A stretch of DNA of 56,440 nucleotides from Holophagaceae bacterium (GTDB taxonomy: Bacteria > Acidobacteriota > Holophagae > Holophagales > Holophagaceae). This document shows positions 1-56,440 of the stretch, one piece after another. The DNA lies in NCBI GenBank assembly GCA_003165415.1, contig PLUC01000230.1, positions 1 through 56,440 on the forward strand, written 5' to 3'. Position 1 is the stretch's first letter, and each line of letters opens with the position of its first letter. The position numbers and the translations under genes were made by a program. The notes beneath the pieces were generated by a model. The model was not told where the DNA came from, searched no databases, and worked only from the letters and a program-made list of their open reading frames with translations.

Positions 1-175
1 CAAAACTGGAGAGCGTCCAAGTAGCGGGTCTCGCCCGGCAGTATATGGTCGCTCCTGGACGTGAAATCCCCGTGTGATATCCAAAGGTCCTCATCCAGCC
101 GGACCGGATCCGGGCCAGGGCGGAAGGCGCTCTTGAGGAATCGATGGAGGTGCAGGTATTCCATGGTCTGGGACC

Positions 176-439
176 GTGCCGGTAGGTTGGGGGGATTGTT
201 CCCAGCCTATGCGAGCGGATTACAGCCTCGACGTCCATCCGGAGTGGCTGACCTTCGCGGACGTCCAGGTTCTCCTCAGGAAGTACATTGGGAAGGGATT
301 TTCCCGCACGACCTGGAACCGTCTAGTCGCCACCGGGCAGATCCCTGCATACCAAGACCCCTGGGGGAATCACATTCGCTACCGCTGGCCTGAGGTAAGG
401 AAGGCCGTAGACGAAGCAATGGCGCGGGTATGCGCCTAA
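176..439 (+). CDS. small excisionase/HTH-like DNA-binding protein (putative mobile-element remnant)
   Basis: 87-aa ORF with WLTFADVQVLLRKYIGKGFSRTTWNRLVATGQIPAYQDPWGNHIRYRWPEVRKAVDE, resembling a MerR/excisionase-type winged helix; lies next to a tRNA gene. Confidence 0.4.
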   Translation: MPVGWGDCSQPMRADYSLDVHPEWLTFADVQVLLRKYIGKGFSRTTWNRLVATGQIPAYQDPWGNHIRYRWPEVRKAVDEAMARVCA

Positions 440-470
440 ACCTCCCACCAGATTCCCACGAAACCCCAAA

Positions 471-503
471 GGCCCTGGTCAGCACCCCCAACCAGGGCCT
501 TTT
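471..503 (+). terminator. intrinsic terminator
   Basis: ggccctggt-loop-accagggcc followed by tttt. Confidence 0.7.
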
Positions 504-727
504 GCTTTCTGCAGGAGGAAGGGGAGGGCGAGGCTCAGACTGATGCAGCGGTGCGGGTTTGCACCTGAATTTCAGTCAAATTCATGTTACGACCTGGGGA
601 TCTTCCGGTGCTCCAATTCCTGGTGGGAATCTGGTGGGAGATCCAAATCAGCGATATGCAAACAAAGGACTTACTAGGCACCAGGAGATCCCAGATATGT
701 CCGAAACGACCCATTCCCCCGAAATCA

Positions 728-762
728 AAAACCCCCTGATCTGTTGCGATCAGAGGGTTTCT
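728..762. terminator. intrinsic terminator-like hairpin
   Basis: aaaaaccccctgatc-tgttgc-gatcagagggtttctt. Confidence 0.55.
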
Positions 763-764
763 TG

Positions 765-841
765 TGGTGGCTGGATGCGGACTCGAACCGCAGACCTAGG
801 GATTATGAGACCCTCGCTCTAACCACCTGAGCTACCCAGCC
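765..841 (-). tRNA. tRNA-Met (CAT), CCA encoded
   Basis: Reverse complement GGCTGGGTAGCTCAGGTGGTTAGAGCGAGGGTCTCATAATCCCTAGGTCTGCGGTTCGAGTCCGCATCCAGCCACCA folds as a cloverleaf with a CAT anticodon. Confidence 0.95.
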
Positions 842-853
842 GGAACAGCTAGT

Positions 854-1999
854 CTAGCTAGTTCCAGCCCCGAGGTCCACGATGGATTTGGCCGGGGCGA
901 GAACTCTTTCGTAGACGGACTCGTACAGATCGATCACCGGGCCCTCTTCGAAGGTGGTGAGGGCGCGCTGCTGGGCGGCCTGGCCCATGCGCTTGCGCAG
1001 GGGGCAGTCGCGCAGGAGGGCGATCACGTCCCGGGCCATGGCCTCCACGTCGCCCAGGGGCTCCAGGTAGCCGTCCACGCCGTGGCGGATCACTTCGGGC
1101 AGGCCGCCCACCCGGGTGGCCACCACCGGGACCTGGTGGGCCATGGCCTCCAGGGCGGCCAGGCCGAAGCTCTCGGTGGCGCTTGGCAGGAGGAAGACGT
1201 CGGAACAGGCCAGCACGGTGTCGATGTCCAGCTGCTTGCCGGTGAAGCGCACTTCGTGCTCGAAGCCGTGGTCACGGGCGTAGGCCTCGGCCTCGGTGCG
1301 GTCGGGGCCGTCGCCCACCATCACCAGCCGGGCCGGGTGCTCCCGGCGCACCAGTTCGAAGGTGCGCATGACGTCCAGCACCCGCTTCACCGGCCGGAAG
1401 TTGGAGATGTGGGTGAGGATCGAGGCGGAGCAGGGGGCCAGCCACTTGCGGCAGTCCGGGGCAGGGCCTGTGGGGGCGGCGACGAAATTGGGGATGACAT
1501 CGATCTCCCGGGGGACCTGGAAGGTGCGGTAGGTTTCGTCCTTGAGGTACTGGGAAACCGAGGTCACCGCGTCGCTTTCGCGGATCGCCAGGCGCACCAT
1601 GGACAGGTAGCTGGGGTCGGAGCCGACCACGGTGATGTCGGTGCCGTGGAGGGTGGTCACCACCTTCAGCTTGCCTTCCAGGGCCATGCGCGCCAGCAGG
1701 GCGGCCGAGGCGTGGGGGATGGCGTAGTGGGCGTGCATGATCTCCAGGCCGTGGTGGGCGGCCACGTCGGCCATCTTGGAGGCCAGGGCGATGGAGTAGG
1801 GAGCGGCCTCGAACAGCGGGTAGGTGCTGGCGGTGACCTCGTGGAAAAAGATCTGGTCCTCGAAGCCCACCAGCCGGGGGGGAATGGCCGGGCTGAGCAG
1901 GTGCACCTCATGGCCCCGGGCGGCCAGGGCCTTGCCCACCTCCGTGGCCACCACGCCGGATCCGCCGAAGGTCGAGTAGCAGGAGATGCCGATTCTCAT
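854..1999 (-). CDS. bshA: N-acetyl-alpha-D-glucosaminyl L-malate synthase BshA (GT4 glycosyltransferase)
   Basis: 381 aa; [36 protein letters not shown]... and the C-terminal [16 protein letters not shown] motif of BshA-type GT4 enzymes. Confidence 0.85.
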
Positions 2000-2115
2000 G
2001 GACTGTTTTTACCCCTGTTTTGAAAAAAAGTCTAAGTTCTAGGTGGGATTGAGCCGGAGCGGGTCTCTGGAACGCGCGGTTGGGATTATGATGGGGCATT
2101 GAAAGGTCTTCTCAT

Positions 2116-2370
2116 ATGCCATTTGTCATCACACTTGTGGATTGGGTAATCCAGATCCTCATTTATCTCATCGTCATCGCCAGTCTGCTGACCTGGTTCC
2201 GCCCGAACGAGCGCAATCCGCTGGTGCGCCTGCTCCACACGGTGGTGGACCCGGTGCTACACCCCATCCGCGCCATCCTGCCCTCGACCATGGGGATGGA
2301 TTTCAGCCCCATGGTGGCCATCCTGATCCTCTGGTTCCTCCAACGCCTGCTCTCCCGGGGCCTTTCCTAG
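2116..2370 (+). CDS. YggT family membrane protein
   Basis: 84 aa; two hydrophobic segments and SLLTWFRPNERNPLVRLLHTVVDPVLHPIRAILP. Confidence 0.88.
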   Translation: MPFVITLVDWVIQILIYLIVIASLLTWFRPNERNPLVRLLHTVVDPVLHPIRAILPSTMGMDFSPMVAILILWFLQRLLSRGLS

Positions 2371-2380
2371 AGAGACCAAA

Positions 2381-2965
2381 ATGAAGTTCACGCCACTGGA
2401 CATCCAACGACGGGAATTCGAAAAGGCCTTCCGGGGTCTGAATGAGGGGGAGGTGCGGACCTTCCTGCACGAAGTCGCCGGGGAATGGGAGGAGGTGCAG
2501 TTGGAGAACCAGCGCCTGCGCACCGAGATCCTGGACCTGCGCGAGCACCTGCGCGAGTACCAGGAGCAGGACCGGATCTTCCGGGAGACCCTGCTCCACG
2601 CCCAGCGGACCAAGGAGGAGATCCTGGACACGGTGAACCGGGAGAAGGCCCTGATCCTGAGGGAGGCGGACTTCAAGGCCGACGAGATGATCCGCGAGGC
2701 CCAGAGCCACGTGGGGGAGCTGGAGGCCCAGGTGCGCGGCCTGAAGCTGGAGCGGGTGCGCTTCCTCCAGGACATGGATTCCCTCCTGGCCCGGTCCAAG
2801 CGCTTCCTGCAGGAGGAGGCCCCGGAGATGTTCCCGCCGCCGGACGTCACCCGGAAGATGGAGGAGCGGGAGGCGTCCCGGCTGGACCTGCTGGGCTCCG
2901 GCTCCAATGGTGGTCCGGGAGCTGTCAGGCCCTCCCAGGGCACGGTCCGGAAGATCAAGGATTGA
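2381..2965 (+). CDS. DivIVA domain-containing protein
   Basis: MKFTPLDIQRREFEKAFRGLNEGEVRTFLHEVAGEWE is a DivIVA N-terminal signature; coiled-coil follows. Confidence 0.87.
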   Translation: MKFTPLDIQRREFEKAFRGLNEGEVRTFLHEVAGEWEEVQLENQRLRTEILDLREHLREYQEQDRIFRETLLHAQRTKEEILDTVNREKALILREADFKADEMIREAQSHVGELEAQVRGLKLERVRFLQDMDSLLARSKRFLQEEAPEMFPPPDVTRKMEEREASRLDLLGSGSNGGPGAVRPSQGTVRKIKD

Positions 2966-2989
2966 GGCAGTCCCCGGAATCGTGTCGAC

Positions 2990-3017
2990 TTGACCCAAAA
3001 AATTAAACAATTATAAT
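2990..3017 (+). promoter_or_regulatory. sigma70-type promoter of LRR-like gene 1
   Basis: TTGACC (2990-2995), 16 bp spacer, TATAAT (3012-3017). Confidence 0.65.
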
Positions 3018-3062
3018 GATAAAGGCTCCGCGTTCCAAGGTGACCCGAATGGGGCCCTGGAG

Positions 3063-4865
3063 GTGCCTTTGGCCCTGCGGCTTCATCTTCATCGTCCGGC
3101 ACCCATCGTGCTGGCCATCCTGCTGGCGGTTGCCGCCCCGGCCCGGCTCCTGGCGGCGGTCACCCTGACGTTGAAGGGCCTGCCCGCCATGATCCAGAGC
3201 GGGACAAGCCTGCCCGTCCAGGTGGAGGTCCAGGGCGCCGAACCGGGCAAGACCGTCACCGTCACTGCCTGGGTTCGGGACCAGGAGATCTTCCGCCTGG
3301 ACAAAGTCCTCCCGGGGCCCCGGGACCTGGCCTTTTCCATCCCGGTTCCCGGGCTTTCCGGTGGCTCGACCCTCGTCGTCCAGGCCCGGTGCGAAGGGGC
3401 CTGGTCCGCGCCCCGGGTCATCCAGGTCTTTCCGTCCCCTGGGGATCCGGATGCCGCGCCTTCGGGGAGCAAGCGGTCGCGCCTCCCGGCTCATCCAGGC
3501 TCGGCCAGCGCCGCCGCGGCCGCGGCCGGCGGGGGGGACCTCCACAGCCTGTCGGCCCTGCCCCAGGCCTTGAAGGTCCACGTGGGCCGGTTCACTGGGG
3601 ACCTCCGCTACGTGGACAAGTCCTTGAACGCCGCGGCCCAGGAGGCCACCGCGCACCTGACTATTTCAGGGCCCACCAACGATGCTGACCTCCTTAAATT
3701 GTTGCAAAACCATAGGTGGATTCGTTTCATCACCTTCGGCGACACGCCGGATCTCTCGCCCAGAGGGATCATCGAGGCGTTGAAGGCATGCACCCGCTTG
3801 GTCCAGCTCGTCAACAACGGCAATAAATTAAAGTTCACGCATATCCTGGAGCTTGCCCAGACTCATGATTCACTCGTTAACCTTATCATTGGGGCGCGGG
3901 AGGATATCCGGGACGAAGAGATCGCCGCCCTTCCTGAAAGAATGCAATGCCTGAGGTTCAGATCGACCACGGTGCGCGATGAGACGCTCAGCCGGTTCCA
4001 GGATCTCAGGCTTTTGAACCTTACCGAGGGCGCCCGGCTCAAGGGTGATCGCCTCCCCCCCGGGATGATGTACCTGACCCTGAGCAACTGCCGGGGATTC
4101 ATCGGCAAGGATCTGCCAACTGGCCTGCGCACCCTGATAATCATCAACGCCCCCGCCTTCGAAGGTCCCATCCTGCTGCCTCGAATGGTGGACCTTCGGA
4201 TCAAGGGATGTCCCGGGATGACTTCCGCGCGCCTTCTGGAAGCCGTGAAAGGCGCTCCCCTTCTGACCCATCTGTGGACTGACGTGGCCGACCGGGACCT
4301 CATCGGCGCCCTGCCGGACGGCATGATCGTCCTTTCCTTCAGCCATGCCAGGGGCGTGCCGGACGGGGCCTTCGTGCGCTTCACCTGCCTGGAAAACCTG
4401 GAATTGGCCGATTTCCAAGATTTCACCAGCGCGCATTTGCCACCGAGCCTGCGGAGGCTCGTCGTGGCCAGATGTCCGAAATTCCAATCCGAGCTCCTGG
4501 GGACGGTCCCGCTGACGAGTCTGGTGTCCTTGGACTGCCGTGAGTTCACCAGCATGGGGCTTCCGGGAAGTCTCACGGACTTGAGTGTGGTCAACTGTCC
4601 CAAGGTCACCCTCCCGGCCATGATGACCACCCTCGGGCATCTGGCCAGGCTCCAACACCTGAAGTTCACCGGCTGGATGAATCTGGAGGCGGATCCTGCC
4701 CTTTTCCTCGCGCATCCCACCTTGCGGCAGGTCGAGTACAGCCGGGTTCCGGGCGCGCTGCTCATCGTGTGGCGAAGACCCGGGCCTCCGCCGGGCGCAC
4801 CCGCTGCCGCCAGGCCCAGGGCGGCCGAACCCCCTCCCGCCGCGGCCGCGGCAGCCGGGCCGTGA
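3063..4865 (+). CDS. secreted LRR/FNIP-like repeat protein, copy 1 (GTG start)
   Basis: Signal peptide, N-terminal beta-rich domain (VTLTLKGLPAMIQSGTSLPVQVEVQGAEPGKTVTVTAW), repeated 'LP.gL..L.i..C..f' units, Pro/Ala-rich C-terminus. Paralogous to the next gene. Confidence 0.75.
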   Translation: MPLALRLHLHRPAPIVLAILLAVAAPARLLAAVTLTLKGLPAMIQSGTSLPVQVEVQGAEPGKTVTVTAWVRDQEIFRLDKVLPGPRDLAFSIPVPGLSGGSTLVVQARCEGAWSAPRVIQVFPSPGDPDAAPSGSKRSRLPAHPGSASAAAAAAGGGDLHSLSALPQALKVHVGRFTGDLRYVDKSLNAAAQEATAHLTISGPTNDADLLKLLQNHRWIRFITFGDTPDLSPRGIIEALKACTRLVQLVNNGNKLKFTHILELAQTHDSLVNLIIGAREDIRDEEIAALPERMQCLRFRSTTVRDETLSRFQDLRLLNLTEGARLKGDRLPPGMMYLTLSNCRGFIGKDLPTGLRTLIIINAPAFEGPILLPRMVDLRIKGCPGMTSARLLEAVKGAPLLTHLWTDVADRDLIGALPDGMIVLSFSHARGVPDGAFVRFTCLENLELADFQDFTSAHLPPSLRRLVVARCPKFQSELLGTVPLTSLVSLDCREFTSMGLPGSLTDLSVVNCPKVTLPAMMTTLGHLARLQHLKFTGWMNLEADPALFLAHPTLRQVEYSRVPGALLIVWRRPGPPPGAPAAARPRAAEPPPAAAAAAGP

Positions 4866-4938
4866 GCGGGCGGCGCCGTGCGGATCAGCCCAGGCCTGGC
4901 AGCTCCCGGGTTGCCTGCCGGGTGCGATGGACGCTGAC

Positions 4939-4967
4939 TTGACCCGGGGAAATTAAATGATTATACA
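4939..4967 (+). promoter_or_regulatory. sigma70-type promoter of LRR-like gene 2
   Basis: TTGACC (4939-4944), 17 bp spacer, TATACA (4962-4967); duplicate of the 2990 promoter. Confidence 0.6.
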
Positions 4968-5010
4968 TTCAGAGGCTCCGCGTTCCAGGGTGACCCAGTG
5001 TTTCCCCGTA

Positions 5011-6858
5011 ATGAGGAACGTAACTCTGGGGGGTTCTTTGGGTCTGCGGTTCCATCTTCCATGTCCGGCGCCCGTCGTACTGGCCATCTGGCTTGCGGTT
5101 GCCGCCCCGGCCCAACTCCTGGCGGCGGTCACCCTGACATTGAAGGGCCTGCCCGCCAGGGTGCATAGCGGAACGAGCCTGCCCCTCCAGGTGGAGGTCC
5201 AGGGCGCCGAACCGGGCAAGACCGTCACGATCTCCGCCTGGTTCCTGGACCAGGAGATCTTCCGCCTGGACAAAGTCCTCGCGGGGCCCCGGGACCTGGC
5301 CTTTTCCATCCCGGTTCCCGGGCTTTCCGGTGGCTCGACCCTCGTCGTCCAGGCCCGGTGCGAAGGGGCCTGGTCCGCGCCCCGGGTCATCCAGGTCCTT
5401 CCGTCCCCTGGGGATCCGGATGCCGCGCCTTCGGGGAGCAAGCGGGCGCGCCTCCCGGATCATCCAGGTTCGGCCAGTTCCGCCGCGTCCGCGGCCGGCG
5501 GGGGCGGGCGGGAAGTCCACGGCCTGTCGGCCCTGCCCCAGGCCTTGAAGGTCCACGTGGCTGGGTTCACCCGCCCAGGGGAACTCCGCTATGTGAACAA
5601 ATCTTTGAACCGCGCGGCCCAGGACGCCACCGAGCACCTGACTATTTCCGGGCCTATCAATGATGTTGACCTGCATAAATTATTTCAAAATCATAACAAA
5701 GTTAGAAGCATCACCTTCAGGGACACGCCGGATCTCTCGCCCAGAGGGATCATTGAAGCGTTGAAGGCGTGCAACCGCCTGCGGGAACTCAGCAACCAGG
5801 GCAATAAATTAAAGTTCCCCCATCTACTGGAGCTTGCCCGAACCCATGAGACCCTAGTGGACCTTCGGTTTGGGGAGTTGGATGATATCGGCGACGAAGA
5901 GATCGCCGCCCTTCCTGAAAGGATGCGAGCCCTGACCTTCAGATCGACCACGGTGCGCGATGAGACCATCCACCGGTTCCAGCATCTCAGGGCTTTGCGA
6001 ATGAATGGAAACCACTGGTTCAAGGGTGAAATCCTTCCCCGTGGGTTGACGGACCTGACCATCGAGAATTGTTTGACATTCACGGGCAAGGAACTGCCCC
6101 CTGGCCTGACCCACCTGTCCGCCTCCAATGCCTCCGGCTTCACCGGTCCCATCCTGCTGCCGCGAATGAGGGAACTGACCATCAAAATGTGTTCTTTGAT
6201 GACCTCGGAGCGCGTTCTGGCAACCGTGAAAGGCGCTCCCCTTCTGACCCACCTGGGGGTTGACCGGCCCAGTCGGGAGTTGATCGGCACCCTGCCGGAC
6301 GGCATGATCTCCCTTGCCCTCCGTTACGCCAGCAAAATGCAGGAAGGGGACTTCGCGCGCTTCACCCGGCTGACCCACCTTTCACTGATGGATTGCGTGG
6401 ATTTCACCGGCGCTCATTTGCCGCTGAGCCTGGAGGTTCTTGACGTGGCCCATTGTCCAAATTTCCGGTCCGAGGGTCTGGGGCCGGTCCCGCTGCGGCG
6501 TTTGAGCGCCGCACATTGCGGGAAGTTCACCGGCGCGGGGCTTCCGGGAAGCCTGGTGGAATTGGAGGTGGACGACTCGAATTTCCTCCTCCCGACCATG
6601 ATGACCACCCTCGGACATCTGGACAGGCTCCAGCGCCTGCGCTTCAGAGGCTGGTGGTCCTGGGACTATTTGCCGGATTCTGCTCTTTTCCAAGCGCATC
6701 CCGCCTTGCGGACCGTCGAGTACAGCCGGGACGGCACACATTACTACGTATGGCATAGACTCGGGCCTCCGCCAGCGCCCGCGGGCGCCGCACCCGCTCC
6801 CGCCGCGCCCGGGGCGGCCGGGCCCCCTCCCGCCGCAGCCGCGGCAGCCGGGCCCTGA
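5011..6858 (+). CDS. secreted LRR/FNIP-like repeat protein, copy 2
   Basis: Paralogue of 3063..4865. The annotated ORF start at 4957 overlaps the -10 box; in-frame ATG at 5011 gives MRNVTLGGSLGLRFHLPCPAPVVLAIWLAVAAPAQLLA, a plausible signal peptide. Confidence 0.75.
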   Translation: MRNVTLGGSLGLRFHLPCPAPVVLAIWLAVAAPAQLLAAVTLTLKGLPARVHSGTSLPLQVEVQGAEPGKTVTISAWFLDQEIFRLDKVLAGPRDLAFSIPVPGLSGGSTLVVQARCEGAWSAPRVIQVLPSPGDPDAAPSGSKRARLPDHPGSASSAASAAGGGGREVHGLSALPQALKVHVAGFTRPGELRYVNKSLNRAAQDATEHLTISGPINDVDLHKLFQNHNKVRSITFRDTPDLSPRGIIEALKACNRLRELSNQGNKLKFPHLLELARTHETLVDLRFGELDDIGDEEIAALPERMRALTFRSTTVRDETIHRFQHLRALRMNGNHWFKGEILPRGLTDLTIENCLTFTGKELPPGLTHLSASNASGFTGPILLPRMRELTIKMCSLMTSERVLATVKGAPLLTHLGVDRPSRELIGTLPDGMISLALRYASKMQEGDFARFTRLTHLSLMDCVDFTGAHLPLSLEVLDVAHCPNFRSEGLGPVPLRRLSAAHCGKFTGAGLPGSLVELEVDDSNFLLPTMMTTLGHLDRLQRLRFRGWWSWDYLPDSALFQAHPALRTVEYSRDGTHYYVWHRLGPPPAPAGAAPAPAAPGAAGPPPAAAAAAGP

Positions 6859-6877
6859 CCGGGCGGCGCGGTGCGGA

Positions 6878-8584
6878 TCAGCCCAGGCCCAGCAGCTTCC
6901 GCGCCTCGGCCTCCATGCGGTCCAGCAGTTCCGGCGCGGTGCGGCTCTGCAGGTAGACCTTCAGCTTGGGTTCGGTGCCGCTGGGGCGGAAGGCGGCGAA
7001 GGCGCCGGATTCCAGGCGGAACTTGAGCACGTTGGAACGGTCGATGGGCTGGGCCGCGGACCGGTTGTCGGGGCGGTCCAGGATCGGCTCCACCTTGGCG
7101 CCGCCGTGCCATTCGCCGGTCTGGAAATCCTCCCAGGACACGACCTTTTCGCCGGCGAAGGCGGTGAGGCCGGCCTCGCGGATGCGGGTCATGGCGGCGG
7201 CGAAGCGCAGGTTGCCGCCGGGGCGGGGGTCCTCCAGGTTCACCAGGCGGTTGTGGAAGCTGCCCACCCGCCGCTGCAGGGCCGCAACCGCCTGGAAGGG
7301 CCCCATGCCCAGGGCCTTGAAGTGGCCGGCCATCTCGCCCACCAGCAGGGCGGCCAGGACGCCGTCCTTGTCCCGCATCTCGTTGGAGAGTTGCATGCCG
7401 AAGGACTCCTCGGCGCCGAACGCGTAGGTCTCCGAGCGCGCCGCCAGGGCGTCCATGCACACGGCGATGTACTTGAAGCCGGTGAGGGTCCACATCACCT
7501 CGAGGCCATGGTGGCGGGCCACCTCGGCCAGGAAATCGGAGGTGACCACGGTGGTGACCACGACCCCCTTGAGGCCCTTCTGGCCGCACAGGTAGTCCAG
7601 GGTCAGGGCGGCCAGATCGTTGCCGGTCATGAGCTCCCACTGGCCGTCCCGGGGCGCCACCAGGCCGAGGCGGTCGGCGTCGGGATCGTTGGAGAGGATC
7701 ACTTCGGCGCCCAGGCGCTTGGCGTCGGCCAGGGGGGCCTGGTAGGCGGCGATCTCCTCGGGGTTGGGCCGGGGGGCGGTGGGGAAGGTGCCGTCCTGGA
7801 TGGCCTGGGAGGCGCAGATCTGCAGGGGCAGACCGGCGCGCCGGAACAGCTCGGGGACGAAGGCGATGCCGGTACCGTGGAAGGGGGTGTAGAGGATCCG
7901 GGCCGGTTGGAACAGTTCAGGCCGCTGGCGCAGGCGCAGCCCCAGGGCCAGGTAGTCCTCCTCCAGCTCCTGGGGGATGGGCAGGATGGGGGCGGCGCCG
8001 GCCGCCGGGGGGAGCCGCGGCACCAGCGGCAGTTTGGCCATGGCCGCCTCGATCTCGCTGTCCCAGGGGGCCATGACCTGGCCGCCGAGGTGGTTGTAGG
8101 CTTTGTAGCCGTTGTACTCTTTCGGGTTATGGGAAGCGGTGACGATGATCCCGCAGGCGGTGCCCAGCTTGCGCATGGCATAGCAGAGGAAGGGGGTGGG
8201 CAGGGGCCTGCCGCCCAGGTAGACCGTGTAGCCGGCGGCGGCCAGGACCCGGGCGGCCTCCAGGGCGAAGCTGTCCGACTGCAGGCGGGTGTCGAAGCCT
8301 ACCAGCGCGGTGCGGATCCCGGGCGCCCGCTCCCGGGCGACCTGGGCCAGGGCCAGGGTGGTGCGGCGGATGTTGGGCTTGTTCATCCGGCGCAGGCCGG
8401 CCGCCATGATGCCCCGCAGGCCGCCGGTGCCGAAGGCCAGGGCTTCGGAGAAGCGGTCCCGAACCTCGGCCAGGGCCGCGGCGTCGCCCGCCTCGGCGGC
8501 CCGCACCAGGGGTTCCAGCTCGGCCCTGAGTTCCGGCTCCAGATCCGGAGCGGAAAGGTACTCAAGGGCTGCGGCGATGGACAT
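6878..8584 (-). CDS. phosphoglucomutase/phosphomannomutase
   Basis: GTGGLRGIMAAG, catalytic TASHNPKEYNGYK, SNDPDADRLGL, FGAEESFG and FRPSGTEPKLKVY motifs; the longer ORF to 9298 is spurious. Confidence 0.93.
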   Translation of the reverse strand: MSIAAALEYLSAPDLEPELRAELEPLVRAAEAGDAAALAEVRDRFSEALAFGTGGLRGIMAAGLRRMNKPNIRRTTLALAQVARERAPGIRTALVGFDTRLQSDSFALEAARVLAAAGYTVYLGGRPLPTPFLCYAMRKLGTACGIIVTASHNPKEYNGYKAYNHLGGQVMAPWDSEIEAAMAKLPLVPRLPPAAGAAPILPIPQELEEDYLALGLRLRQRPELFQPARILYTPFHGTGIAFVPELFRRAGLPLQICASQAIQDGTFPTAPRPNPEEIAAYQAPLADAKRLGAEVILSNDPDADRLGLVAPRDGQWELMTGNDLAALTLDYLCGQKGLKGVVVTTVVTSDFLAEVARHHGLEVMWTLTGFKYIAVCMDALAARSETYAFGAEESFGMQLSNEMRDKDGVLAALLVGEMAGHFKALGMGPFQAVAALQRRVGSFHNRLVNLEDPRPGGNLRFAAAMTRIREAGLTAFAGEKVVSWEDFQTGEWHGGAKVEPILDRPDNRSAAQPIDRSNVLKFRLESGAFAAFRPSGTEPKLKVYLQSRTAPELLDRMEAEARKLLGLG

Positions 8585-8750
8585 GGGCGGCGCTCCGGGA
8601 AAACGGGCTGAGGGTGGAAATCTCAATCGAGCCCCCCAGCATACCACCGGGCGGCAGCGGAATTTCCCTACCAAAGGGCCCCGGCGGAGGTATAATATTG
8701 TCGGTTTATAATAGCTCCATACCCCATTCCCCAACGTCCGGTCCGAACGC

Positions 8751-10565
8751 ATGGTCCTCTTTTCCAAGCGACCCCGCATTGTCCTCGCGGCCTTTGGCCT
8801 CCTGGCGCTGGCCGCGGGCGCGGGGGCATGGCTCAAGGTGGCCCGGGACGTGCACGGGGCCCTGGCGCTGCCCTCCCGAGACCGCGCCGAGCTGCGGCTG
8901 GTGCCGGTGCCGGAACCCGGGACGCGCATCGAGCGCTGGGGCGGCGGCGAGGTGGAGGCGGTGGCCGGGGCGGAACCCGGCCTCACCACCGCGGGCGGAT
9001 TCGGGGTGCGGGACGGCACCGGCGATCTCTCCTGGGGGCTGCCCACGCTCCACGCCTCGGCCCTGGCCCTCTGGCGGGGCCGCCCGGTGCTGGGGCTGGC
9101 GGCCGGGGGGCTGTTCCTGCGCCGGGACGGACGCTGGGAGGAACTGGCCAGCGGGTTCGGCGCCCTGCACGCGCGGACCCTGCAGGAGGATGCCGGCGGG
9201 CGGCTGTGGATCGGCGCCCGGGAAGGGCTGTTCCGGGCCGCCTGGGGGGTGCCGGCGCTGGAGCGGCTGGACAGCGCGCCGGTGCGGGCCCTGGCCATGG
9301 CCGACGGCGGGGTGGTAGTGGCGGGCGGGGAGGAAGGGCTGCGGCGGATCGAGCCCGGGCGGGCGACGGTCCTGGCCGCGCCGGATCCGTGGATCGACTG
9401 GGTGGGGCTGTGCGGCGGCGAGCTGTGGCTGGTGACGCCCGCGGGCCTGGCCAGGGGCCCCCTGGACGGGACCCTGGCGCCGGTGCCGGGCGGGGAGGAC
9501 GCGGTCTCGGCGGCGGTGGCCGGAACCCGGGTCTACGCGGCCGGGGGCGGACGGCTGCTGCGCTTCGAGGCCGGGGCCCCCGGGGCGGAGGAGTGGATGC
9601 CGGCCCGGCCGCGCCGGCTGCTGGCGGCCTCGGGGCGGATCTTCGCGGACACCGACGCGGGGCTGTACCGGCAGACCGCCTCGGGCTGGGCCCTGGCCGT
9701 GCCCCGGCCCCCGGCCCTGCCGCCCGGCTCGGCCCACATCAGCGCCCTGGGGCTGCTGGGCTCCCGGCTGGTGCTGGGGGTGTTCAACGGTGGCCTCGCC
9801 CTGGGCGAGCCCAGGGCAGGGGCGTGGGCGTGGTCCGCCCTGCCGGGCGCCCCGGCCTGGGCGGTGAACGCCATCCTGCCTGCCGGGAACGGCCTGTACG
9901 TGGCCAGCCTGCGCGGCGCGGCGCGCTTCGACGGCAGGCGCTGGACGCCCATGGGCGAGGCGGGGTCGGGCCCGGCCTTCGCCCTGGCCGCCACCCGCTC
10001 CGGAATCGCCGTGGGCTACGGCCAGGGGCTGCTGCTGCCCGGGTCCCGCTTCCTGTCCGCCTTCCACGGCCTGCCCGGCAACCAGGCCCTGGCCCTGGCG
10101 GGGGGCGAGCCGCTGTACGTGGGCACCCCCTCGGGCCTGGGGGCGGTGTCCGGAAGCAGAGTGGCCTGGCGGGTCACGGCCGGGGAGGGTCGGCTGCCGC
10201 ATCCCTGGGTGACCGCCCTGGCCCTGCGCGGGGACGGCCTGTACATCGGCACCTACGGCGGCGGCGTGACCCGGCGGGTGGCCTCGGGCGGCTCGCCCAA
10301 GGGCAGCTTCGAGGCCTTCCCGGAGACCGAAGGGCTCAAGGTGAACACCGGCTGCCTGGTGGAGGCTGGGGGCCGGCTGTTCCTGGGCACCGACGGCCGG
10401 GGGCTGTTCCGCCTCAGCCGGGACGGCGCGCGCTTTGAACCGCTGGCGCTGCCCCTGCCTTCGCCGCGCGTCACCGCCATCCTGCCCGGCCCCGACGCCC
10501 TGTACGTGGGCACCGACGAAGGCCTGGCCCGGCTGCCCCTGACCCTGCCGGACGAGGGCCCCTGA
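8751..10565 (+). CDS. beta-propeller (two-component-regulator-propeller-like) secreted/anchored protein
   Basis: 604 aa; N-terminal TM/signal; repeated GRLWIGAREGLFR, DGLYIGTYGGGVTR, GRLFLGTDGRGLFRLS, DALYVGTDEGLARL units. Confidence 0.75.
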   Translation: MVLFSKRPRIVLAAFGLLALAAGAGAWLKVARDVHGALALPSRDRAELRLVPVPEPGTRIERWGGGEVEAVAGAEPGLTTAGGFGVRDGTGDLSWGLPTLHASALALWRGRPVLGLAAGGLFLRRDGRWEELASGFGALHARTLQEDAGGRLWIGAREGLFRAAWGVPALERLDSAPVRALAMADGGVVVAGGEEGLRRIEPGRATVLAAPDPWIDWVGLCGGELWLVTPAGLARGPLDGTLAPVPGGEDAVSAAVAGTRVYAAGGGRLLRFEAGAPGAEEWMPARPRRLLAASGRIFADTDAGLYRQTASGWALAVPRPPALPPGSAHISALGLLGSRLVLGVFNGGLALGEPRAGAWAWSALPGAPAWAVNAILPAGNGLYVASLRGAARFDGRRWTPMGEAGSGPAFALAATRSGIAVGYGQGLLLPGSRFLSAFHGLPGNQALALAGGEPLYVGTPSGLGAVSGSRVAWRVTAGEGRLPHPWVTALALRGDGLYIGTYGGGVTRRVASGGSPKGSFEAFPETEGLKVNTGCLVEAGGRLFLGTDGRGLFRLSRDGARFEPLALPLPSPRVTAILPGPDALYVGTDEGLARLPLTLPDEGP

Positions 10566-10566
10566 G

Positions 10567-12870
10567 ATGGCCGCGCGCCTCCTCCCGGTCCTCCTGGCCT
10601 GCTGGGGAGCCCTGCTCCAGGCCCAGGCCGGCCTTCTGGTGCCCACCAGCTCGGGGCGCCCCGACGCCGGGGTGCTGTCCCTGCGGGAGATGACCGTGGA
10701 CGTGGACCTGGGCCGGGGCTACGCCCGGGTGAACGTGCGCCAGGTGTTCGAGAACCATACCCCAACGGCCCAGGAGGCAACTTACCGGTTTGCCCTGCCG
10801 CCCGCGGCGGCGGTGGGCGACTTCGCGGTGTGGGACGATCTGCGGCGGATCCCCGGGGTGATCCTGGAGAAGCGGCGGGCCCGGTCCATCTATCAGGAGC
10901 TGGAACGGCAGCGCATCGACCCCGGGCTGCTGCAGCAGGGGGAGGAGGAGGACCAGGCGCCCGGGGCCAGATCAGCCGGCGCGCTGTTCACGGTGACCGT
11001 GGCGCCGGTGCCGGCCCTGGCCACCAAGCGGCTGGAGCTGCAGTTCCAGCAGGAGGTGCCGTACTACGGCGGGCAGGGGGAGTTCCGGCTGGCGCTGCGG
11101 CCCCAGGACGCGGAGCCGCCGGTGGCCGGCCGGCTCACGGTGCGGGTGAAGCTGGAGGATGCGGCCCTGGCCCCGGGCGGCCCGGGCCTGCCGCTCCAGG
11201 CGGTGCCGGAGGGGGCGGCCTTCAGCGGCCAGGGGGTGAAGCTGGACCAGGACCTGGTGGTGCGCTTCCGGCCCCTGGACGGCTCGCCCCTGCGGCTCTC
11301 CGCCTTCCGCAATCCCGAAGGGACCCTCCCGGACGGGCTGGCCCTGGCGCCCTGGGAGCGCCCGGCGGAGATCCCGCCGGAAAAGGACGGCTTCTTCCTG
11401 CTGGAGGCTCTGCCGCCGGCCATGGCCAAGGCGGCCCCGGCGCGGGTCGCCGGGGCCGGCCAGACCCTGGCCATCCTGTTCGACACCGGGCTGGGCAACC
11501 GCTGGGGCGGGCTGGAGGCCGCCTACGGCCAGCTGGTGCGGGTGCTCCAGGCCCTGGGACCCGAGGACCGCTTCGCCCTCATCCCCTATGACCGGACCCC
11601 GGCCCCGGCCGTTCTGCACGGGACGACCCCCCAGGCGATCCAGGCGGAACTGGCCGCCCTGCGCGACCGCCCGCTGGGGCCGGGCGCTGACCTGCCCTTG
11701 GCCCTGGCCGCCGCCCGCAGGCTGCTGGACGGCAAGGGCCGGATCCTGGTGCTCACCGGCGGCCAGGGCCCGCTGCGCGCCAAGGCGGTCAAGGACGCCG
11801 CCGGGCCGTTGCCGGTGTTCACCGCCGTGGGCGCCGGCGAGGTGGCGCCGGCCCTGGCGGCCGCCTCCGCGGAGGTGCTGGCCCCCACCGCCACCGAACT
11901 GGAGGGGGACCTGTTCTTCCAGCGCCTGCTGGCGCCGGGGCCTGGCCGGCCCGGTCCGGCCCCGGGCCGGCCGCCCTTCATCGCCGCCGGCGGGGAACCC
12001 CGGCTCCGGGACATCTATCCTGTGCTGGTCCAGCCCATGGAACCGGGCAGCCTGTCCGGCTGGGTGGGGCGCTACGCCGTGCCCAGCGCCGGCCTCCAGT
12101 TCCAGCTGGATTCCAAGTTGTTCCCCGGCGGCGGCGCCAGCCTGCGGGCCGCCCTGCCGGAGCGGGCCCTGGAGGCCCGGGACCTGCCCCGGCGCTGGGC
12201 GCGGGCCCGGGTGGACGATCTGCTCCGGCGGCTCGACGCGGACGGCGAGCGCGGGGACTGGATCGAGGAAGTCATCGCCCTCTCCAGGCGCTACAAGTTC
12301 GTCACCCCGTACACCGCCTTCCTGGCCGCGCCCCGGGCTCTGCTGCGGCCCCGGCGGATCCAGCCCGGGGACCCGGTGCTGCGGGTGCAGTGCGACCCGG
12401 CCACGGTGTCGGCCACGGCGCTGTTCCCGTTCGGGCTGGAGCTGGACCTGGTGCGCCGGCCCGCCAGCACCGTCTGGGAAGGCCGCTTCCTGGTGCCCGA
12501 GGGCCTTAAGGACGGCCGCTACCCGGTGCGCATCCTGGTGCGCGACGCCAGCGGCGCCCGGGTCTCCGAGACCAAGCACTTCATCCTGGACGGCCGGACC
12601 CCCGAAGTGCGGCCGGTGCTGCCCGCCGCCGCCCGGGCCGGGACCCTGGTGCGCATCGCCGCCGCCGCCGACCAGGACGTGGTGTTCCTGAGCGCGCGGG
12701 TGGGGGACGGGGCGCCGATGCCGCTGCGCTGGAACGTCGGGGAGAAGCTCAACGTCGGCCTGGCCTGGATCCCCCCGGGCAGCGAGGGCCCCCAGGAAGT
12801 GCTGTTCGAGGCCGTGGACGCCGCCAAGAACCGCGGCTTCGCCCGGGCGGTGCTGGAGGTGAGGCCGTGA
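10567..12870 (+). CDS. VIT domain / vWA-like protein
   Basis: Signal peptide, then MTVDVDLGRGYARVNVRQVFENHTPTAQEATYRFALPPAAAVGDFAVWDDLRRIPGVILEKRRARSIYQELERQR (VIT domain), then a vWA-like region (QTLAILFDTGLGN..., GRILVLTGGQGPL). Confidence 0.85.
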   Translation: MAARLLPVLLACWGALLQAQAGLLVPTSSGRPDAGVLSLREMTVDVDLGRGYARVNVRQVFENHTPTAQEATYRFALPPAAAVGDFAVWDDLRRIPGVILEKRRARSIYQELERQRIDPGLLQQGEEEDQAPGARSAGALFTVTVAPVPALATKRLELQFQQEVPYYGGQGEFRLALRPQDAEPPVAGRLTVRVKLEDAALAPGGPGLPLQAVPEGAAFSGQGVKLDQDLVVRFRPLDGSPLRLSAFRNPEGTLPDGLALAPWERPAEIPPEKDGFFLLEALPPAMAKAAPARVAGAGQTLAILFDTGLGNRWGGLEAAYGQLVRVLQALGPEDRFALIPYDRTPAPAVLHGTTPQAIQAELAALRDRPLGPGADLPLALAAARRLLDGKGRILVLTGGQGPLRAKAVKDAAGPLPVFTAVGAGEVAPALAAASAEVLAPTATELEGDLFFQRLLAPGPGRPGPAPGRPPFIAAGGEPRLRDIYPVLVQPMEPGSLSGWVGRYAVPSAGLQFQLDSKLFPGGGASLRAALPERALEARDLPRRWARARVDDLLRRLDADGERGDWIEEVIALSRRYKFVTPYTAFLAAPRALLRPRRIQPGDPVLRVQCDPATVSATALFPFGLELDLVRRPASTVWEGRFLVPEGLKDGRYPVRILVRDASGARVSETKHFILDGRTPEVRPVLPAAARAGTLVRIAAAADQDVVFLSARVGDGAPMPLRWNVGEKLNVGLAWIPPGSEGPQEVLFEAVDAAKNRGFARAVLEVRP

Positions 12871-15800
12871 TCCGGCGCGCCTCCGCCTGGTTCCTGGCCG
12901 CCGCCGTGGCCGGGTTCGCCGCCTCGGTCATCCCCTGGGAGGACCTCACCGAGGGGGACTGGCTCTACGCCGCCGCCACCCGCTTCGCCCAGGTGGACGG
13001 CCACCGGGTGCACTATCCGACCCCCACCGCCGAGCTGGCCCGGCTGCTGGAGGCCGGCCAGGACGCCGCGGCGCTGCGCCAGCTGGCCGAGGCCAAGCTG
13101 GCCCTGGGCGACCGCAAGGGCGCCCTGGAGACGATGCGGCGCTGGGCCCAGGCCCAGGGTTCCCAGGCCTGGGCCGAGACGGCCCGCTGGGCCGCGGCCC
13201 ACCAGGAACCCGCCGCCGCCCTGGAGGCCGCGGAGCGGGCCCTCCCGGGGCTGCCCGAGGAGGAGCGGCTGGACCTGGCCGAGGCGCGCATCCAGTGGGC
13301 GCAGCGGCATCCCGAACTGGCCGACCCCATCGCCATGATGCAGGCCCGCTCGGCCCTGTACCCCGGGGACGGCCAGGCCCTGGTGCGCTGGGTCCGGGCC
13401 CTGGAGAAGGCAGGGCGGCTGGACGAGGCGGAGCGGGCCCTGGCCGGCGCCCAGGCCCTGGACCCCGAACGGAGGCTGCTGCTCAGCGCCGACCTGCGGG
13501 CCGACCACGGCGACCCCAGGGGCGCCTTCCAGCTCCTGGACGGCGCGGTGGACCGGCCCTGGAGCCTGGCGTTCCGCAAGGCCTACGCCGCCCGGGCCGG
13601 CGCGGCCGCGCCCGGGACCTGGCGCGCCACCCTTGAGACCCGGTTCGACGCCCCGGCCCTGGTGCGCCTGGCCACCTGGTTCCAGGGCCGCGGCCAGGGC
13701 GACGCCGCCGCCGACCTGCTGCGCCAGGTGGAGCGGCGCTACGGCCAGGTCTTGGGCCGCCCGGACAACCTGCTGCTGGCCCGGCTCTACGGGGAGATCG
13801 ACGCGGTGCCCGAAGCCTTCCAGGAGGCCCTGGCCGCGGCCCATGCCGGGACCCCGGAACAGCAGACCAGGGACCTGGCCTCGCTGTCCCGCCTGGCCCT
13901 GCGCGCCGGCGGCCGCCCCCTGGCCTGGGGCAACTACAACGACGAGAGCTACCGCTGGGTGGCCAGCCTGGACCGGACCCCAGGGTTCTGGACCGGGGCC
14001 GTGTCATTCCTGCTCACCGGCGTGGCCTGGAAGGAGACCCTGGACCGGCTGGAGGACGGCTCCATGCCGGACCGGACCTTCGCCACCGCCCGGGCCCTGG
14101 CCGGCGCCCTGGCCCAGCGGGCGCCCGGGGACCTTGCGCTGCCCGGGCTCCGGGTGGCCATCATGGAACGCCACGTGGAGCGGGGCGAGGGCCAGGCCGC
14201 CCTGGACCTGCTGCCGCTGGTGGAAACGACGCCCCTGGCGGACGAAGCCCGCCGGGTGGCCCTGCTCGCCGCCCAGTCGGCCGCCCTGCCGCGGGCCGAG
14301 GAGATGCGTCTGTTCAAGGCCCGGCTGCGCTACGCCGCCCCGGACGGCAGCCGGTCGCCGCTGGCCCTGGCCGGCTACAAGGACCTGCTCAACGGCGCCA
14401 TCGCCCGCCTGGATGCCCTGGATCCCTCCCACCGCGCCGCCCTGGACCTCAGCCTCACCGAGCTGGACCGGATGCCGGACGCGGAGGAACTGTGGCTGGA
14501 CCTGGCGGGCCGGCTGGAGGGGTGGAACCTGGACGACGACCTGGGACCGCGCTACCAGCGGGCCCTGGACCGGTTCCAGGGCCCCGGCCTCTGGGCCAAG
14601 GCGGCGCGCTGGTATGCCCGCCGCGCCTACCACGCCCAGCTCCGCCAGCTGGGCGCCGAGGTGGCCGCCCGGTTCCGGGGCGCCGCCCTGTTCCAGCGGG
14701 CCGACGCGGCGGGCGACCTCACCGTGGCCGCGCCGGGACAGCCCGGGGCCGGCAGGGTGCGCATGGTGCTGTGGGCGGACTGGGTGCGGCTCAAGGCCCT
14801 GGAGCGATTCCCCCACAGCCCCCAGGTGTTCCGGGAGGCCTCCCGGCTGGTGCCCGAAACGGTATGGAAACAGCAGGGCGACCCGGCCCGCGCGGCCCAC
14901 GTCAAGGTGGTGGTCCCGGACGCCCTGGTGCAGGACCGGCGCTGGGCCGTGTTGTTCGCCGACGCGGGGGTGCGCGAAGCCTGGTTCGCCGAGGCCATGC
15001 GCCAGCACAGCCTGGAGGCGAAGCTGGAAGCACTGGAGGCCGGGCCCGGGCGCACTCCGGTGGAGGACCTGCTGCTGTTCGAGGGCTGGGCGCGCCTGTC
15101 CCGGTTCGAACGGGCCGCGGCGCCCGCCGACCGGCTCGCCGCCGCCTATCCCGGGGACGGGGCCCTGGCCCAGCGGGCGCTGGCCCTGCACCGGTCCCTG
15201 AACGCCCTGGAATCCTCCCACTTCGAGGCCGCCCGGGCTCTGGTGGCCCGCACCGCCCCTGCCCTGGAGGACCCCGCGCCCCTTTGGACCGAGCTGGGCG
15301 AGATGGAGGAGGAGCGGGGCCGGCCGCGGGAGGCCGTGGCGCTGTGGGGCAACCTGCTGGCCGGGGAGCCCCGGGACCCGGCCAAGGTGGCGGAACTGGC
15401 GACCCTGCTCTGGGACTACGGCCACGACCCGGAGGCCCTGGCGGTGGTGGAGGCCGGGCGCAAGGCCATGGGCCGGCCTCGGTTCTACGCCTTCGAGACC
15501 GGGGTGCTGCGGGAGAACCTGAGGGACCTGGAGGGTGCCGTGCGGGAGTACCTGGATGCCGCGCGGCCCGAGGATCCGGAAGCGGCCAGCGCCTGGTACT
15601 ACCAGGACCCGCGCTCCCTGCGCCGGCTGGCCCAGCTCCTGGCCCGGGACCGGGTGTTCCGGCTGGTGGCGCAGCGGATCCAGCGGTTGGCCCCGGGCAG
15701 CGCCGAGGACGAGCGCGACCTGGCCGCCTTCTTCCCCCTGGCCACCTTCGAGCCCCAGGATCCCCGGGCCTGGGCCGACGACCAGTGGATCGATTTCCTG

Positions 15801-18800
15801 GACCAGCCCGTCGATCCCCAGGGCCGCGCCGCCCGCCGCACCGCCCGGTCGGACCAGCGCCCTGCCCAGGCCGAGGCCATCCGCCGCATGGGCGACCTGC
15901 TCCTGGCCAAGGTCCGGGACATGGTGCCCCGGGCCACGTCCCAGAAGCTGCTGGATTTCGCCGCAGGCCAGGACGAGTTCATCCGCGACCGCTGGAGCGG
16001 GGACCGGATGGTGGTCTTCCAGGACCTGGTCATGGCGAGAAAAGCCGAGCTGGCGCCCTCGGAGGAGGACCGGGTCAGCCTGGAGATCCAGCGGGCCAGG
16101 TTCCTCTCCGGCAACGGCCGGATGGCCGAGGCCGACGCGGTTTGGGCCGGCCTGACCCCCCGCATCGAGCGGCTGCCCGAGGGCACGGCCCGGATCCAGG
16201 CCGAAGCCCAGCGCGCGGGCTATCTTGAACGGGGCAGGGGGATCCCCGCCGCCGCCCAGGAGTGGCGGCGGCTCACCGCCCGCTACCCCTGGAGCCTGGG
16301 CCTGCTGGAGGACCGGCTGAGCTTCCTGGCCCGGGCCGGGCTGGGCGAAGAGGGCAGGGAACTGCTGGAGCAGGCTGCCGCCCGGGCCGGTGCCGGCTAC
16401 CGGGAGGACCTGCTGCAGCGCCTGGCCAAGGCTGCCCTGGAGGCCGGGGACCTGCTCAGGGCGCGCCGGGCCGCGGAGCAGCTGCTGGGCCTGGACGGCC
16501 TGGAGGACCAGGACCGCCTGCGGGCGGCCCACGTGCTGGCGCGGCTCTCGTTCCAGGCCGACCCCGGATGGGATGCCCTGGCCCTGGCCCGGCTCCAGGA
16601 ACCCAGGCTCAAGCCCGAACGCCGGCCGGAGCTGTACCGTGAACTGGCCCGGGCCGCGGATCTGGAGCGGGCGCCGGCGCTGGGGCTCTGGATCGAGACC
16701 CTGAACCGGCGCACCGAGAAGGCCTGGCTCCTGGACGCGGCCCGGTCCGCGGCCCGCGCCGGCAAGGGACCGGAACTGCTGGCCTTCTTCCAGCGGCAGC
16801 GGGAGCGGAGTCCGCGGGACGTGCGCTGGGCCGTGGCCGTCCGGGACCTGCGCCGCGCCTTCCACGACGTGCCCGGCGCCATCGAGGCGGCCAAGGCCGC
16901 GGTGAAGCTGCGGCCCGACCAGGAAAGCCTCTGGCACGATGCCGCGGACATCCTGGTGCGGGCCGACCGGATTCGGGAAGCGGCGGACTTCATGGAGGGC
17001 TGGAACCGGCCCCGGCCCGCGGACGAGGGCGTGGCCCGCTTCCGCGGCGAGCTGTACGAGCGGGCCGGGGACGCCGCCAAGGCCCTGGCGGTGGAGCAGG
17101 GGGCCCTGGCCGCCTTCGCCCGGGAAGCCCCGGGCAGGTCCCAGGAACTGGCCGAGCGCAGGACCCGCGCCGCGGACCGGCTGATGGCCCTGGGCCATGC
17201 CGACCTGGCCCTGCGCCTGCTCTCCCCCAGGAGCGACGTGGCCGACCTGGCCGGCACCCGGCTCTCCTGGCGGGACCAGGCGGACCTGGCCCTGCTCACC
17301 GGCCAGTTCCCGCGCCTGGTGGAGACCCGCTCCGGCGACGCCGAGTTCCTCGCGGCGGCCGGAGCCGCCCTGGCGGAGCGCGGCCGGCCCGAAGCCCGGG
17401 AAGCCGTCCAGGCCCGCCTGGCGCAGGCGCTGTTCCCGGCCGGGGGCCGTCCGGATTCCGCCGCGCTGGACCGCTGGTGGCCCTTCATCGGCGCCTCGGA
17501 CCTGGAACCGGGCCTGCGCGCAGCCCTGGCCCAGCGCCTTCTGGAGAGCCGGCCCGGGCCATGGCAGAAGGCGCCGCCGTTCGCCATGGTCCTACAGACC
17601 GGGAACGAGCTCATCCATCCCCAATCTTCCGGCGCCGTGGCGTTCCGGGAGCCGGACCTGCCCGGGCTCTGGTGCCGGGAGCTGGCGCGGGAGGGGCGCG
17701 GCGCGGACCTGCTGGCCTTCATCGAGCCCCGCTGGCGCGAGCTGATGGACCGCACCCGGGGCGCGGACCCGCTTTCCGCCGCCACGGAGACGCTGCCCTG
17801 GGCCTCCTGGCTGCAGGATCCCGCCGTGCTCAAGGTGTTCGCCCGGGCCGCCGCGGCCCGGCCCGGGATGGCGGCGGAACTGGCCGAGGTCATGGGCTCG
17901 CGCCCCCTCTGGGACCGGTTCTGGGCCCTGGCCGCCCGGCGCTGGGAGCCGCGGCCCCTGGTGGCGGCCCTGCCCGAGCAGGCCCGCGCCGCCTGGTTCC
18001 GGTTCTGGGAGCCCCAGCCCCGGGATCCGGTGCTGCAGGCGCGCCGGCGCACCGTGGAACAGGTGGGCCTGGCCCTGGGCCGGCTGCTCCAGGGCGTTCC
18101 GGGCGCGGCCGAAGACCCCCTGGTGGCCAGGCTCAGGGGCCCGCGCACCGTGGGCGGGGTGCTGGGGGCGGACGCCCGGTGGACCTGGCCGGACTTCAAC
18201 CCGGGGCCCGCGGACCAGGGCGACGACCTGGTGCTGGGCCAGGGAGCGGACCGGGGCCGCCTGCCCGGAGCCCTCTGGGGCGAACGCCCGGGGCCGGCCT
18301 GGTATGTCCTGGAGGCCCTGGCGCGCTATCGCCAGGGGGATGCCGCCGCTCCCCGGCTGCCGCTGGTCTCGCCGGAAAAGGGCGGGGAGACCCAGCGGGC
18401 CATTCTGGCGGTGCGGCTGGCCCGGGCCATGAAGGATCTGCCCCTGGCCCTGGACCTGGCCGCGGACGGCCCGGACCGGGACCTCCCGTGGCTGGAGGCG
18501 AAGCTCTCCCTGCTGGTGGCCGCCGGGCGCCGGCAGGAGGCCACCGGGGCGCTCAAGGCCTGGGTCCGGGCCGGCCAGGCCACCCTGACCGAAGCCGGGT
18601 TCCAGAACCTCGCGGGCCTGGCCGGCGGGCTGGGGCTGCCCGGGCCCATGGCCTGCCTGGACCCCGAGCGGCCGGTGGGCCCCGCGTTCTTGGCCTATCT
18701 CCAGGATCTGGCCCCCGGCGACGCGGCCCGGTTCCGCACCGGGGACGAGCTGTCCTTCCGCGCCGCCCTGGCCGAACGCTGGCGGGGCCGGGAGGCGCGC

Positions 18801-20261
18801 CTGACCCCGGCCCAGCTCCGCACCTGGCTCCGGGAGCTGTGGGCGCGCGGCGCCGCCGGCCTGCCGCAGAGCGACCTGGCCAGGCTGGGGCCGGTCTGGC
18901 CCTGCGCCGTCCCCTGGCTGCAGGCCCAGGCCCCGCCGGAACGGCCTGCCGCGCTCCAGGCCCTGGCCCAGGCCATGGATGCCGCCGTGGCCCAGCCGCC
19001 GCTGCTGGCCCGGCTCACCGGGCCCGGAAGTCCCGACAGCTGGCGCCTCCTGGCGCTGCGCCTGCGCCTGATCCGGGGCGAGACCGCCCAGGCCCTGGCC
19101 CTGGTGGACGGCACCCTGGCCGGCTTGCGCCGGGGCGACCAGCCATCCTGGGAGCCCGCGCCGGAGGCGGAAGAGGACCGGTCCTGGGATCCCCTGGTGG
19201 CGCGGCTCCAGGATTGGCTGCGGCCGTTCCGCGCCGAGGGCCGGGTCCAGGTGGAGGAGCGGTTCCGGGCCTTCCTGGCCGAGCGCCGCCAGCAGGGCCC
19301 GGTGAGCGCCCCCGAGTGGCAGCTCGCGCTCAGGCTCTGCCCCGGGGCCCAGGTCCAGGACCTGCTAAGGGAGATGGACGAAGCCTGGTTCCGGGGCGAA
19401 CTGGAACCGTACCGGCTGCCGGACTTGCTGCCGGCCCTGGCCGCGGCGGCACCCTCGGCGGCCCCGGGCTGGCTGGCCCGGTGCCCCGGGGACCTGAGCT
19501 GGACCGGGACCCGGCGCCGGGCCGGAGTGCTGGCCGCCCTCAAGCAGCCGGCCCAGGCCGGCCGGGCCCTGGTGGAAGCCCGGCGGCGCGCCCTCTGGAC
19601 CGCCCAGGAGGAAGGCCTGGCCTTCCAGTTCTGGCGGCAGTGGATGTTCCCGGTGCCCGCGCCCGGCTACTGGCAGGGCGCCCTGGCCGTGTGGAGCGGC
19701 GCCCAGGCTCTGGGCGCGCGGCTCCAGGGCCACCCCCAGGACATCCTGTCGGCCCGTTCCGCCCTGGAGACCCTAGCCCCCCTGGACCCGGACAGCGCCG
19801 GCCGGGCCACCCTGGTCTTGGGCCAGGACCAGGCCCGGGCCTACGAGGACCGGTCGTTCCTGGAACTCCGGGCGGCCCGGTGGCGGCTGACCGCGCGGCC
19901 AGCGGCGGCGGCGTGGCCAGCCGATCCCAGGTACCTGGTCCGGCTGCTCACCGAGCGCGGGTTCCCGGCCGCGGCCATGGACGCGGCCCTGGCCGACCTG
20001 GCCCGGGCCGACGCCCGCGGCGGGGACGAGCCCGGCGCCCGGGCTTTCCTGGACGTGCTGGCGGAGCGGGGCGCCCCGTCCTTAGATCCCCGAGAACGCA
20101 TGCGTTCTCGGGGGGGCCTGCAGGCCCTGGCGGCGGAGCTGCCGCCCCCGGCCAGGGCCGACCCGTTCAAGCTGGTGGACGGCAGGCCCGCCTCCATCCG
20201 GCCCCGGGACCTCACCTGGGCCATGCTGGCCAACGTGCTGAAGCTGGAGGGTGCGCCATGA
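12867..20261 (+). CDS. giant (2464 aa) TPR/alpha-solenoid-like envelope protein
   Basis: GTG start overlapping the upstream TGA; N-terminal membrane segment, then long Ala/Leu/Arg-rich helical repeats with TPR-like spacing. Confidence 0.7.
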   Translation: MIRRASAWFLAAAVAGFAASVIPWEDLTEGDWLYAAATRFAQVDGHRVHYPTPTAELARLLEAGQDAAALRQLAEAKLALGDRKGALETMRRWAQAQGSQAWAETARWAAAHQEPAAALEAAERALPGLPEEERLDLAEARIQWAQRHPELADPIAMMQARSALYPGDGQALVRWVRALEKAGRLDEAERALAGAQALDPERRLLLSADLRADHGDPRGAFQLLDGAVDRPWSLAFRKAYAARAGAAAPGTWRATLETRFDAPALVRLATWFQGRGQGDAAADLLRQVERRYGQVLGRPDNLLLARLYGEIDAVPEAFQEALAAAHAGTPEQQTRDLASLSRLALRAGGRPLAWGNYNDESYRWVASLDRTPGFWTGAVSFLLTGVAWKETLDRLEDGSMPDRTFATARALAGALAQRAPGDLALPGLRVAIMERHVERGEGQAALDLLPLVETTPLADEARRVALLAAQSAALPRAEEMRLFKARLRYAAPDGSRSPLALAGYKDLLNGAIARLDALDPSHRAALDLSLTELDRMPDAEELWLDLAGRLEGWNLDDDLGPRYQRALDRFQGPGLWAKAARWYARRAYHAQLRQLGAEVAARFRGAALFQRADAAGDLTVAAPGQPGAGRVRMVLWADWVRLKALERFPHSPQVFREASRLVPETVWKQQGDPARAAHVKVVVPDALVQDRRWAVLFADAGVREAWFAEAMRQHSLEAKLEALEAGPGRTPVEDLLLFEGWARLSRFERAAAPADRLAAAYPGDGALAQRALALHRSLNALESSHFEAARALVARTAPALEDPAPLWTELGEMEEERGRPREAVALWGNLLAGEPRDPAKVAELATLLWDYGHDPEALAVVEAGRKAMGRPRFYAFETGVLRENLRDLEGAVREYLDAARPEDPEAASAWYYQDPRSLRRLAQLLARDRVFRLVAQRIQRLAPGSAEDERDLAAFFPLATFEPQDPRAWADDQWIDFLDQPVDPQGRAARRTARSDQRPAQAEAIRRMGDLLLAKVRDMVPRATSQKLLDFAAGQDEFIRDRWSGDRMVVFQDLVMARKAELAPSEEDRVSLEIQRARFLSGNGRMAEADAVWAGLTPRIERLPEGTARIQAEAQRAGYLERGRGIPAAAQEWRRLTARYPWSLGLLEDRLSFLARAGLGEEGRELLEQAAARAGAGYREDLLQRLAKAALEAGDLLRARRAAEQLLGLDGLEDQDRLRAAHVLARLSFQADPGWDALALARLQEPRLKPERRPELYRELARAADLERAPALGLWIETLNRRTEKAWLLDAARSAARAGKGPELLAFFQRQRERSPRDVRWAVAVRDLRRAFHDVPGAIEAAKAAVKLRPDQESLWHDAADILVRADRIREAADFMEGWNRPRPADEGVARFRGELYERAGDAAKALAVEQGALAAFAREAPGRSQELAERRTRAADRLMALGHADLALRLLSPRSDVADLAGTRLSWRDQADLALLTGQFPRLVETRSGDAEFLAAAGAALAERGRPEAREAVQARLAQALFPAGGRPDSAALDRWWPFIGASDLEPGLRAALAQRLLESRPGPWQKAPPFAMVLQTGNELIHPQSSGAVAFREPDLPGLWCRELAREGRGADLLAFIEPRWRELMDRTRGADPLSAATETLPWASWLQDPAVLKVFARAAAARPGMAAELAEVMGSRPLWDRFWALAARRWEPRPLVAALPEQARAAWFRFWEPQPRDPVLQARRRTVEQVGLALGRLLQGVPGAAEDPLVARLRGPRTVGGVLGADARWTWPDFNPGPADQGDDLVLGQGADRGRLPGALWGERPGPAWYVLEALARYRQGDAAAPRLPLVSPEKGGETQRAILAVRLARAMKDLPLALDLAADGPDRDLPWLEAKLSLLVAAGRRQEATGALKAWVRAGQATLTEAGFQNLAGLAGGLGLPGPMACLDPERPVGPAFLAYLQDLAPGDAARFRTGDELSFRAALAERWRGREARLTPAQLRTWLRELWARGAAGLPQSDLARLGPVWPCAVPWLQAQAPPERPAALQALAQAMDAAVAQPPLLARLTGPGSPDSWRLLALRLRLIRGETAQALALVDGTLAGLRRGDQPSWEPAPEAEEDRSWDPLVARLQDWLRPFRAEGRVQVEERFRAFLAERRQQGPVSAPEWQLALRLCPGAQVQDLLREMDEAWFRGELEPYRLPDLLPALAAAAPSAAPGWLARCPGDLSWTGTRRRAGVLAALKQPAQAGRALVEARRRALWTAQEEGLAFQFWRQWMFPVPAPGYWQGALAVWSGAQALGARLQGHPQDILSARSALETLAPLDPDSAGRATLVLGQDQARAYEDRSFLELRAARWRLTARPAAAAWPADPRYLVRLLTERGFPAAAMDAALADLARADARGGDEPGARAFLDVLAERGAPSLDPRERMRSRGGLQALAAELPPPARADPFKLVDGRPASIRPRDLTWAMLANVLKLEGAP
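20088..20113. repeat. 26-bp perfect palindrome inside the giant repeat-protein gene
   Basis: CCCCGAGAACGCATGCGTTCTCGGGG equals its own reverse complement. Confidence 0.9.
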
Positions 20262-21760
20262 GGCCGCTCTGCGCCATCCTGCTGGCCTGTGCCGTCCAGG
20301 CCGCGCCCCTGCCGCTGCCGGAAGCGCCGCTGCGGATCGTCATCCCCGACGCCGCCGCCTTCGACGCCGAGCTGTCCGGGCAGTTCCGCGCCTTCCTGTC
20401 CGGCACCGCCTCCGACCCGGCCACCGCAGCCTGGCGCAAGAGCCGGGTGGGCTCCAAGCTGGAGGACCAGTGGCGGCTCCTGGGCCGGGACCTGCCCTGG
20501 ACCTGGGTGCAGATCGCCCGGCTGCGCCCGCGCCGCATCGGCCTCGCCCTGCTGCAGGTGGGCCACCTGGAGGCGGTCCTGGTGGTGGACACGCCCCTGG
20601 CCCAGTTGCCGTTCAGACTGCCCCGGGGCGCCGCCCGGACCCACCAGGGCGCCGGCTACACCCTGGTGACCCGGGGCGCCGCCGACGGCGGGGGCGACCC
20701 GGACCGGCGCATGGGCCTGGCCTGGGCTCGGCTGGGGACCCGTCTGGTGCTGGCCACCAGCGAGCGCGCCATGCACCTGGCCATCGAGGCGGACCGGGCC
20801 GGGCGCGGCCTGGAACCGTCCCTGCCCGGGCTGGCGGCCATGGAACTGGACCTGGACGCCCTGCGCAAGGACCGCTATTTCAGCCGGGAATTCCCCTTCG
20901 CCCAGGGGCCGGAGACCGGCCTGGTGCGGGCTGCCCTGCGGCGCGAGCCGTCCGGGCTGGTGGAGGTCCGCACCGGCACCGGCGAGCCCCGGGGCGGGGT
21001 CTACCGGTTCGAGGCCGCCCCCTACGCTGCCGCCGGCTGGGAATCCGGCCCGGGCTTCTGGACCGCGTTCCGACGCGGCCTGCTGGAACCTGTGCCCGCC
21101 CCGGAGGACCTGCCCGTACCCGCCCCCGGCCCGCTGCCGGACGCCCGGGCCGGAAGCCCCGACGCCTACGCTGTGGACTTCACCCGGTCCCGCCCCCTGC
21201 CCGGCGCCCCCCCGGGGGAGGAGGCCGACCTGGGCCCCTGGAAGGCCCTGCTGGCCGGGCAGGAGGTCCCTGGCTGGGGCTTCTGCGTCACCGCCGACGG
21301 CGTGCGGCGCATGGCCTTCCCCTGGCCCGAAGCCCTGGACGACGCCTTCCTGGAGCGCTGCCGGGCCACCGCCGCGCGCCGGGCCGGACGGGCCACCGTG
21401 GTCCCGGCGGGCGGGGCCCGGGAGATCCAGGTGGGCCCCGGCCTGCCGGTGCTGGCCCTGAGGCGGGCCGGCCCCCTGCTGTGGGCCGCCCCCAGCGCCC
21501 AGGCCATCCAGGACCTGCCCGAACCCAGGCTCGACCCCGGGCTGGTGCGCTGGGGGCGCGTGGACCTCCGCGCCGTGCGGGGCGAAGCCGGCCGCTGGGC
21601 CCGGGTGGAAGGCCCGGCGCGGCCGGAGACGGTGCGGCCCCTGTCCGACCAGGTGCTGGGACTGCTTGGCTGGATGCCGTCCTTGACCTCCCTGGCGGTG
21701 GAACGGCGCAGGACCGCCGACGGCTGGGAGGAGCGGGTGCAGTTCGGAACCGGGCCGTGA
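20258..21760 (+). CDS. uncharacterised secreted protein
   Basis: ATG overlaps the upstream stop (ATGA); MRPLCAILLACAVQAAPLPLPEAPLRIVIPDAAAFDAEL..., signal peptide; in frame with the long ORF ending 21760. Confidence 0.65.
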   Translation: MRPLCAILLACAVQAAPLPLPEAPLRIVIPDAAAFDAELSGQFRAFLSGTASDPATAAWRKSRVGSKLEDQWRLLGRDLPWTWVQIARLRPRRIGLALLQVGHLEAVLVVDTPLAQLPFRLPRGAARTHQGAGYTLVTRGAADGGGDPDRRMGLAWARLGTRLVLATSERAMHLAIEADRAGRGLEPSLPGLAAMELDLDALRKDRYFSREFPFAQGPETGLVRAALRREPSGLVEVRTGTGEPRGGVYRFEAAPYAAAGWESGPGFWTAFRRGLLEPVPAPEDLPVPAPGPLPDARAGSPDAYAVDFTRSRPLPGAPPGEEADLGPWKALLAGQEVPGWGFCVTADGVRRMAFPWPEALDDAFLERCRATAARRAGRATVVPAGGAREIQVGPGLPVLALRRAGPLLWAAPSAQAIQDLPEPRLDPGLVRWGRVDLRAVRGEAGRWARVEGPARPETVRPLSDQVLGLLGWMPSLTSLAVERRRTADGWEERVQFGTGP

Positions 21761-23478
21761 GCCTGGTCCTGGCGGTCCTGCTGGCCTTGGCCGGTCCGGA
21801 TCCCCGCCTCACCCTCTGGCGGCTGGAGCCCGGCGCCGCCGAAGCAGAGTCTGGCGCCGCCGAGGCGGAGTCCAGCGCTAAGGACCAGCCCCTGGCGGTG
21901 GGTTCGCTGCTGAAGCCGTTCCTGGCCGAGGCCTGGGCCCGGGCCCATCCGGGCGAGCCCTCGCCCCGCTTCCGCTGCGGCCCGGAATCCGGCTGCTGGT
22001 TCCGGCCCGGGCACGGGGAGCTGGGCCTGGCCGGGGCTTTGACCGTGTCCTGCAACACCTATTTCCTGCGCCTGGCCGAGCAGACGCCCCTGGATGTCCT
22101 GGCCGCGACCCTGGCGGCCGAAGGCTTTCAGCCCCGTCCGCAGTCCGCCCGGCAGGCCCTGGGCCTGGGCGGTCCCGACGGCATCCTGACCATCACCCCC
22201 TCAGCCCTCCTGCGCGCCTATGCCCGCCTGGCGGCCGAGCCCTGGCCCGGGGCCGAGCCCATCCGCCGGGAGGTGCTGGCCGGCCTGCGCGAGGCCGCCC
22301 TCACCGGCACCGCCGGCCGCCTGGGCCACCGCGGCTTCTGGGCCAAGACCGGCACCGTCCCGGGGACAGACCCCCTGCACACCACCGGCCTGGCCCTGGC
22401 GGTGAACGACGCCGGCTGGGCCATCCTGGCCCGGCTGCAGCCCGGCCGCGGGGCGGAGGCCGCCCAGGCCCTGGCCGACCCCATCCACCAGTTCCGGCCT
22501 TGGGCCCAGCCCAGCCCGCCACCGCAAAGGGCCACGCGGCCCGCCGTCCCCTGGACCGATCCCGGGGCGAGGGTCCGGGTGCGCCTGTTCGAACTGCTGA
22601 ATCCCCGCGGCTGCCGGGTGCGCAACCTCGGCCCCGGCCCGGTCCTGTGCGGCGACGGCTACCTGGGTCCCGGTGCCGACCGCGAGCTGCGCCCCGGGGA
22701 CAGCGCCGGCCCCGGCCTGCTGGCCGTCACCGACTGCGGAACCGGCCTGGAGCGGCGGTTCCAGGGGGAGGTACGCCGCTCGGCACGGGGGATCATCGCC
22801 CGCATGTCCGCCCGGGAGTATGTCTCCGGGGTCATCGCCGCCGAACTGCCCGGCGACCGCACCTCCCTGCGTCTGGAACTGGGCGCCGCCGTGCTGCGCT
22901 TCCTCGCCCGGGGCCCCCGTTATCCCGACGCCGACGTGGGCGACAGCACCCGCAGCGCCTATTTCACCGGCCGGGGGCCGCGCCCTGTCTGGTCTGCGGG
23001 GCGCCTGGCCCGCACCGAGCCCCAGGACTCCGGCCTGTCCGACCCCGACTGGAACGCCATCTGCGCCGCTGCCCGACTGCCCGGCCCCAGCCAGTGGAGC
23101 AGCGACAACGGCGGCCGCCCCCTGTCGGCCCGGGCGGTGTGGGGCGGCGGGGACGACGATCCCGGCCCCCGGGCCGCCCCCGCCTCCCACGCCTGGAGCC
23201 GCACCTGGAGCGCCGCCCAACTGGAGCAGGCCTTCGGCGCGCCGGTGGACGCCATGGCGGTGGCCAGCGAGGACGGTGTCTGGGTGCTGCGGGTGCGCCA
23301 GGGCGGCCAGAGCCGCAGCTTCAGCTACGACCAGGCCCACCACCTGCTGGCCCGGGTCCTGGGCTGGGGCGCGCTGCCCAGCCCGGCGGACACGGTGGAG
23401 CCGGTGCCGGGCGGATTCAGGGCCGCGGGGGTGGGCCTGGGCCACCGGGTGGGGTTGTCCCTGAATCCTGCCCCTTGA
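21757..23478 (+). CDS. PBP-transpeptidase-like domain fused to a SpoIID-like domain
   Basis: GTG start overlapping the upstream TGA; SLLK (SxxK), SCN (SxN) and KTGT motifs, then ARMSAREYVSGVIAAELPGDR...DADVGDSTRSAYFTGRGP resembling SpoIID/LytB. Confidence 0.75.
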   Translation: MSLVLAVLLALAGPDPRLTLWRLEPGAAEAESGAAEAESSAKDQPLAVGSLLKPFLAEAWARAHPGEPSPRFRCGPESGCWFRPGHGELGLAGALTVSCNTYFLRLAEQTPLDVLAATLAAEGFQPRPQSARQALGLGGPDGILTITPSALLRAYARLAAEPWPGAEPIRREVLAGLREAALTGTAGRLGHRGFWAKTGTVPGTDPLHTTGLALAVNDAGWAILARLQPGRGAEAAQALADPIHQFRPWAQPSPPPQRATRPAVPWTDPGARVRVRLFELLNPRGCRVRNLGPGPVLCGDGYLGPGADRELRPGDSAGPGLLAVTDCGTGLERRFQGEVRRSARGIIARMSAREYVSGVIAAELPGDRTSLRLELGAAVLRFLARGPRYPDADVGDSTRSAYFTGRGPRPVWSAGRLARTEPQDSGLSDPDWNAICAAARLPGPSQWSSDNGGRPLSARAVWGGGDDDPGPRAAPASHAWSRTWSAAQLEQAFGAPVDAMAVASEDGVWVLRVRQGGQSRSFSYDQAHHLLARVLGWGALPSPADTVEPVPGGFRAAGVGLGHRVGLSLNPAP

Positions 23479-24220
23479 AACCGGTGCGGGAGCCCGGCGG
23501 GAGCGCCCCATCCAGGCCCTCCAGGGTCTGGAGGACCACGTCCAGATAGGCATTCTGGACGTCCAGGAAATCAAGGTGGACGGCGGCGGTTGCCCCGGCC
23601 CGCGCCAGCAGGGCTTCCACCTCCCGGCAGTCCTCCAGCGCGGCGTCGCGGCAGGCAGCAGCCTCTTCCGGCTTTGCCGGCTTGGCCTTGCGGAGCCACC
23701 ATTCGCCATTGCTGGTCCAGTTCATGGCCGAGGCCAAGCCCAGGCGCACCAGGCCCTGGATCGCCAGGGCGTCAGCTTCCTGGTTCCGGATGGTGCCGAC
23801 CCCGAGCGCTTTTTCCGCCTTGGCCCGGCACAGGTTCACCACCGCCAGCCGCCTGGGCGAGTGGGGGTGGACCCGGTGCCGGCCCCGTTCCAGGTGCAGG
23901 TCGCGTTTCCGGGAATAGAATCCGGCCTCCGTCCAGGCCGCCCGGGCTTCCGCCCGCCGGAGGTTGGCCCTGGCCAGCATCAATTGCCCTTCGGCCTCGG
24001 CCCACTGATCCCAGCAGCCTTCCGCTCCGGCCGCCCTGGCCAGGGCCGCGTCGCAGGCCGCCATGGCCGCCTGGACCCGGAGCTGGTTCTGGCGCACCCG
24101 GTGTTCCCACTCCGCCACCTCCTGTTTCCCGACGGGCAGAAGGGCGAGTGGGTCCATGGCCAGCCCCGGCAGGACCGAAGTCAGGATGCCGGCCAACGAC
24201 CAGGACCAGCGGCTTCCCAT
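23417..24220 (-). CDS. hypothetical helical secreted protein (TolC-like character)
   Basis: Signal peptide MGSRWSWSLAGILTSVLPGLA; RBS ggaggtgagcc; long helical content; overlaps the convergent upstream gene by ~60 bp. Confidence 0.5.
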   Translation of the reverse strand: MGSRWSWSLAGILTSVLPGLAMDPLALLPVGKQEVAEWEHRVRQNQLRVQAAMAACDAALARAAGAEGCWDQWAEAEGQLMLARANLRRAEARAAWTEAGFYSRKRDLHLERGRHRVHPHSPRRLAVVNLCRAKAEKALGVGTIRNQEADALAIQGLVRLGLASAMNWTSNGEWWLRKAKPAKPEEAAACRDAALEDCREVEALLARAGATAAVHLDFLDVQNAYLDVVLQTLEGLDGALPPGSRTGFKGQDSGTTPPGGPGPPPRP

Positions 24221-24359
24221 GGCTCACCTCCGACGGCGCGTATCCCGCCCTGTCCACCCAGTGCCGGTAACGCCCCGGATGGATTCAAGAAAGCGCAGGT
24301 GATTTCGTAACGACACCTAATACCCTCCTCCCGACGACTGGGCGGGCATCCTCACGATC

Positions 24360-24977
24360 ATGCAGAATACCAACCGGGCCAGCGGGGTGGGCTACAACCT
24401 GGCCACCAGCGTCCACGCCGACACCGAGAAGAGCTCCATCGCGGTGTTCGCGTTCCAGAACCCCGGCGGTTCGGCCCTCACCACCCTCATCCCGTCCATC
24501 TCGGGCTACACCGTGGATCTGCCCAGCAACAGCCTCACGCTCCAGGGCAGCTTCGGTTCCGGTCAGGGCATCGTGACCCTGGACGACGATTCCCTGACGG
24601 TCAACTCATGGTCGAACAGCACCATCACCACCGTCCTGCCCTCGGCCAGCACGGGCAAGCTGCAGGTATACAGTCCCCTGTCCCTGAAGAGCAACAAGTT
24701 CCCGTACACCGAACCCAACTCCTGGATCGGCACCTGGGCCGGCTCGGTGAGTTCCTCCTGCGGCTACTACTCCGGGCCGCTCACCATCACCATCTCCTCC
24801 ACCGGCGGCGATGGCCTTCAGTTCGCGCTGAGCGGGGGTTTCCCAGGCTACGCCGGCACCTGGTCGGGAAACATCGCCTACTCGTCCGACAACTCGGTGG
24901 TGTTCACCCTCTCCGGCAACACCATGTCCGCTGTGGAGAGCAATTCCTGCCAGGATGGAACCTATCACCGGCAATGA
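24360..24977 (+). pseudogene. probable N-terminally truncated secreted beta-rich protein
   Basis: Reading frame opens just after an in-frame stop with YPPPDDWAGILTIMQNTNRASG..., which looks like mid-protein sequence; no RBS or signal peptide visible. Confidence 0.45.
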
Positions 24978-25013
24978 GCTGATTCCGCCGGTTCCCAAGA
25001 GCCAAGGGGGAGC

Positions 25014-25898
25014 ATGCCTGTAAGCGCCGCCAGCGGAGACGGGGGGCCTCGGCCCCGGGACCTGGTCCGGCTCCACCTCGCGGTAGCGGGCTTCGGCTTC
25101 GCGGGGGTCTTCGGCAAGCTGATCGGGTTCGGGCCGGCGGCCATCGTGGCGGGGCGGGCCGCCTTCGCGGCCCTGGCCATCGCCCTGGCCCTGGTGCTGG
25201 GGGGCAGGGCGGGGGCGATCCTCCCCCGGGGCGGCCGGGAGCGGTTCGGCCTGGGCCTGGGCCTGCTCCTGGCGGTGCACTGGTGGACCTTCTTCCAGGC
25301 GGTGCAGGTGGCCACGGTGGGCATCGCCCTGGTGAGCTTCTCCACCGCGCCCATCCTCCTGCTGGCCATGGAAGCCCTCCGCCGCCGCCGGTGGCCGGGG
25401 CTCCGTCCCGCCCTGGCGAGCCTGCTGGCCCTGGTGGGGGTCCTGGTCATCGCGCCCTCGCTGCGCTGGTCGGACGCGAGCGTGCGGGGCATGGCCTGGG
25501 GCATGGCCTCGGGCGGGACCTACGCCCTCCTGGTGCTGCTGAACCGGCCGCTGGTGGCGGAGGGCTCCCCCTGGCGCCTGGCCCTGTGGCAGAACGCCGT
25601 GGCCGCCCTGGTGCTCAGCCCCGCCCTGGTCTCGCTGCCCCGGCGTCCGGCCCTTGGGGAATGGGGGCTGATGGCGCTGCTGGGCGTGGTCTTCACCGCC
25701 GGCACCCACGGCCTGTTCCTGCGCAGCATCCGCACGGTGAAGGCCCACCTCGCTGTGCTCACCTGCACCCTGGAGCCCGCCTACGGCATGGCCGCCGCGG
25801 CGGTGATCCTGGGGGAGCGGCCCGCCGCCCGCACCCTCCTGGGCGCCGCGCTGATCGCCGCCGCCGTGGTCATGGAGCACCGGGGCGAAGCCGGGTGA
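25014..25898 (+). CDS. EamA/DMT family transporter
   Basis: 294 aa, ~10 hydrophobic segments; TVGIALVSFSTAPILLLAMEAL and EPAYGMAAAAVILGERPAARTLLGAALIAAAVV. Confidence 0.88.
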   Translation: MPVSAASGDGGPRPRDLVRLHLAVAGFGFAGVFGKLIGFGPAAIVAGRAAFAALAIALALVLGGRAGAILPRGGRERFGLGLGLLLAVHWWTFFQAVQVATVGIALVSFSTAPILLLAMEALRRRRWPGLRPALASLLALVGVLVIAPSLRWSDASVRGMAWGMASGGTYALLVLLNRPLVAEGSPWRLALWQNAVAALVLSPALVSLPRRPALGEWGLMALLGVVFTAGTHGLFLRSIRTVKAHLAVLTCTLEPAYGMAAAAVILGERPAARTLLGAALIAAAVVMEHRGEAG

Positions 25899-25946
25899 TC
25901 AGGGTCCAGTTCGCGGAAGGTGAGGACCCATTCGTCGGAGACTCGC

Positions 25947-26837
25947 CTAGGTCGTTTGCCGAAGAAGTATGTCCAGAAACGCCTTGACCAGTTTGCTGTC
26001 CTGGTCTGCCAGGGTGAACGCCACCAGGCTTGTTTCCGAGGCCATGTCCGCGATCGGGATGAAAGCAACGTCAGATCGGGTGTTTACCGCAAGAGAGGCG
26101 GGAATCAATGTGAAACCGAGTCCAGCGGCCACAAGTCCCATGGCCGCATGCACCTCGTTGGCCACCTGGCCAATCTGGGGCCTGAAGCCAGCCTTCATCA
26201 TCATGGGCAGCAGGTCCTGGGAATGTCGGATGCACGGATCCTTGGGGTAGTGGATAAAGGGGGTGGCCAACAGATCGGGGAGATTGATCAAAGGCCTTTC
26301 AGCAAGGGGATGATTCCCCGGCAACACCATAAGGAAAGGCTCTTTGCTCAGGAGGGTTTGAGCCAGATCTTCGGGGCATTCGAAAGAAGTGTAGAAGCGC
26401 GAGAGCCCCAGGTGGATTCGGCCGTTGCGCAACTGCTCGGGTTGTTCATCTGTTTGCAGTTGCAAAAGATCAATCTTCACATCGGGGAACACGGCACTGA
26501 AGGCTCTGACGGCGGTGGGCAGAAGCGAACACATCGTGGACGTGATGAAACCTATGCTGATCCATCCATGCAGACCTGTCGCGAGTCCACGCGCCTCTTC
26601 CTCCAATCGGGCGCCTTGCCTCAAAAGATCCTTGGCGCGAGGGAACACGAATTTCCCCAGAGTGGTGAGTTCCCACGGCCGTGTTTTCCGATCGAACAGG
26701 GCTCCGCCCAGTTCGTCTTCGAGTTGAGCAATCTGCATGGTGATAGCGGTCGGAGCGACAAAAAGATGCTTTGCCGCCTGCACGATGTTTCCGGCGTCGA
26801 CAACTTCGCAAAAATACTTGATTTGCCGCGAGTTCAT
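25947..26837 (-). CDS. LysR family transcriptional regulator
   Basis: MNSRQIKYFCEVVDAGNIVQAAKHLFVAPTAITMQIAQLEDELGGALFDRKTRPWELTTLGK is a LysR HTH. Confidence 0.9.
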   Translation of the reverse strand: MNSRQIKYFCEVVDAGNIVQAAKHLFVAPTAITMQIAQLEDELGGALFDRKTRPWELTTLGKFVFPRAKDLLRQGARLEEEARGLATGLHGWISIGFITSTMCSLLPTAVRAFSAVFPDVKIDLLQLQTDEQPEQLRNGRIHLGLSRFYTSFECPEDLAQTLLSKEPFLMVLPGNHPLAERPLINLPDLLATPFIHYPKDPCIRHSQDLLPMMMKAGFRPQIGQVANEVHAAMGLVAAGLGFTLIPASLAVNTRSDVAFIPIADMASETSLVAFTLADQDSKLVKAFLDILLRQTT

Positions 26838-27796
26838 TGTGTTCACGGCTCTGACCGCGTCCGAAGCCATGTTCGACCTGGTGCGCGCTGTCGCCGAGAA
26901 CGTGGGAGGCACCAACATGGTGACCACGGTCCTGGAGCACCCCTCCGCCTACGACCCGATGGTCCTCTATGCGGACCGGCTCGGCAAAGAACTCCGGATC
27001 GCCCGAAGCAATCCCGTCACCGGCGGGGTGGACGTGGAGGAGATCATCCGGCTGGTGGACAAGGACACCTGCCTGCTCAACGTCATGTTCGCTTCCAATA
27101 TCTCGGGAGCCATCTTTGACCTGGAAGCCATCGTGGCCAAAGCCCGAGCCATCAAGCCCGATTTGTTCATCTTGGTGGATGCGGTCCAGCATGCCCCCCA
27201 CGGCGTCATGGACCTCAAGAAAACCCCGGTTGATGCCATAACATTCGCTCCCTACAAATTCTTCGGCTCCCGGGGCTCGGGAATCGCCTGGCTATCCGAG
27301 CGGATGGCGGTCCTGCCGCACCATAAACTTGCTGCCAAGCCAGTTCGGCGTGCTGACTGAAATCGTCAATTATGTGTGTTGGATCGGCAGCAAATTCATG
27401 AACAGTACAGACCGGCGAACCTTGTATGTTGTCGGAATGACGAGAATTGCATTGCACAAACAGGCCTTGATGCATTTGATGTTCAATGGAAAAGATGGCC
27501 TGCCGGGACTCAGGGAAATGGAAAATGTTGAAGTGTTTCTGGATTACAAAGATTTAGAAAAACGAGACATTATTATTGCAATTGGATTCAAAAATATCGG
27601 ATATGTCAGCGCCGTACAAGAATATGAAAAAAGGGGTGTCATCGTATACGAGAGAGTCGTCACCAGTCTTTATTCAAGCAGAATGCTTAAATCATTCAAT
27701 ATGAATGGAGCCGTCAGGGTCTCGCCTCTGCATTGTAATTCGCCAGAAGATATCGTGAAATTCTTAGAAATTTCCGCAGAAATAGCCAAATTGTGA
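26838..27796 (+). pseudogene. aminotransferase class V-like gene fragment: N-terminus missing, internal deletion plus frameshift
   Basis: FTALTASEAMFDLVRAV...TTVLEHPSAYDPMVLYADRLGKELRIAR...VDAVQHAPHG...ITFAPYKFFGSRGSG...LPHHKLA in one frame, then SQFGVLTEIVNYVCWIGSKF...DRRTLYVVGMTRIALHKQAL in another (ORFs 26737..27360 and 27329..27796). Confidence 0.75.
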
Positions 27797-27846
27797 CTGT
27801 CAATAGGATTATTTCCTTCAATCAACCATAGAGATAGGAGAAGCCA

Positions 27847-29124
27847 ATGAGCGCATCCCGTAAAAAAGGCATAGGCCTCAGCAGTCAAATCCTAATAGCT
27901 TTAATCCTTGGTGTTGTTTTTGGATTGTGTTTCCCGCGATATGCCATGGCTCTCAAGCCCGTGGGAGACATTTTCCTCAGAATGATTAGAATGATTGTTG
28001 TTCCTCTTATATTCAGCGCACTGGTCGTCGGAATTGCCGGCACCGGGGATTTCAAGCGTCTGGGCCGGTTGAGTGTCAAGACCTTCGTGTGGTTTGAATT
28101 TGCAACCACGATCGCCTTGTTCATTGGCCTGGTGGTCGCCAATGTGCTGAAACCCGGCCTGGGAGTCAATGTCGGCAACGTCGGTGACATAAGCACCGCC
28201 AGCGCGGCTGCCAAGAAAACAATCGACATGATGGCAATGGTGATCGATATCGTGCCAACCAACATCGTCGACTCCATGGCCCATGGCAACCTGCTGCAGA
28301 TTGTCTTCTTTTCTGTGTTTTTTGGTGTAGCGACTGCAACCGCGGGCAAGCTCGGAGAACCCGTCGTGAAGTTCGCGGATAGTGTGCTTCAATGCATGTT
28401 CCATTTCACCATGTATGTCATGAAACTTGCCCCGATTGGCGTTTTCGGCGCCATCGCATTCACGGTTGGCAAGTACGGCATTGTCATGCTCCTTCCTCTT
28501 GGCAAGCTGATTCTTTGTTTGTATTTCTCGCTCATTGTCTTTATTCTGGTCGTATTGGTCGGTGCTTCCTTGCTATGGAGGGTTAATTTTTACCATTTGA
28601 TGCGAGCGCTGAAAGAGCCCCTGATGCTGGCATTTTCAACTGCGTCCAGTGAGACGGCATTGCCAATCCTTATCGAAAGATTGCAGCAATTTGGTATTCC
28701 TAAATATATTGTTACGTTTGTTGTTCCCACAGGATATTCATTCAACCTCGACGGCGGAACCCTGTACACCACCATGGCGGTCTTGTTCATCGCCCAGGTT
28801 TACGGTGTTCATTTCGGCTTGGGTCAGCAGATCCTCTTGGTTCTCACTCTGGTCATGGCGACCAAAGGAATGGCTGCCGTTCCAGGCGCGGTGCTCATTA
28901 CCATTGCGGGGACGGTTGCTGCTTTCGGACTGCCGGTGGAAGGGGTGGCCTTGATCATGGGGGTCGACCGCATCATGGATATGGGCCGGACTGCCACCAA
29001 TGTCATCGGCAACGCGGTTGCAACGGTCGTGGTGGCGCGGTGGGAAAAGGCCCTGCCAGACTCGGTACTGCAGGAAGCCTACGCCAAAGACTTCGACGAG
29101 GTGGCAGAAGCAGCGGCAGAATGA
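27847..29124 (+). CDS. dicarboxylate/amino acid:cation symporter (SDF/DAACS family)
   Basis: ILIALILGVVFGLCFPRYAMALKPVGDIFLRMIRMIVVPLIFSALVVGIAG, PTGYSFNLDGGTLYTTMAVLFIAQ, MGVDRIMDMGRTATNVIGN. Confidence 0.93.
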   Translation: MSASRKKGIGLSSQILIALILGVVFGLCFPRYAMALKPVGDIFLRMIRMIVVPLIFSALVVGIAGTGDFKRLGRLSVKTFVWFEFATTIALFIGLVVANVLKPGLGVNVGNVGDISTASAAAKKTIDMMAMVIDIVPTNIVDSMAHGNLLQIVFFSVFFGVATATAGKLGEPVVKFADSVLQCMFHFTMYVMKLAPIGVFGAIAFTVGKYGIVMLLPLGKLILCLYFSLIVFILVVLVGASLLWRVNFYHLMRALKEPLMLAFSTASSETALPILIERLQQFGIPKYIVTFVVPTGYSFNLDGGTLYTTMAVLFIAQVYGVHFGLGQQILLVLTLVMATKGMAAVPGAVLITIAGTVAAFGLPVEGVALIMGVDRIMDMGRTATNVIGNAVATVVVARWEKALPDSVLQEAYAKDFDEVAEAAAE

Positions 29125-29190
29125 TCACCGTGCGCACGGACACCATCGACGACGAAGTGCTCGACGCCGCCGGTCCGCAGTGCCGGACCT
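29121..29190 (+). pseudogene. short 2-hydroxyacid dehydrogenase-like fragment
   Basis: MITVRTDTIDDEVLDAAGPQCRTFAN resembles the N-terminal LVTVRTDrIDaevLdaAGpqLrvvANyavG segment of glyoxylate/hydroxyacid reductases; frame ends shortly after. Confidence 0.4.
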
Positions 29191-29212
29191 TCGCGAACCA
29201 AAGGAGCCAAGC

Positions 29213-30118
29213 ATGACCCGATACCCTATCTACCAGGTCGACGTCTTCACCGACGTCCCACTGCAGGGTAACCCCGCCGCCGTTGTGTTCGACGCCGATG
29301 ACATGCCCGCGTCGACCATGCAGGCCATCGCCCGGGAGATGAACCTGTCCGAAACAGTGTTCGTCCTGCGCCCGACCCATCCGGAGGCGCATTACCGGGT
29401 AAGGATCTTCTCGCCCGGGCAGGAATTCCCCTTCGCCGGCCACCCGACCCTCGCCACCGCTTTCGCCGTGCTGAAGAAGGGCGACCTGTTTCCGGATGGC
29501 CGCGTTCCGGAGGTGCTGTACCAGGAATGCGGCATCGGGATCGTGCCGGTGCGGATCACCGGCAAGGAAACCGAGGGGCGGGTGTTCACCATGACCCAGG
29601 GCAGGCCGCAGTACCAGGAGTCGGGGGTCAGCCGCGGGCTCATGGCTGAGTTGCTGGGCTGCCCGGAGGAAGCGCTGGCTTCCGGATCGTTCGAGGTGGT
29701 CTCCACCGGCCTCCCCTGGCTGATCGCCGAAATCGCCAGCCAGCCCGCTCTCTCGGCCCTGAAACCCAACCAGGGCCGGATCGCTGAAGTCTGTGCCGGC
29801 CTGGAAACCCCTGGCATCACCGTATTCTGTGAGAACCCAGCCAGTTCAACGGCGCGGATCCGGCTGCGGACCTTCGCTCCGGTGGTCGGAGTGGCCGAGG
29901 ACCCGGTCTGTGGATCAGGCAATGGCTGCGTCGCGGCCTGGCTGGCCAGGCACCGGCACGCCAACAAGAATACCTTGGCCTATACAGCGGAACAGGGAGT
30001 GGAGATCGGCCGGCACGGCTGGGTGCACGTGGCCGGGACCCGTGCCGGAGACACTTGGTCCATCGAGGTGGGAGGTGCGGCCGTGAGCGTCCTCTCCGGC
30101 ACCATCACCCTCCCCTGA
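29213..30118 (+). CDS. PhzF family isomerase/epimerase
   Basis: YPIYQVDVFTDVPLQGNPAAVVFDADDMPASTMQAIAREMNLSETVFV; SPGQEFPFAGHPTLATAF. Confidence 0.92.
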   Translation: MTRYPIYQVDVFTDVPLQGNPAAVVFDADDMPASTMQAIAREMNLSETVFVLRPTHPEAHYRVRIFSPGQEFPFAGHPTLATAFAVLKKGDLFPDGRVPEVLYQECGIGIVPVRITGKETEGRVFTMTQGRPQYQESGVSRGLMAELLGCPEEALASGSFEVVSTGLPWLIAEIASQPALSALKPNQGRIAEVCAGLETPGITVFCENPASSTARIRLRTFAPVVGVAEDPVCGSGNGCVAAWLARHRHANKNTLAYTAEQGVEIGRHGWVHVAGTRAGDTWSIEVGGAAVSVLSGTITLP

Positions 30119-30137
30119 CCCTCCCTGGACCAGATGA

Positions 30138-31520
30138 TCAGGCGCCGCCCAGGGCGATGTCTTCCAGCAGCATGCTCAGGCCGGCGCTGCTGCCGTACCA
30201 GCGCAGGTCGTCCCCCAGCGCCACGATCCGGGTGAGGAAGTCCTTGAGGTTGCCGGCAAAGGTCATGCGATCGACGCTCTCGGCCAGTTCGCCGCCCCGG
30301 ATCCGCACCCCCGAGGCGCCGACGCTCAGGTCGCCGGACACCGGATCCACCGTGTGCAGGCCCATGATCTCGGTGATCAGCACCCCGTCCCCGGCCATGC
30401 GGTAGAGCTCGGCCACGCTGCGGTCGCCGGTGCGGGGGAACAGGTTGAAGGTGGTGACCCCGGGGTTGCTGCCGGCGCCGCGGCTGGCGGTGGCGGTGGG
30501 CGCCACGCCCATTTCCCCGGCGGTCTTCAGGGTGTGCAAGTAGGTGCCCAGCACGCCGTTCTCGATGAGCACGTTCCTCCGGGTGGGCAGGCCCTCGCCG
30601 TCCCAGGGCTCGCTGCCCAGACCTCCGGGCAGGCGGCCGTCGTCCACCAGGGTGAGCAGGGGGGAGGCCACCGGCTGGCCTAGCTTGCCCGCGAACAGGC
30701 TGCGCTGCTTGAGCACGGCCTCCGCCGACAGCATGCCCGCCACCAGGCCCAGGATGTCCAGGCTCACCTCCGGGTGCAGCACCACCCCGTAGCGGCCCGA
30801 AGGCAGCGGCGACGGTTTGAGCTTGCGCTCGCCTTTCAGCGCCGCCTCCCGGCCGATGGCCCGCAGGTCCACGGCGTCCGGATGCCGGCCCATGTCCCAG
30901 TGCCAGGCGGCCTGGCGGTCCCCGTCCTGCTCCACCGCCAGTTCGATGCTGGCCGAGCAGGAGGAGGCCAAGTCATGGGCGCGCACGCCCTTCTGGGTGA
31001 GCAGCAGGGTGGCCCCGGCGCCGTCGGCCCAGGTGGCTTCCCGCACCGCGGCCACCTTGTCCGACGCCTTGCGCGCCTCGGCCTCCAGGGTCATGGCGCG
31101 CTCGATGCGGGCCTCGGGGGTGAGGGCGTCGCCGCGCCGGTCGTGGCGGCTGGGCAGGTCGTCGCTGCCGGCGGGGTCCGCCTGGCGGATCCAGGGATCC
31201 TCGTCGCCCAGGGCGGACAGCTGCCAGGCCAGGGCGAACAGGTCCTTGAAGTCCGGGCGGGTGAGGTCGGTGCTGGTGGCGATGCCGGTGCGCAGGCCCT
31301 TGGGGCCTCCGCGCAGGACCCGCACGCCCAGGCCGCCCCGCTTGCTGGTGGTCAGGTCCTGCAGGGTGCCGTTCTGGACCTTGGCCCGGCGGCTGCGGGA
31401 GACGCTGACGAAGGCCTCGGCCCCCTCCGCGCCCAGGGCGAGGGCTGAGCGGATGCCGTCCTGGAGCCGCTGCTCCAGGGCCTCGCCCAGAAAGGATCGG
31501 AAGCTGGATTGGTCGGACAT
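30138..31520 (-). CDS. TldD/PmbA family protein (PmbA/TldE-like subunit)
   Basis: AEAFVSVSRSRRAKVQNGTLQDLTTSKRGGLGVRVLRGGPKGLRTGIATSTDL..., SRGAGSNPGVTTFNLFPRTGD; lacks HExxxH. Confidence 0.88.
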   Translation of the reverse strand: MSDQSSFRSFLGEALEQRLQDGIRSALALGAEGAEAFVSVSRSRRAKVQNGTLQDLTTSKRGGLGVRVLRGGPKGLRTGIATSTDLTRPDFKDLFALAWQLSALGDEDPWIRQADPAGSDDLPSRHDRRGDALTPEARIERAMTLEAEARKASDKVAAVREATWADGAGATLLLTQKGVRAHDLASSCSASIELAVEQDGDRQAAWHWDMGRHPDAVDLRAIGREAALKGERKLKPSPLPSGRYGVVLHPEVSLDILGLVAGMLSAEAVLKQRSLFAGKLGQPVASPLLTLVDDGRLPGGLGSEPWDGEGLPTRRNVLIENGVLGTYLHTLKTAGEMGVAPTATASRGAGSNPGVTTFNLFPRTGDRSVAELYRMAGDGVLITEIMGLHTVDPVSGDLSVGASGVRIRGGELAESVDRMTFAGNLKDFLTRIVALGDDLRWYGSSAGLSMLLEDIALGGA

Positions 31521-32065
31521 CAGGGCAGGGCCTCTTTGAGGAACTTCTGGTGGATCTGGTAGGTGGCCGCGTCGAAGCAGACCAGGGTCACGAACCGGGG
31601 CAGGGTGTGGTCGGCCAGCCATTCCAGGATGGTGCCGATGGCCACCGGAGCCGCCTGGTCCAGGGGGAACTGGGGCTGGGGCCCGGCGCCGATGCTGGGG
31701 AAGGCCAGCGACTCGATGCCCCGGGCCTCGGCCAGGCGCAGGCAGCTGCGGTAGCAGTGGGCCAGGGCTTCCCGCTCCCCGGCGGTGCCGCCCACCCAGA
31801 TGGGCGCGACGGTGTGCAGGATGTAGGGCGCGGCCAGGCTGTGCCCGCCGGTGATGCGCGCCTCCCCCACCGGGCACTCGCCCACCTCCAGGCACTCCAG
31901 GGCCAGTTCCGGCCCCGCGGCCCGGTGCACCGCCACGTGGACCGGCCCCCCGGCCAGGAGGGTGTTGTCGGTGGAATTGACGACGGCCCCCACGCGCATG
32001 GAGGTGATGTCGCCCAGTTGGAGCCTGAAGCGGTTGGTCATGGTCGGCACCGGGATCTGGGTCAT
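31520..32065 (-). CDS. macro domain (ADP-ribose-binding/deacylase-type) protein
   Basis: RLQLGDITSMRVGAVVNSTDNTLLAGGPVHVAVHRAAG...GEARITGGHSLAAPYILHTVAPIW...ESLAFPSIGAG; stop overlaps the PmbA start (TGATG). Confidence 0.88.
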   Translation of the reverse strand: MTQIPVPTMTNRFRLQLGDITSMRVGAVVNSTDNTLLAGGPVHVAVHRAAGPELALECLEVGECPVGEARITGGHSLAAPYILHTVAPIWVGGTAGEREALAHCYRSCLRLAEARGIESLAFPSIGAGPQPQFPLDQAAPVAIGTILEWLADHTLPRFVTLVCFDAATYQIHQKFLKEALP

Positions 32066-32068
32066 GGT

Positions 32069-34174
32069 TCAAAGGATAGCGGGAAGCGCCTCCGCCGTGC
32101 CGCCCACAGTCAGGGCAGGGCAGAGGATGGTGGGCATGGCGTCGGACACCGGGACCCCCTGGCCGTCCTTGCCGCAGGTGCCGATGTCGAAATGGCGCAG
32201 GTCGCTGCCGATGCGGGTGAGGCCCATGAGCACCTCGGGGCCGCAGCCGATGAGGGTGGCGTTCTTCACCGGGTACTGCACGGCGCCCCCTTCCACCCAG
32301 TAGCCCTCGGTCACCTGGAACACGAAGTTGCCGGTGACCGTGTCCACCTGGCCGCCGCCCATGTGCTTGACCAGGAGGCCGCGCTCCAGATCCTTGACGA
32401 TCGCCTCGGGGGCCTCGAACCCGGGGGCCAGGAAGGTGTTGCGCATGCGCGGGATGGGGATGTGCCGGTAGCTCTCCCGGCGGCCGTTGCCGGTGGGCTC
32501 GACCCCCATCCTGCGGGCGGTCTTGCGGGACTGGAGGTAGCCCTTGAGGATGCCGTCCTCGATCAGCACCACCCGCTGGGCGGGCCGGCCCTCGTCGTCG
32601 CTGGCGCTGGAGCCGCGCTTGTGCGGCAGGGTCCCGTCGTCGATGATGGTCACCCCGGCCGCCGCCACCTTCTGGCCCAGCTTGCCGGCGAAGGCGCTCA
32701 CCCCGGCCAGGGCCAGGTCGGCCTCCAGCCCGTGGCCGCAGGCCTCGTGGATCATGGTGCCGCCGGCGCTGCTGCTGAGGATCACCGGGAAGGTGCCGGC
32801 GGGCGCGGGGCGCGCGGTGAGGGCCTGGAAGGCCAGGCGCACCGCCTCCAGCACGGTGCGCTCCACCGCCTCCGGGGTGAACAGCTCGAAGCCGCTGGTT
32901 TCGCCCAGGGACTGGTAGCCGGTCTGGAGGTTCTCCCCCTCGCCCACGGTGACATTGAGCCTGAGCATGCTCTGGATCCGGCGGTCCTCGGTGAGGGTGG
33001 CGGTCCAGGCGTCCCCGGCGCGCTCCGCGGCGGCGATCCAGACGTTCTGGGTGCTGTCGCCGCAGCCCAGGGACACCTGCCGCAGGATGCCCGGCTTCAG
33101 GGTCTCGCCCCGGTTGCGGGCCAGGTGGTTGGCCCGGCGCACCAGGTCCACCTTCTCGGACAGTGGCACCACGCCGGGTTCCCGCTCGATGGGGCTGGGC
33201 TTGGGCAGGAGCTGGGGGACCAGGGCCGGCACCGGCTGCGGGATGCCGGTGCCGGGGGCCGCCAGGGTCCGGGCGGCCTCCAGCAGCTCCTCCACGGTGG
33301 GGGCGATGAGGTCGGCGAAGCGGGTGGTTTCCCCGTCCACCAGCCTCAGGCTCGCGCCGAAGGTCTCCGCGGCCAGGATGTCCTCCATGCGCCCGTCGTC
33401 CATGCCCAGGGCGCAGGACCTCCGGTGCTCCACGAACACCTCCCCGTAGTCGCCGCCGCGGCCCAGCAGGGCGGCCAGGATGGCGCGCAGCTGGTCGGGG
33501 GTGAACGGGGGCGCCACCGGCGGCCGCCATTTGCCGGCGCGGGCCGCCTTCCAGTGGGCCAGCAGGGCCGCCTCCGCCTGCTTGAGCGGCTCGTCCAGGT
33601 CCCGGCCGTCATTGTGGAACACCCGGTCGGCGTGCAGCACCTTCTCGGCCCCCGCGGACTGGGCGCGGATGCGCCCCATGGCCTCCTCGTGGCCCAGGCC
33701 GTCGCGTTTCATGAGCCGTTTGAGCCGCATCGGCTCCGGAGCCTCCACCACCCAGAGCGCGTCGAAGATATGGGCCTGGCCCCGCTCAACCCAGAGGGCC
33801 GCGTCCAGCACCACGCCCTTGATTCCCACGGGCAGGGCCGCCAGGCGTTCGGCGAGGCCGGCCTCGATGCGCGGGTGCAGCAGCGCCTCCAGCTGGACCC
33901 GCTGGGCCGGGTCGGCGAACACCAGCCCGGCCAGTCCGGCGCGGTCCAGGGCCCCGTCCGGCCCCAGGATCCCGTCGCCGAAGGCCAGCACCAGCTCGGC
34001 CAGCCCCGGCGTGCCGGGCTCCACCACGTCCCGGGCCACCTGGTCGGCGTTGATCACCACCCACTCCGAGGCGGCCAGGCGGATGGCGGCGTAGGTCTTG
34101 CCGGCGGCGATGCCCCCGGTGAGCCCGACGATGGGGTAGGGGGCCTCGGCGAGGCGCGTGTTCAAGCTGGTCAT
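32069..34174 (-). CDS. dephospho-CoA kinase (CoaE) :: TldD metalloprotease fusion
   Basis: Single uninterrupted ORF. N-term GLTGGIAAGKTYAAIRLA P-loop, INADQVARDVVEPG, LDRAGLAGLVFADPAQRVQLEALLHPRI (CoaE). C-term TldD with HEACGHGLEADL (HExxxH) and GRRESYRHIPIPRMRNTFL. RBS GGAG upstream of ATG 34174. Confidence 0.88.
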   Translation of the reverse strand: MTSLNTRLAEAPYPIVGLTGGIAAGKTYAAIRLAASEWVVINADQVARDVVEPGTPGLAELVLAFGDGILGPDGALDRAGLAGLVFADPAQRVQLEALLHPRIEAGLAERLAALPVGIKGVVLDAALWVERGQAHIFDALWVVEAPEPMRLKRLMKRDGLGHEEAMGRIRAQSAGAEKVLHADRVFHNDGRDLDEPLKQAEAALLAHWKAARAGKWRPPVAPPFTPDQLRAILAALLGRGGDYGEVFVEHRRSCALGMDDGRMEDILAAETFGASLRLVDGETTRFADLIAPTVEELLEAARTLAAPGTGIPQPVPALVPQLLPKPSPIEREPGVVPLSEKVDLVRRANHLARNRGETLKPGILRQVSLGCGDSTQNVWIAAAERAGDAWTATLTEDRRIQSMLRLNVTVGEGENLQTGYQSLGETSGFELFTPEAVERTVLEAVRLAFQALTARPAPAGTFPVILSSSAGGTMIHEACGHGLEADLALAGVSAFAGKLGQKVAAAGVTIIDDGTLPHKRGSSASDDEGRPAQRVVLIEDGILKGYLQSRKTARRMGVEPTGNGRRESYRHIPIPRMRNTFLAPGFEAPEAIVKDLERGLLVKHMGGGQVDTVTGNFVFQVTEGYWVEGGAVQYPVKNATLIGCGPEVLMGLTRIGSDLRHFDIGTCGKDGQGVPVSDAMPTILCPALTVGGTAEALPAIL

Positions 34175-34469
34175 TGCGGAAAACTCCAAGGACAGGCGGA
34201 AGATGGAACGAAAGTACCCCGCAAACCGCGCGGGAGGTCCGAACAGTATGCCCCGGAATCCGGACTACTCCACCCCAGATAAGGCAAGGAGCCTACCCCT
34301 AAGATTCATTGTTTATTTCCGTGACCACCCGCGGGACCACCTGCTTCATCAGGTTCTGCAGGGTGACCCGGTAGAGGTCGACATAATCCGTGCTGTAGAC
34401 CGTGTTAATGAACTTTTCCTTGAAACCATCCGCATCGGCGTTGTAGGACGAGTTGACAACAATCAGTTC

Positions 34470-34887
34470 CCGGGCCAACCGGGAGGGCTGCGACCAGGTG
34501 GCCCAGGTGCTCAGCCGCATGGGGGTGGACCAGATCATCCCAATGCAGATCCCTTCCACCAACATCCACATTGATGGCATCCTCAACCTGGCCTCCCACG
34601 ATGTGGCCATGGTGCTCGCTCAGCAGGTGCCTTACGATATGTGCCAGGCCCTGCGGCGAAAGGGCTTCCGGATCCTGGAGGCGCCCTGCACCAGCGAGGT
34701 GACCCGGACCTTCGGCTGCAACTTCGTCGCCATCCGGCCCGGCCTGGTGGTGCAGCCGGAAGGCAACCCGCGCTGCCGGGAACTGTTTGGGAAGAACGGA
34801 GTTGCCGTGATCCCGGTGGACTTCTCGGAGATCATCAAGGGACGCGGCGCCATCCACTGCGCCACCGCCTTCCTGAAGCGCGGCTGA
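34470..34887 (+). pseudogene. amidinotransferase/DDAH-like C-terminal fragment
   Basis: NREGCDQVAQVLSRMGVDQIIPMQIPSTNIHIDGILNLASHDVAMVL...EVTRTFGCNFVAIRPGLVVQPEGNPRCRELFGKNGVAVIPVDFSEIIKGRGAIHCATAFL; upstream DNA instead encodes an unrelated minus-strand ORF tail. Confidence 0.65.
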
Positions 34888-34970
34888 GCCGGTTCCGAGT
34901 GGATGAATTTGAAGCTTGTTCCTCGAGGCACCGGGATCTAGCCTCACATCCATACCTGACAGGAGCAGAC

Positions 34971-36581
34971 ATGGGCAGCCTATTGCTGGTCAATGGACAA
35001 ATCCATACGCAGGATCCGGCCTGCGCCGGAGCCACCGCGGTCGCCATCCGCGACGGGCGGTTCTTGGCAGTGGGAGGCGACGAGGTGCGGGCGGCGGCCG
35101 GGCCCGGCGCGCGGGTGATCGACCTGGGCGGCCGGCGGGTGCTCCCGGGCCTGACCGACGCTCATTTTCACTATTACGACTGGGCCCTTGGCCGCCAGCG
35201 CGTCTCGCTGACCGGGGTGCCGTCCTTGGCCGACCTGCAGGCGCGGGTGGCCGCCGCGGTCCGCGCAGCCGCCCCGGGCGCCTGGATTCTGGGATTGAAC
35301 TGGAATGAGAACGAATGGAGTGAGCGGCGCCTTCCGGCCCGAGATGCCTTGGACCAGGTCGCCCCGGATCATCCGGTGCTACTCTGGCGCACAGGCCTGC
35401 ACTTGGCCCTGGTCAACTCCGAAGCCTTGCGCCGGGCAGGGATCGGTCCCGGCCATACCGACCCCCCCATGGGCGTGATCGACAAGGACGCCGCCGGCCG
35501 GCCCACGGGCATCCTGCGCGACCTGGCCATCAACCTGGTCACGGCGCGGGTTCCCGACAGGTCGGACACCGAGGTGGCCCGCGCCTTCCAGGACGGCTTC
35601 GGGATCCTGAACCGGATCGGTCTCACCGGGATCCAGGACCAGCGCCTGATGGGAGCCCCGGAGGGAGCCCAGGCGTTTCGGGTATGGCAGGCCCTCAGGG
35701 CCGAGGGCGCATCCACCTTGCGGGTCTGGATGAACCTCCCGGGTGAGCGGCTGGAGGAGGCCATCGCCCTGGGCCTGCGCACCGGCATGGGCGATGACTG
35801 CCTGCGGGTGGGACACTGCAAGTACTTCGCCGACGGCGCCCAGGGGGTGCACTCCGCCTGGATGCTCGAGCCGTACGCGGACGAACCCACCACCGGCCTG
35901 CCGCTTACCCCCATGGACGCCATCGAGGACGCCCTGCGCAAGGCCAACGCCGCTGGGCTGGCCATCTCCGTACACGCCATCGGCGACCGGGCCAACCGGG
36001 AACTTTCCCTGGTGTTCCAGCGGGTCCTGGAGCAGGGACTGCCCTCCCAGGTGCCGCCCCTGGCGCCGCACCGCATCGAGCACATGCAGCTGATCCACCC
36101 CGAGGACCTGGCCCGGGTCAGCCGGCTGGGGGTGGCTTCCTCGGTGCAGCCCATGTCGGTGACCGACGACATCCCGATGATGGCGCCCACCATCGGCCCG
36201 CGCACTTGCTTCGCCCACGCCTGGAGATCGATGCTCGACGCCGGAGTGCTTCTCGCCTTCGGCTCGGATTGCCCGGTGTCCGATCCCAACCCGTTCAAGG
36301 GCATTCACGCGGCGGTGACCCGCCGCCGGGCCAACGGCAGCCCCCGGGAGGGCTGGCACCCGGAACAGCGGATCACCTTGGAGGAGGCGGTCTGGGCGTA
36401 CTCCATGGGGCCCGCCAAGGTCACCGGTCGGGACCGGAACCAGGGCAGCATCAGCCCCGGCAAACTGGCCGACCTGGTGGTGCCCGACCAGGACATCCTG
36501 ACCATCGACCCCATGGCGATCCAGGAGGTCAAACCGGCCTTGACGGTGTTCGGCGGCCAGGTGGTGTTCGAAGCCATGTGA
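34971..36581 (+). CDS. amidohydrolase (YtcJ-like)
   Basis: LLLVNGQIHTQDPACAGATAVAIRDGRFLAVGG...VLPGLTDAHFHYYD...LGLNWNENEWSE...HAIGDRANRELSLVF...GSDCPVSDPNPFKGIHAAVTRR. Confidence 0.9.
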   Translation: MGSLLLVNGQIHTQDPACAGATAVAIRDGRFLAVGGDEVRAAAGPGARVIDLGGRRVLPGLTDAHFHYYDWALGRQRVSLTGVPSLADLQARVAAAVRAAAPGAWILGLNWNENEWSERRLPARDALDQVAPDHPVLLWRTGLHLALVNSEALRRAGIGPGHTDPPMGVIDKDAAGRPTGILRDLAINLVTARVPDRSDTEVARAFQDGFGILNRIGLTGIQDQRLMGAPEGAQAFRVWQALRAEGASTLRVWMNLPGERLEEAIALGLRTGMGDDCLRVGHCKYFADGAQGVHSAWMLEPYADEPTTGLPLTPMDAIEDALRKANAAGLAISVHAIGDRANRELSLVFQRVLEQGLPSQVPPLAPHRIEHMQLIHPEDLARVSRLGVASSVQPMSVTDDIPMMAPTIGPRTCFAHAWRSMLDAGVLLAFGSDCPVSDPNPFKGIHAAVTRRRANGSPREGWHPEQRITLEEAVWAYSMGPAKVTGRDRNQGSISPGKLADLVVPDQDILTIDPMAIQEVKPALTVFGGQVVFEAM

Positions 36582-36589
36582 ATCCCGTG

Positions 36590-36957
36590 ACATCGAAGTT
36601 CCGGGGGACTTGATTGGATGACGTTCGGTGGGCAGGAATCCGCAGGCCTGTTGGCCCGGACGTTGAACGCTTTTCCCGGGGAGGATCCGATCTCCACGAA
36701 CTCCACCGTGGTCAGGCTTTATTAATCTAAATATTCTAATTAATTGACTTAAATAATAAAAAAAACATTTGTCCGCACTTGACAGGGAATGGATTCGTCA
36801 TAAATTGTTATAAACAAGCCCATAAATGGATCCATTTAAAAACCCGTTTCCCGATCCGATCCATCATCGCTGAGTTCGGCGTTCATTGATTTTGTAACTA
36901 ATTAACTCAGGGAGAGTTAAATGAATGTATTGCTTCTAGGGGTCGGCCTCCAGGGCA
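36590..36957 (+). repeat. inverted duplication copy A (promoter region plus first codons of saccharopine dehydrogenase-like gene)
   Basis: Matches the reverse complement of ~43362-43600, allowing for a ~130-bp internal deletion in the other copy. Confidence 0.85.
36823..36838. promoter_or_regulatory. 16-bp palindrome TAAATGGATCCATTTA, candidate operator
   Basis: Perfect palindrome upstream of 36921; conserved in the inverted copy at 43482-43497. Confidence 0.5.
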
Positions 36958-38141
36958 AAGCGGCCCTGCATGATCTGGTGACAAGCGGGGTAGAGGCGAT
37001 CGTCGCGGCGGATCTCGACCATGAAGCCCTGGCCGGATACTGCCAATCCCAAGGCTACGGAGGGCGAGTCCGGTGCGAACGGGTGGATGCTGCCAATCCG
37101 GAAAGTGTGGAACGGCTGCTCGACCTGAAACCAGACGTGGTCATCGACCTGCTTCCAGCGAAATTCTGCCCCATGCTGGTCCATCTGGCGGTCAAACACA
37201 AAACCCATCTTGTCAACACTTACTACGTATCCCCGGAGATCAAGGCGCTTTCGGCCGAGGCGGTTGACAACGGAGTCACGATCCTGCCGGAATTCGGGAT
37301 GGACCCGGGAATCGACTTGGTCTGCCTTGGTCACACGGTGCGCTGCCTGGACACGGTCGAAGGCCTGGCCAGCTACGGGGCCGGCTTCCCGGAACCGGCA
37401 GCCGCAAACAACCCCATCAAGTACAAGGTGACCTGGACCTTCGAGGGAGTCCTGAATTCCTATATGCGGCCCGGTCAGTTCATTCGGAATGGGAAGATCA
37501 TCACCTTCAGTGGAAGGGAGATGTTCTCGCCCGAATACTTGCATCGGCTCAATCTGGAGGGTCTCGGAGAGCTGGAGGCCTTCCCGAACGGGGATGCACT
37601 GAAATACCTTGAACTGCTGAATCTGAGCAGCACGTCCGTGAAGAACATGGGGCGGTTCGTATTGCGCTGGCCCGGTCACAGCGCATTCTGGAAGACCTTG
37701 GTCGACCTCAAGATGCTCGACGAGGGAAGCATCGAAGTGGACGGCGTGGCGGTGGATCGGCGGAAATTCCTGATGGCCAGCATGGAACCGCTCCTGCATT
37801 ACGGCCCGGGGGAACGGGATGTGGCGGTCATCCGGATCGACGCGGTAGGGCTCAAGGACGGCAAGAGGATCCGGGTGGTTACCGACTGCATCGATTTCAG
37901 GGATTTGAAGACCGGTTTCACGGCCATGACCCGGACCGTCGGTTTCACCACCAGCATCGGCGCCCAGATGATCGGGAGGGGGCAGCTCCGGAAGCGGGGA
38001 ATCCTGACGCCGGTGAGCGACGTGCCATTTGATCTATTCGCCGAGGAACTGAGGGGACGCAATATCGAGGTCCATACGAAAATATCTCCGGTTTCGGCGA
38101 ATGGGGACCAGGGTGCCTTCCCCCGGGCGGGAACATGGTGA
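36921..38141 (+). CDS. saccharopine dehydrogenase family protein
   Basis: MNVLLLGVGLQGKAALHDLVTSGVEAIVAADLD...VVIDLLPAKFCPMLVHLAVKHKTHLVNTYYVSPEIKAL...GMDPGIDLVCLG. Confidence 0.88.
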   Translation: MNVLLLGVGLQGKAALHDLVTSGVEAIVAADLDHEALAGYCQSQGYGGRVRCERVDAANPESVERLLDLKPDVVIDLLPAKFCPMLVHLAVKHKTHLVNTYYVSPEIKALSAEAVDNGVTILPEFGMDPGIDLVCLGHTVRCLDTVEGLASYGAGFPEPAAANNPIKYKVTWTFEGVLNSYMRPGQFIRNGKIITFSGREMFSPEYLHRLNLEGLGELEAFPNGDALKYLELLNLSSTSVKNMGRFVLRWPGHSAFWKTLVDLKMLDEGSIEVDGVAVDRRKFLMASMEPLLHYGPGERDVAVIRIDAVGLKDGKRIRVVTDCIDFRDLKTGFTAMTRTVGFTTSIGAQMIGRGQLRKRGILTPVSDVPFDLFAEELRGRNIEVHTKISPVSANGDQGAFPRAGTW

Positions 38142-38468
38142 CCTTTGGACCAGGAAAAGGGCATGGCCAGTCTGACCCTCGGAATGTCCCACCGTGCCTA
38201 TGCATCAAAAACCAGGGTTTGACAGCCAACCAGAATATCAATAGCATGCAAGCGTCATCCCCCCTCTTTTTTACCTACGCGCCGCCGCTACGGGCATTCC
38301 AGGCCTTAGGTATATCCAGAGCCAAGTTCCATGCGAGGCCGCTAGACAGGCTGTCTTCCATTTCCCCGGACTTCCGTTCAAGGGTCGCCTTCCATCCGGA
38401 AGTCCCGCAGGTTTCCAACCCTGAGCCGTGCAATCGTGCCACGGTTCCAAGTCCTAAAGGAGAAACTT

Positions 38469-39647
38469 ATGGCTATCTGCTCCACCCTGAAAATGGGAGT
38501 GACGAGTCTCATCCTCGCGGCCGCACTGCCCCTGTGTGCGGCCTCGAAAGGGACGCTGGTCATCGGCCACTGCACGACCATGACCGGGTCTGACGCCTAC
38601 GTCGCCCCCGGCGCGGTTCCGGCTCTGGAAGACGAGGTGGCGAAGATCAATGCCGCCGGCGGCATCAATGGCTGGATGCTGAAGATCATCGCCTACGACA
38701 GCCAGGGCCTGCCGGCCGAAGCCGTGGCCATCACCCATCGCATGATCGACCAGGACAAAGTCATCGCCATCGTCGGCCCCAGCAACTCGGGTTCGGGCAT
38801 CCCCATGGCCAGAATCGCCGACGCGTCCCACGTGCCCATCATCGCCACCACGGCCACCAACGTCAATGTCACCGTGGACGAGTCGGGCAAGGTGCATCCG
38901 TACATGTTCCGGGTGTGTTTCATCGACTCGTACCAGGGCACAGCCCTGGCCGACTACTGCTACAACAAGCTGGGCAAGCGCAAGGCGGCCTTCATCACCG
39001 ACGTGGCCTCCCCCTATACCGTGGCCCTGCACCAGTTCTTCAAGGACCGCTTCACCAAGCTCGGCGGTCAGGTGGTGGTTGACGAAGGCTACAACAGGGG
39101 TGACCAGGAATTCCGCGCCCAGCTGTCCAAGGTGAAGGCCTCCAAGGCCGACGTGCTGGTGGCCTGCGCCGACAACTACAAGGACCCCGGTCTGATGGCC
39201 AAGCAGGGCAAGGCTCTCGGCCTGAAAATCCAGATGGTCGGCGGCGACGGCTGGATGGTGGAGGATATCCTCCCTTACGCCAGCAAGGAACTGGACGGCG
39301 CGTTCTTCACCACCATCGCCTCGGTGGATGACCCGGCCTTCGCCAAGTTCAACGCCGCATACAAGCAGGCGCATCCCGGCAAGGAAGCGAACATCTGGGG
39401 CTACCTGGGCCTCGACTGCATGAAGATCATCGAGAACGGCATCAAGCAGGTCACCGCCAACGGCGGCGCCTGGAGCCAAGAGAAATTCCGGGACGTGATC
39501 GAGAACGCCAAGGACCTGCCGGTCTTTACCGCCCCCAAGTTCAACTTCGAAAAGGCCACCCACAACCCTTACAACAAGCCCGTCCTGATGATCCAGATCA
39601 AGGATGGCAAGTTCAAGCCCATGGAATCCTGGGCTCCTAAGAGCTAG
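38469..39647 (+). CDS. branched-chain amino acid-type ABC transporter substrate-binding protein
   Basis: Signal peptide; GTLVIGHCTTMTGSDAYVAPGAVPALEDEVAKINAAGGINGWMLKIIAYDSQGLPAEAVAITHRMIDQDKVIAIVGPSNSGSG. Confidence 0.93.
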   Translation: MAICSTLKMGVTSLILAAALPLCAASKGTLVIGHCTTMTGSDAYVAPGAVPALEDEVAKINAAGGINGWMLKIIAYDSQGLPAEAVAITHRMIDQDKVIAIVGPSNSGSGIPMARIADASHVPIIATTATNVNVTVDESGKVHPYMFRVCFIDSYQGTALADYCYNKLGKRKAAFITDVASPYTVALHQFFKDRFTKLGGQVVVDEGYNRGDQEFRAQLSKVKASKADVLVACADNYKDPGLMAKQGKALGLKIQMVGGDGWMVEDILPYASKELDGAFFTTIASVDDPAFAKFNAAYKQAHPGKEANIWGYLGLDCMKIIENGIKQVTANGGAWSQEKFRDVIENAKDLPVFTAPKFNFEKATHNPYNKPVLMIQIKDGKFKPMESWAPKS

Positions 39648-39663
39648 CATTCCTCACTTCCCT

Positions 39664-39697
39664 GACCCGGCGGGCCGTGAGGTCCGCCGGGTCTTTT
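39664..39697. terminator. bidirectional terminator between convergent genes
   Basis: gacccggcgg-gccgtgaggt-ccgccgggtc followed by tttt. Confidence 0.8.
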
Positions 39698-40424
39698 AGT
39701 GAATGATGCCCAGGTAGCTGGCCTGCACCCGAGGATCCGCCAGGAGGTCCTGGCCGCGGCCTTCGAGGGAGATGTTACCGGTTTCCAGGACGTAGGCGCG
39801 GTGGGACAGCTCCAGGGCCAGGCTGGCGTTCTGCTCCACCAGCAGGATGGTGAGCCCCATCTCCTTGTTCAGGCGGACGATCCGTTCGAACAGGGCGTCG
39901 ATGACCACCGGCGCCAGGCCCAGGGAGGGCTCGTCCAGCATGAGCAGCTTGGGATGGGACATGAGCGCCCGGGCCACGGCCAGCATCTGCTGCTCGCCCC
40001 CGGAGAGGGTGCCACCGCGCTGGTACAGGCGCTCCTTGAGGATGGGGAACAGGGAGTAAATGCCCTCCAGGGTGCGGTCGATCTCCTTCTTGTCGGTCCG
40101 GGTGTAAGCGCCCGCCAAGAGGTTCTGGCGCACGGAGAGCGGCGCGAAGATGCGCCGGCCTTCGGGCACCAGGGTGATCCCGGCCCTGACCGTCCGGTGG
40201 GCGGCCTTGGGCACCGGGACGCCTTCGAAGAAGATGGTGCCGGAACTGGGGCGGTGGACCGAGGCGATGGCCCGGAGCAGGGTGGACTTGCCGGCGCCGT
40301 TGGCGCCGATCACCGAGACGATCTCGCCCTGGTTCACGTGCAGGCTGACCCCGTGCAGGGCGCGGATGCCCCCGTAGTGCACTTCGACCTGGTTCACTTC
40401 GAGCAGGGTGCTGTCAGTGGACAT
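39696..40424 (-). CDS. branched-chain amino acid ABC transporter ATP-binding protein (LivF-like)
   Basis: Walker A GANGAGKSTLL, LSGGEQQMLAVARAL, LLMLDEPSLGLAP. Confidence 0.93.
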   Translation of the reverse strand: MSTDSTLLEVNQVEVHYGGIRALHGVSLHVNQGEIVSVIGANGAGKSTLLRAIASVHRPSSGTIFFEGVPVPKAAHRTVRAGITLVPEGRRIFAPLSVRQNLLAGAYTRTDKKEIDRTLEGIYSLFPILKERLYQRGGTLSGGEQQMLAVARALMSHPKLLMLDEPSLGLAPVVIDALFERIVRLNKEMGLTILLVEQNASLALELSHRAYVLETGNISLEGRGQDLLADPRVQASYLGIIH

Positions 40425-41217
40425 TCTTCCTCTCCCCCAGGTAGGCCTTAATGACCTGCGGATCGTTCTGGATTTGTTCCGGGCCGCCTGTGGCGAGGTT
40501 GGCGCCCAGCTGCATCACGTAGATGCGGGATCGCCGGCATAGGTCCATCACCACTGCCATGTGGTGCTCGATCATAATGATGGTGTAGCCCTGAGACTCG
40601 TGGATCTGGCGGATGAGATTGACCAGGTCCTTGCATTCGTCCTCGTTCATGCCCGCGGCCGGCTCGTCCAGGAGCAGGATGCGCGGCGAGGCGGCCATGG
40701 CCCGGGCGATCTCCAGGCGGCGCTGGAGGCCGTAGGGCAGGCTTCCGGCCCTGGCGTGGGCGAACTTCTCCAGGCCCACGGTCTCCAGCAGTTGGTGCGC
40801 CCGGGCCCGGGACTCCTGTTGCTTCCGGCGCGCCCGGGGCAGCCGCACGAAGGCCTCGAACAGCGAGTACTGCGGCGCGCTGTGGATGCTCAGCTCGACG
40901 TTCTCATACGCAGTCATGAAGGGGAACAGGCGGATGTTCTGGAAGGTGCGGCTGATCCCCCGGTGGCAGAGGCGGTCCGGGGACAGCCCGCGCAGGTTCT
41001 TCCCCTCCATCAGGATCTGCCCGGACGTGGCATGGTAGGCGTTGGTGATGAGGTTGAAGACGGTGGTCTTGCCGGCGCCGTTGGGGCCGATCAGGCCCAC
41101 CAGTTCGCCCGGTGCCACGGCCATGTTGAAGCTGTTGACGGCGCGCACCCCACCGAAGTCCACGGTCAGGTCGCGCAGCTCGAGGATGGGCGTGGAAGAA
41201 GGAGTTTGGGAGTCCAT
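40414..41217 (-). CDS. branched-chain amino acid ABC transporter ATP-binding protein (LivG-like)
   Basis: GPNGAGKTTVFNLITNAYHATSGQILMEGKNLRGLSPDRLCHRGISRTFQNIRLF; LPYGLQRRLEIARAMAASPRILLLDEPAAGMNEDE. Confidence 0.93.
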   Translation of the reverse strand: MDSQTPSSTPILELRDLTVDFGGVRAVNSFNMAVAPGELVGLIGPNGAGKTTVFNLITNAYHATSGQILMEGKNLRGLSPDRLCHRGISRTFQNIRLFPFMTAYENVELSIHSAPQYSLFEAFVRLPRARRKQQESRARAHQLLETVGLEKFAHARAGSLPYGLQRRLEIARAMAASPRILLLDEPAAGMNEDECKDLVNLIRQIHESQGYTIIMIEHHMAVVMDLCRRSRIYVMQLGANLATGGPEQIQNDPQVIKAYLGERKNVH

Positions 41218-41219
41218 GG

Positions 41220-42122
41220 CTACTCCATGCCAGAGGCGGGATTGCGCCGCCAGAGCCGGGTGATCCATCGGGAGTTCATCTGCACGTAGCCGAACAGGCC
41301 CTCGGGCCGGAACACCATCACCACCACGAACAGCAGCCCGTAGACGATGAAGCGGTATATGGCGAAGGTCAGCAGCAACTGGGGCACCGCCACGATCAGG
41401 ATCGCCGTGATGGTCGGGCCGATCAGCGACTGGATCCCGCCGAACACCACCGCCGCCAGCAAGTCCGAGGAACGCTGGATGCCGAAGAAGGACGGGTTGA
41501 TGTAGCCGAAGTAGAAGGCCAGCAAGGCGCCCCCAATCGCGGCCAGGAAGGCGCTCACGAACAGCGCCAGGAGCTTGGTGCGCAGCAGGTCCACGCCCAT
41601 CATCTGGGCGGCGGCCTCGTCCTGGCGGATGGCGATGCAGTTCATCCCGTACTGGGAGGTGACGAACATGTGGGTCACCCACAGGGCGATCAGGCACACC
41701 AGCACCACCACCGCCCAGTCCGGCAGGAAGGTCATGTCCTTCAGGAGTGGCAGGTCCATGTAACCGTAGGCGCCGCCCAGCCTGATCTTGCCGATGCTGT
41801 GGATGTTGTTCAGCAGCAGGCGCAAGGCCTCGGCGAAGCCCAGGGTGGCGATGGCGAAGTAGTCGCCGCGCAGCCGGCTGCGGAAGGCCGGGTAGCCGAT
41901 GCCCAGGCTGATGATGCCGGAGAACATGCCTGCCCCCAGCAGGCACGGGACCAGGTGCCAGCCCAGCTCCTTGGCCAGGATCCCGCCCATGTAGGCGCCC
42001 AGGGCCATGAACCCGGCGTGGCCGATGGAGAACAGCCCGGTGTAGCCGGTCAGAACCGCCATGCCCATGACGGCGAGGAGGTTGCACCCGCTTAGAATGG
42101 TGATGGCTTGCAGGTATCCCAT
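41220..42122 (-). CDS. branched-chain amino acid ABC transporter permease (LivM-like)
   Basis: Polytopic; TGYTGLFSIGHAGFMALGAYMGGIL; FGGIQSLIGPTITAILIV. Confidence 0.9.
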   Translation of the reverse strand: MGYLQAITILSGCNLLAVMGMAVLTGYTGLFSIGHAGFMALGAYMGGILAKELGWHLVPCLLGAGMFSGIISLGIGYPAFRSRLRGDYFAIATLGFAEALRLLLNNIHSIGKIRLGGAYGYMDLPLLKDMTFLPDWAVVVLVCLIALWVTHMFVTSQYGMNCIAIRQDEAAAQMMGVDLLRTKLLALFVSAFLAAIGGALLAFYFGYINPSFFGIQRSSDLLAAVVFGGIQSLIGPTITAILIVAVPQLLLTFAIYRFIVYGLLFVVVMVFRPEGLFGYVQMNSRWITRLWRRNPASGME

Positions 42123-42140
42123 GGGTTCAGTCTCCCTGCT

Positions 42141-43022
42141 TCACAGTTTTTCTTCCATGCTCTTGCCCATGATGCCGTTGGGCAGGAACAGGAGCATGAC
42201 GATCAGGAACGCGAACGAGAACATGTCCCGGTAGGTGGAGGAGATGTAGCCGGCCACGAGGGTCTCCAGCACGCCTAGGATCATGCTCCCTATGACGGCG
42301 CCCGGCAGGCTCCCCAGCCCGCCGATGATGCTGGCGATCATGGCCTTGATGGTGATGCTGCCCATGGTCGGGTAGACGGCGTACTTCATGCCGAAGAACA
42401 GCCCTGCCACGGAGGACAGCACACCGGTGATGGTGAACACCGCGATGGCCACGGCGTTGTTGTTGATGCCCATCAGGGAGGCGGTGAGGATGTCCACGCT
42501 GCTGGCCAGGATGCCCAGGCCCAGCTTGGTCCGGTACAGGAATCCCCACAGCAGCACCAGGACCGCGGCGGAGATGACCATGGCGATCAGGTCCATGCGG
42601 CCGATGGAGATGCCCCCCAAGAAGATGGGCTCCAGGTCTTCGAATGGGAACCGGCGGAACAGCCCGCCGTAGATGAGGTTGAGGGTGTTGACGATGGCCA
42701 GGTTGACGCCCATGGCCGAGATCATCATGAACAGCCTGGGCGCCTTGCGCAGCCGCAGGGGCCGGTAGGAGGTGGTCTCCACGGTCACCGACAGCGCGAC
42801 GGTGAGGCAGATGGAGATGATCACCGCCAGCCAGAGCGGCAGAGCCAGGGAGATGATGGCGCTGAACCCCATGAAGGTGCCGAACACCATGAACCCGTCA
42901 AAGGCCCAGTTGGTGAAGTTGTACACGCTGTAGACCAGCGCATAGCCAACGGCCAGCAACGAGTAGATGGCTCCGATGGAGATCCCGCTGACCAGCTGCT
43001 GTTGAAACAGTTCCCAATCCAT
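42141..43022 (-). CDS. branched-chain amino acid ABC transporter permease (LivH-like)
   Basis: MDWELFQQQLVSGISIGAIYSLLAVGYALVYSVYNFTNWAFDGFMVFGTF; IGGLGSLPGAVIGSMILGVLETL. Confidence 0.9.
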   Translation of the reverse strand: MDWELFQQQLVSGISIGAIYSLLAVGYALVYSVYNFTNWAFDGFMVFGTFMGFSAIISLALPLWLAVIISICLTVALSVTVETTSYRPLRLRKAPRLFMMISAMGVNLAIVNTLNLIYGGLFRRFPFEDLEPIFLGGISIGRMDLIAMVISAAVLVLLWGFLYRTKLGLGILASSVDILTASLMGINNNAVAIAVFTITGVLSSVAGLFFGMKYAVYPTMGSITIKAMIASIIGGLGSLPGAVIGSMILGVLETLVAGYISSTYRDMFSFAFLIVMLLFLPNGIMGKSMEEKL

Positions 43023-43271
43023 GCAACGCTCCTTCGACGAGTGGGAGGCTGGCGATCCGCCAGCCGGCATCCCGGTCTGAAACCATGGTTTGAATAATTG
43101 ACTGCCAGGCAGGACTAGAAAATAGCCGCAGATCACAACCCCAGGCGCGATACGACTTCAGCTGGCAGGACCGTTCGCGTTACATGCTGTTGGAATTTCA
43201 ATTTTGGAACACTATACAACAAAATTGGCCGCCGGCCGAGCCCATTGCTTTGCCTGGATCCAAGGTGTTCC

Positions 43272-43358
43272 ATGAAGACCTTCGCAACCAGCCGTGAGTC
43301 GGTCCAGGCCAACCCAGTCTGGCCGACCAAGCTTACCGGCGGTTGGAGGAGATGAACG
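43272..43358 (+). pseudogene. GntR-family regulator N-terminal fragment (frameshifted)
   Basis: MKTFATSRESVQANP in one frame, SLADQAYRRLEEM in another; then abuts the inverted repeat copy. Confidence 0.45.
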
Positions 43359-43361
43359 CAT

Positions 43362-43600
43362 TTGTCCTGGAGGCCGACCCCTAGCAGCAATACATTCATT
43401 TAACTCTCCCTGAATTAATTAGTTACGAAATAAATGAACACCGAACTCAGTGATGATGGATCGGATCGGGAAACGGATTTTTAAATGGATCCATTTATGG
43501 GTTTGGCTATAACAATTTATGACAAATCCATTTCCTGTCAAGTGCGGATTCCTGTGCACCGAACGTCATCCAATCAGGTCCCCTTGGACTTCGATGTCAG
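43362..43600 (-). repeat. inverted duplication copy B (promoter region plus truncated first codons of saccharopine dehydrogenase-like gene)
   Basis: Reverse complement nearly identical to 36590-36957; encodes MNVLLLGVGLQDK then diverges. Confidence 0.85.
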
Positions 43601-43654
43601 CGCTGATGTAGACCCTGCTCCCGCCGGGCTCCCTTCCCTCAGGCAGCCCAGATA

Positions 43655-43825
43655 GGTGTTGGCATTGCAGTGAGTGTAGTAGTCGATGACGGCATCCATC
43701 ACCGGTCGGGGCACCTGGGTGCCCCCGGGACCGTCAAAGAAGGCAAGGGGCTGGCCTTTCTGGGTCCGCCGAAGGGCGGGGAAGGCTGTCCGGCAAGTGC
43801 TCAGGGTCAGGTTGGCAATGGACAT
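43655..43825 (-). pseudogene. cysteine desulfurase-like/aminotransferase class V N-terminal fragment
   Basis: TLSTCRTAFPALRRTQKGQPLAFFDGPGGTQVPRPVMDAVIDYYTHCNANT, then loss of family similarity. Confidence 0.7.
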
Positions 43826-43928
43826 AAATATCTCGCCAGGAATGGATTATCATAGTCTATCCGGTCTCTGGTATAGTATTGGCATCCTTTTGATATCCTA
43901 GCCTTTCCTCCCACCAACGGAGACTCCC

Positions 43929-44594
43929 ATGTCCCTCGCCCCTAGTCTCGTCGGACTGCTCACCCTGGACGGGAAGGTCGCCCTGGTGACTGGCGCCGCC
44001 TCCGGCATCGGCCGCGGCATCGCCCTCCGCCTGGCCGAAGCGGGCGCTGCGGTGATGGTGCTGGATGTCAACGAGGACGGCGGCCGGGAGACCGTCCGTG
44101 TGATCCAGGAGGCCGGCGGTCAGGCGGCTTTCCAGCGGTGCGACGTGCGCTCCCAGGAGGACTGCCGACGGGCCTCGGAGGAGACGATCCACCGGTTCGG
44201 CCGGATCGACATTCTGTGCAACAACGCCGGCGGCGGCAGCATCATCAACACCGGCTCCGGTTGGGCCCTGAAGGGCGGCCCCCGGGCGGCCTCATACTGC
44301 GCCGCCAAGGGCGGCGTGATGAACCTCACCCGGGCCATGGCCATCGACTTGGGCCGCCATTGGATCCGGGTCAACGCCGTGTGTCCTGGCGACATCGACA
44401 CCCCCATGCTCCGGGACGAATGCGCCCAGCTGGGCGAAGAGCCCAAGGCCTTCATGGCGGAATCGGCGGTCCGGCCCCTGCACCGGGTGGGCAGCCCCGA
44501 GGACGTGGCCAACACCGTGCTATTCCTGGCCAGCGGACTTTCCACTTGGGTCACCGGAACCCACGTGGTGGTGGACGGCGGCGGCATCGCCTAG
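43929..44594 (+). CDS. SDR family oxidoreductase with apparent internal deletion
   Basis: DGKVALVTGAASGIGRGIALRLAEAGA...DILCNNAG|GGSIINTGSGW...ASYCAAKGGV...VDGGGIA; the ~45 residues expected between NNAG and GGSIIN are absent. Confidence 0.8.
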   Translation: MSLAPSLVGLLTLDGKVALVTGAASGIGRGIALRLAEAGAAVMVLDVNEDGGRETVRVIQEAGGQAAFQRCDVRSQEDCRRASEETIHRFGRIDILCNNAGGGSIINTGSGWALKGGPRAASYCAAKGGVMNLTRAMAIDLGRHWIRVNAVCPGDIDTPMLRDECAQLGEEPKAFMAESAVRPLHRVGSPEDVANTVLFLASGLSTWVTGTHVVVDGGGIA

Positions 44595-44615
44595 CACTTT
44601 CAATGGGAGGGGAGC

Positions 44616-45368
44616 ATGCGTGGGTTGAGGAACAAGGGGGTCCTGGTGACCGGCGGCGCAAGCGGCATCGGTGCGGCCACCGCCGCCCGGTTCCTGGAGG
44701 AGGGGGCGCAGGTCTGCGTGCTGGACCGGGATCCCAAGGGCAACGACGCCATCCAGGCCTCCCTGCCGGGCCTGCGCGCTACCATCCGCTGCGATGTGAC
44801 CCGGACCGAAGAGGTACGGGCCGCCTTCGATCAGGCGGTGGCCCTCATGGGTGGGGTGGATGTGGTGATCAACAACGCCGGCATCAGCATCCGCCACCGG
44901 TTCCTGGAGATCACCGCCGAGGACTGGGACCGGGTGCTGGCGGTCAACCTCACCGGCGTGTTCCATGTGGCCCAGACAGGCGCCAGACACATGATCCAAC
45001 GGGGCAAGGGGGTGATTCTCAACACCGCCTCCACCAACGGCATCGCCGGCTACCCGTTCTACGCGGACTATAATGCCACCAAAGCCGGGGTGATCGAGCT
45101 GACCCGGTCCATGGCCCTGGAACTGGCTCCGGCTGTGCGGGTCAACGCCGTGGCCCCAGGCTATGTGCTCACCCCCATGCAGCGGGCCGAGTACACCGAT
45201 GAGATGCTGGAGGAAGTGAACCGCAAGCTGCCCCTCGGCCGCCACGCCCTGCCCGAGGAGGTGGCGGCTCTGTTCGCGTTCCTTGCCTCGGATGACGCTG
45301 CGTACATCACCGGCCACGTGTACTGCCTGGACGGCGGCGAACTGGCCGGAGGCCTCGCCAGCCGCTAG
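44616..45368 (+). CDS. SDR family oxidoreductase (intact)
   Basis: GVLVTGGASGIGAATAARFLEEGA, NNAG, YNATKAG, full-length 250 aa. Confidence 0.93.
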   Translation: MRGLRNKGVLVTGGASGIGAATAARFLEEGAQVCVLDRDPKGNDAIQASLPGLRATIRCDVTRTEEVRAAFDQAVALMGGVDVVINNAGISIRHRFLEITAEDWDRVLAVNLTGVFHVAQTGARHMIQRGKGVILNTASTNGIAGYPFYADYNATKAGVIELTRSMALELAPAVRVNAVAPGYVLTPMQRAEYTDEMLEEVNRKLPLGRHALPEEVAALFAFLASDDAAYITGHVYCLDGGELAGGLASR

Positions 45369-45522
45369 GCATCAATTTGCCAAGCCAAGTCAATTCCATG
45401 TCTTCCGCCGGTTCGAAGCGGCACATTCCGTCCTCCGTACCTCTGGGTCCAGACGGATCATGCGGAGAACTCGCGAAGGTTCGAAGATGAAAAGCATACA
45501 ATCCCATTCCCAGGAGGTACCT

Positions 45523-46923
45523 ATGGCGCAGGAATATCGCGGCCATCCCTACATCCCCAACTCGGTTCCGGCCGTGAAGGCGGAAATGCTCGAAGCCATC
45601 GGCGCTGGCTCGATCGACGATCTGTACGCCGACATCCCCGCCGGGCTCCGGTTCACGGGCGTGATGGCCATCCCCGAGGCGATCGAAGCCGAATCCGAGC
45701 TGCGCAAGCACGTGGAGGGAATCCTGGCGAAGAACACCTCCTGCGCCGAGGTCACCAGCTTCCTCGGCGCCGGTTGCTACGACCATTACGTGCCCGCCAT
45801 CTGCGACGAAGTGAACCGGCGGAGCGAATTCCTCACCGCCTACGCCGGCGAGCCGTACGAAGACTTTGGCCGGTTCCAGACCTTGTGGGAATACCAGAGC
45901 CTGATGGCCGAGTTGCTGGACATGGACGTCTGCACCGTGCCCACCTACGATGGGTTCCAGGCCGCCTGCACCGCCCTGCGCATGGCCGGGCGTTACACCG
46001 GGCGGGACTTGGTCCTGGTGGCCGGCGCCATCGGCCCCGATAAGCTCAGGGCCATCCGCAACTACTGCGAGCCGGTGATGGCCGTGCGGACCCTGGCCAC
46101 CGATCCCCGAACCGGCCTGGTGGACCTGGACCATCTGGGTTCCCAGCTGGACGCCACCGTGGCCGCCATCTATCTGGAAAACCCAGGCTATCTTGGCGTT
46201 CTGGAGAGCCGCGGGCAGCAGATCGCGGATCAGGCCCACACCCATGGCGCTCTCCTGGTGGTGGGGACCGAGCCCAATTCCTTGGGCGTGCTGACGCCCC
46301 CCAGTCAATACGGGGCCGACCTGGTCTGTGGCGACATCCAGACTCTGGGCAACCACATGAATTTCGGTGGCGGCCTGGGCGGCTTCATCGCCTCTCGGGA
46401 CGAGGAGCGCCTGATTATGGAATACCCCAGCCGGCTGTTCGGCATCTCGACCACCGAGGCGCCTGGCGAGTATGGCTTCGGGGACGTGGCCTATGACCGC
46501 ACCTCCTTCGCCCACCGGGAAAAGGGCAAAGAGTTCGTGGGCACCGCCTCGGCCCTGCACGGCATCACCGCCGGGGTCTACCTTGCCCTGATGGGCCCGG
46601 CGGGCATGCGCGAACTGGGGGTGCACCTGCTCCAGAAGGCCCAGTACCTGGTCAAGCGCCTGGGCGAGATGTCCGGGGTCAAAGCGCCGGCCCTGGCCGC
46701 GCCCTTTTTCAAGGAATTTACCGTCGACTTCAACGGCACCGGCCGCACCGTGGCGGACATCAACCGGGCCCTGCTGGCCCAGGGGATCTTCGGCGGAAAG
46801 GACCTCTCCGCGGACTTCCCCGCCCTCGGCCAGACTGCCCTCTACGCGGTCACCGAGCAGATCAGCCAGGAGGAGATCGACCGCTTCATCACTATGCTCG
46901 CCGCCACGCTGGGAGGTAACTGA
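45523..46923 (+). CDS. glycine dehydrogenase (decarboxylating) subunit 1-like protein (GcvPA family)
   Basis: RBS AGGAGGT; YIPNSVPAVKAEMLEAIGAGSIDDLYADIP, SFLGAGCYDHYVPAICDEVNRRSEFLTAYAGEPYEDFGRFQTLWEYQSLMAELLDMDV. Confidence 0.88.
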   Translation: MAQEYRGHPYIPNSVPAVKAEMLEAIGAGSIDDLYADIPAGLRFTGVMAIPEAIEAESELRKHVEGILAKNTSCAEVTSFLGAGCYDHYVPAICDEVNRRSEFLTAYAGEPYEDFGRFQTLWEYQSLMAELLDMDVCTVPTYDGFQAACTALRMAGRYTGRDLVLVAGAIGPDKLRAIRNYCEPVMAVRTLATDPRTGLVDLDHLGSQLDATVAAIYLENPGYLGVLESRGQQIADQAHTHGALLVVGTEPNSLGVLTPPSQYGADLVCGDIQTLGNHMNFGGGLGGFIASRDEERLIMEYPSRLFGISTTEAPGEYGFGDVAYDRTSFAHREKGKEFVGTASALHGITAGVYLALMGPAGMRELGVHLLQKAQYLVKRLGEMSGVKAPALAAPFFKEFTVDFNGTGRTVADINRALLAQGIFGGKDLSADFPALGQTALYAVTEQISQEEIDRFITMLAATLGGN

Positions 46924-46924
46924 C

Positions 46925-48305
46925 ATGACCTTCAAGCGCACCTTCAAAGTCCGCACCCAGTTCCATCAGGCCAAATGGGATGAGGAGCTGATCTTCGAGC
47001 TGCACAAGCCTGGGGAGCGCGGCGTGGCCGTCGCCCCGGTGGAGCCGGGGATCGCCGCCGAAGTGGGCGACGGGATCTCGGCCCTGCCTCCGGCCCTGGT
47101 CCGCAGGACGCCGCCGGCCTTACCCGAAGTGGCCCAGATGCGGGTGCTCAAGCACTACCTGCGCCTCAGCCAGGAGAACCTGGGCGGCGACCTGAACATC
47201 GACATCGGCCAGGGCACCTGCACCATGAAGTACAACCCTAAGATCAACGACATCCTGGCGGCGGACCCGCACTTGGCCAGGCTGCACCCGCTCCAGGACC
47301 CGGCCACCGTCCAGGGAGCCCTGGCGGTGATGCACAGCCTCGACCTCTACCTGCGGGAGATCTCCGGCATGGACCGGTTCAGCCTGCAGCCGTCCTCAGG
47401 GTCCGCGGCGATCCTGAACATGGTGTCGATCATCCAGGCCTACCACAAGGATCGCGGCACGGCCGGCAGCCGGGACGAGATGATCACCACCATCTTCAGC
47501 CATCCTTCCGACGCCGCCGCGGCCGCCGTGAAGGGCTACAAGGTCGTCACCCTGTTCCAGGGCGCGGACGGACTGCCTACGGTTGAGGATCTGCGCAAGG
47601 CGGTCGGCCCCCGTACCGCCGGGCTGCTGATCACCAACCCCGAGGACACCGGGATCTTCAACCCGCGCAGCTATGCCCTCGACTACGACCTGCCGAAAAG
47701 CATCGGCAAGACCCGGGCCTTCTATGGCACCGTGCAGGTGGCGCTCAAGGCCTACGCCTGGATCCGGGCCCTGGGCGGGCGCGGCCTGCGCGAGGTGTCC
47801 GAGATCGCCGTTCTGAACAACAACTACCTCCTGGAGAAGATCCGGCGCATCCGCGGCGCATCCGCGGCGCATCCGCGGCGCATCCGCCCCCTATGCCAAG
47901 GGCCGCCGGCGCATCGAGCAGGTGCGCTACAGCTGGGAACAGCTGTACCAGGAAACTGGAGTCACCACGGAGGACATCGCCTACCGAATGGCCGACTATG
48001 GTATGCACCTGTGGAGCAGCCACCACCCGTTCATCGTGCCCCAGCCGTTCACGGTGGAGCCCACCGAATCCTATTCCAAGGAGGAGCTGGACGAATACGT
48101 GGCGGTGCTGGAGCAGATCTCCGCCGAGGCCTACGCGGATCCCCAGCTGGTCAAGACCGCCCCCCACCGGAGCGTGTGCCGGCGCATCGACCCGGCGCCG
48201 TTCGACGATCCCAAGCGGTGGGCCATCACCTGGCGGCTCTATCAGCGCAAGGCCTGGACCGGGAGGGTGTCAGCCCACGGTTCGAGATTCGCAGCAGAAC
48301 CATGA
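46925..48305 (+). pseudogene. glycine dehydrogenase subunit 2-like (GcvPB family), internally deleted and frameshifted
   Basis: QWDEELIFELHKPG-type start, GTCTMKYNPKIN, HPLQDPATVQGAL, DYDLPKSIGKTRAFYG...AYAWIRALG. Frame lost at an 11-bp repeat array and resumes as RYSWEQLYQETGVTTEDIAYRMADYGMHLWSSHHPFIVPQPFTVEPTESYSKEELDEY (ORF 47922..48305). Confidence 0.85.
47843..47886. repeat. tandem repeat, 4 x 11 bp (CGGCGCATCCG)
   Basis: Four exact consecutive copies inside the GcvPB-like coding region. Confidence 0.95.
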
Positions 48306-48339
48306 CGATTGAGCATCGTCCGTTTTGAAAGGGCCCGGC

Positions 48340-49962
48340 ATGCCGACTGAAGCCCATCCAGAGATCCAGACCTTGCTCCAGGAGCTGGTCGCGGTCCGCA
48401 GCGATACCGGCACCACCCAGGAATTGGCCATGGCCGACAAACTGCTGTCGGTGCTCCGGGCCGACCCTTATTTCGTCCGGCACCCGGAGCGTTGCGGGGC
48501 CTTCGAGCAGGGGGACGTGCTGCACCGGCCGGTGGTGTGGGGGTTGCGCCCGGGGCGCACCCCGCGCACGGTAGTCCTGCTAGGACACTACGACACGGTG
48601 GAGATCGACTGCTACGGCGCCCTCAAACCGTACGCCACGGATCCGCCCGCCCTGAAGGCGCGCATGCGGCAACAGGAGATCCACGATCCGGGCCTGCGCC
48701 GGGACCTGGACGACGACGCCTGGGGCTTTGGCCGGGGCATGGCCGATATGAAGGCCGGGCTGGCCATCAACCTGCACACTCTGCTGACCCGGGAGGAGGG
48801 GGAGGCCGGGGTGCTGTTCCTGGCAGTGCCGGACGAGGAACGGATGTCCTCGGGGGCCATCCAGGCGGTCCCCCTGCTGCACGGCCTCCAGCAGCGTTTC
48901 GGCCTGGACTACCGGCTGCTGGTGCTCACTGAGCCCGAGACCACCACCGGAGAGGACCTGGGGGTGGTGCGGGTGACCGGAGGGGGCACAGGCAAGATCC
49001 TCCCGGTGGTGCTGGCCAAGGGGGTGCTGACCCATGCCGCCCGCATCCTGGAGGGCCTCAATTCCGCCCTCATGCTGGCGGAGATCGTGCGCAGCGTGGA
49101 ACTGGACACCGGCCTGGTCTCCGGGGACCGGGGCCAATTCGTGCAGCCCCCGGCCACCCAGATCCTGCGCGACCTGAAGTCCGGCTACGATGTTTCGGTG
49201 CCGGAATACTCGGCGGCCTGCTTCAACCTCATGTTCTTCCCCACCCGGTCTCCGTTGTCGCTGCTGGAGGACCTGCGGAGGATTTGCGCCAGAGCGGTGC
49301 ACCGGGTAGTGCGGCGGTACCACAAGGCCTTCGATACCATGGTCGGGATGGGCGCCATGGCCGAGACGGCCCGCCAGCGGTTTGTTCCGGAGGTCCTGAC
49401 CCTGGGCGAACTGGAACGGCGCCTGGGCGGAGCGCCGGACTTCGAAGCGTTCCGCCAAGCCACCCTGGACCAGCTCCAGGACCAGGTGCGCTCCGGGCGA
49501 TGCGCCCTTCCGGACGCCAGCATTCAGTATCTCAAGGCCATGGCCGAGCGGGGCGCCTTCCCCGGGCCGGCGGTGGTGCTCGGGATCTCTCCGCCGTACT
49601 ACCCGACGGTGAGCAACACGGCCATCGGCAAGGACGTCGCCCCTTACCTGGAGGGACTGGACGAATACCTGCGCACCCGATACGCCAGCCGCCTGGAATA
49701 CCTGCCGTACCGCCCCAGCATCACCGACCTGAGCTACACCTCCTGCCCGGATCCCAAGGCGGAGCGGTGCCTGCTTGACAACGTGGCTCTGGCGCCGGCC
49801 CTCTATGATGTCCCGGTGGAGCAGATCGCTCAGCTGAACCTACCGGTGCTGGCGTTGGGTCCCAACGGACGGGAGATCCACCGGGCGGGAGAGCATGTCT
49901 ACCTGCCGGACGTCACCGGGCGGATCCCGGACGTGGTGGCGGCGATCATCGACCGCGTCTAG
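48340..49962 (+). CDS. M20/M25/M40 family peptidase (RocB-like)
   Basis: VVLLGHYDTVEIDCYGALKPYATDP, WGFGRGMADMKAGLAINLHTLL, FLAVPDEERMSSGA, LLVLTEPETTTGED. Confidence 0.85.
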   Translation: MPTEAHPEIQTLLQELVAVRSDTGTTQELAMADKLLSVLRADPYFVRHPERCGAFEQGDVLHRPVVWGLRPGRTPRTVVLLGHYDTVEIDCYGALKPYATDPPALKARMRQQEIHDPGLRRDLDDDAWGFGRGMADMKAGLAINLHTLLTREEGEAGVLFLAVPDEERMSSGAIQAVPLLHGLQQRFGLDYRLLVLTEPETTTGEDLGVVRVTGGGTGKILPVVLAKGVLTHAARILEGLNSALMLAEIVRSVELDTGLVSGDRGQFVQPPATQILRDLKSGYDVSVPEYSAACFNLMFFPTRSPLSLLEDLRRICARAVHRVVRRYHKAFDTMVGMGAMAETARQRFVPEVLTLGELERRLGGAPDFEAFRQATLDQLQDQVRSGRCALPDASIQYLKAMAERGAFPGPAVVLGISPPYYPTVSNTAIGKDVAPYLEGLDEYLRTRYASRLEYLPYRPSITDLSYTSCPDPKAERCLLDNVALAPALYDVPVEQIAQLNLPVLALGPNGREIHRAGEHVYLPDVTGRIPDVVAAIIDRV

Positions 49963-50060
49963 GAATGCCTTCCAACGGGTTCGGTTGAAAATCATGGTAC
50001 CGCCGGTCTCGGCTTTCCATCCGTAGCCGGACACAGGCTTCCGTCCTCCTGGAGGTTGCC

Positions 50061-51482
50061 ATGAAGGTCGATCGGATCGTGCAGGCGCCCCATGTGTACA
50101 CCCTGGAAGGGGCAGGGGTCGGGTACCGAGCGGACACCGCCCTGGTGATCGATCGGGGCAGAATCATCGACCTGGTCGAAGCTGCGACCGTGGCCGACCG
50201 CTACCAGACCGAGGGCAGCCTGGTGCTGGACCACCATGCGTTGTTCCCGGGCTTCATCGACGCCCACATGCACATGGCCATCTCCATCCTGCGGGGACTG
50301 GCCCAGGATACCGGTCACTGGATGATGTACGGTGTGCAGCCCTTCATCGCGCCGCTCCGGCCCGAGGACCGCAGGGTCGGCAATCGGCTCGCCCTGGTGG
50401 AGGCGGTCAGGGCCGGCACCACCACCCTGGGCGACTTCGAGGGAGACATGGAGCCCGTGTGCGAGCTGGTGGCCCAGGTGGGCGTGCGGGGCAACCTGGC
50501 CCAGACTATCCGGGACGCGGAGCACCGGACCTACACCGTGGGTGAGCTGTACCACTTCAACCCGGACCTGGGGCGGCGGAGCCTGGAGAGCAACCTGGCC
50601 CTTCACGACCGCTGGCACGGCAAAGCCGACGGCCGGATCCGGATCCTGTTCGGGCCCCAGGCCGCCGATTTCGCCAGCCGGGAGTTGCTGCTGGAGGTCC
50701 AGCACCAGGCTAAGGCGCGCGGCGCCCGGATCCACATGCATGTCCAGCAGGGCGACCGGGAGACCCACCAGATCGTGGCGCGCTACGGCCAGCGCCCGAT
50801 CGAGTGGCTGCGGGAGATCGGCTACCTGGACTCGAGCCTGATCGCGGTGCATCTCACCGACGCCGACGCCCAGGAAGCGGCGGTGGTGGCGGCCAGCGGG
50901 GCCTCCATGGTGGTCTGCCCGGGCTCCATCGGCATCATCGACGGCATCGTGCCGCCCTCGGTGGCATTCCAGGAGGCCGGCGGCCTCTGCGGGCTGGGTT
51001 CGGACCAGGCGCCGGGCAACAACTGCCACAACGTGATCAACGAGATGAAAATGGTGTGCTTGTTCAACAAGATCAAGTACCGGGATCCGGAGTGCATGCC
51101 GGCCTGGAAGGCCCTGCGCATGGCCACCATCGAAGGGGCCCGGGCGATCGGCCTGGGTGACGAGATCGGCTCCCTGGAAGTGGGCAAGCGGGCCGACTTC
51201 ATCGCCATCGACCTGACCGCGCCGTCCATGCTGCCGGTGTTCCGCAAACCCATGCGCAACATCGTGCCGAACCTGGTCTACAGCGCCCGGGGCAACGAGG
51301 TGGCGCTGTCGGTGGTGGACGGCCGGACCATCCTGCAGGACGGCAAGGTGCTCGGCATCGACGAGGAGACGCTGGCGGCGGACGCCGCCCGGTGCGCCGA
51401 GGTCATCGGCAGCCGGGCCGCACCGGAGTTCTGGGCCATCGACGGCTCCAACGCCGCCTTCATGCGGGAAGGCAAGCTCTGA
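50061..51482 (+). CDS. amidohydrolase family protein (SsnA/ATZ-TRZ-like)
   Basis: LFPGFIDAHMHMAISILRGLAQD, VRAGTTTLGDFEG, RIHMHVQQGDRETHQ, CGLGSDQAPGNNCHNVINEMK. Confidence 0.87.
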   Translation: MKVDRIVQAPHVYTLEGAGVGYRADTALVIDRGRIIDLVEAATVADRYQTEGSLVLDHHALFPGFIDAHMHMAISILRGLAQDTGHWMMYGVQPFIAPLRPEDRRVGNRLALVEAVRAGTTTLGDFEGDMEPVCELVAQVGVRGNLAQTIRDAEHRTYTVGELYHFNPDLGRRSLESNLALHDRWHGKADGRIRILFGPQAADFASRELLLEVQHQAKARGARIHMHVQQGDRETHQIVARYGQRPIEWLREIGYLDSSLIAVHLTDADAQEAAVVAASGASMVVCPGSIGIIDGIVPPSVAFQEAGGLCGLGSDQAPGNNCHNVINEMKMVCLFNKIKYRDPECMPAWKALRMATIEGARAIGLGDEIGSLEVGKRADFIAIDLTAPSMLPVFRKPMRNIVPNLVYSARGNEVALSVVDGRTILQDGKVLGIDEETLAADAARCAEVIGSRAAPEFWAIDGSNAAFMREGKL

Positions 51483-51565
51483 ACGGCCGGATGCCAGCGG
51501 TCTCTCTGGAGCTTCCCTCACCCAGGAAGCTGATCCGTTGCCCTAGGTTGGATGTCAAATTGGTG

Positions 51566-52891
51566 TCAGATCTCGACGGTGGCCTCCTGCAGCCGGATGC
51601 CTTCCGACTCCAGCTCCGCCAGGCATGGCCCGTACACCTCCGGCAGGGTGGGCATCACCAGCCCGGTGGTGGGGATCCGGCCTTCCAGGAACAGCCGCGC
51701 CACGATGGCCGGGGGCAGGCCGGTGGTGCGGGCGATGGAGGAATCCCCGTTGGGGATGCCGAAGTCGATCAGGGTGGAGGTGATCCGCCTGCGCTTGCTG
51801 GTGGCGGGGTAGAAGGCCACGAATTCATCCTTGAGAACGACCAGGTCCCGTTCCTCCGGGCGGTAGTAGAGGCGCTCGCCGAACAGCAGGCGCACCAGGT
51901 CCCGGCTGCAGCCGCAGGAGGCCGGGATCGGCCGGTCATCGAACAATCCCAGCCACTTCAGGCGCAGGAAGATGGCCGAGGCCGGCCGGAGGCCCAGCTT
52001 GGCGCACAGGGCCGCTTCGGCGCCGGGGGGATCGGCGGCGCCGCAACGCTTGGCCAGGAAGGCACGGAAGGTGAGGCCTTCGAGCTTCTCCCGCTCCTGG
52101 CTGAACAAACCCAGGGCGTTCATGGCGACAATGGTCTCGCTCCAGCCCACATAGCGGAAGGTGGCCCGGAAGATGGTCGTGGCCTCGGGGATGCCGTAAG
52201 TCTCCAGATACGGCAGGGAGTCGGCGTTGGCGTACACCTCGAACCAGCCAAGGCCTTCCACCTCTTCCAGGAAGGCGTGCTCGTAGGTGACCCCGTCGAG
52301 CCATTCCACCAGCTTGCCGTCCATCATGAAACTGGCGGTGCGCCGGGAGGCGCCGATGAGGCTTTCGGGCGCCCAGGACAGCTTGTAGCCCCATGGGTTG
52401 GTGTTGGCCTCGGCGGACGGGATGGCGCCGCAGATGGACCTGTACGACTCCACTCTGCCGCCTTCCGCGTGGATGGCGTTGATGCTCTTGGCGGCGGACA
52501 TGTGGTCGATGCCCGGGTCCACGCCCAGTTCGAACATCCAGGAGAGTCCCGCTTCCTTGACCTGAGGCTCCATGGCCTTGACGGCAGGGTCCACGTAGAC
52601 CGGGTGCACTAGGTTGGCGCTGGCCTTCAGGCAGGCGGGGGCCACCTGGTTGATGCTTTCCGCCGGAAGCAGGTTGATGACCAGGTCCGCCTTCTGGGAG
52701 GCGATGAAACCGGCAAGATCCTGGGGAAGGATTTGGTTCAAGGCCGTGGTGCGGGGGTGGTAGCCGGTGACCCGGGCCAGGCTCTCCCGCACCGCCTCCA
52801 CGACCGTCAGTTTCAGCCACTCGTATTTCTGCAGATACTGCACACAGGGCCGGGCGACGCGGCCGGCCCCCAGGATGAGCACATGTTTCAT
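51566..52891 (-). CDS. saccharopine dehydrogenase-like protein (C-terminal domain present)
   Basis: RBS GGAGGAGGT; MKHVLILGAGRVARPCVQYLQKYEWLKLTVVEAV...LINLLPAESINQVAPACLKASANLVHPVYVDPAVKAM...GVDPGIDHMSAAKSI. Confidence 0.88.
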   Translation of the reverse strand: MKHVLILGAGRVARPCVQYLQKYEWLKLTVVEAVRESLARVTGYHPRTTALNQILPQDLAGFIASQKADLVINLLPAESINQVAPACLKASANLVHPVYVDPAVKAMEPQVKEAGLSWMFELGVDPGIDHMSAAKSINAIHAEGGRVESYRSICGAIPSAEANTNPWGYKLSWAPESLIGASRRTASFMMDGKLVEWLDGVTYEHAFLEEVEGLGWFEVYANADSLPYLETYGIPEATTIFRATFRYVGWSETIVAMNALGLFSQEREKLEGLTFRAFLAKRCGAADPPGAEAALCAKLGLRPASAIFLRLKWLGLFDDRPIPASCGCSRDLVRLLFGERLYYRPEERDLVVLKDEFVAFYPATSKRRRITSTLIDFGIPNGDSSIARTTGLPPAIVARLFLEGRIPTTGLVMPTLPEVYGPCLAELESEGIRLQEATVEI

Positions 52892-53090
52892 GATGCGACC
52901 TCCTCCACAAGGATCGTGCGGAAACCATGACAAATCTTTCAATTGGACCCAGCTAGTTATTAAAGAGATTAAGAGAACTCTATACTAGCATCATGGAAAC
53001 AGCCCTTGTGGCCCTGAGATGCGCCTCGGGGTGCGTCCAGTTCCATCGCCAGGAGAACAAGTCCACCCTTGATGCACAAGGAGACATTAA

Positions 53091-53819
53091 ATGAGCATGG
53101 ATTACGACAGTCTAGCTGCGGAATATGCCCAGCACCGCCGCATCCACCCGGGAGTGCTGAAGCGCCTGATCGAGGGTGGGCAGTTGACCTTCGCCTCGCG
53201 GATCCTGGACGTTGGCTGTGGCACCGGGAACTATCTGGTTGCCCTCGAGCAGACCGTGGGCTGCGAAGGCTGGGGGATCGAACCCTCAGCGGAGATGATG
53301 ACGAAGGCTAAGGCCAACGCGGCATCCGCCCGAATCAAAGAGGGAAGGGCGGAGTGCATGGACTTTCCCGACGGATTCTTCGACCTGGTGTTGTCCGTGG
53401 ACGTGATCCATCACGTGGAAGACCGGCCCACTCACTTCCAGGAGGCAGCCCGGGTCCTGAAACGGGGTGGGTTTGTCTGTACGACGACGGATTCGGAGGA
53501 GATCATCCGACACCGCGAACCACTGTCCACCCATTTTCCTGAGACCATCGAAGTGGAACTCCAGCGATATCCCCGGATCTTGGATCTGCGGGAAATGATG
53601 ACGATGGCTGGTTTCACCGGAATCCGGGAGGAGGTGGTTGAGTTCCGCAGCACCATCACGGACATTCAGTCGTACCGCGACAAGGCATTCTCCTCGCTTC
53701 ATCTCATCGACCTGGAAGCCTTCGAGCGCGGCATCCAGCGGCTGGAAACCGACCTCCGCGAAAGGGGCTCCGTGGCGTGGTGGTCGCGGTATTTGATATT
53801 GTGGGGAAGAAAGCCCTGA
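53091..53819 (+). CDS. class I SAM-dependent methyltransferase
   Basis: YDSLAAEYAQHR, ILDVGCGTGNYLVALEQ, FDLVLSVDVIHHVED. Confidence 0.92.
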   Translation: MSMDYDSLAAEYAQHRRIHPGVLKRLIEGGQLTFASRILDVGCGTGNYLVALEQTVGCEGWGIEPSAEMMTKAKANAASARIKEGRAECMDFPDGFFDLVLSVDVIHHVEDRPTHFQEAARVLKRGGFVCTTTDSEEIIRHREPLSTHFPETIEVELQRYPRILDLREMMTMAGFTGIREEVVEFRSTITDIQSYRDKAFSSLHLIDLEAFERGIQRLETDLRERGSVAWWSRYLILWGRKP

Positions 53820-54048
53820 TCAACGTGTGTTTGGGCGGGGCTGTCTGATCTGAGCCCGGTCCGCTGAAATCAACATTTGGGGTCCACCTGCGTGGCAACG
53901 ACCCTGCAGTGGGCCAGAATGGTGTTCCGTTCCCCGGCCTCGCACACAGTATCGGCGGCGAGGGCGTCGCACATCGGATGGGAGCCGAGAGGTCCTCGGC
54001 GCGATGCTTGAGGACAACTTCGAGGTTTTCACCGGCGTGGTCATGCTC

Positions 54049-54147
54049 GGTACCGTGGTCAGGTCTGATTAGTCTAACTATTAAAATTAGCCGACTTAAA
54101 TACTAAACAATAGTCGTCCGCACTTGACAGGGGAAGGATTCGGCATA
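54049..54147 (+). promoter_or_regulatory. third (diverged) copy of the island promoter module, upstream of GntR
   Basis: ccgtggtcagg...cttaaatactaaac...gtccgcacttgacaggggaaggattcggcataa parallels 36706-36803. Confidence 0.65.
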
Positions 54148-54258
54148 AGATCAATTGACAAACTAATTAATTTATTCATCCAAAAATCCGTCTTCGATCA
54201 TCCGGCTTTATTGAAAATCAATGGATCGAAGCACCTTCCGGTTTCATGCGAGGTAACC

Positions 54259-54963
54259 GTGATTACCGATTCCAATACCAAGATCAACCAAGAGGAGGTG
54301 GCCTACCGAGCCATGATTCGGATGATAGTCATGAACCACTTCAGGCCTGGGGATTCCCTGTTGGAAACCATCCTGGCGGAAAAGCTGGGGCTCAGCAGGA
54401 CGCCGGTCTCCCATGCCCTCGACCGACTCCTGGCCGAAGGTTTTCTGGAAAAGCGCAGCAAGAGGGGTTACTTCATCCCCTTGCCAGATCCCATGGATGC
54501 AGAGCATGTGTTCTCAGTCCGGCAACTCCTTGAGGGCGAAGCGGCAGCCGAGGCTGCCGCGGCGTTCAGGCCGGAGGACATGGACAAGTTGGAAACACTC
54601 ATGCAGGAATCCAATAATTCGATAAAACGGAAAGATAAAGAGCTTTTTTCAATCACGAATGAGAACTTCCACCTGGGGATTGCGAAGCTTTCAGGCAACC
54701 CTTACCTGGAAAGGTACGTCAGGCAGGTTTTCTGGCGCTCCAATCTGTATATTTTCTTCTTCGACGGCTTCTACCGGAACAGGGGTAACTCCATACCGTT
54801 CCAGAAGACTCCAGAGCAGCACCAGCGGGTCCTGGATGCGATCAGGGCCAAAGATGGAATCTTGGCTAGGAGGTTGATGCAAGAACATATTCTCTATACA
54901 TACGAAAGCATGGTTTCAGTGCTTAACGTCTCAGCCGTCACTCTGGGATGCGGGGCTGACTAA
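54259..54963 (+). CDS. GntR family (FCD-type) transcriptional regulator
   Basis: QEEVAYRAMIRMIVMNHFRPGDSLLETILAEKLGLSRTPVSHALDRLLAEGFLEKRSKRGYFIPLPDPMDAEHVFSVRQLLEGEAA. ORF-track start 54124 lies on the -35 box; GTG 54259 with a gaggt RBS is more plausible. Confidence 0.88.
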   Translation: MITDSNTKINQEEVAYRAMIRMIVMNHFRPGDSLLETILAEKLGLSRTPVSHALDRLLAEGFLEKRSKRGYFIPLPDPMDAEHVFSVRQLLEGEAAAEAAAAFRPEDMDKLETLMQESNNSIKRKDKELFSITNENFHLGIAKLSGNPYLERYVRQVFWRSNLYIFFFDGFYRNRGNSIPFQKTPEQHQRVLDAIRAKDGILARRLMQEHILYTYESMVSVLNVSAVTLGCGAD

Positions 54964-55222
54964 AGACTCAGGTCATTGAATATTTATCCACACGTCCCCC
55001 CGGGGCGGGCATGTCCTACTCCGCTTTTTCTCAAAACCAACTTCCCGCGAATGTGGTCATGCCATGCCCCGATGGCCCTGGAGTTGAGCCATCGGGCTTA
55101 GGTGCTCAAGCCAGGGTGGATCGAGATGGAAGGCGAGGGTATCGTCCTGTTGGAGGATCCACGGGTCCAGTCCAGTCATTTGGAATTTCCATTAAGGTCG
55201 TCTAAGGTAAAGGAGTGAGAAA

Positions 55223-55942
55223 ATGAACTTTGCCAAAGCTAATTCTCCGGGAAAACCGGTCGGCATCCTCAAGTGGGAAGCGGGCCAGGGGGTCACCCTG
55301 TCCCAGTTGGAGCAGATCCCGGGAAACGTCATGCATCCGGACACGTTCCCCTTCCCGATCATGTTCAAGGAGGTCAAGGGGGCATGCTATTCAACCCTGA
55401 TCGAGCACTTTGATCCGGCCCTGATCCAGCATTCCATCCACGCCGCCAGCGAGTTGGCCTCGGCAGGGGCGAGGTTCATCAGCACCAGTTGCGGGTTCAA
55501 CATCATCATGCAGGATGTGTTGGCCAACGCCGTCGATCTTCCCGTGTGCACCTCAAGCCTGCTCCAGGTCCCGGTCGTGCTCAAGATGCTCCAGCAGGGT
55601 TCGGCGGTCGGCATTGTCACCGCAGACAAGAAGCACCTGACGGCGGCTCACCTGCGACAGGCGGGGATCACCGAAGACATGAAGGTCTTCATCACGGGGA
55701 TTGAAGATGTGGGCGAGTTTCGCAAGGTGCGCATGGACCCCGACGCCATTCTCGACGTGGAGAGGTTCAGGAGTGAAGTCATCGAGGCGGTCAGGAACCT
55801 GGTCGGACAGCATCCTGCCATCAAGGCCATCGTACTGGAATGCACGGATCTACCCCCGTGCTCGGAAGCCATTCGGAGGGAACTGCGCATCCCCGTGTTT
55901 GATTATGTAACCATGATGAATTGGATGTTCGCCGCCACTTGA
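55223..55942 (+). CDS. aspartate/glutamate (hydantoin) racemase family protein
   Basis: ISTSCGFNIIMQDVLANAVDLPVCTSSLLQVPVVLKML, GIVTADKKHLTAAHLRQAGI, IVLECTDLPPCSEAIRREL. Confidence 0.85.
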   Translation: MNFAKANSPGKPVGILKWEAGQGVTLSQLEQIPGNVMHPDTFPFPIMFKEVKGACYSTLIEHFDPALIQHSIHAASELASAGARFISTSCGFNIIMQDVLANAVDLPVCTSSLLQVPVVLKMLQQGSAVGIVTADKKHLTAAHLRQAGITEDMKVFITGIEDVGEFRKVRMDPDAILDVERFRSEVIEAVRNLVGQHPAIKAIVLECTDLPPCSEAIRRELRIPVFDYVTMMNWMFAAT

Positions 55943-56116
55943 CTTGACCTGCCCGTCCAGGACGGTCCCATGCGGCCTTCCCCCTGGCTGGATTCGCCAG
56001 GGTGGCCGCACGGATGAGCAGACTCGAAGCGGCGGTGCGTCTGAGCTGGGAGGAGGGAGCGTCAGGCGTTCGTGATGGTTCACGCCAAAGCTCGACCGGT
56101 TGGTCGGGCCACTCGT

Positions 56117-56137
56117 TGGTTGGGGAGGAAGGATTCG
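56117..56137. repeat. 21-bp direct repeat of the tRNA-Gln 3' end (att-like)
   Basis: tggttggggaggaaggattcg identical to 56286-56306. Confidence 0.85.
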
Positions 56138-56285
56138 CTGCGCTCCGCAGCACTGGCTGCGCCCGGGCATCCGCCTGTGGCGGACCGCCGCGCACGCAGG
56201 CGTGCGCGGCTTGCCCTACCGGCGCGCCATTGCTGATTCGATTCCTTCCTCAATGGATCAAGGCCCCTCCGGGGCCTTGGTCAGA

Positions 56286-56360
56286 TGGTTGGGGAGGAAG
56301 GATTCGAACCCTCGATACGCAGGATCAAAACCTGCTGCCTTACCACTTGGCTACTCCCCA
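56286..56360 (-). tRNA. tRNA-Gln (TTG), CCA encoded
   Basis: Reverse complement TGGGGAGTAGCCAAGTGGTAAGGCAGCAGGTTTTGATCCTGCGTATCGAGGGTTCGAATCCTTCCTCCCCAACCA folds as a cloverleaf with a TTG anticodon. Confidence 0.95.
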
Positions 56361-56440
56361 GCGAGCCTGGATTCTAGCGTGATCCCGGGCAGGGAGTCCA
56401 GCCCCACTCCATGCACGGGCTCTGCCCGGGCATGGAGTGG

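Follow-up and report, generated by a model that had tools for sequence, protein, structure and literature searches.

The window considered here covers positions 1 to 56,440 of contig PLUC01000230.1, from the Holophagaceae bacterium assembly GCA_003165415.1. Its minus strand carries a coaE::tldD fusion gene (32069..34174, 701 codons plus stop) that runs from an ATG at 34174 to a last codon ending at 32072 and a stop at 32071-32069, with zero internal stops over 701 residues. A TTG at 34189 offers an alternative start in frame; the fusions of same-genus relatives begin at the position of the window's ATG and not at this TTG. The CoaE (dephospho-CoA kinase) domain occupies 33602..34132 (positions 2-177 of the 180 of Pfam PF01121), with the P-loop GLTGGIAAGKT at 34094..34126 (residues 17-27, including Lys26). 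At the junction, Trp216 (codon TGG, 33527..33529) stands where two unfused relatives, L257 and L258, have the stop codon of coaE, and Val220 (codon GTG, 33515..33517) holds the ancestral tldD start position, where no Shine-Dalgarno sequence is left. The TldD part, made of three PmbA_TldD domains, spans 32072..33514 and contains the metal-binding motif HEACGH (residues 476-481, 32732..32749) and Cys667 (32174..32176), the equivalent of Cys454, third metal ligand of E. coli TldD. All of these features lie on the minus strand, as do a macro-domain gene (31520..32065; Pfam Macro 1.2e-32) three bases past the fusion stop and tldE, also known as pmbA (30138..31520, 460 aa), whose ATG overlaps the end of the macro gene. 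An earlier note on this DNA had described, without giving the strand, a single uninterrupted ORF of about 701 codons in which a complete-looking CoaE precedes a full TldD. The gene is indeed intact, both enzymes are recognized by Pfam domains above cut-off, and every motif that was quoted is found in the 701-aa protein.

The surroundings of the fusion are variable. A macro-domain (ADP-ribose-binding) gene also separates the fusion from tldE in several other genera, some of which have two copies; elsewhere the gap is empty or holds a gene for an Mrr-like restriction endonuclease (L095:7098-8015). Upstream of the fusion in the window, a 144-aa frame on the plus strand (34453-34887) matches the C-terminal part only of arginine deiminase/dimethylargininase and may belong to a longer or diverged gene. 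An unsystematic look at the fusion's neighbours recognized no RiPP or toxin-antitoxin genes.

The CoaE half matches PF01121 with E=2.5e-45 (154.8 bits for a cut-off of 27) and TIGR00152 with 126.7 bits (cut-off 65.55). In the TldD half, PF01523, PF19290 and PF19289 all exceed their cut-offs, with E-values of 2e-06, 3.5e-04 and 4.9e-70 for the first, second and third PmbA_TldD domains. Against NF008006, the NCBIfam equivalog for E. coli-type TldD, the fusion scores 310 bits, below the cut-off of 513; judged by these profiles, it contains a TldD homologue with catalytic features that stands outside the NCBI E. coli-type equivalog. The Pfam scan of the fusion reveals no UPF0157 (GrpB) domain. The best solved relatives of residues 16-191 are dephospho-CoA kinases, and that of the rest of the protein is E. 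coli TldD (E = 2e-87).

The residues expected in the two active sites are conserved. Lys14, Asp32, Leu114 and Arg140 have been shown to matter in mycobacterial CoaE, as P-loop lysine, catalytic aspartate, substrate-pocket leucine and lid arginine, respectively (PMC3019153). Their equivalents, mapped by eye on the alignment, are Lys26, Asp44, Leu127 and Arg153, invariant in 22 of 22 fusions. A tryptophan (AALW) follows the conserved pocket leucine of fused CoaEs, a Holophagaceae-specific feature of the substrate-pocket region. The metal ligands of E. coli TldD are His262, His267 and Cys454 (PMC5810440), and the corresponding HExxxH and third-ligand residues of the fusion (His476, Glu477, His481 and Cys667) are again invariant in 22/22 fusions; TldE lacks the HExxxH and the third-ligand cysteine that TldD carries. 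With dN/dS ratios of about 0.12-0.36 for the CoaE half and 0.06-0.32 for the TldD half, both are under purifying selection. An AlphaFold model built from 83 sequences reaches a mean pLDDT of 95.5 and a pTM of 0.93 (the mean pLDDT was 64.7 with a fusions-only alignment, before the alignment was deepened), and it superposes on E. coli TldD with a TM of 0.90 of target and on dephospho-CoA kinases with a TM of up to 0.89 of target (0.88-0.89 for 4i1u).

No second CoaE was found in the window's genome; the presence of a separate coaE, a check proposed earlier, is thus rejected, the CoaE of the fusion being the sole match. Nor does this genome contain a second TldD, as its only other PmbA_TldD match is TldE. 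Given the intact residues, the dN/dS values below 1 and the sole copies, the fused protein is very probably both the dephospho-CoA kinase and the TldD of this cell.

The fusion extends to the whole family. A CoaE match occurs in 73 of 77 Holophagaceae genomes, and 69 of these 73 have at the CoaE locus a frame that stays open for 676 aa or more. The other four comprise two contig fragments (G082 and G053) and two 1.2-Mb genomes with a stand-alone CoaE (G012 and G020). The length of the fusion linker is nearly constant across relatives, and the record UBA706 belongs to the window's genus. In the sister families of the same class, f2 and f3, coaE and tldD are separate genes, unlinked or loosely linked. 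The survey of related genomes that the earlier note had proposed thus supports its suggestion of a lineage-wide gene fusion, here family-wide in Holophagaceae, in single copy and with the residues of both active sites intact.

Several observations accompany this survey. In sister family f2, coaE lies between genes for an acyl-CoA dehydrogenase, a MeaB GTPase and a histone-deacetylase-like protein (L100:9890-13518); tldD-tldE share its strand and are located about 8 kb further upstream. Genus g3 has, besides the fusion, a second, distant TldD/TldE-like pair (G017 contig C84; G007 contigs C51 and C264). Long CoaE frames in three other Acidobacteriota families, f6, f19 and f59 (487-604 aa), were rejected as fusions; their P-loops lie 345-401 residues in, and they reflect long upstream frames in GC-rich DNA. 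Loci L176, L177 and L186, suggested by tblastn coverage, turned out to be adjacent separate genes.

The two 1.2-Mb genomes with a stand-alone CoaE come from a streamlined genus that, judged by size and family, fits UBA12189, ‘Acidiparvus’ (PMC11561045). Their coaE sits at the locus of the fusion, between the gene for an unknown protein, C4, upstream and that for phosphoglucomutase downstream, which are the flanks of the fusion and tldE in other genera. Neither TldD nor TldE was found in these two genomes. Like the fused CoaEs (AALW), theirs has the family-specific tryptophan (here in SAIW), and rpoB trees are compatible with a loss of tldD after the fusion as well as with an earlier branching of this genus. 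The stand-alone proteins (L097:8564-9202 and L098:8543-9172) are very divergent, sitting on branches longer than 4 when CoaEs are compared in a tree, and have lost the usual lid sequence, so that they may be weak or altered enzymes.

When 396 Acidobacteriota genomes are searched with the fusion profile, the closest TldDs beyond the family score 470-535 bits, against 288-351 bits for the TldDs of the sister families. In all 12 genomes examined from the high-scoring group, which represent seven families (f48, f74, f54, f13, f65, f51 and f41), coaE immediately precedes tldD; the two genes overlap or leave a gap of between a few and about a hundred bases, and tldE is usually the next gene. In seven of seven genomes examined with the lower-scoring TldD type, coaE is absent from this position. 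In an eighth family, f80, represented by a single draft genome, CoaE and TldD share a frame that is cut by the edge of its contig (L269; G348 contig C137, bases 2-1636); about 20-25 residues of the TldD N-terminus are missing, and this is probably a second, different coaE-tldD fusion. In the TldD tree, the Holophagaceae fusion falls among the operon-type sequences, and a grouping with f2 and f3 is rejected (AU p = 6e-06). The CoaE tree is weak: its best topology joins the fused CoaE with f3, and a topology joining it with the operon CoaEs is not rejected (p = 0.20). Inheritance of CoaE and TldD as one linked operon-type pair is supported for TldD, the CoaE tree being too weak to decide. Together, the position of coaE beside operon-type tldD in seven families and the f80 fusion indicate that the Holophagaceae fusion derives from an older coaE-tldD-tldE operon.

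Traces of such an event can be read at the junction. In two f48 relatives, nine bases separate the coaE stop from the tldD start: TGA GGA GCA AGC ATG in L257 and TAA GGA GAC AGG ATG in L258. At the same place, the fusions read TGG AGA NNN NNN ATG, again with nine bases between TGG and ATG. Counted from the last conserved tryptophan of CoaE, the stop of L257 lies as many residues away as the TGG of the fusions. The correspondence between stop and tryptophan holds for two of four f48 relatives, the genes of the other two overlapping. The simplest history would be a change of TGA to TGG that left the Shine-Dalgarno sequence (GGAG) in place.

The old start of tldD appears to have outlived the fusion. 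Among Holophagaceae outside the window's genus, an ATG stands at this position in 59 of 59 distinct genes. Three codons ahead of this ATG, all 47 genes that encode arginine use AGA or AGG (AGA in 42), although these two codons make up about 8% of arginine codons in these GC-rich genes. In 45 conserved arginine columns, the next highest share of AGA/AGG is 0.43 and the median is 0.02; as the other columns share the same tree, this comparison controls for relatedness. Where serine or lysine replaces the arginine, the codons AGT and AAG also yield GGAG or AAGGA. Predicted pairing with the 16S tail averages -6.2 kcal/mol at the internal start, compared with -2.5 kcal/mol at 686 other internal ATGs, and the alanine codon at +2 of this start is GCA in 74% of cases, for a median of 3%. 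From the conservation of the ATG, of AGA/AGG, of 16S pairing and of GCA, we conclude that selection appears to keep a ribosome binding site at the internal ATG. Such a conserved start would imply a second product, a free TldD, outside the window's genus. In many genomes, the Shine-Dalgarno sequence at the start of the whole fusion is weak.

A second conserved stretch, TTCTG[GT]CAnACTGGA, precedes the internal ATG by 48-34 bases (e.g. L091:5056-5070). It occurs once per locus and uses rare AT-ending codons (CTT 95%, GCA/TCA 98%). It is perhaps a promoter element. A hairpin at this place was rejected, since no consensus structure emerged and covariation did not go further than G-U changes.

The window's genus, represented by six genomes, departs from this pattern. 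The internal site of the window reads TGG CGG CCG CCG GTG, with no Shine-Dalgarno sequence; the ATG is gone here and in L077, the four other genomes keep it without a Shine-Dalgarno sequence, and the second conserved stretch has disappeared as well. Given the loss of the Shine-Dalgarno sequence, the long protein in this genus must presumably serve as both CoaE and TldD, which argues that a fused TldD can work. The dispensability of the signal in this genus is also what speaks for a rather unlikely alternative, in which the long protein alone is made everywhere and the internal ATG and Shine-Dalgarno sequence are relics or answer to some other constraint at the nucleotide level; the second conserved stretch, too, indicates that the region holds other signals. 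Relics would not be expected to keep a rare AGA/AGG at 47 of 47 arginines when no other conserved arginine column behaves alike, nor to show AGT and AAG likewise yielding a Shine-Dalgarno sequence where the arginine is replaced.

The reading that accounts for these data with good probability is that of a family-wide fusion of two most likely independent enzymes, which arose when an older coaE-tldD-tldE operon lost the stop codon of coaE. The fused CoaE would be the sole dephospho-CoA kinase of the cell, catalyzing the final step of CoA synthesis. The TldD half would bind the catalytic metal and assemble with TldE from the same operon into a TldD/E peptidase carrying CoaE on the N-terminus of TldD. 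In most Holophagaceae genera, the retained internal Shine-Dalgarno sequence and ATG would yield free TldD from the same mRNA, so that a single gene would give CoaE-TldD as well as TldD. In the window's genus, the long protein would supply both activities.

A functional coupling, the other alternative of the earlier note, that would make CoaE and TldD/E one regulated unit, with for example CoA, dephospho-CoA or ATP at CoaE gating the entry of peptides to TldD/E, or the reverse, is unlikely. The order coaE-tldD-tldE, which is shared by seven other Acidobacteriota families and whose recurrence coupling would explain, makes some functional link possible, as does the second fusion of an eighth family; every normal-sized genome of Holophagaceae retains the fusion, with a nearly constant linker, and the confident model, through its pTM, suggests a fixed domain arrangement that leaves room for coupling. 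However, operon conservation and fusion may both occur without catalytic coupling, the sister families of the same class manage with separate genes, and the internal start for free TldD in most genera, together with a CoaE devoid of TldD and TldE in the streamlined genomes, speaks against obligate coupling. A broader proposal, which we regard as speculative, is that coaE-tldD-tldE forms a functional unit in Acidobacteriota, where the internal start would set the ratio of tethered to free TldD and the CoA status would modulate TldD/E, or the reverse. If true, it would tie a widespread and poorly understood protease to CoA metabolism.

It is improbable that TldD acts as a folding or stabilizing partner of CoaE, in the way of UPF0157 for mycobacterial CoaE, where the C-terminal partner is needed for soluble enzyme (PMC2765170). 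Normal-sized Holophagaceae do have CoaE in fused form only, and the family-specific tryptophan lies in its substrate-pocket region; yet the unfused CoaE of relatives works, the streamlined genus has a stand-alone CoaE, and the conservation of all catalytic residues of TldD and of TldE means that TldD is not a chaperone alone. An artefact, whether a frameshift joining two genes, a chimeric contig or contamination, is hardly credible even for a draft genome of 273 contigs with an estimated contamination of 7.4%: the N-terminal half does match CoaE, and a frameshift, raised as a doubt in the earlier note, or chance is excluded because the fusion recurs as one two-domain frame in 21 relatives whose assemblies are independent (64-79% identity), as a single uninterrupted match spanning both domains in 36 of the 396 Acidobacteriota genomes, and in complete genomes and named records, which are Holophagaceae and include several type strains of Geothrix, among them Geothrix fermentans DSM 14018.

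The TldD/E peptidase, widespread among organisms but with few substrates identified so far, gains here a recurrent genomic partner in CoA synthesis. Both enzyme families are already known. The literature searched, which leaves many subscription journals out of reach, makes no mention of CoaE and TldD as fused or adjacent, and neither the architecture nor its family-wide fixation, its operon origin or the retained internal start was found in it. The locus offers a living record of the merging of two neighbour genes, from unfused operons through a fusion whose old start is under selection to the decay of this signal in one genus. It is also a warning for annotation, as a single protein will be listed although most of these bacteria probably produce a pair.

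Comparison with known systems places each part of this architecture. With CoaE (PF01121, TIGR00152; PDB 6N39, 1VHL, 4I1U), the fusion shares the whole domain, the P-loop, the catalytic aspartate and arginine, the fold and the single copy; it differs by its C-terminal TldD and by a tryptophan (AALW) instead of the usual leucine after the pocket leucine. With E. coli TldD of TldD/E (PmbA; PDB 5NJ5), it has in common the three PmbA_TldD domains, HExxxH, the third-ligand cysteine and a tldE in the same operon, at 37% identity in structural alignment; it differs by the preceding CoaE and linker, the first 33 E. coli residues being unaligned. Mycobacterial CoaE::UPF0157 (PRK03333 type; PMC2765170) is likewise a natural C-terminal fusion to CoaE, but its partner is UPF0157, while that of Holophagaceae is a subunit of a peptidase and has an active site of its own. 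Bifunctional CoA synthase (PPAT-DPCK; PDB 2F6R) also contains a CoaE domain in a two-enzyme protein; there, CoaE is C-terminal to the preceding enzyme of the same pathway, whereas in Holophagaceae it precedes TldD. Finally, genes with internal in-frame starts producing N-terminal proteoforms (e.g. PMC11005335) likewise have a start codon and Shine-Dalgarno sequence within the frame, from which a shorter protein is expected; the putative internal start of Holophagaceae differs in being the old start of a fused gene.
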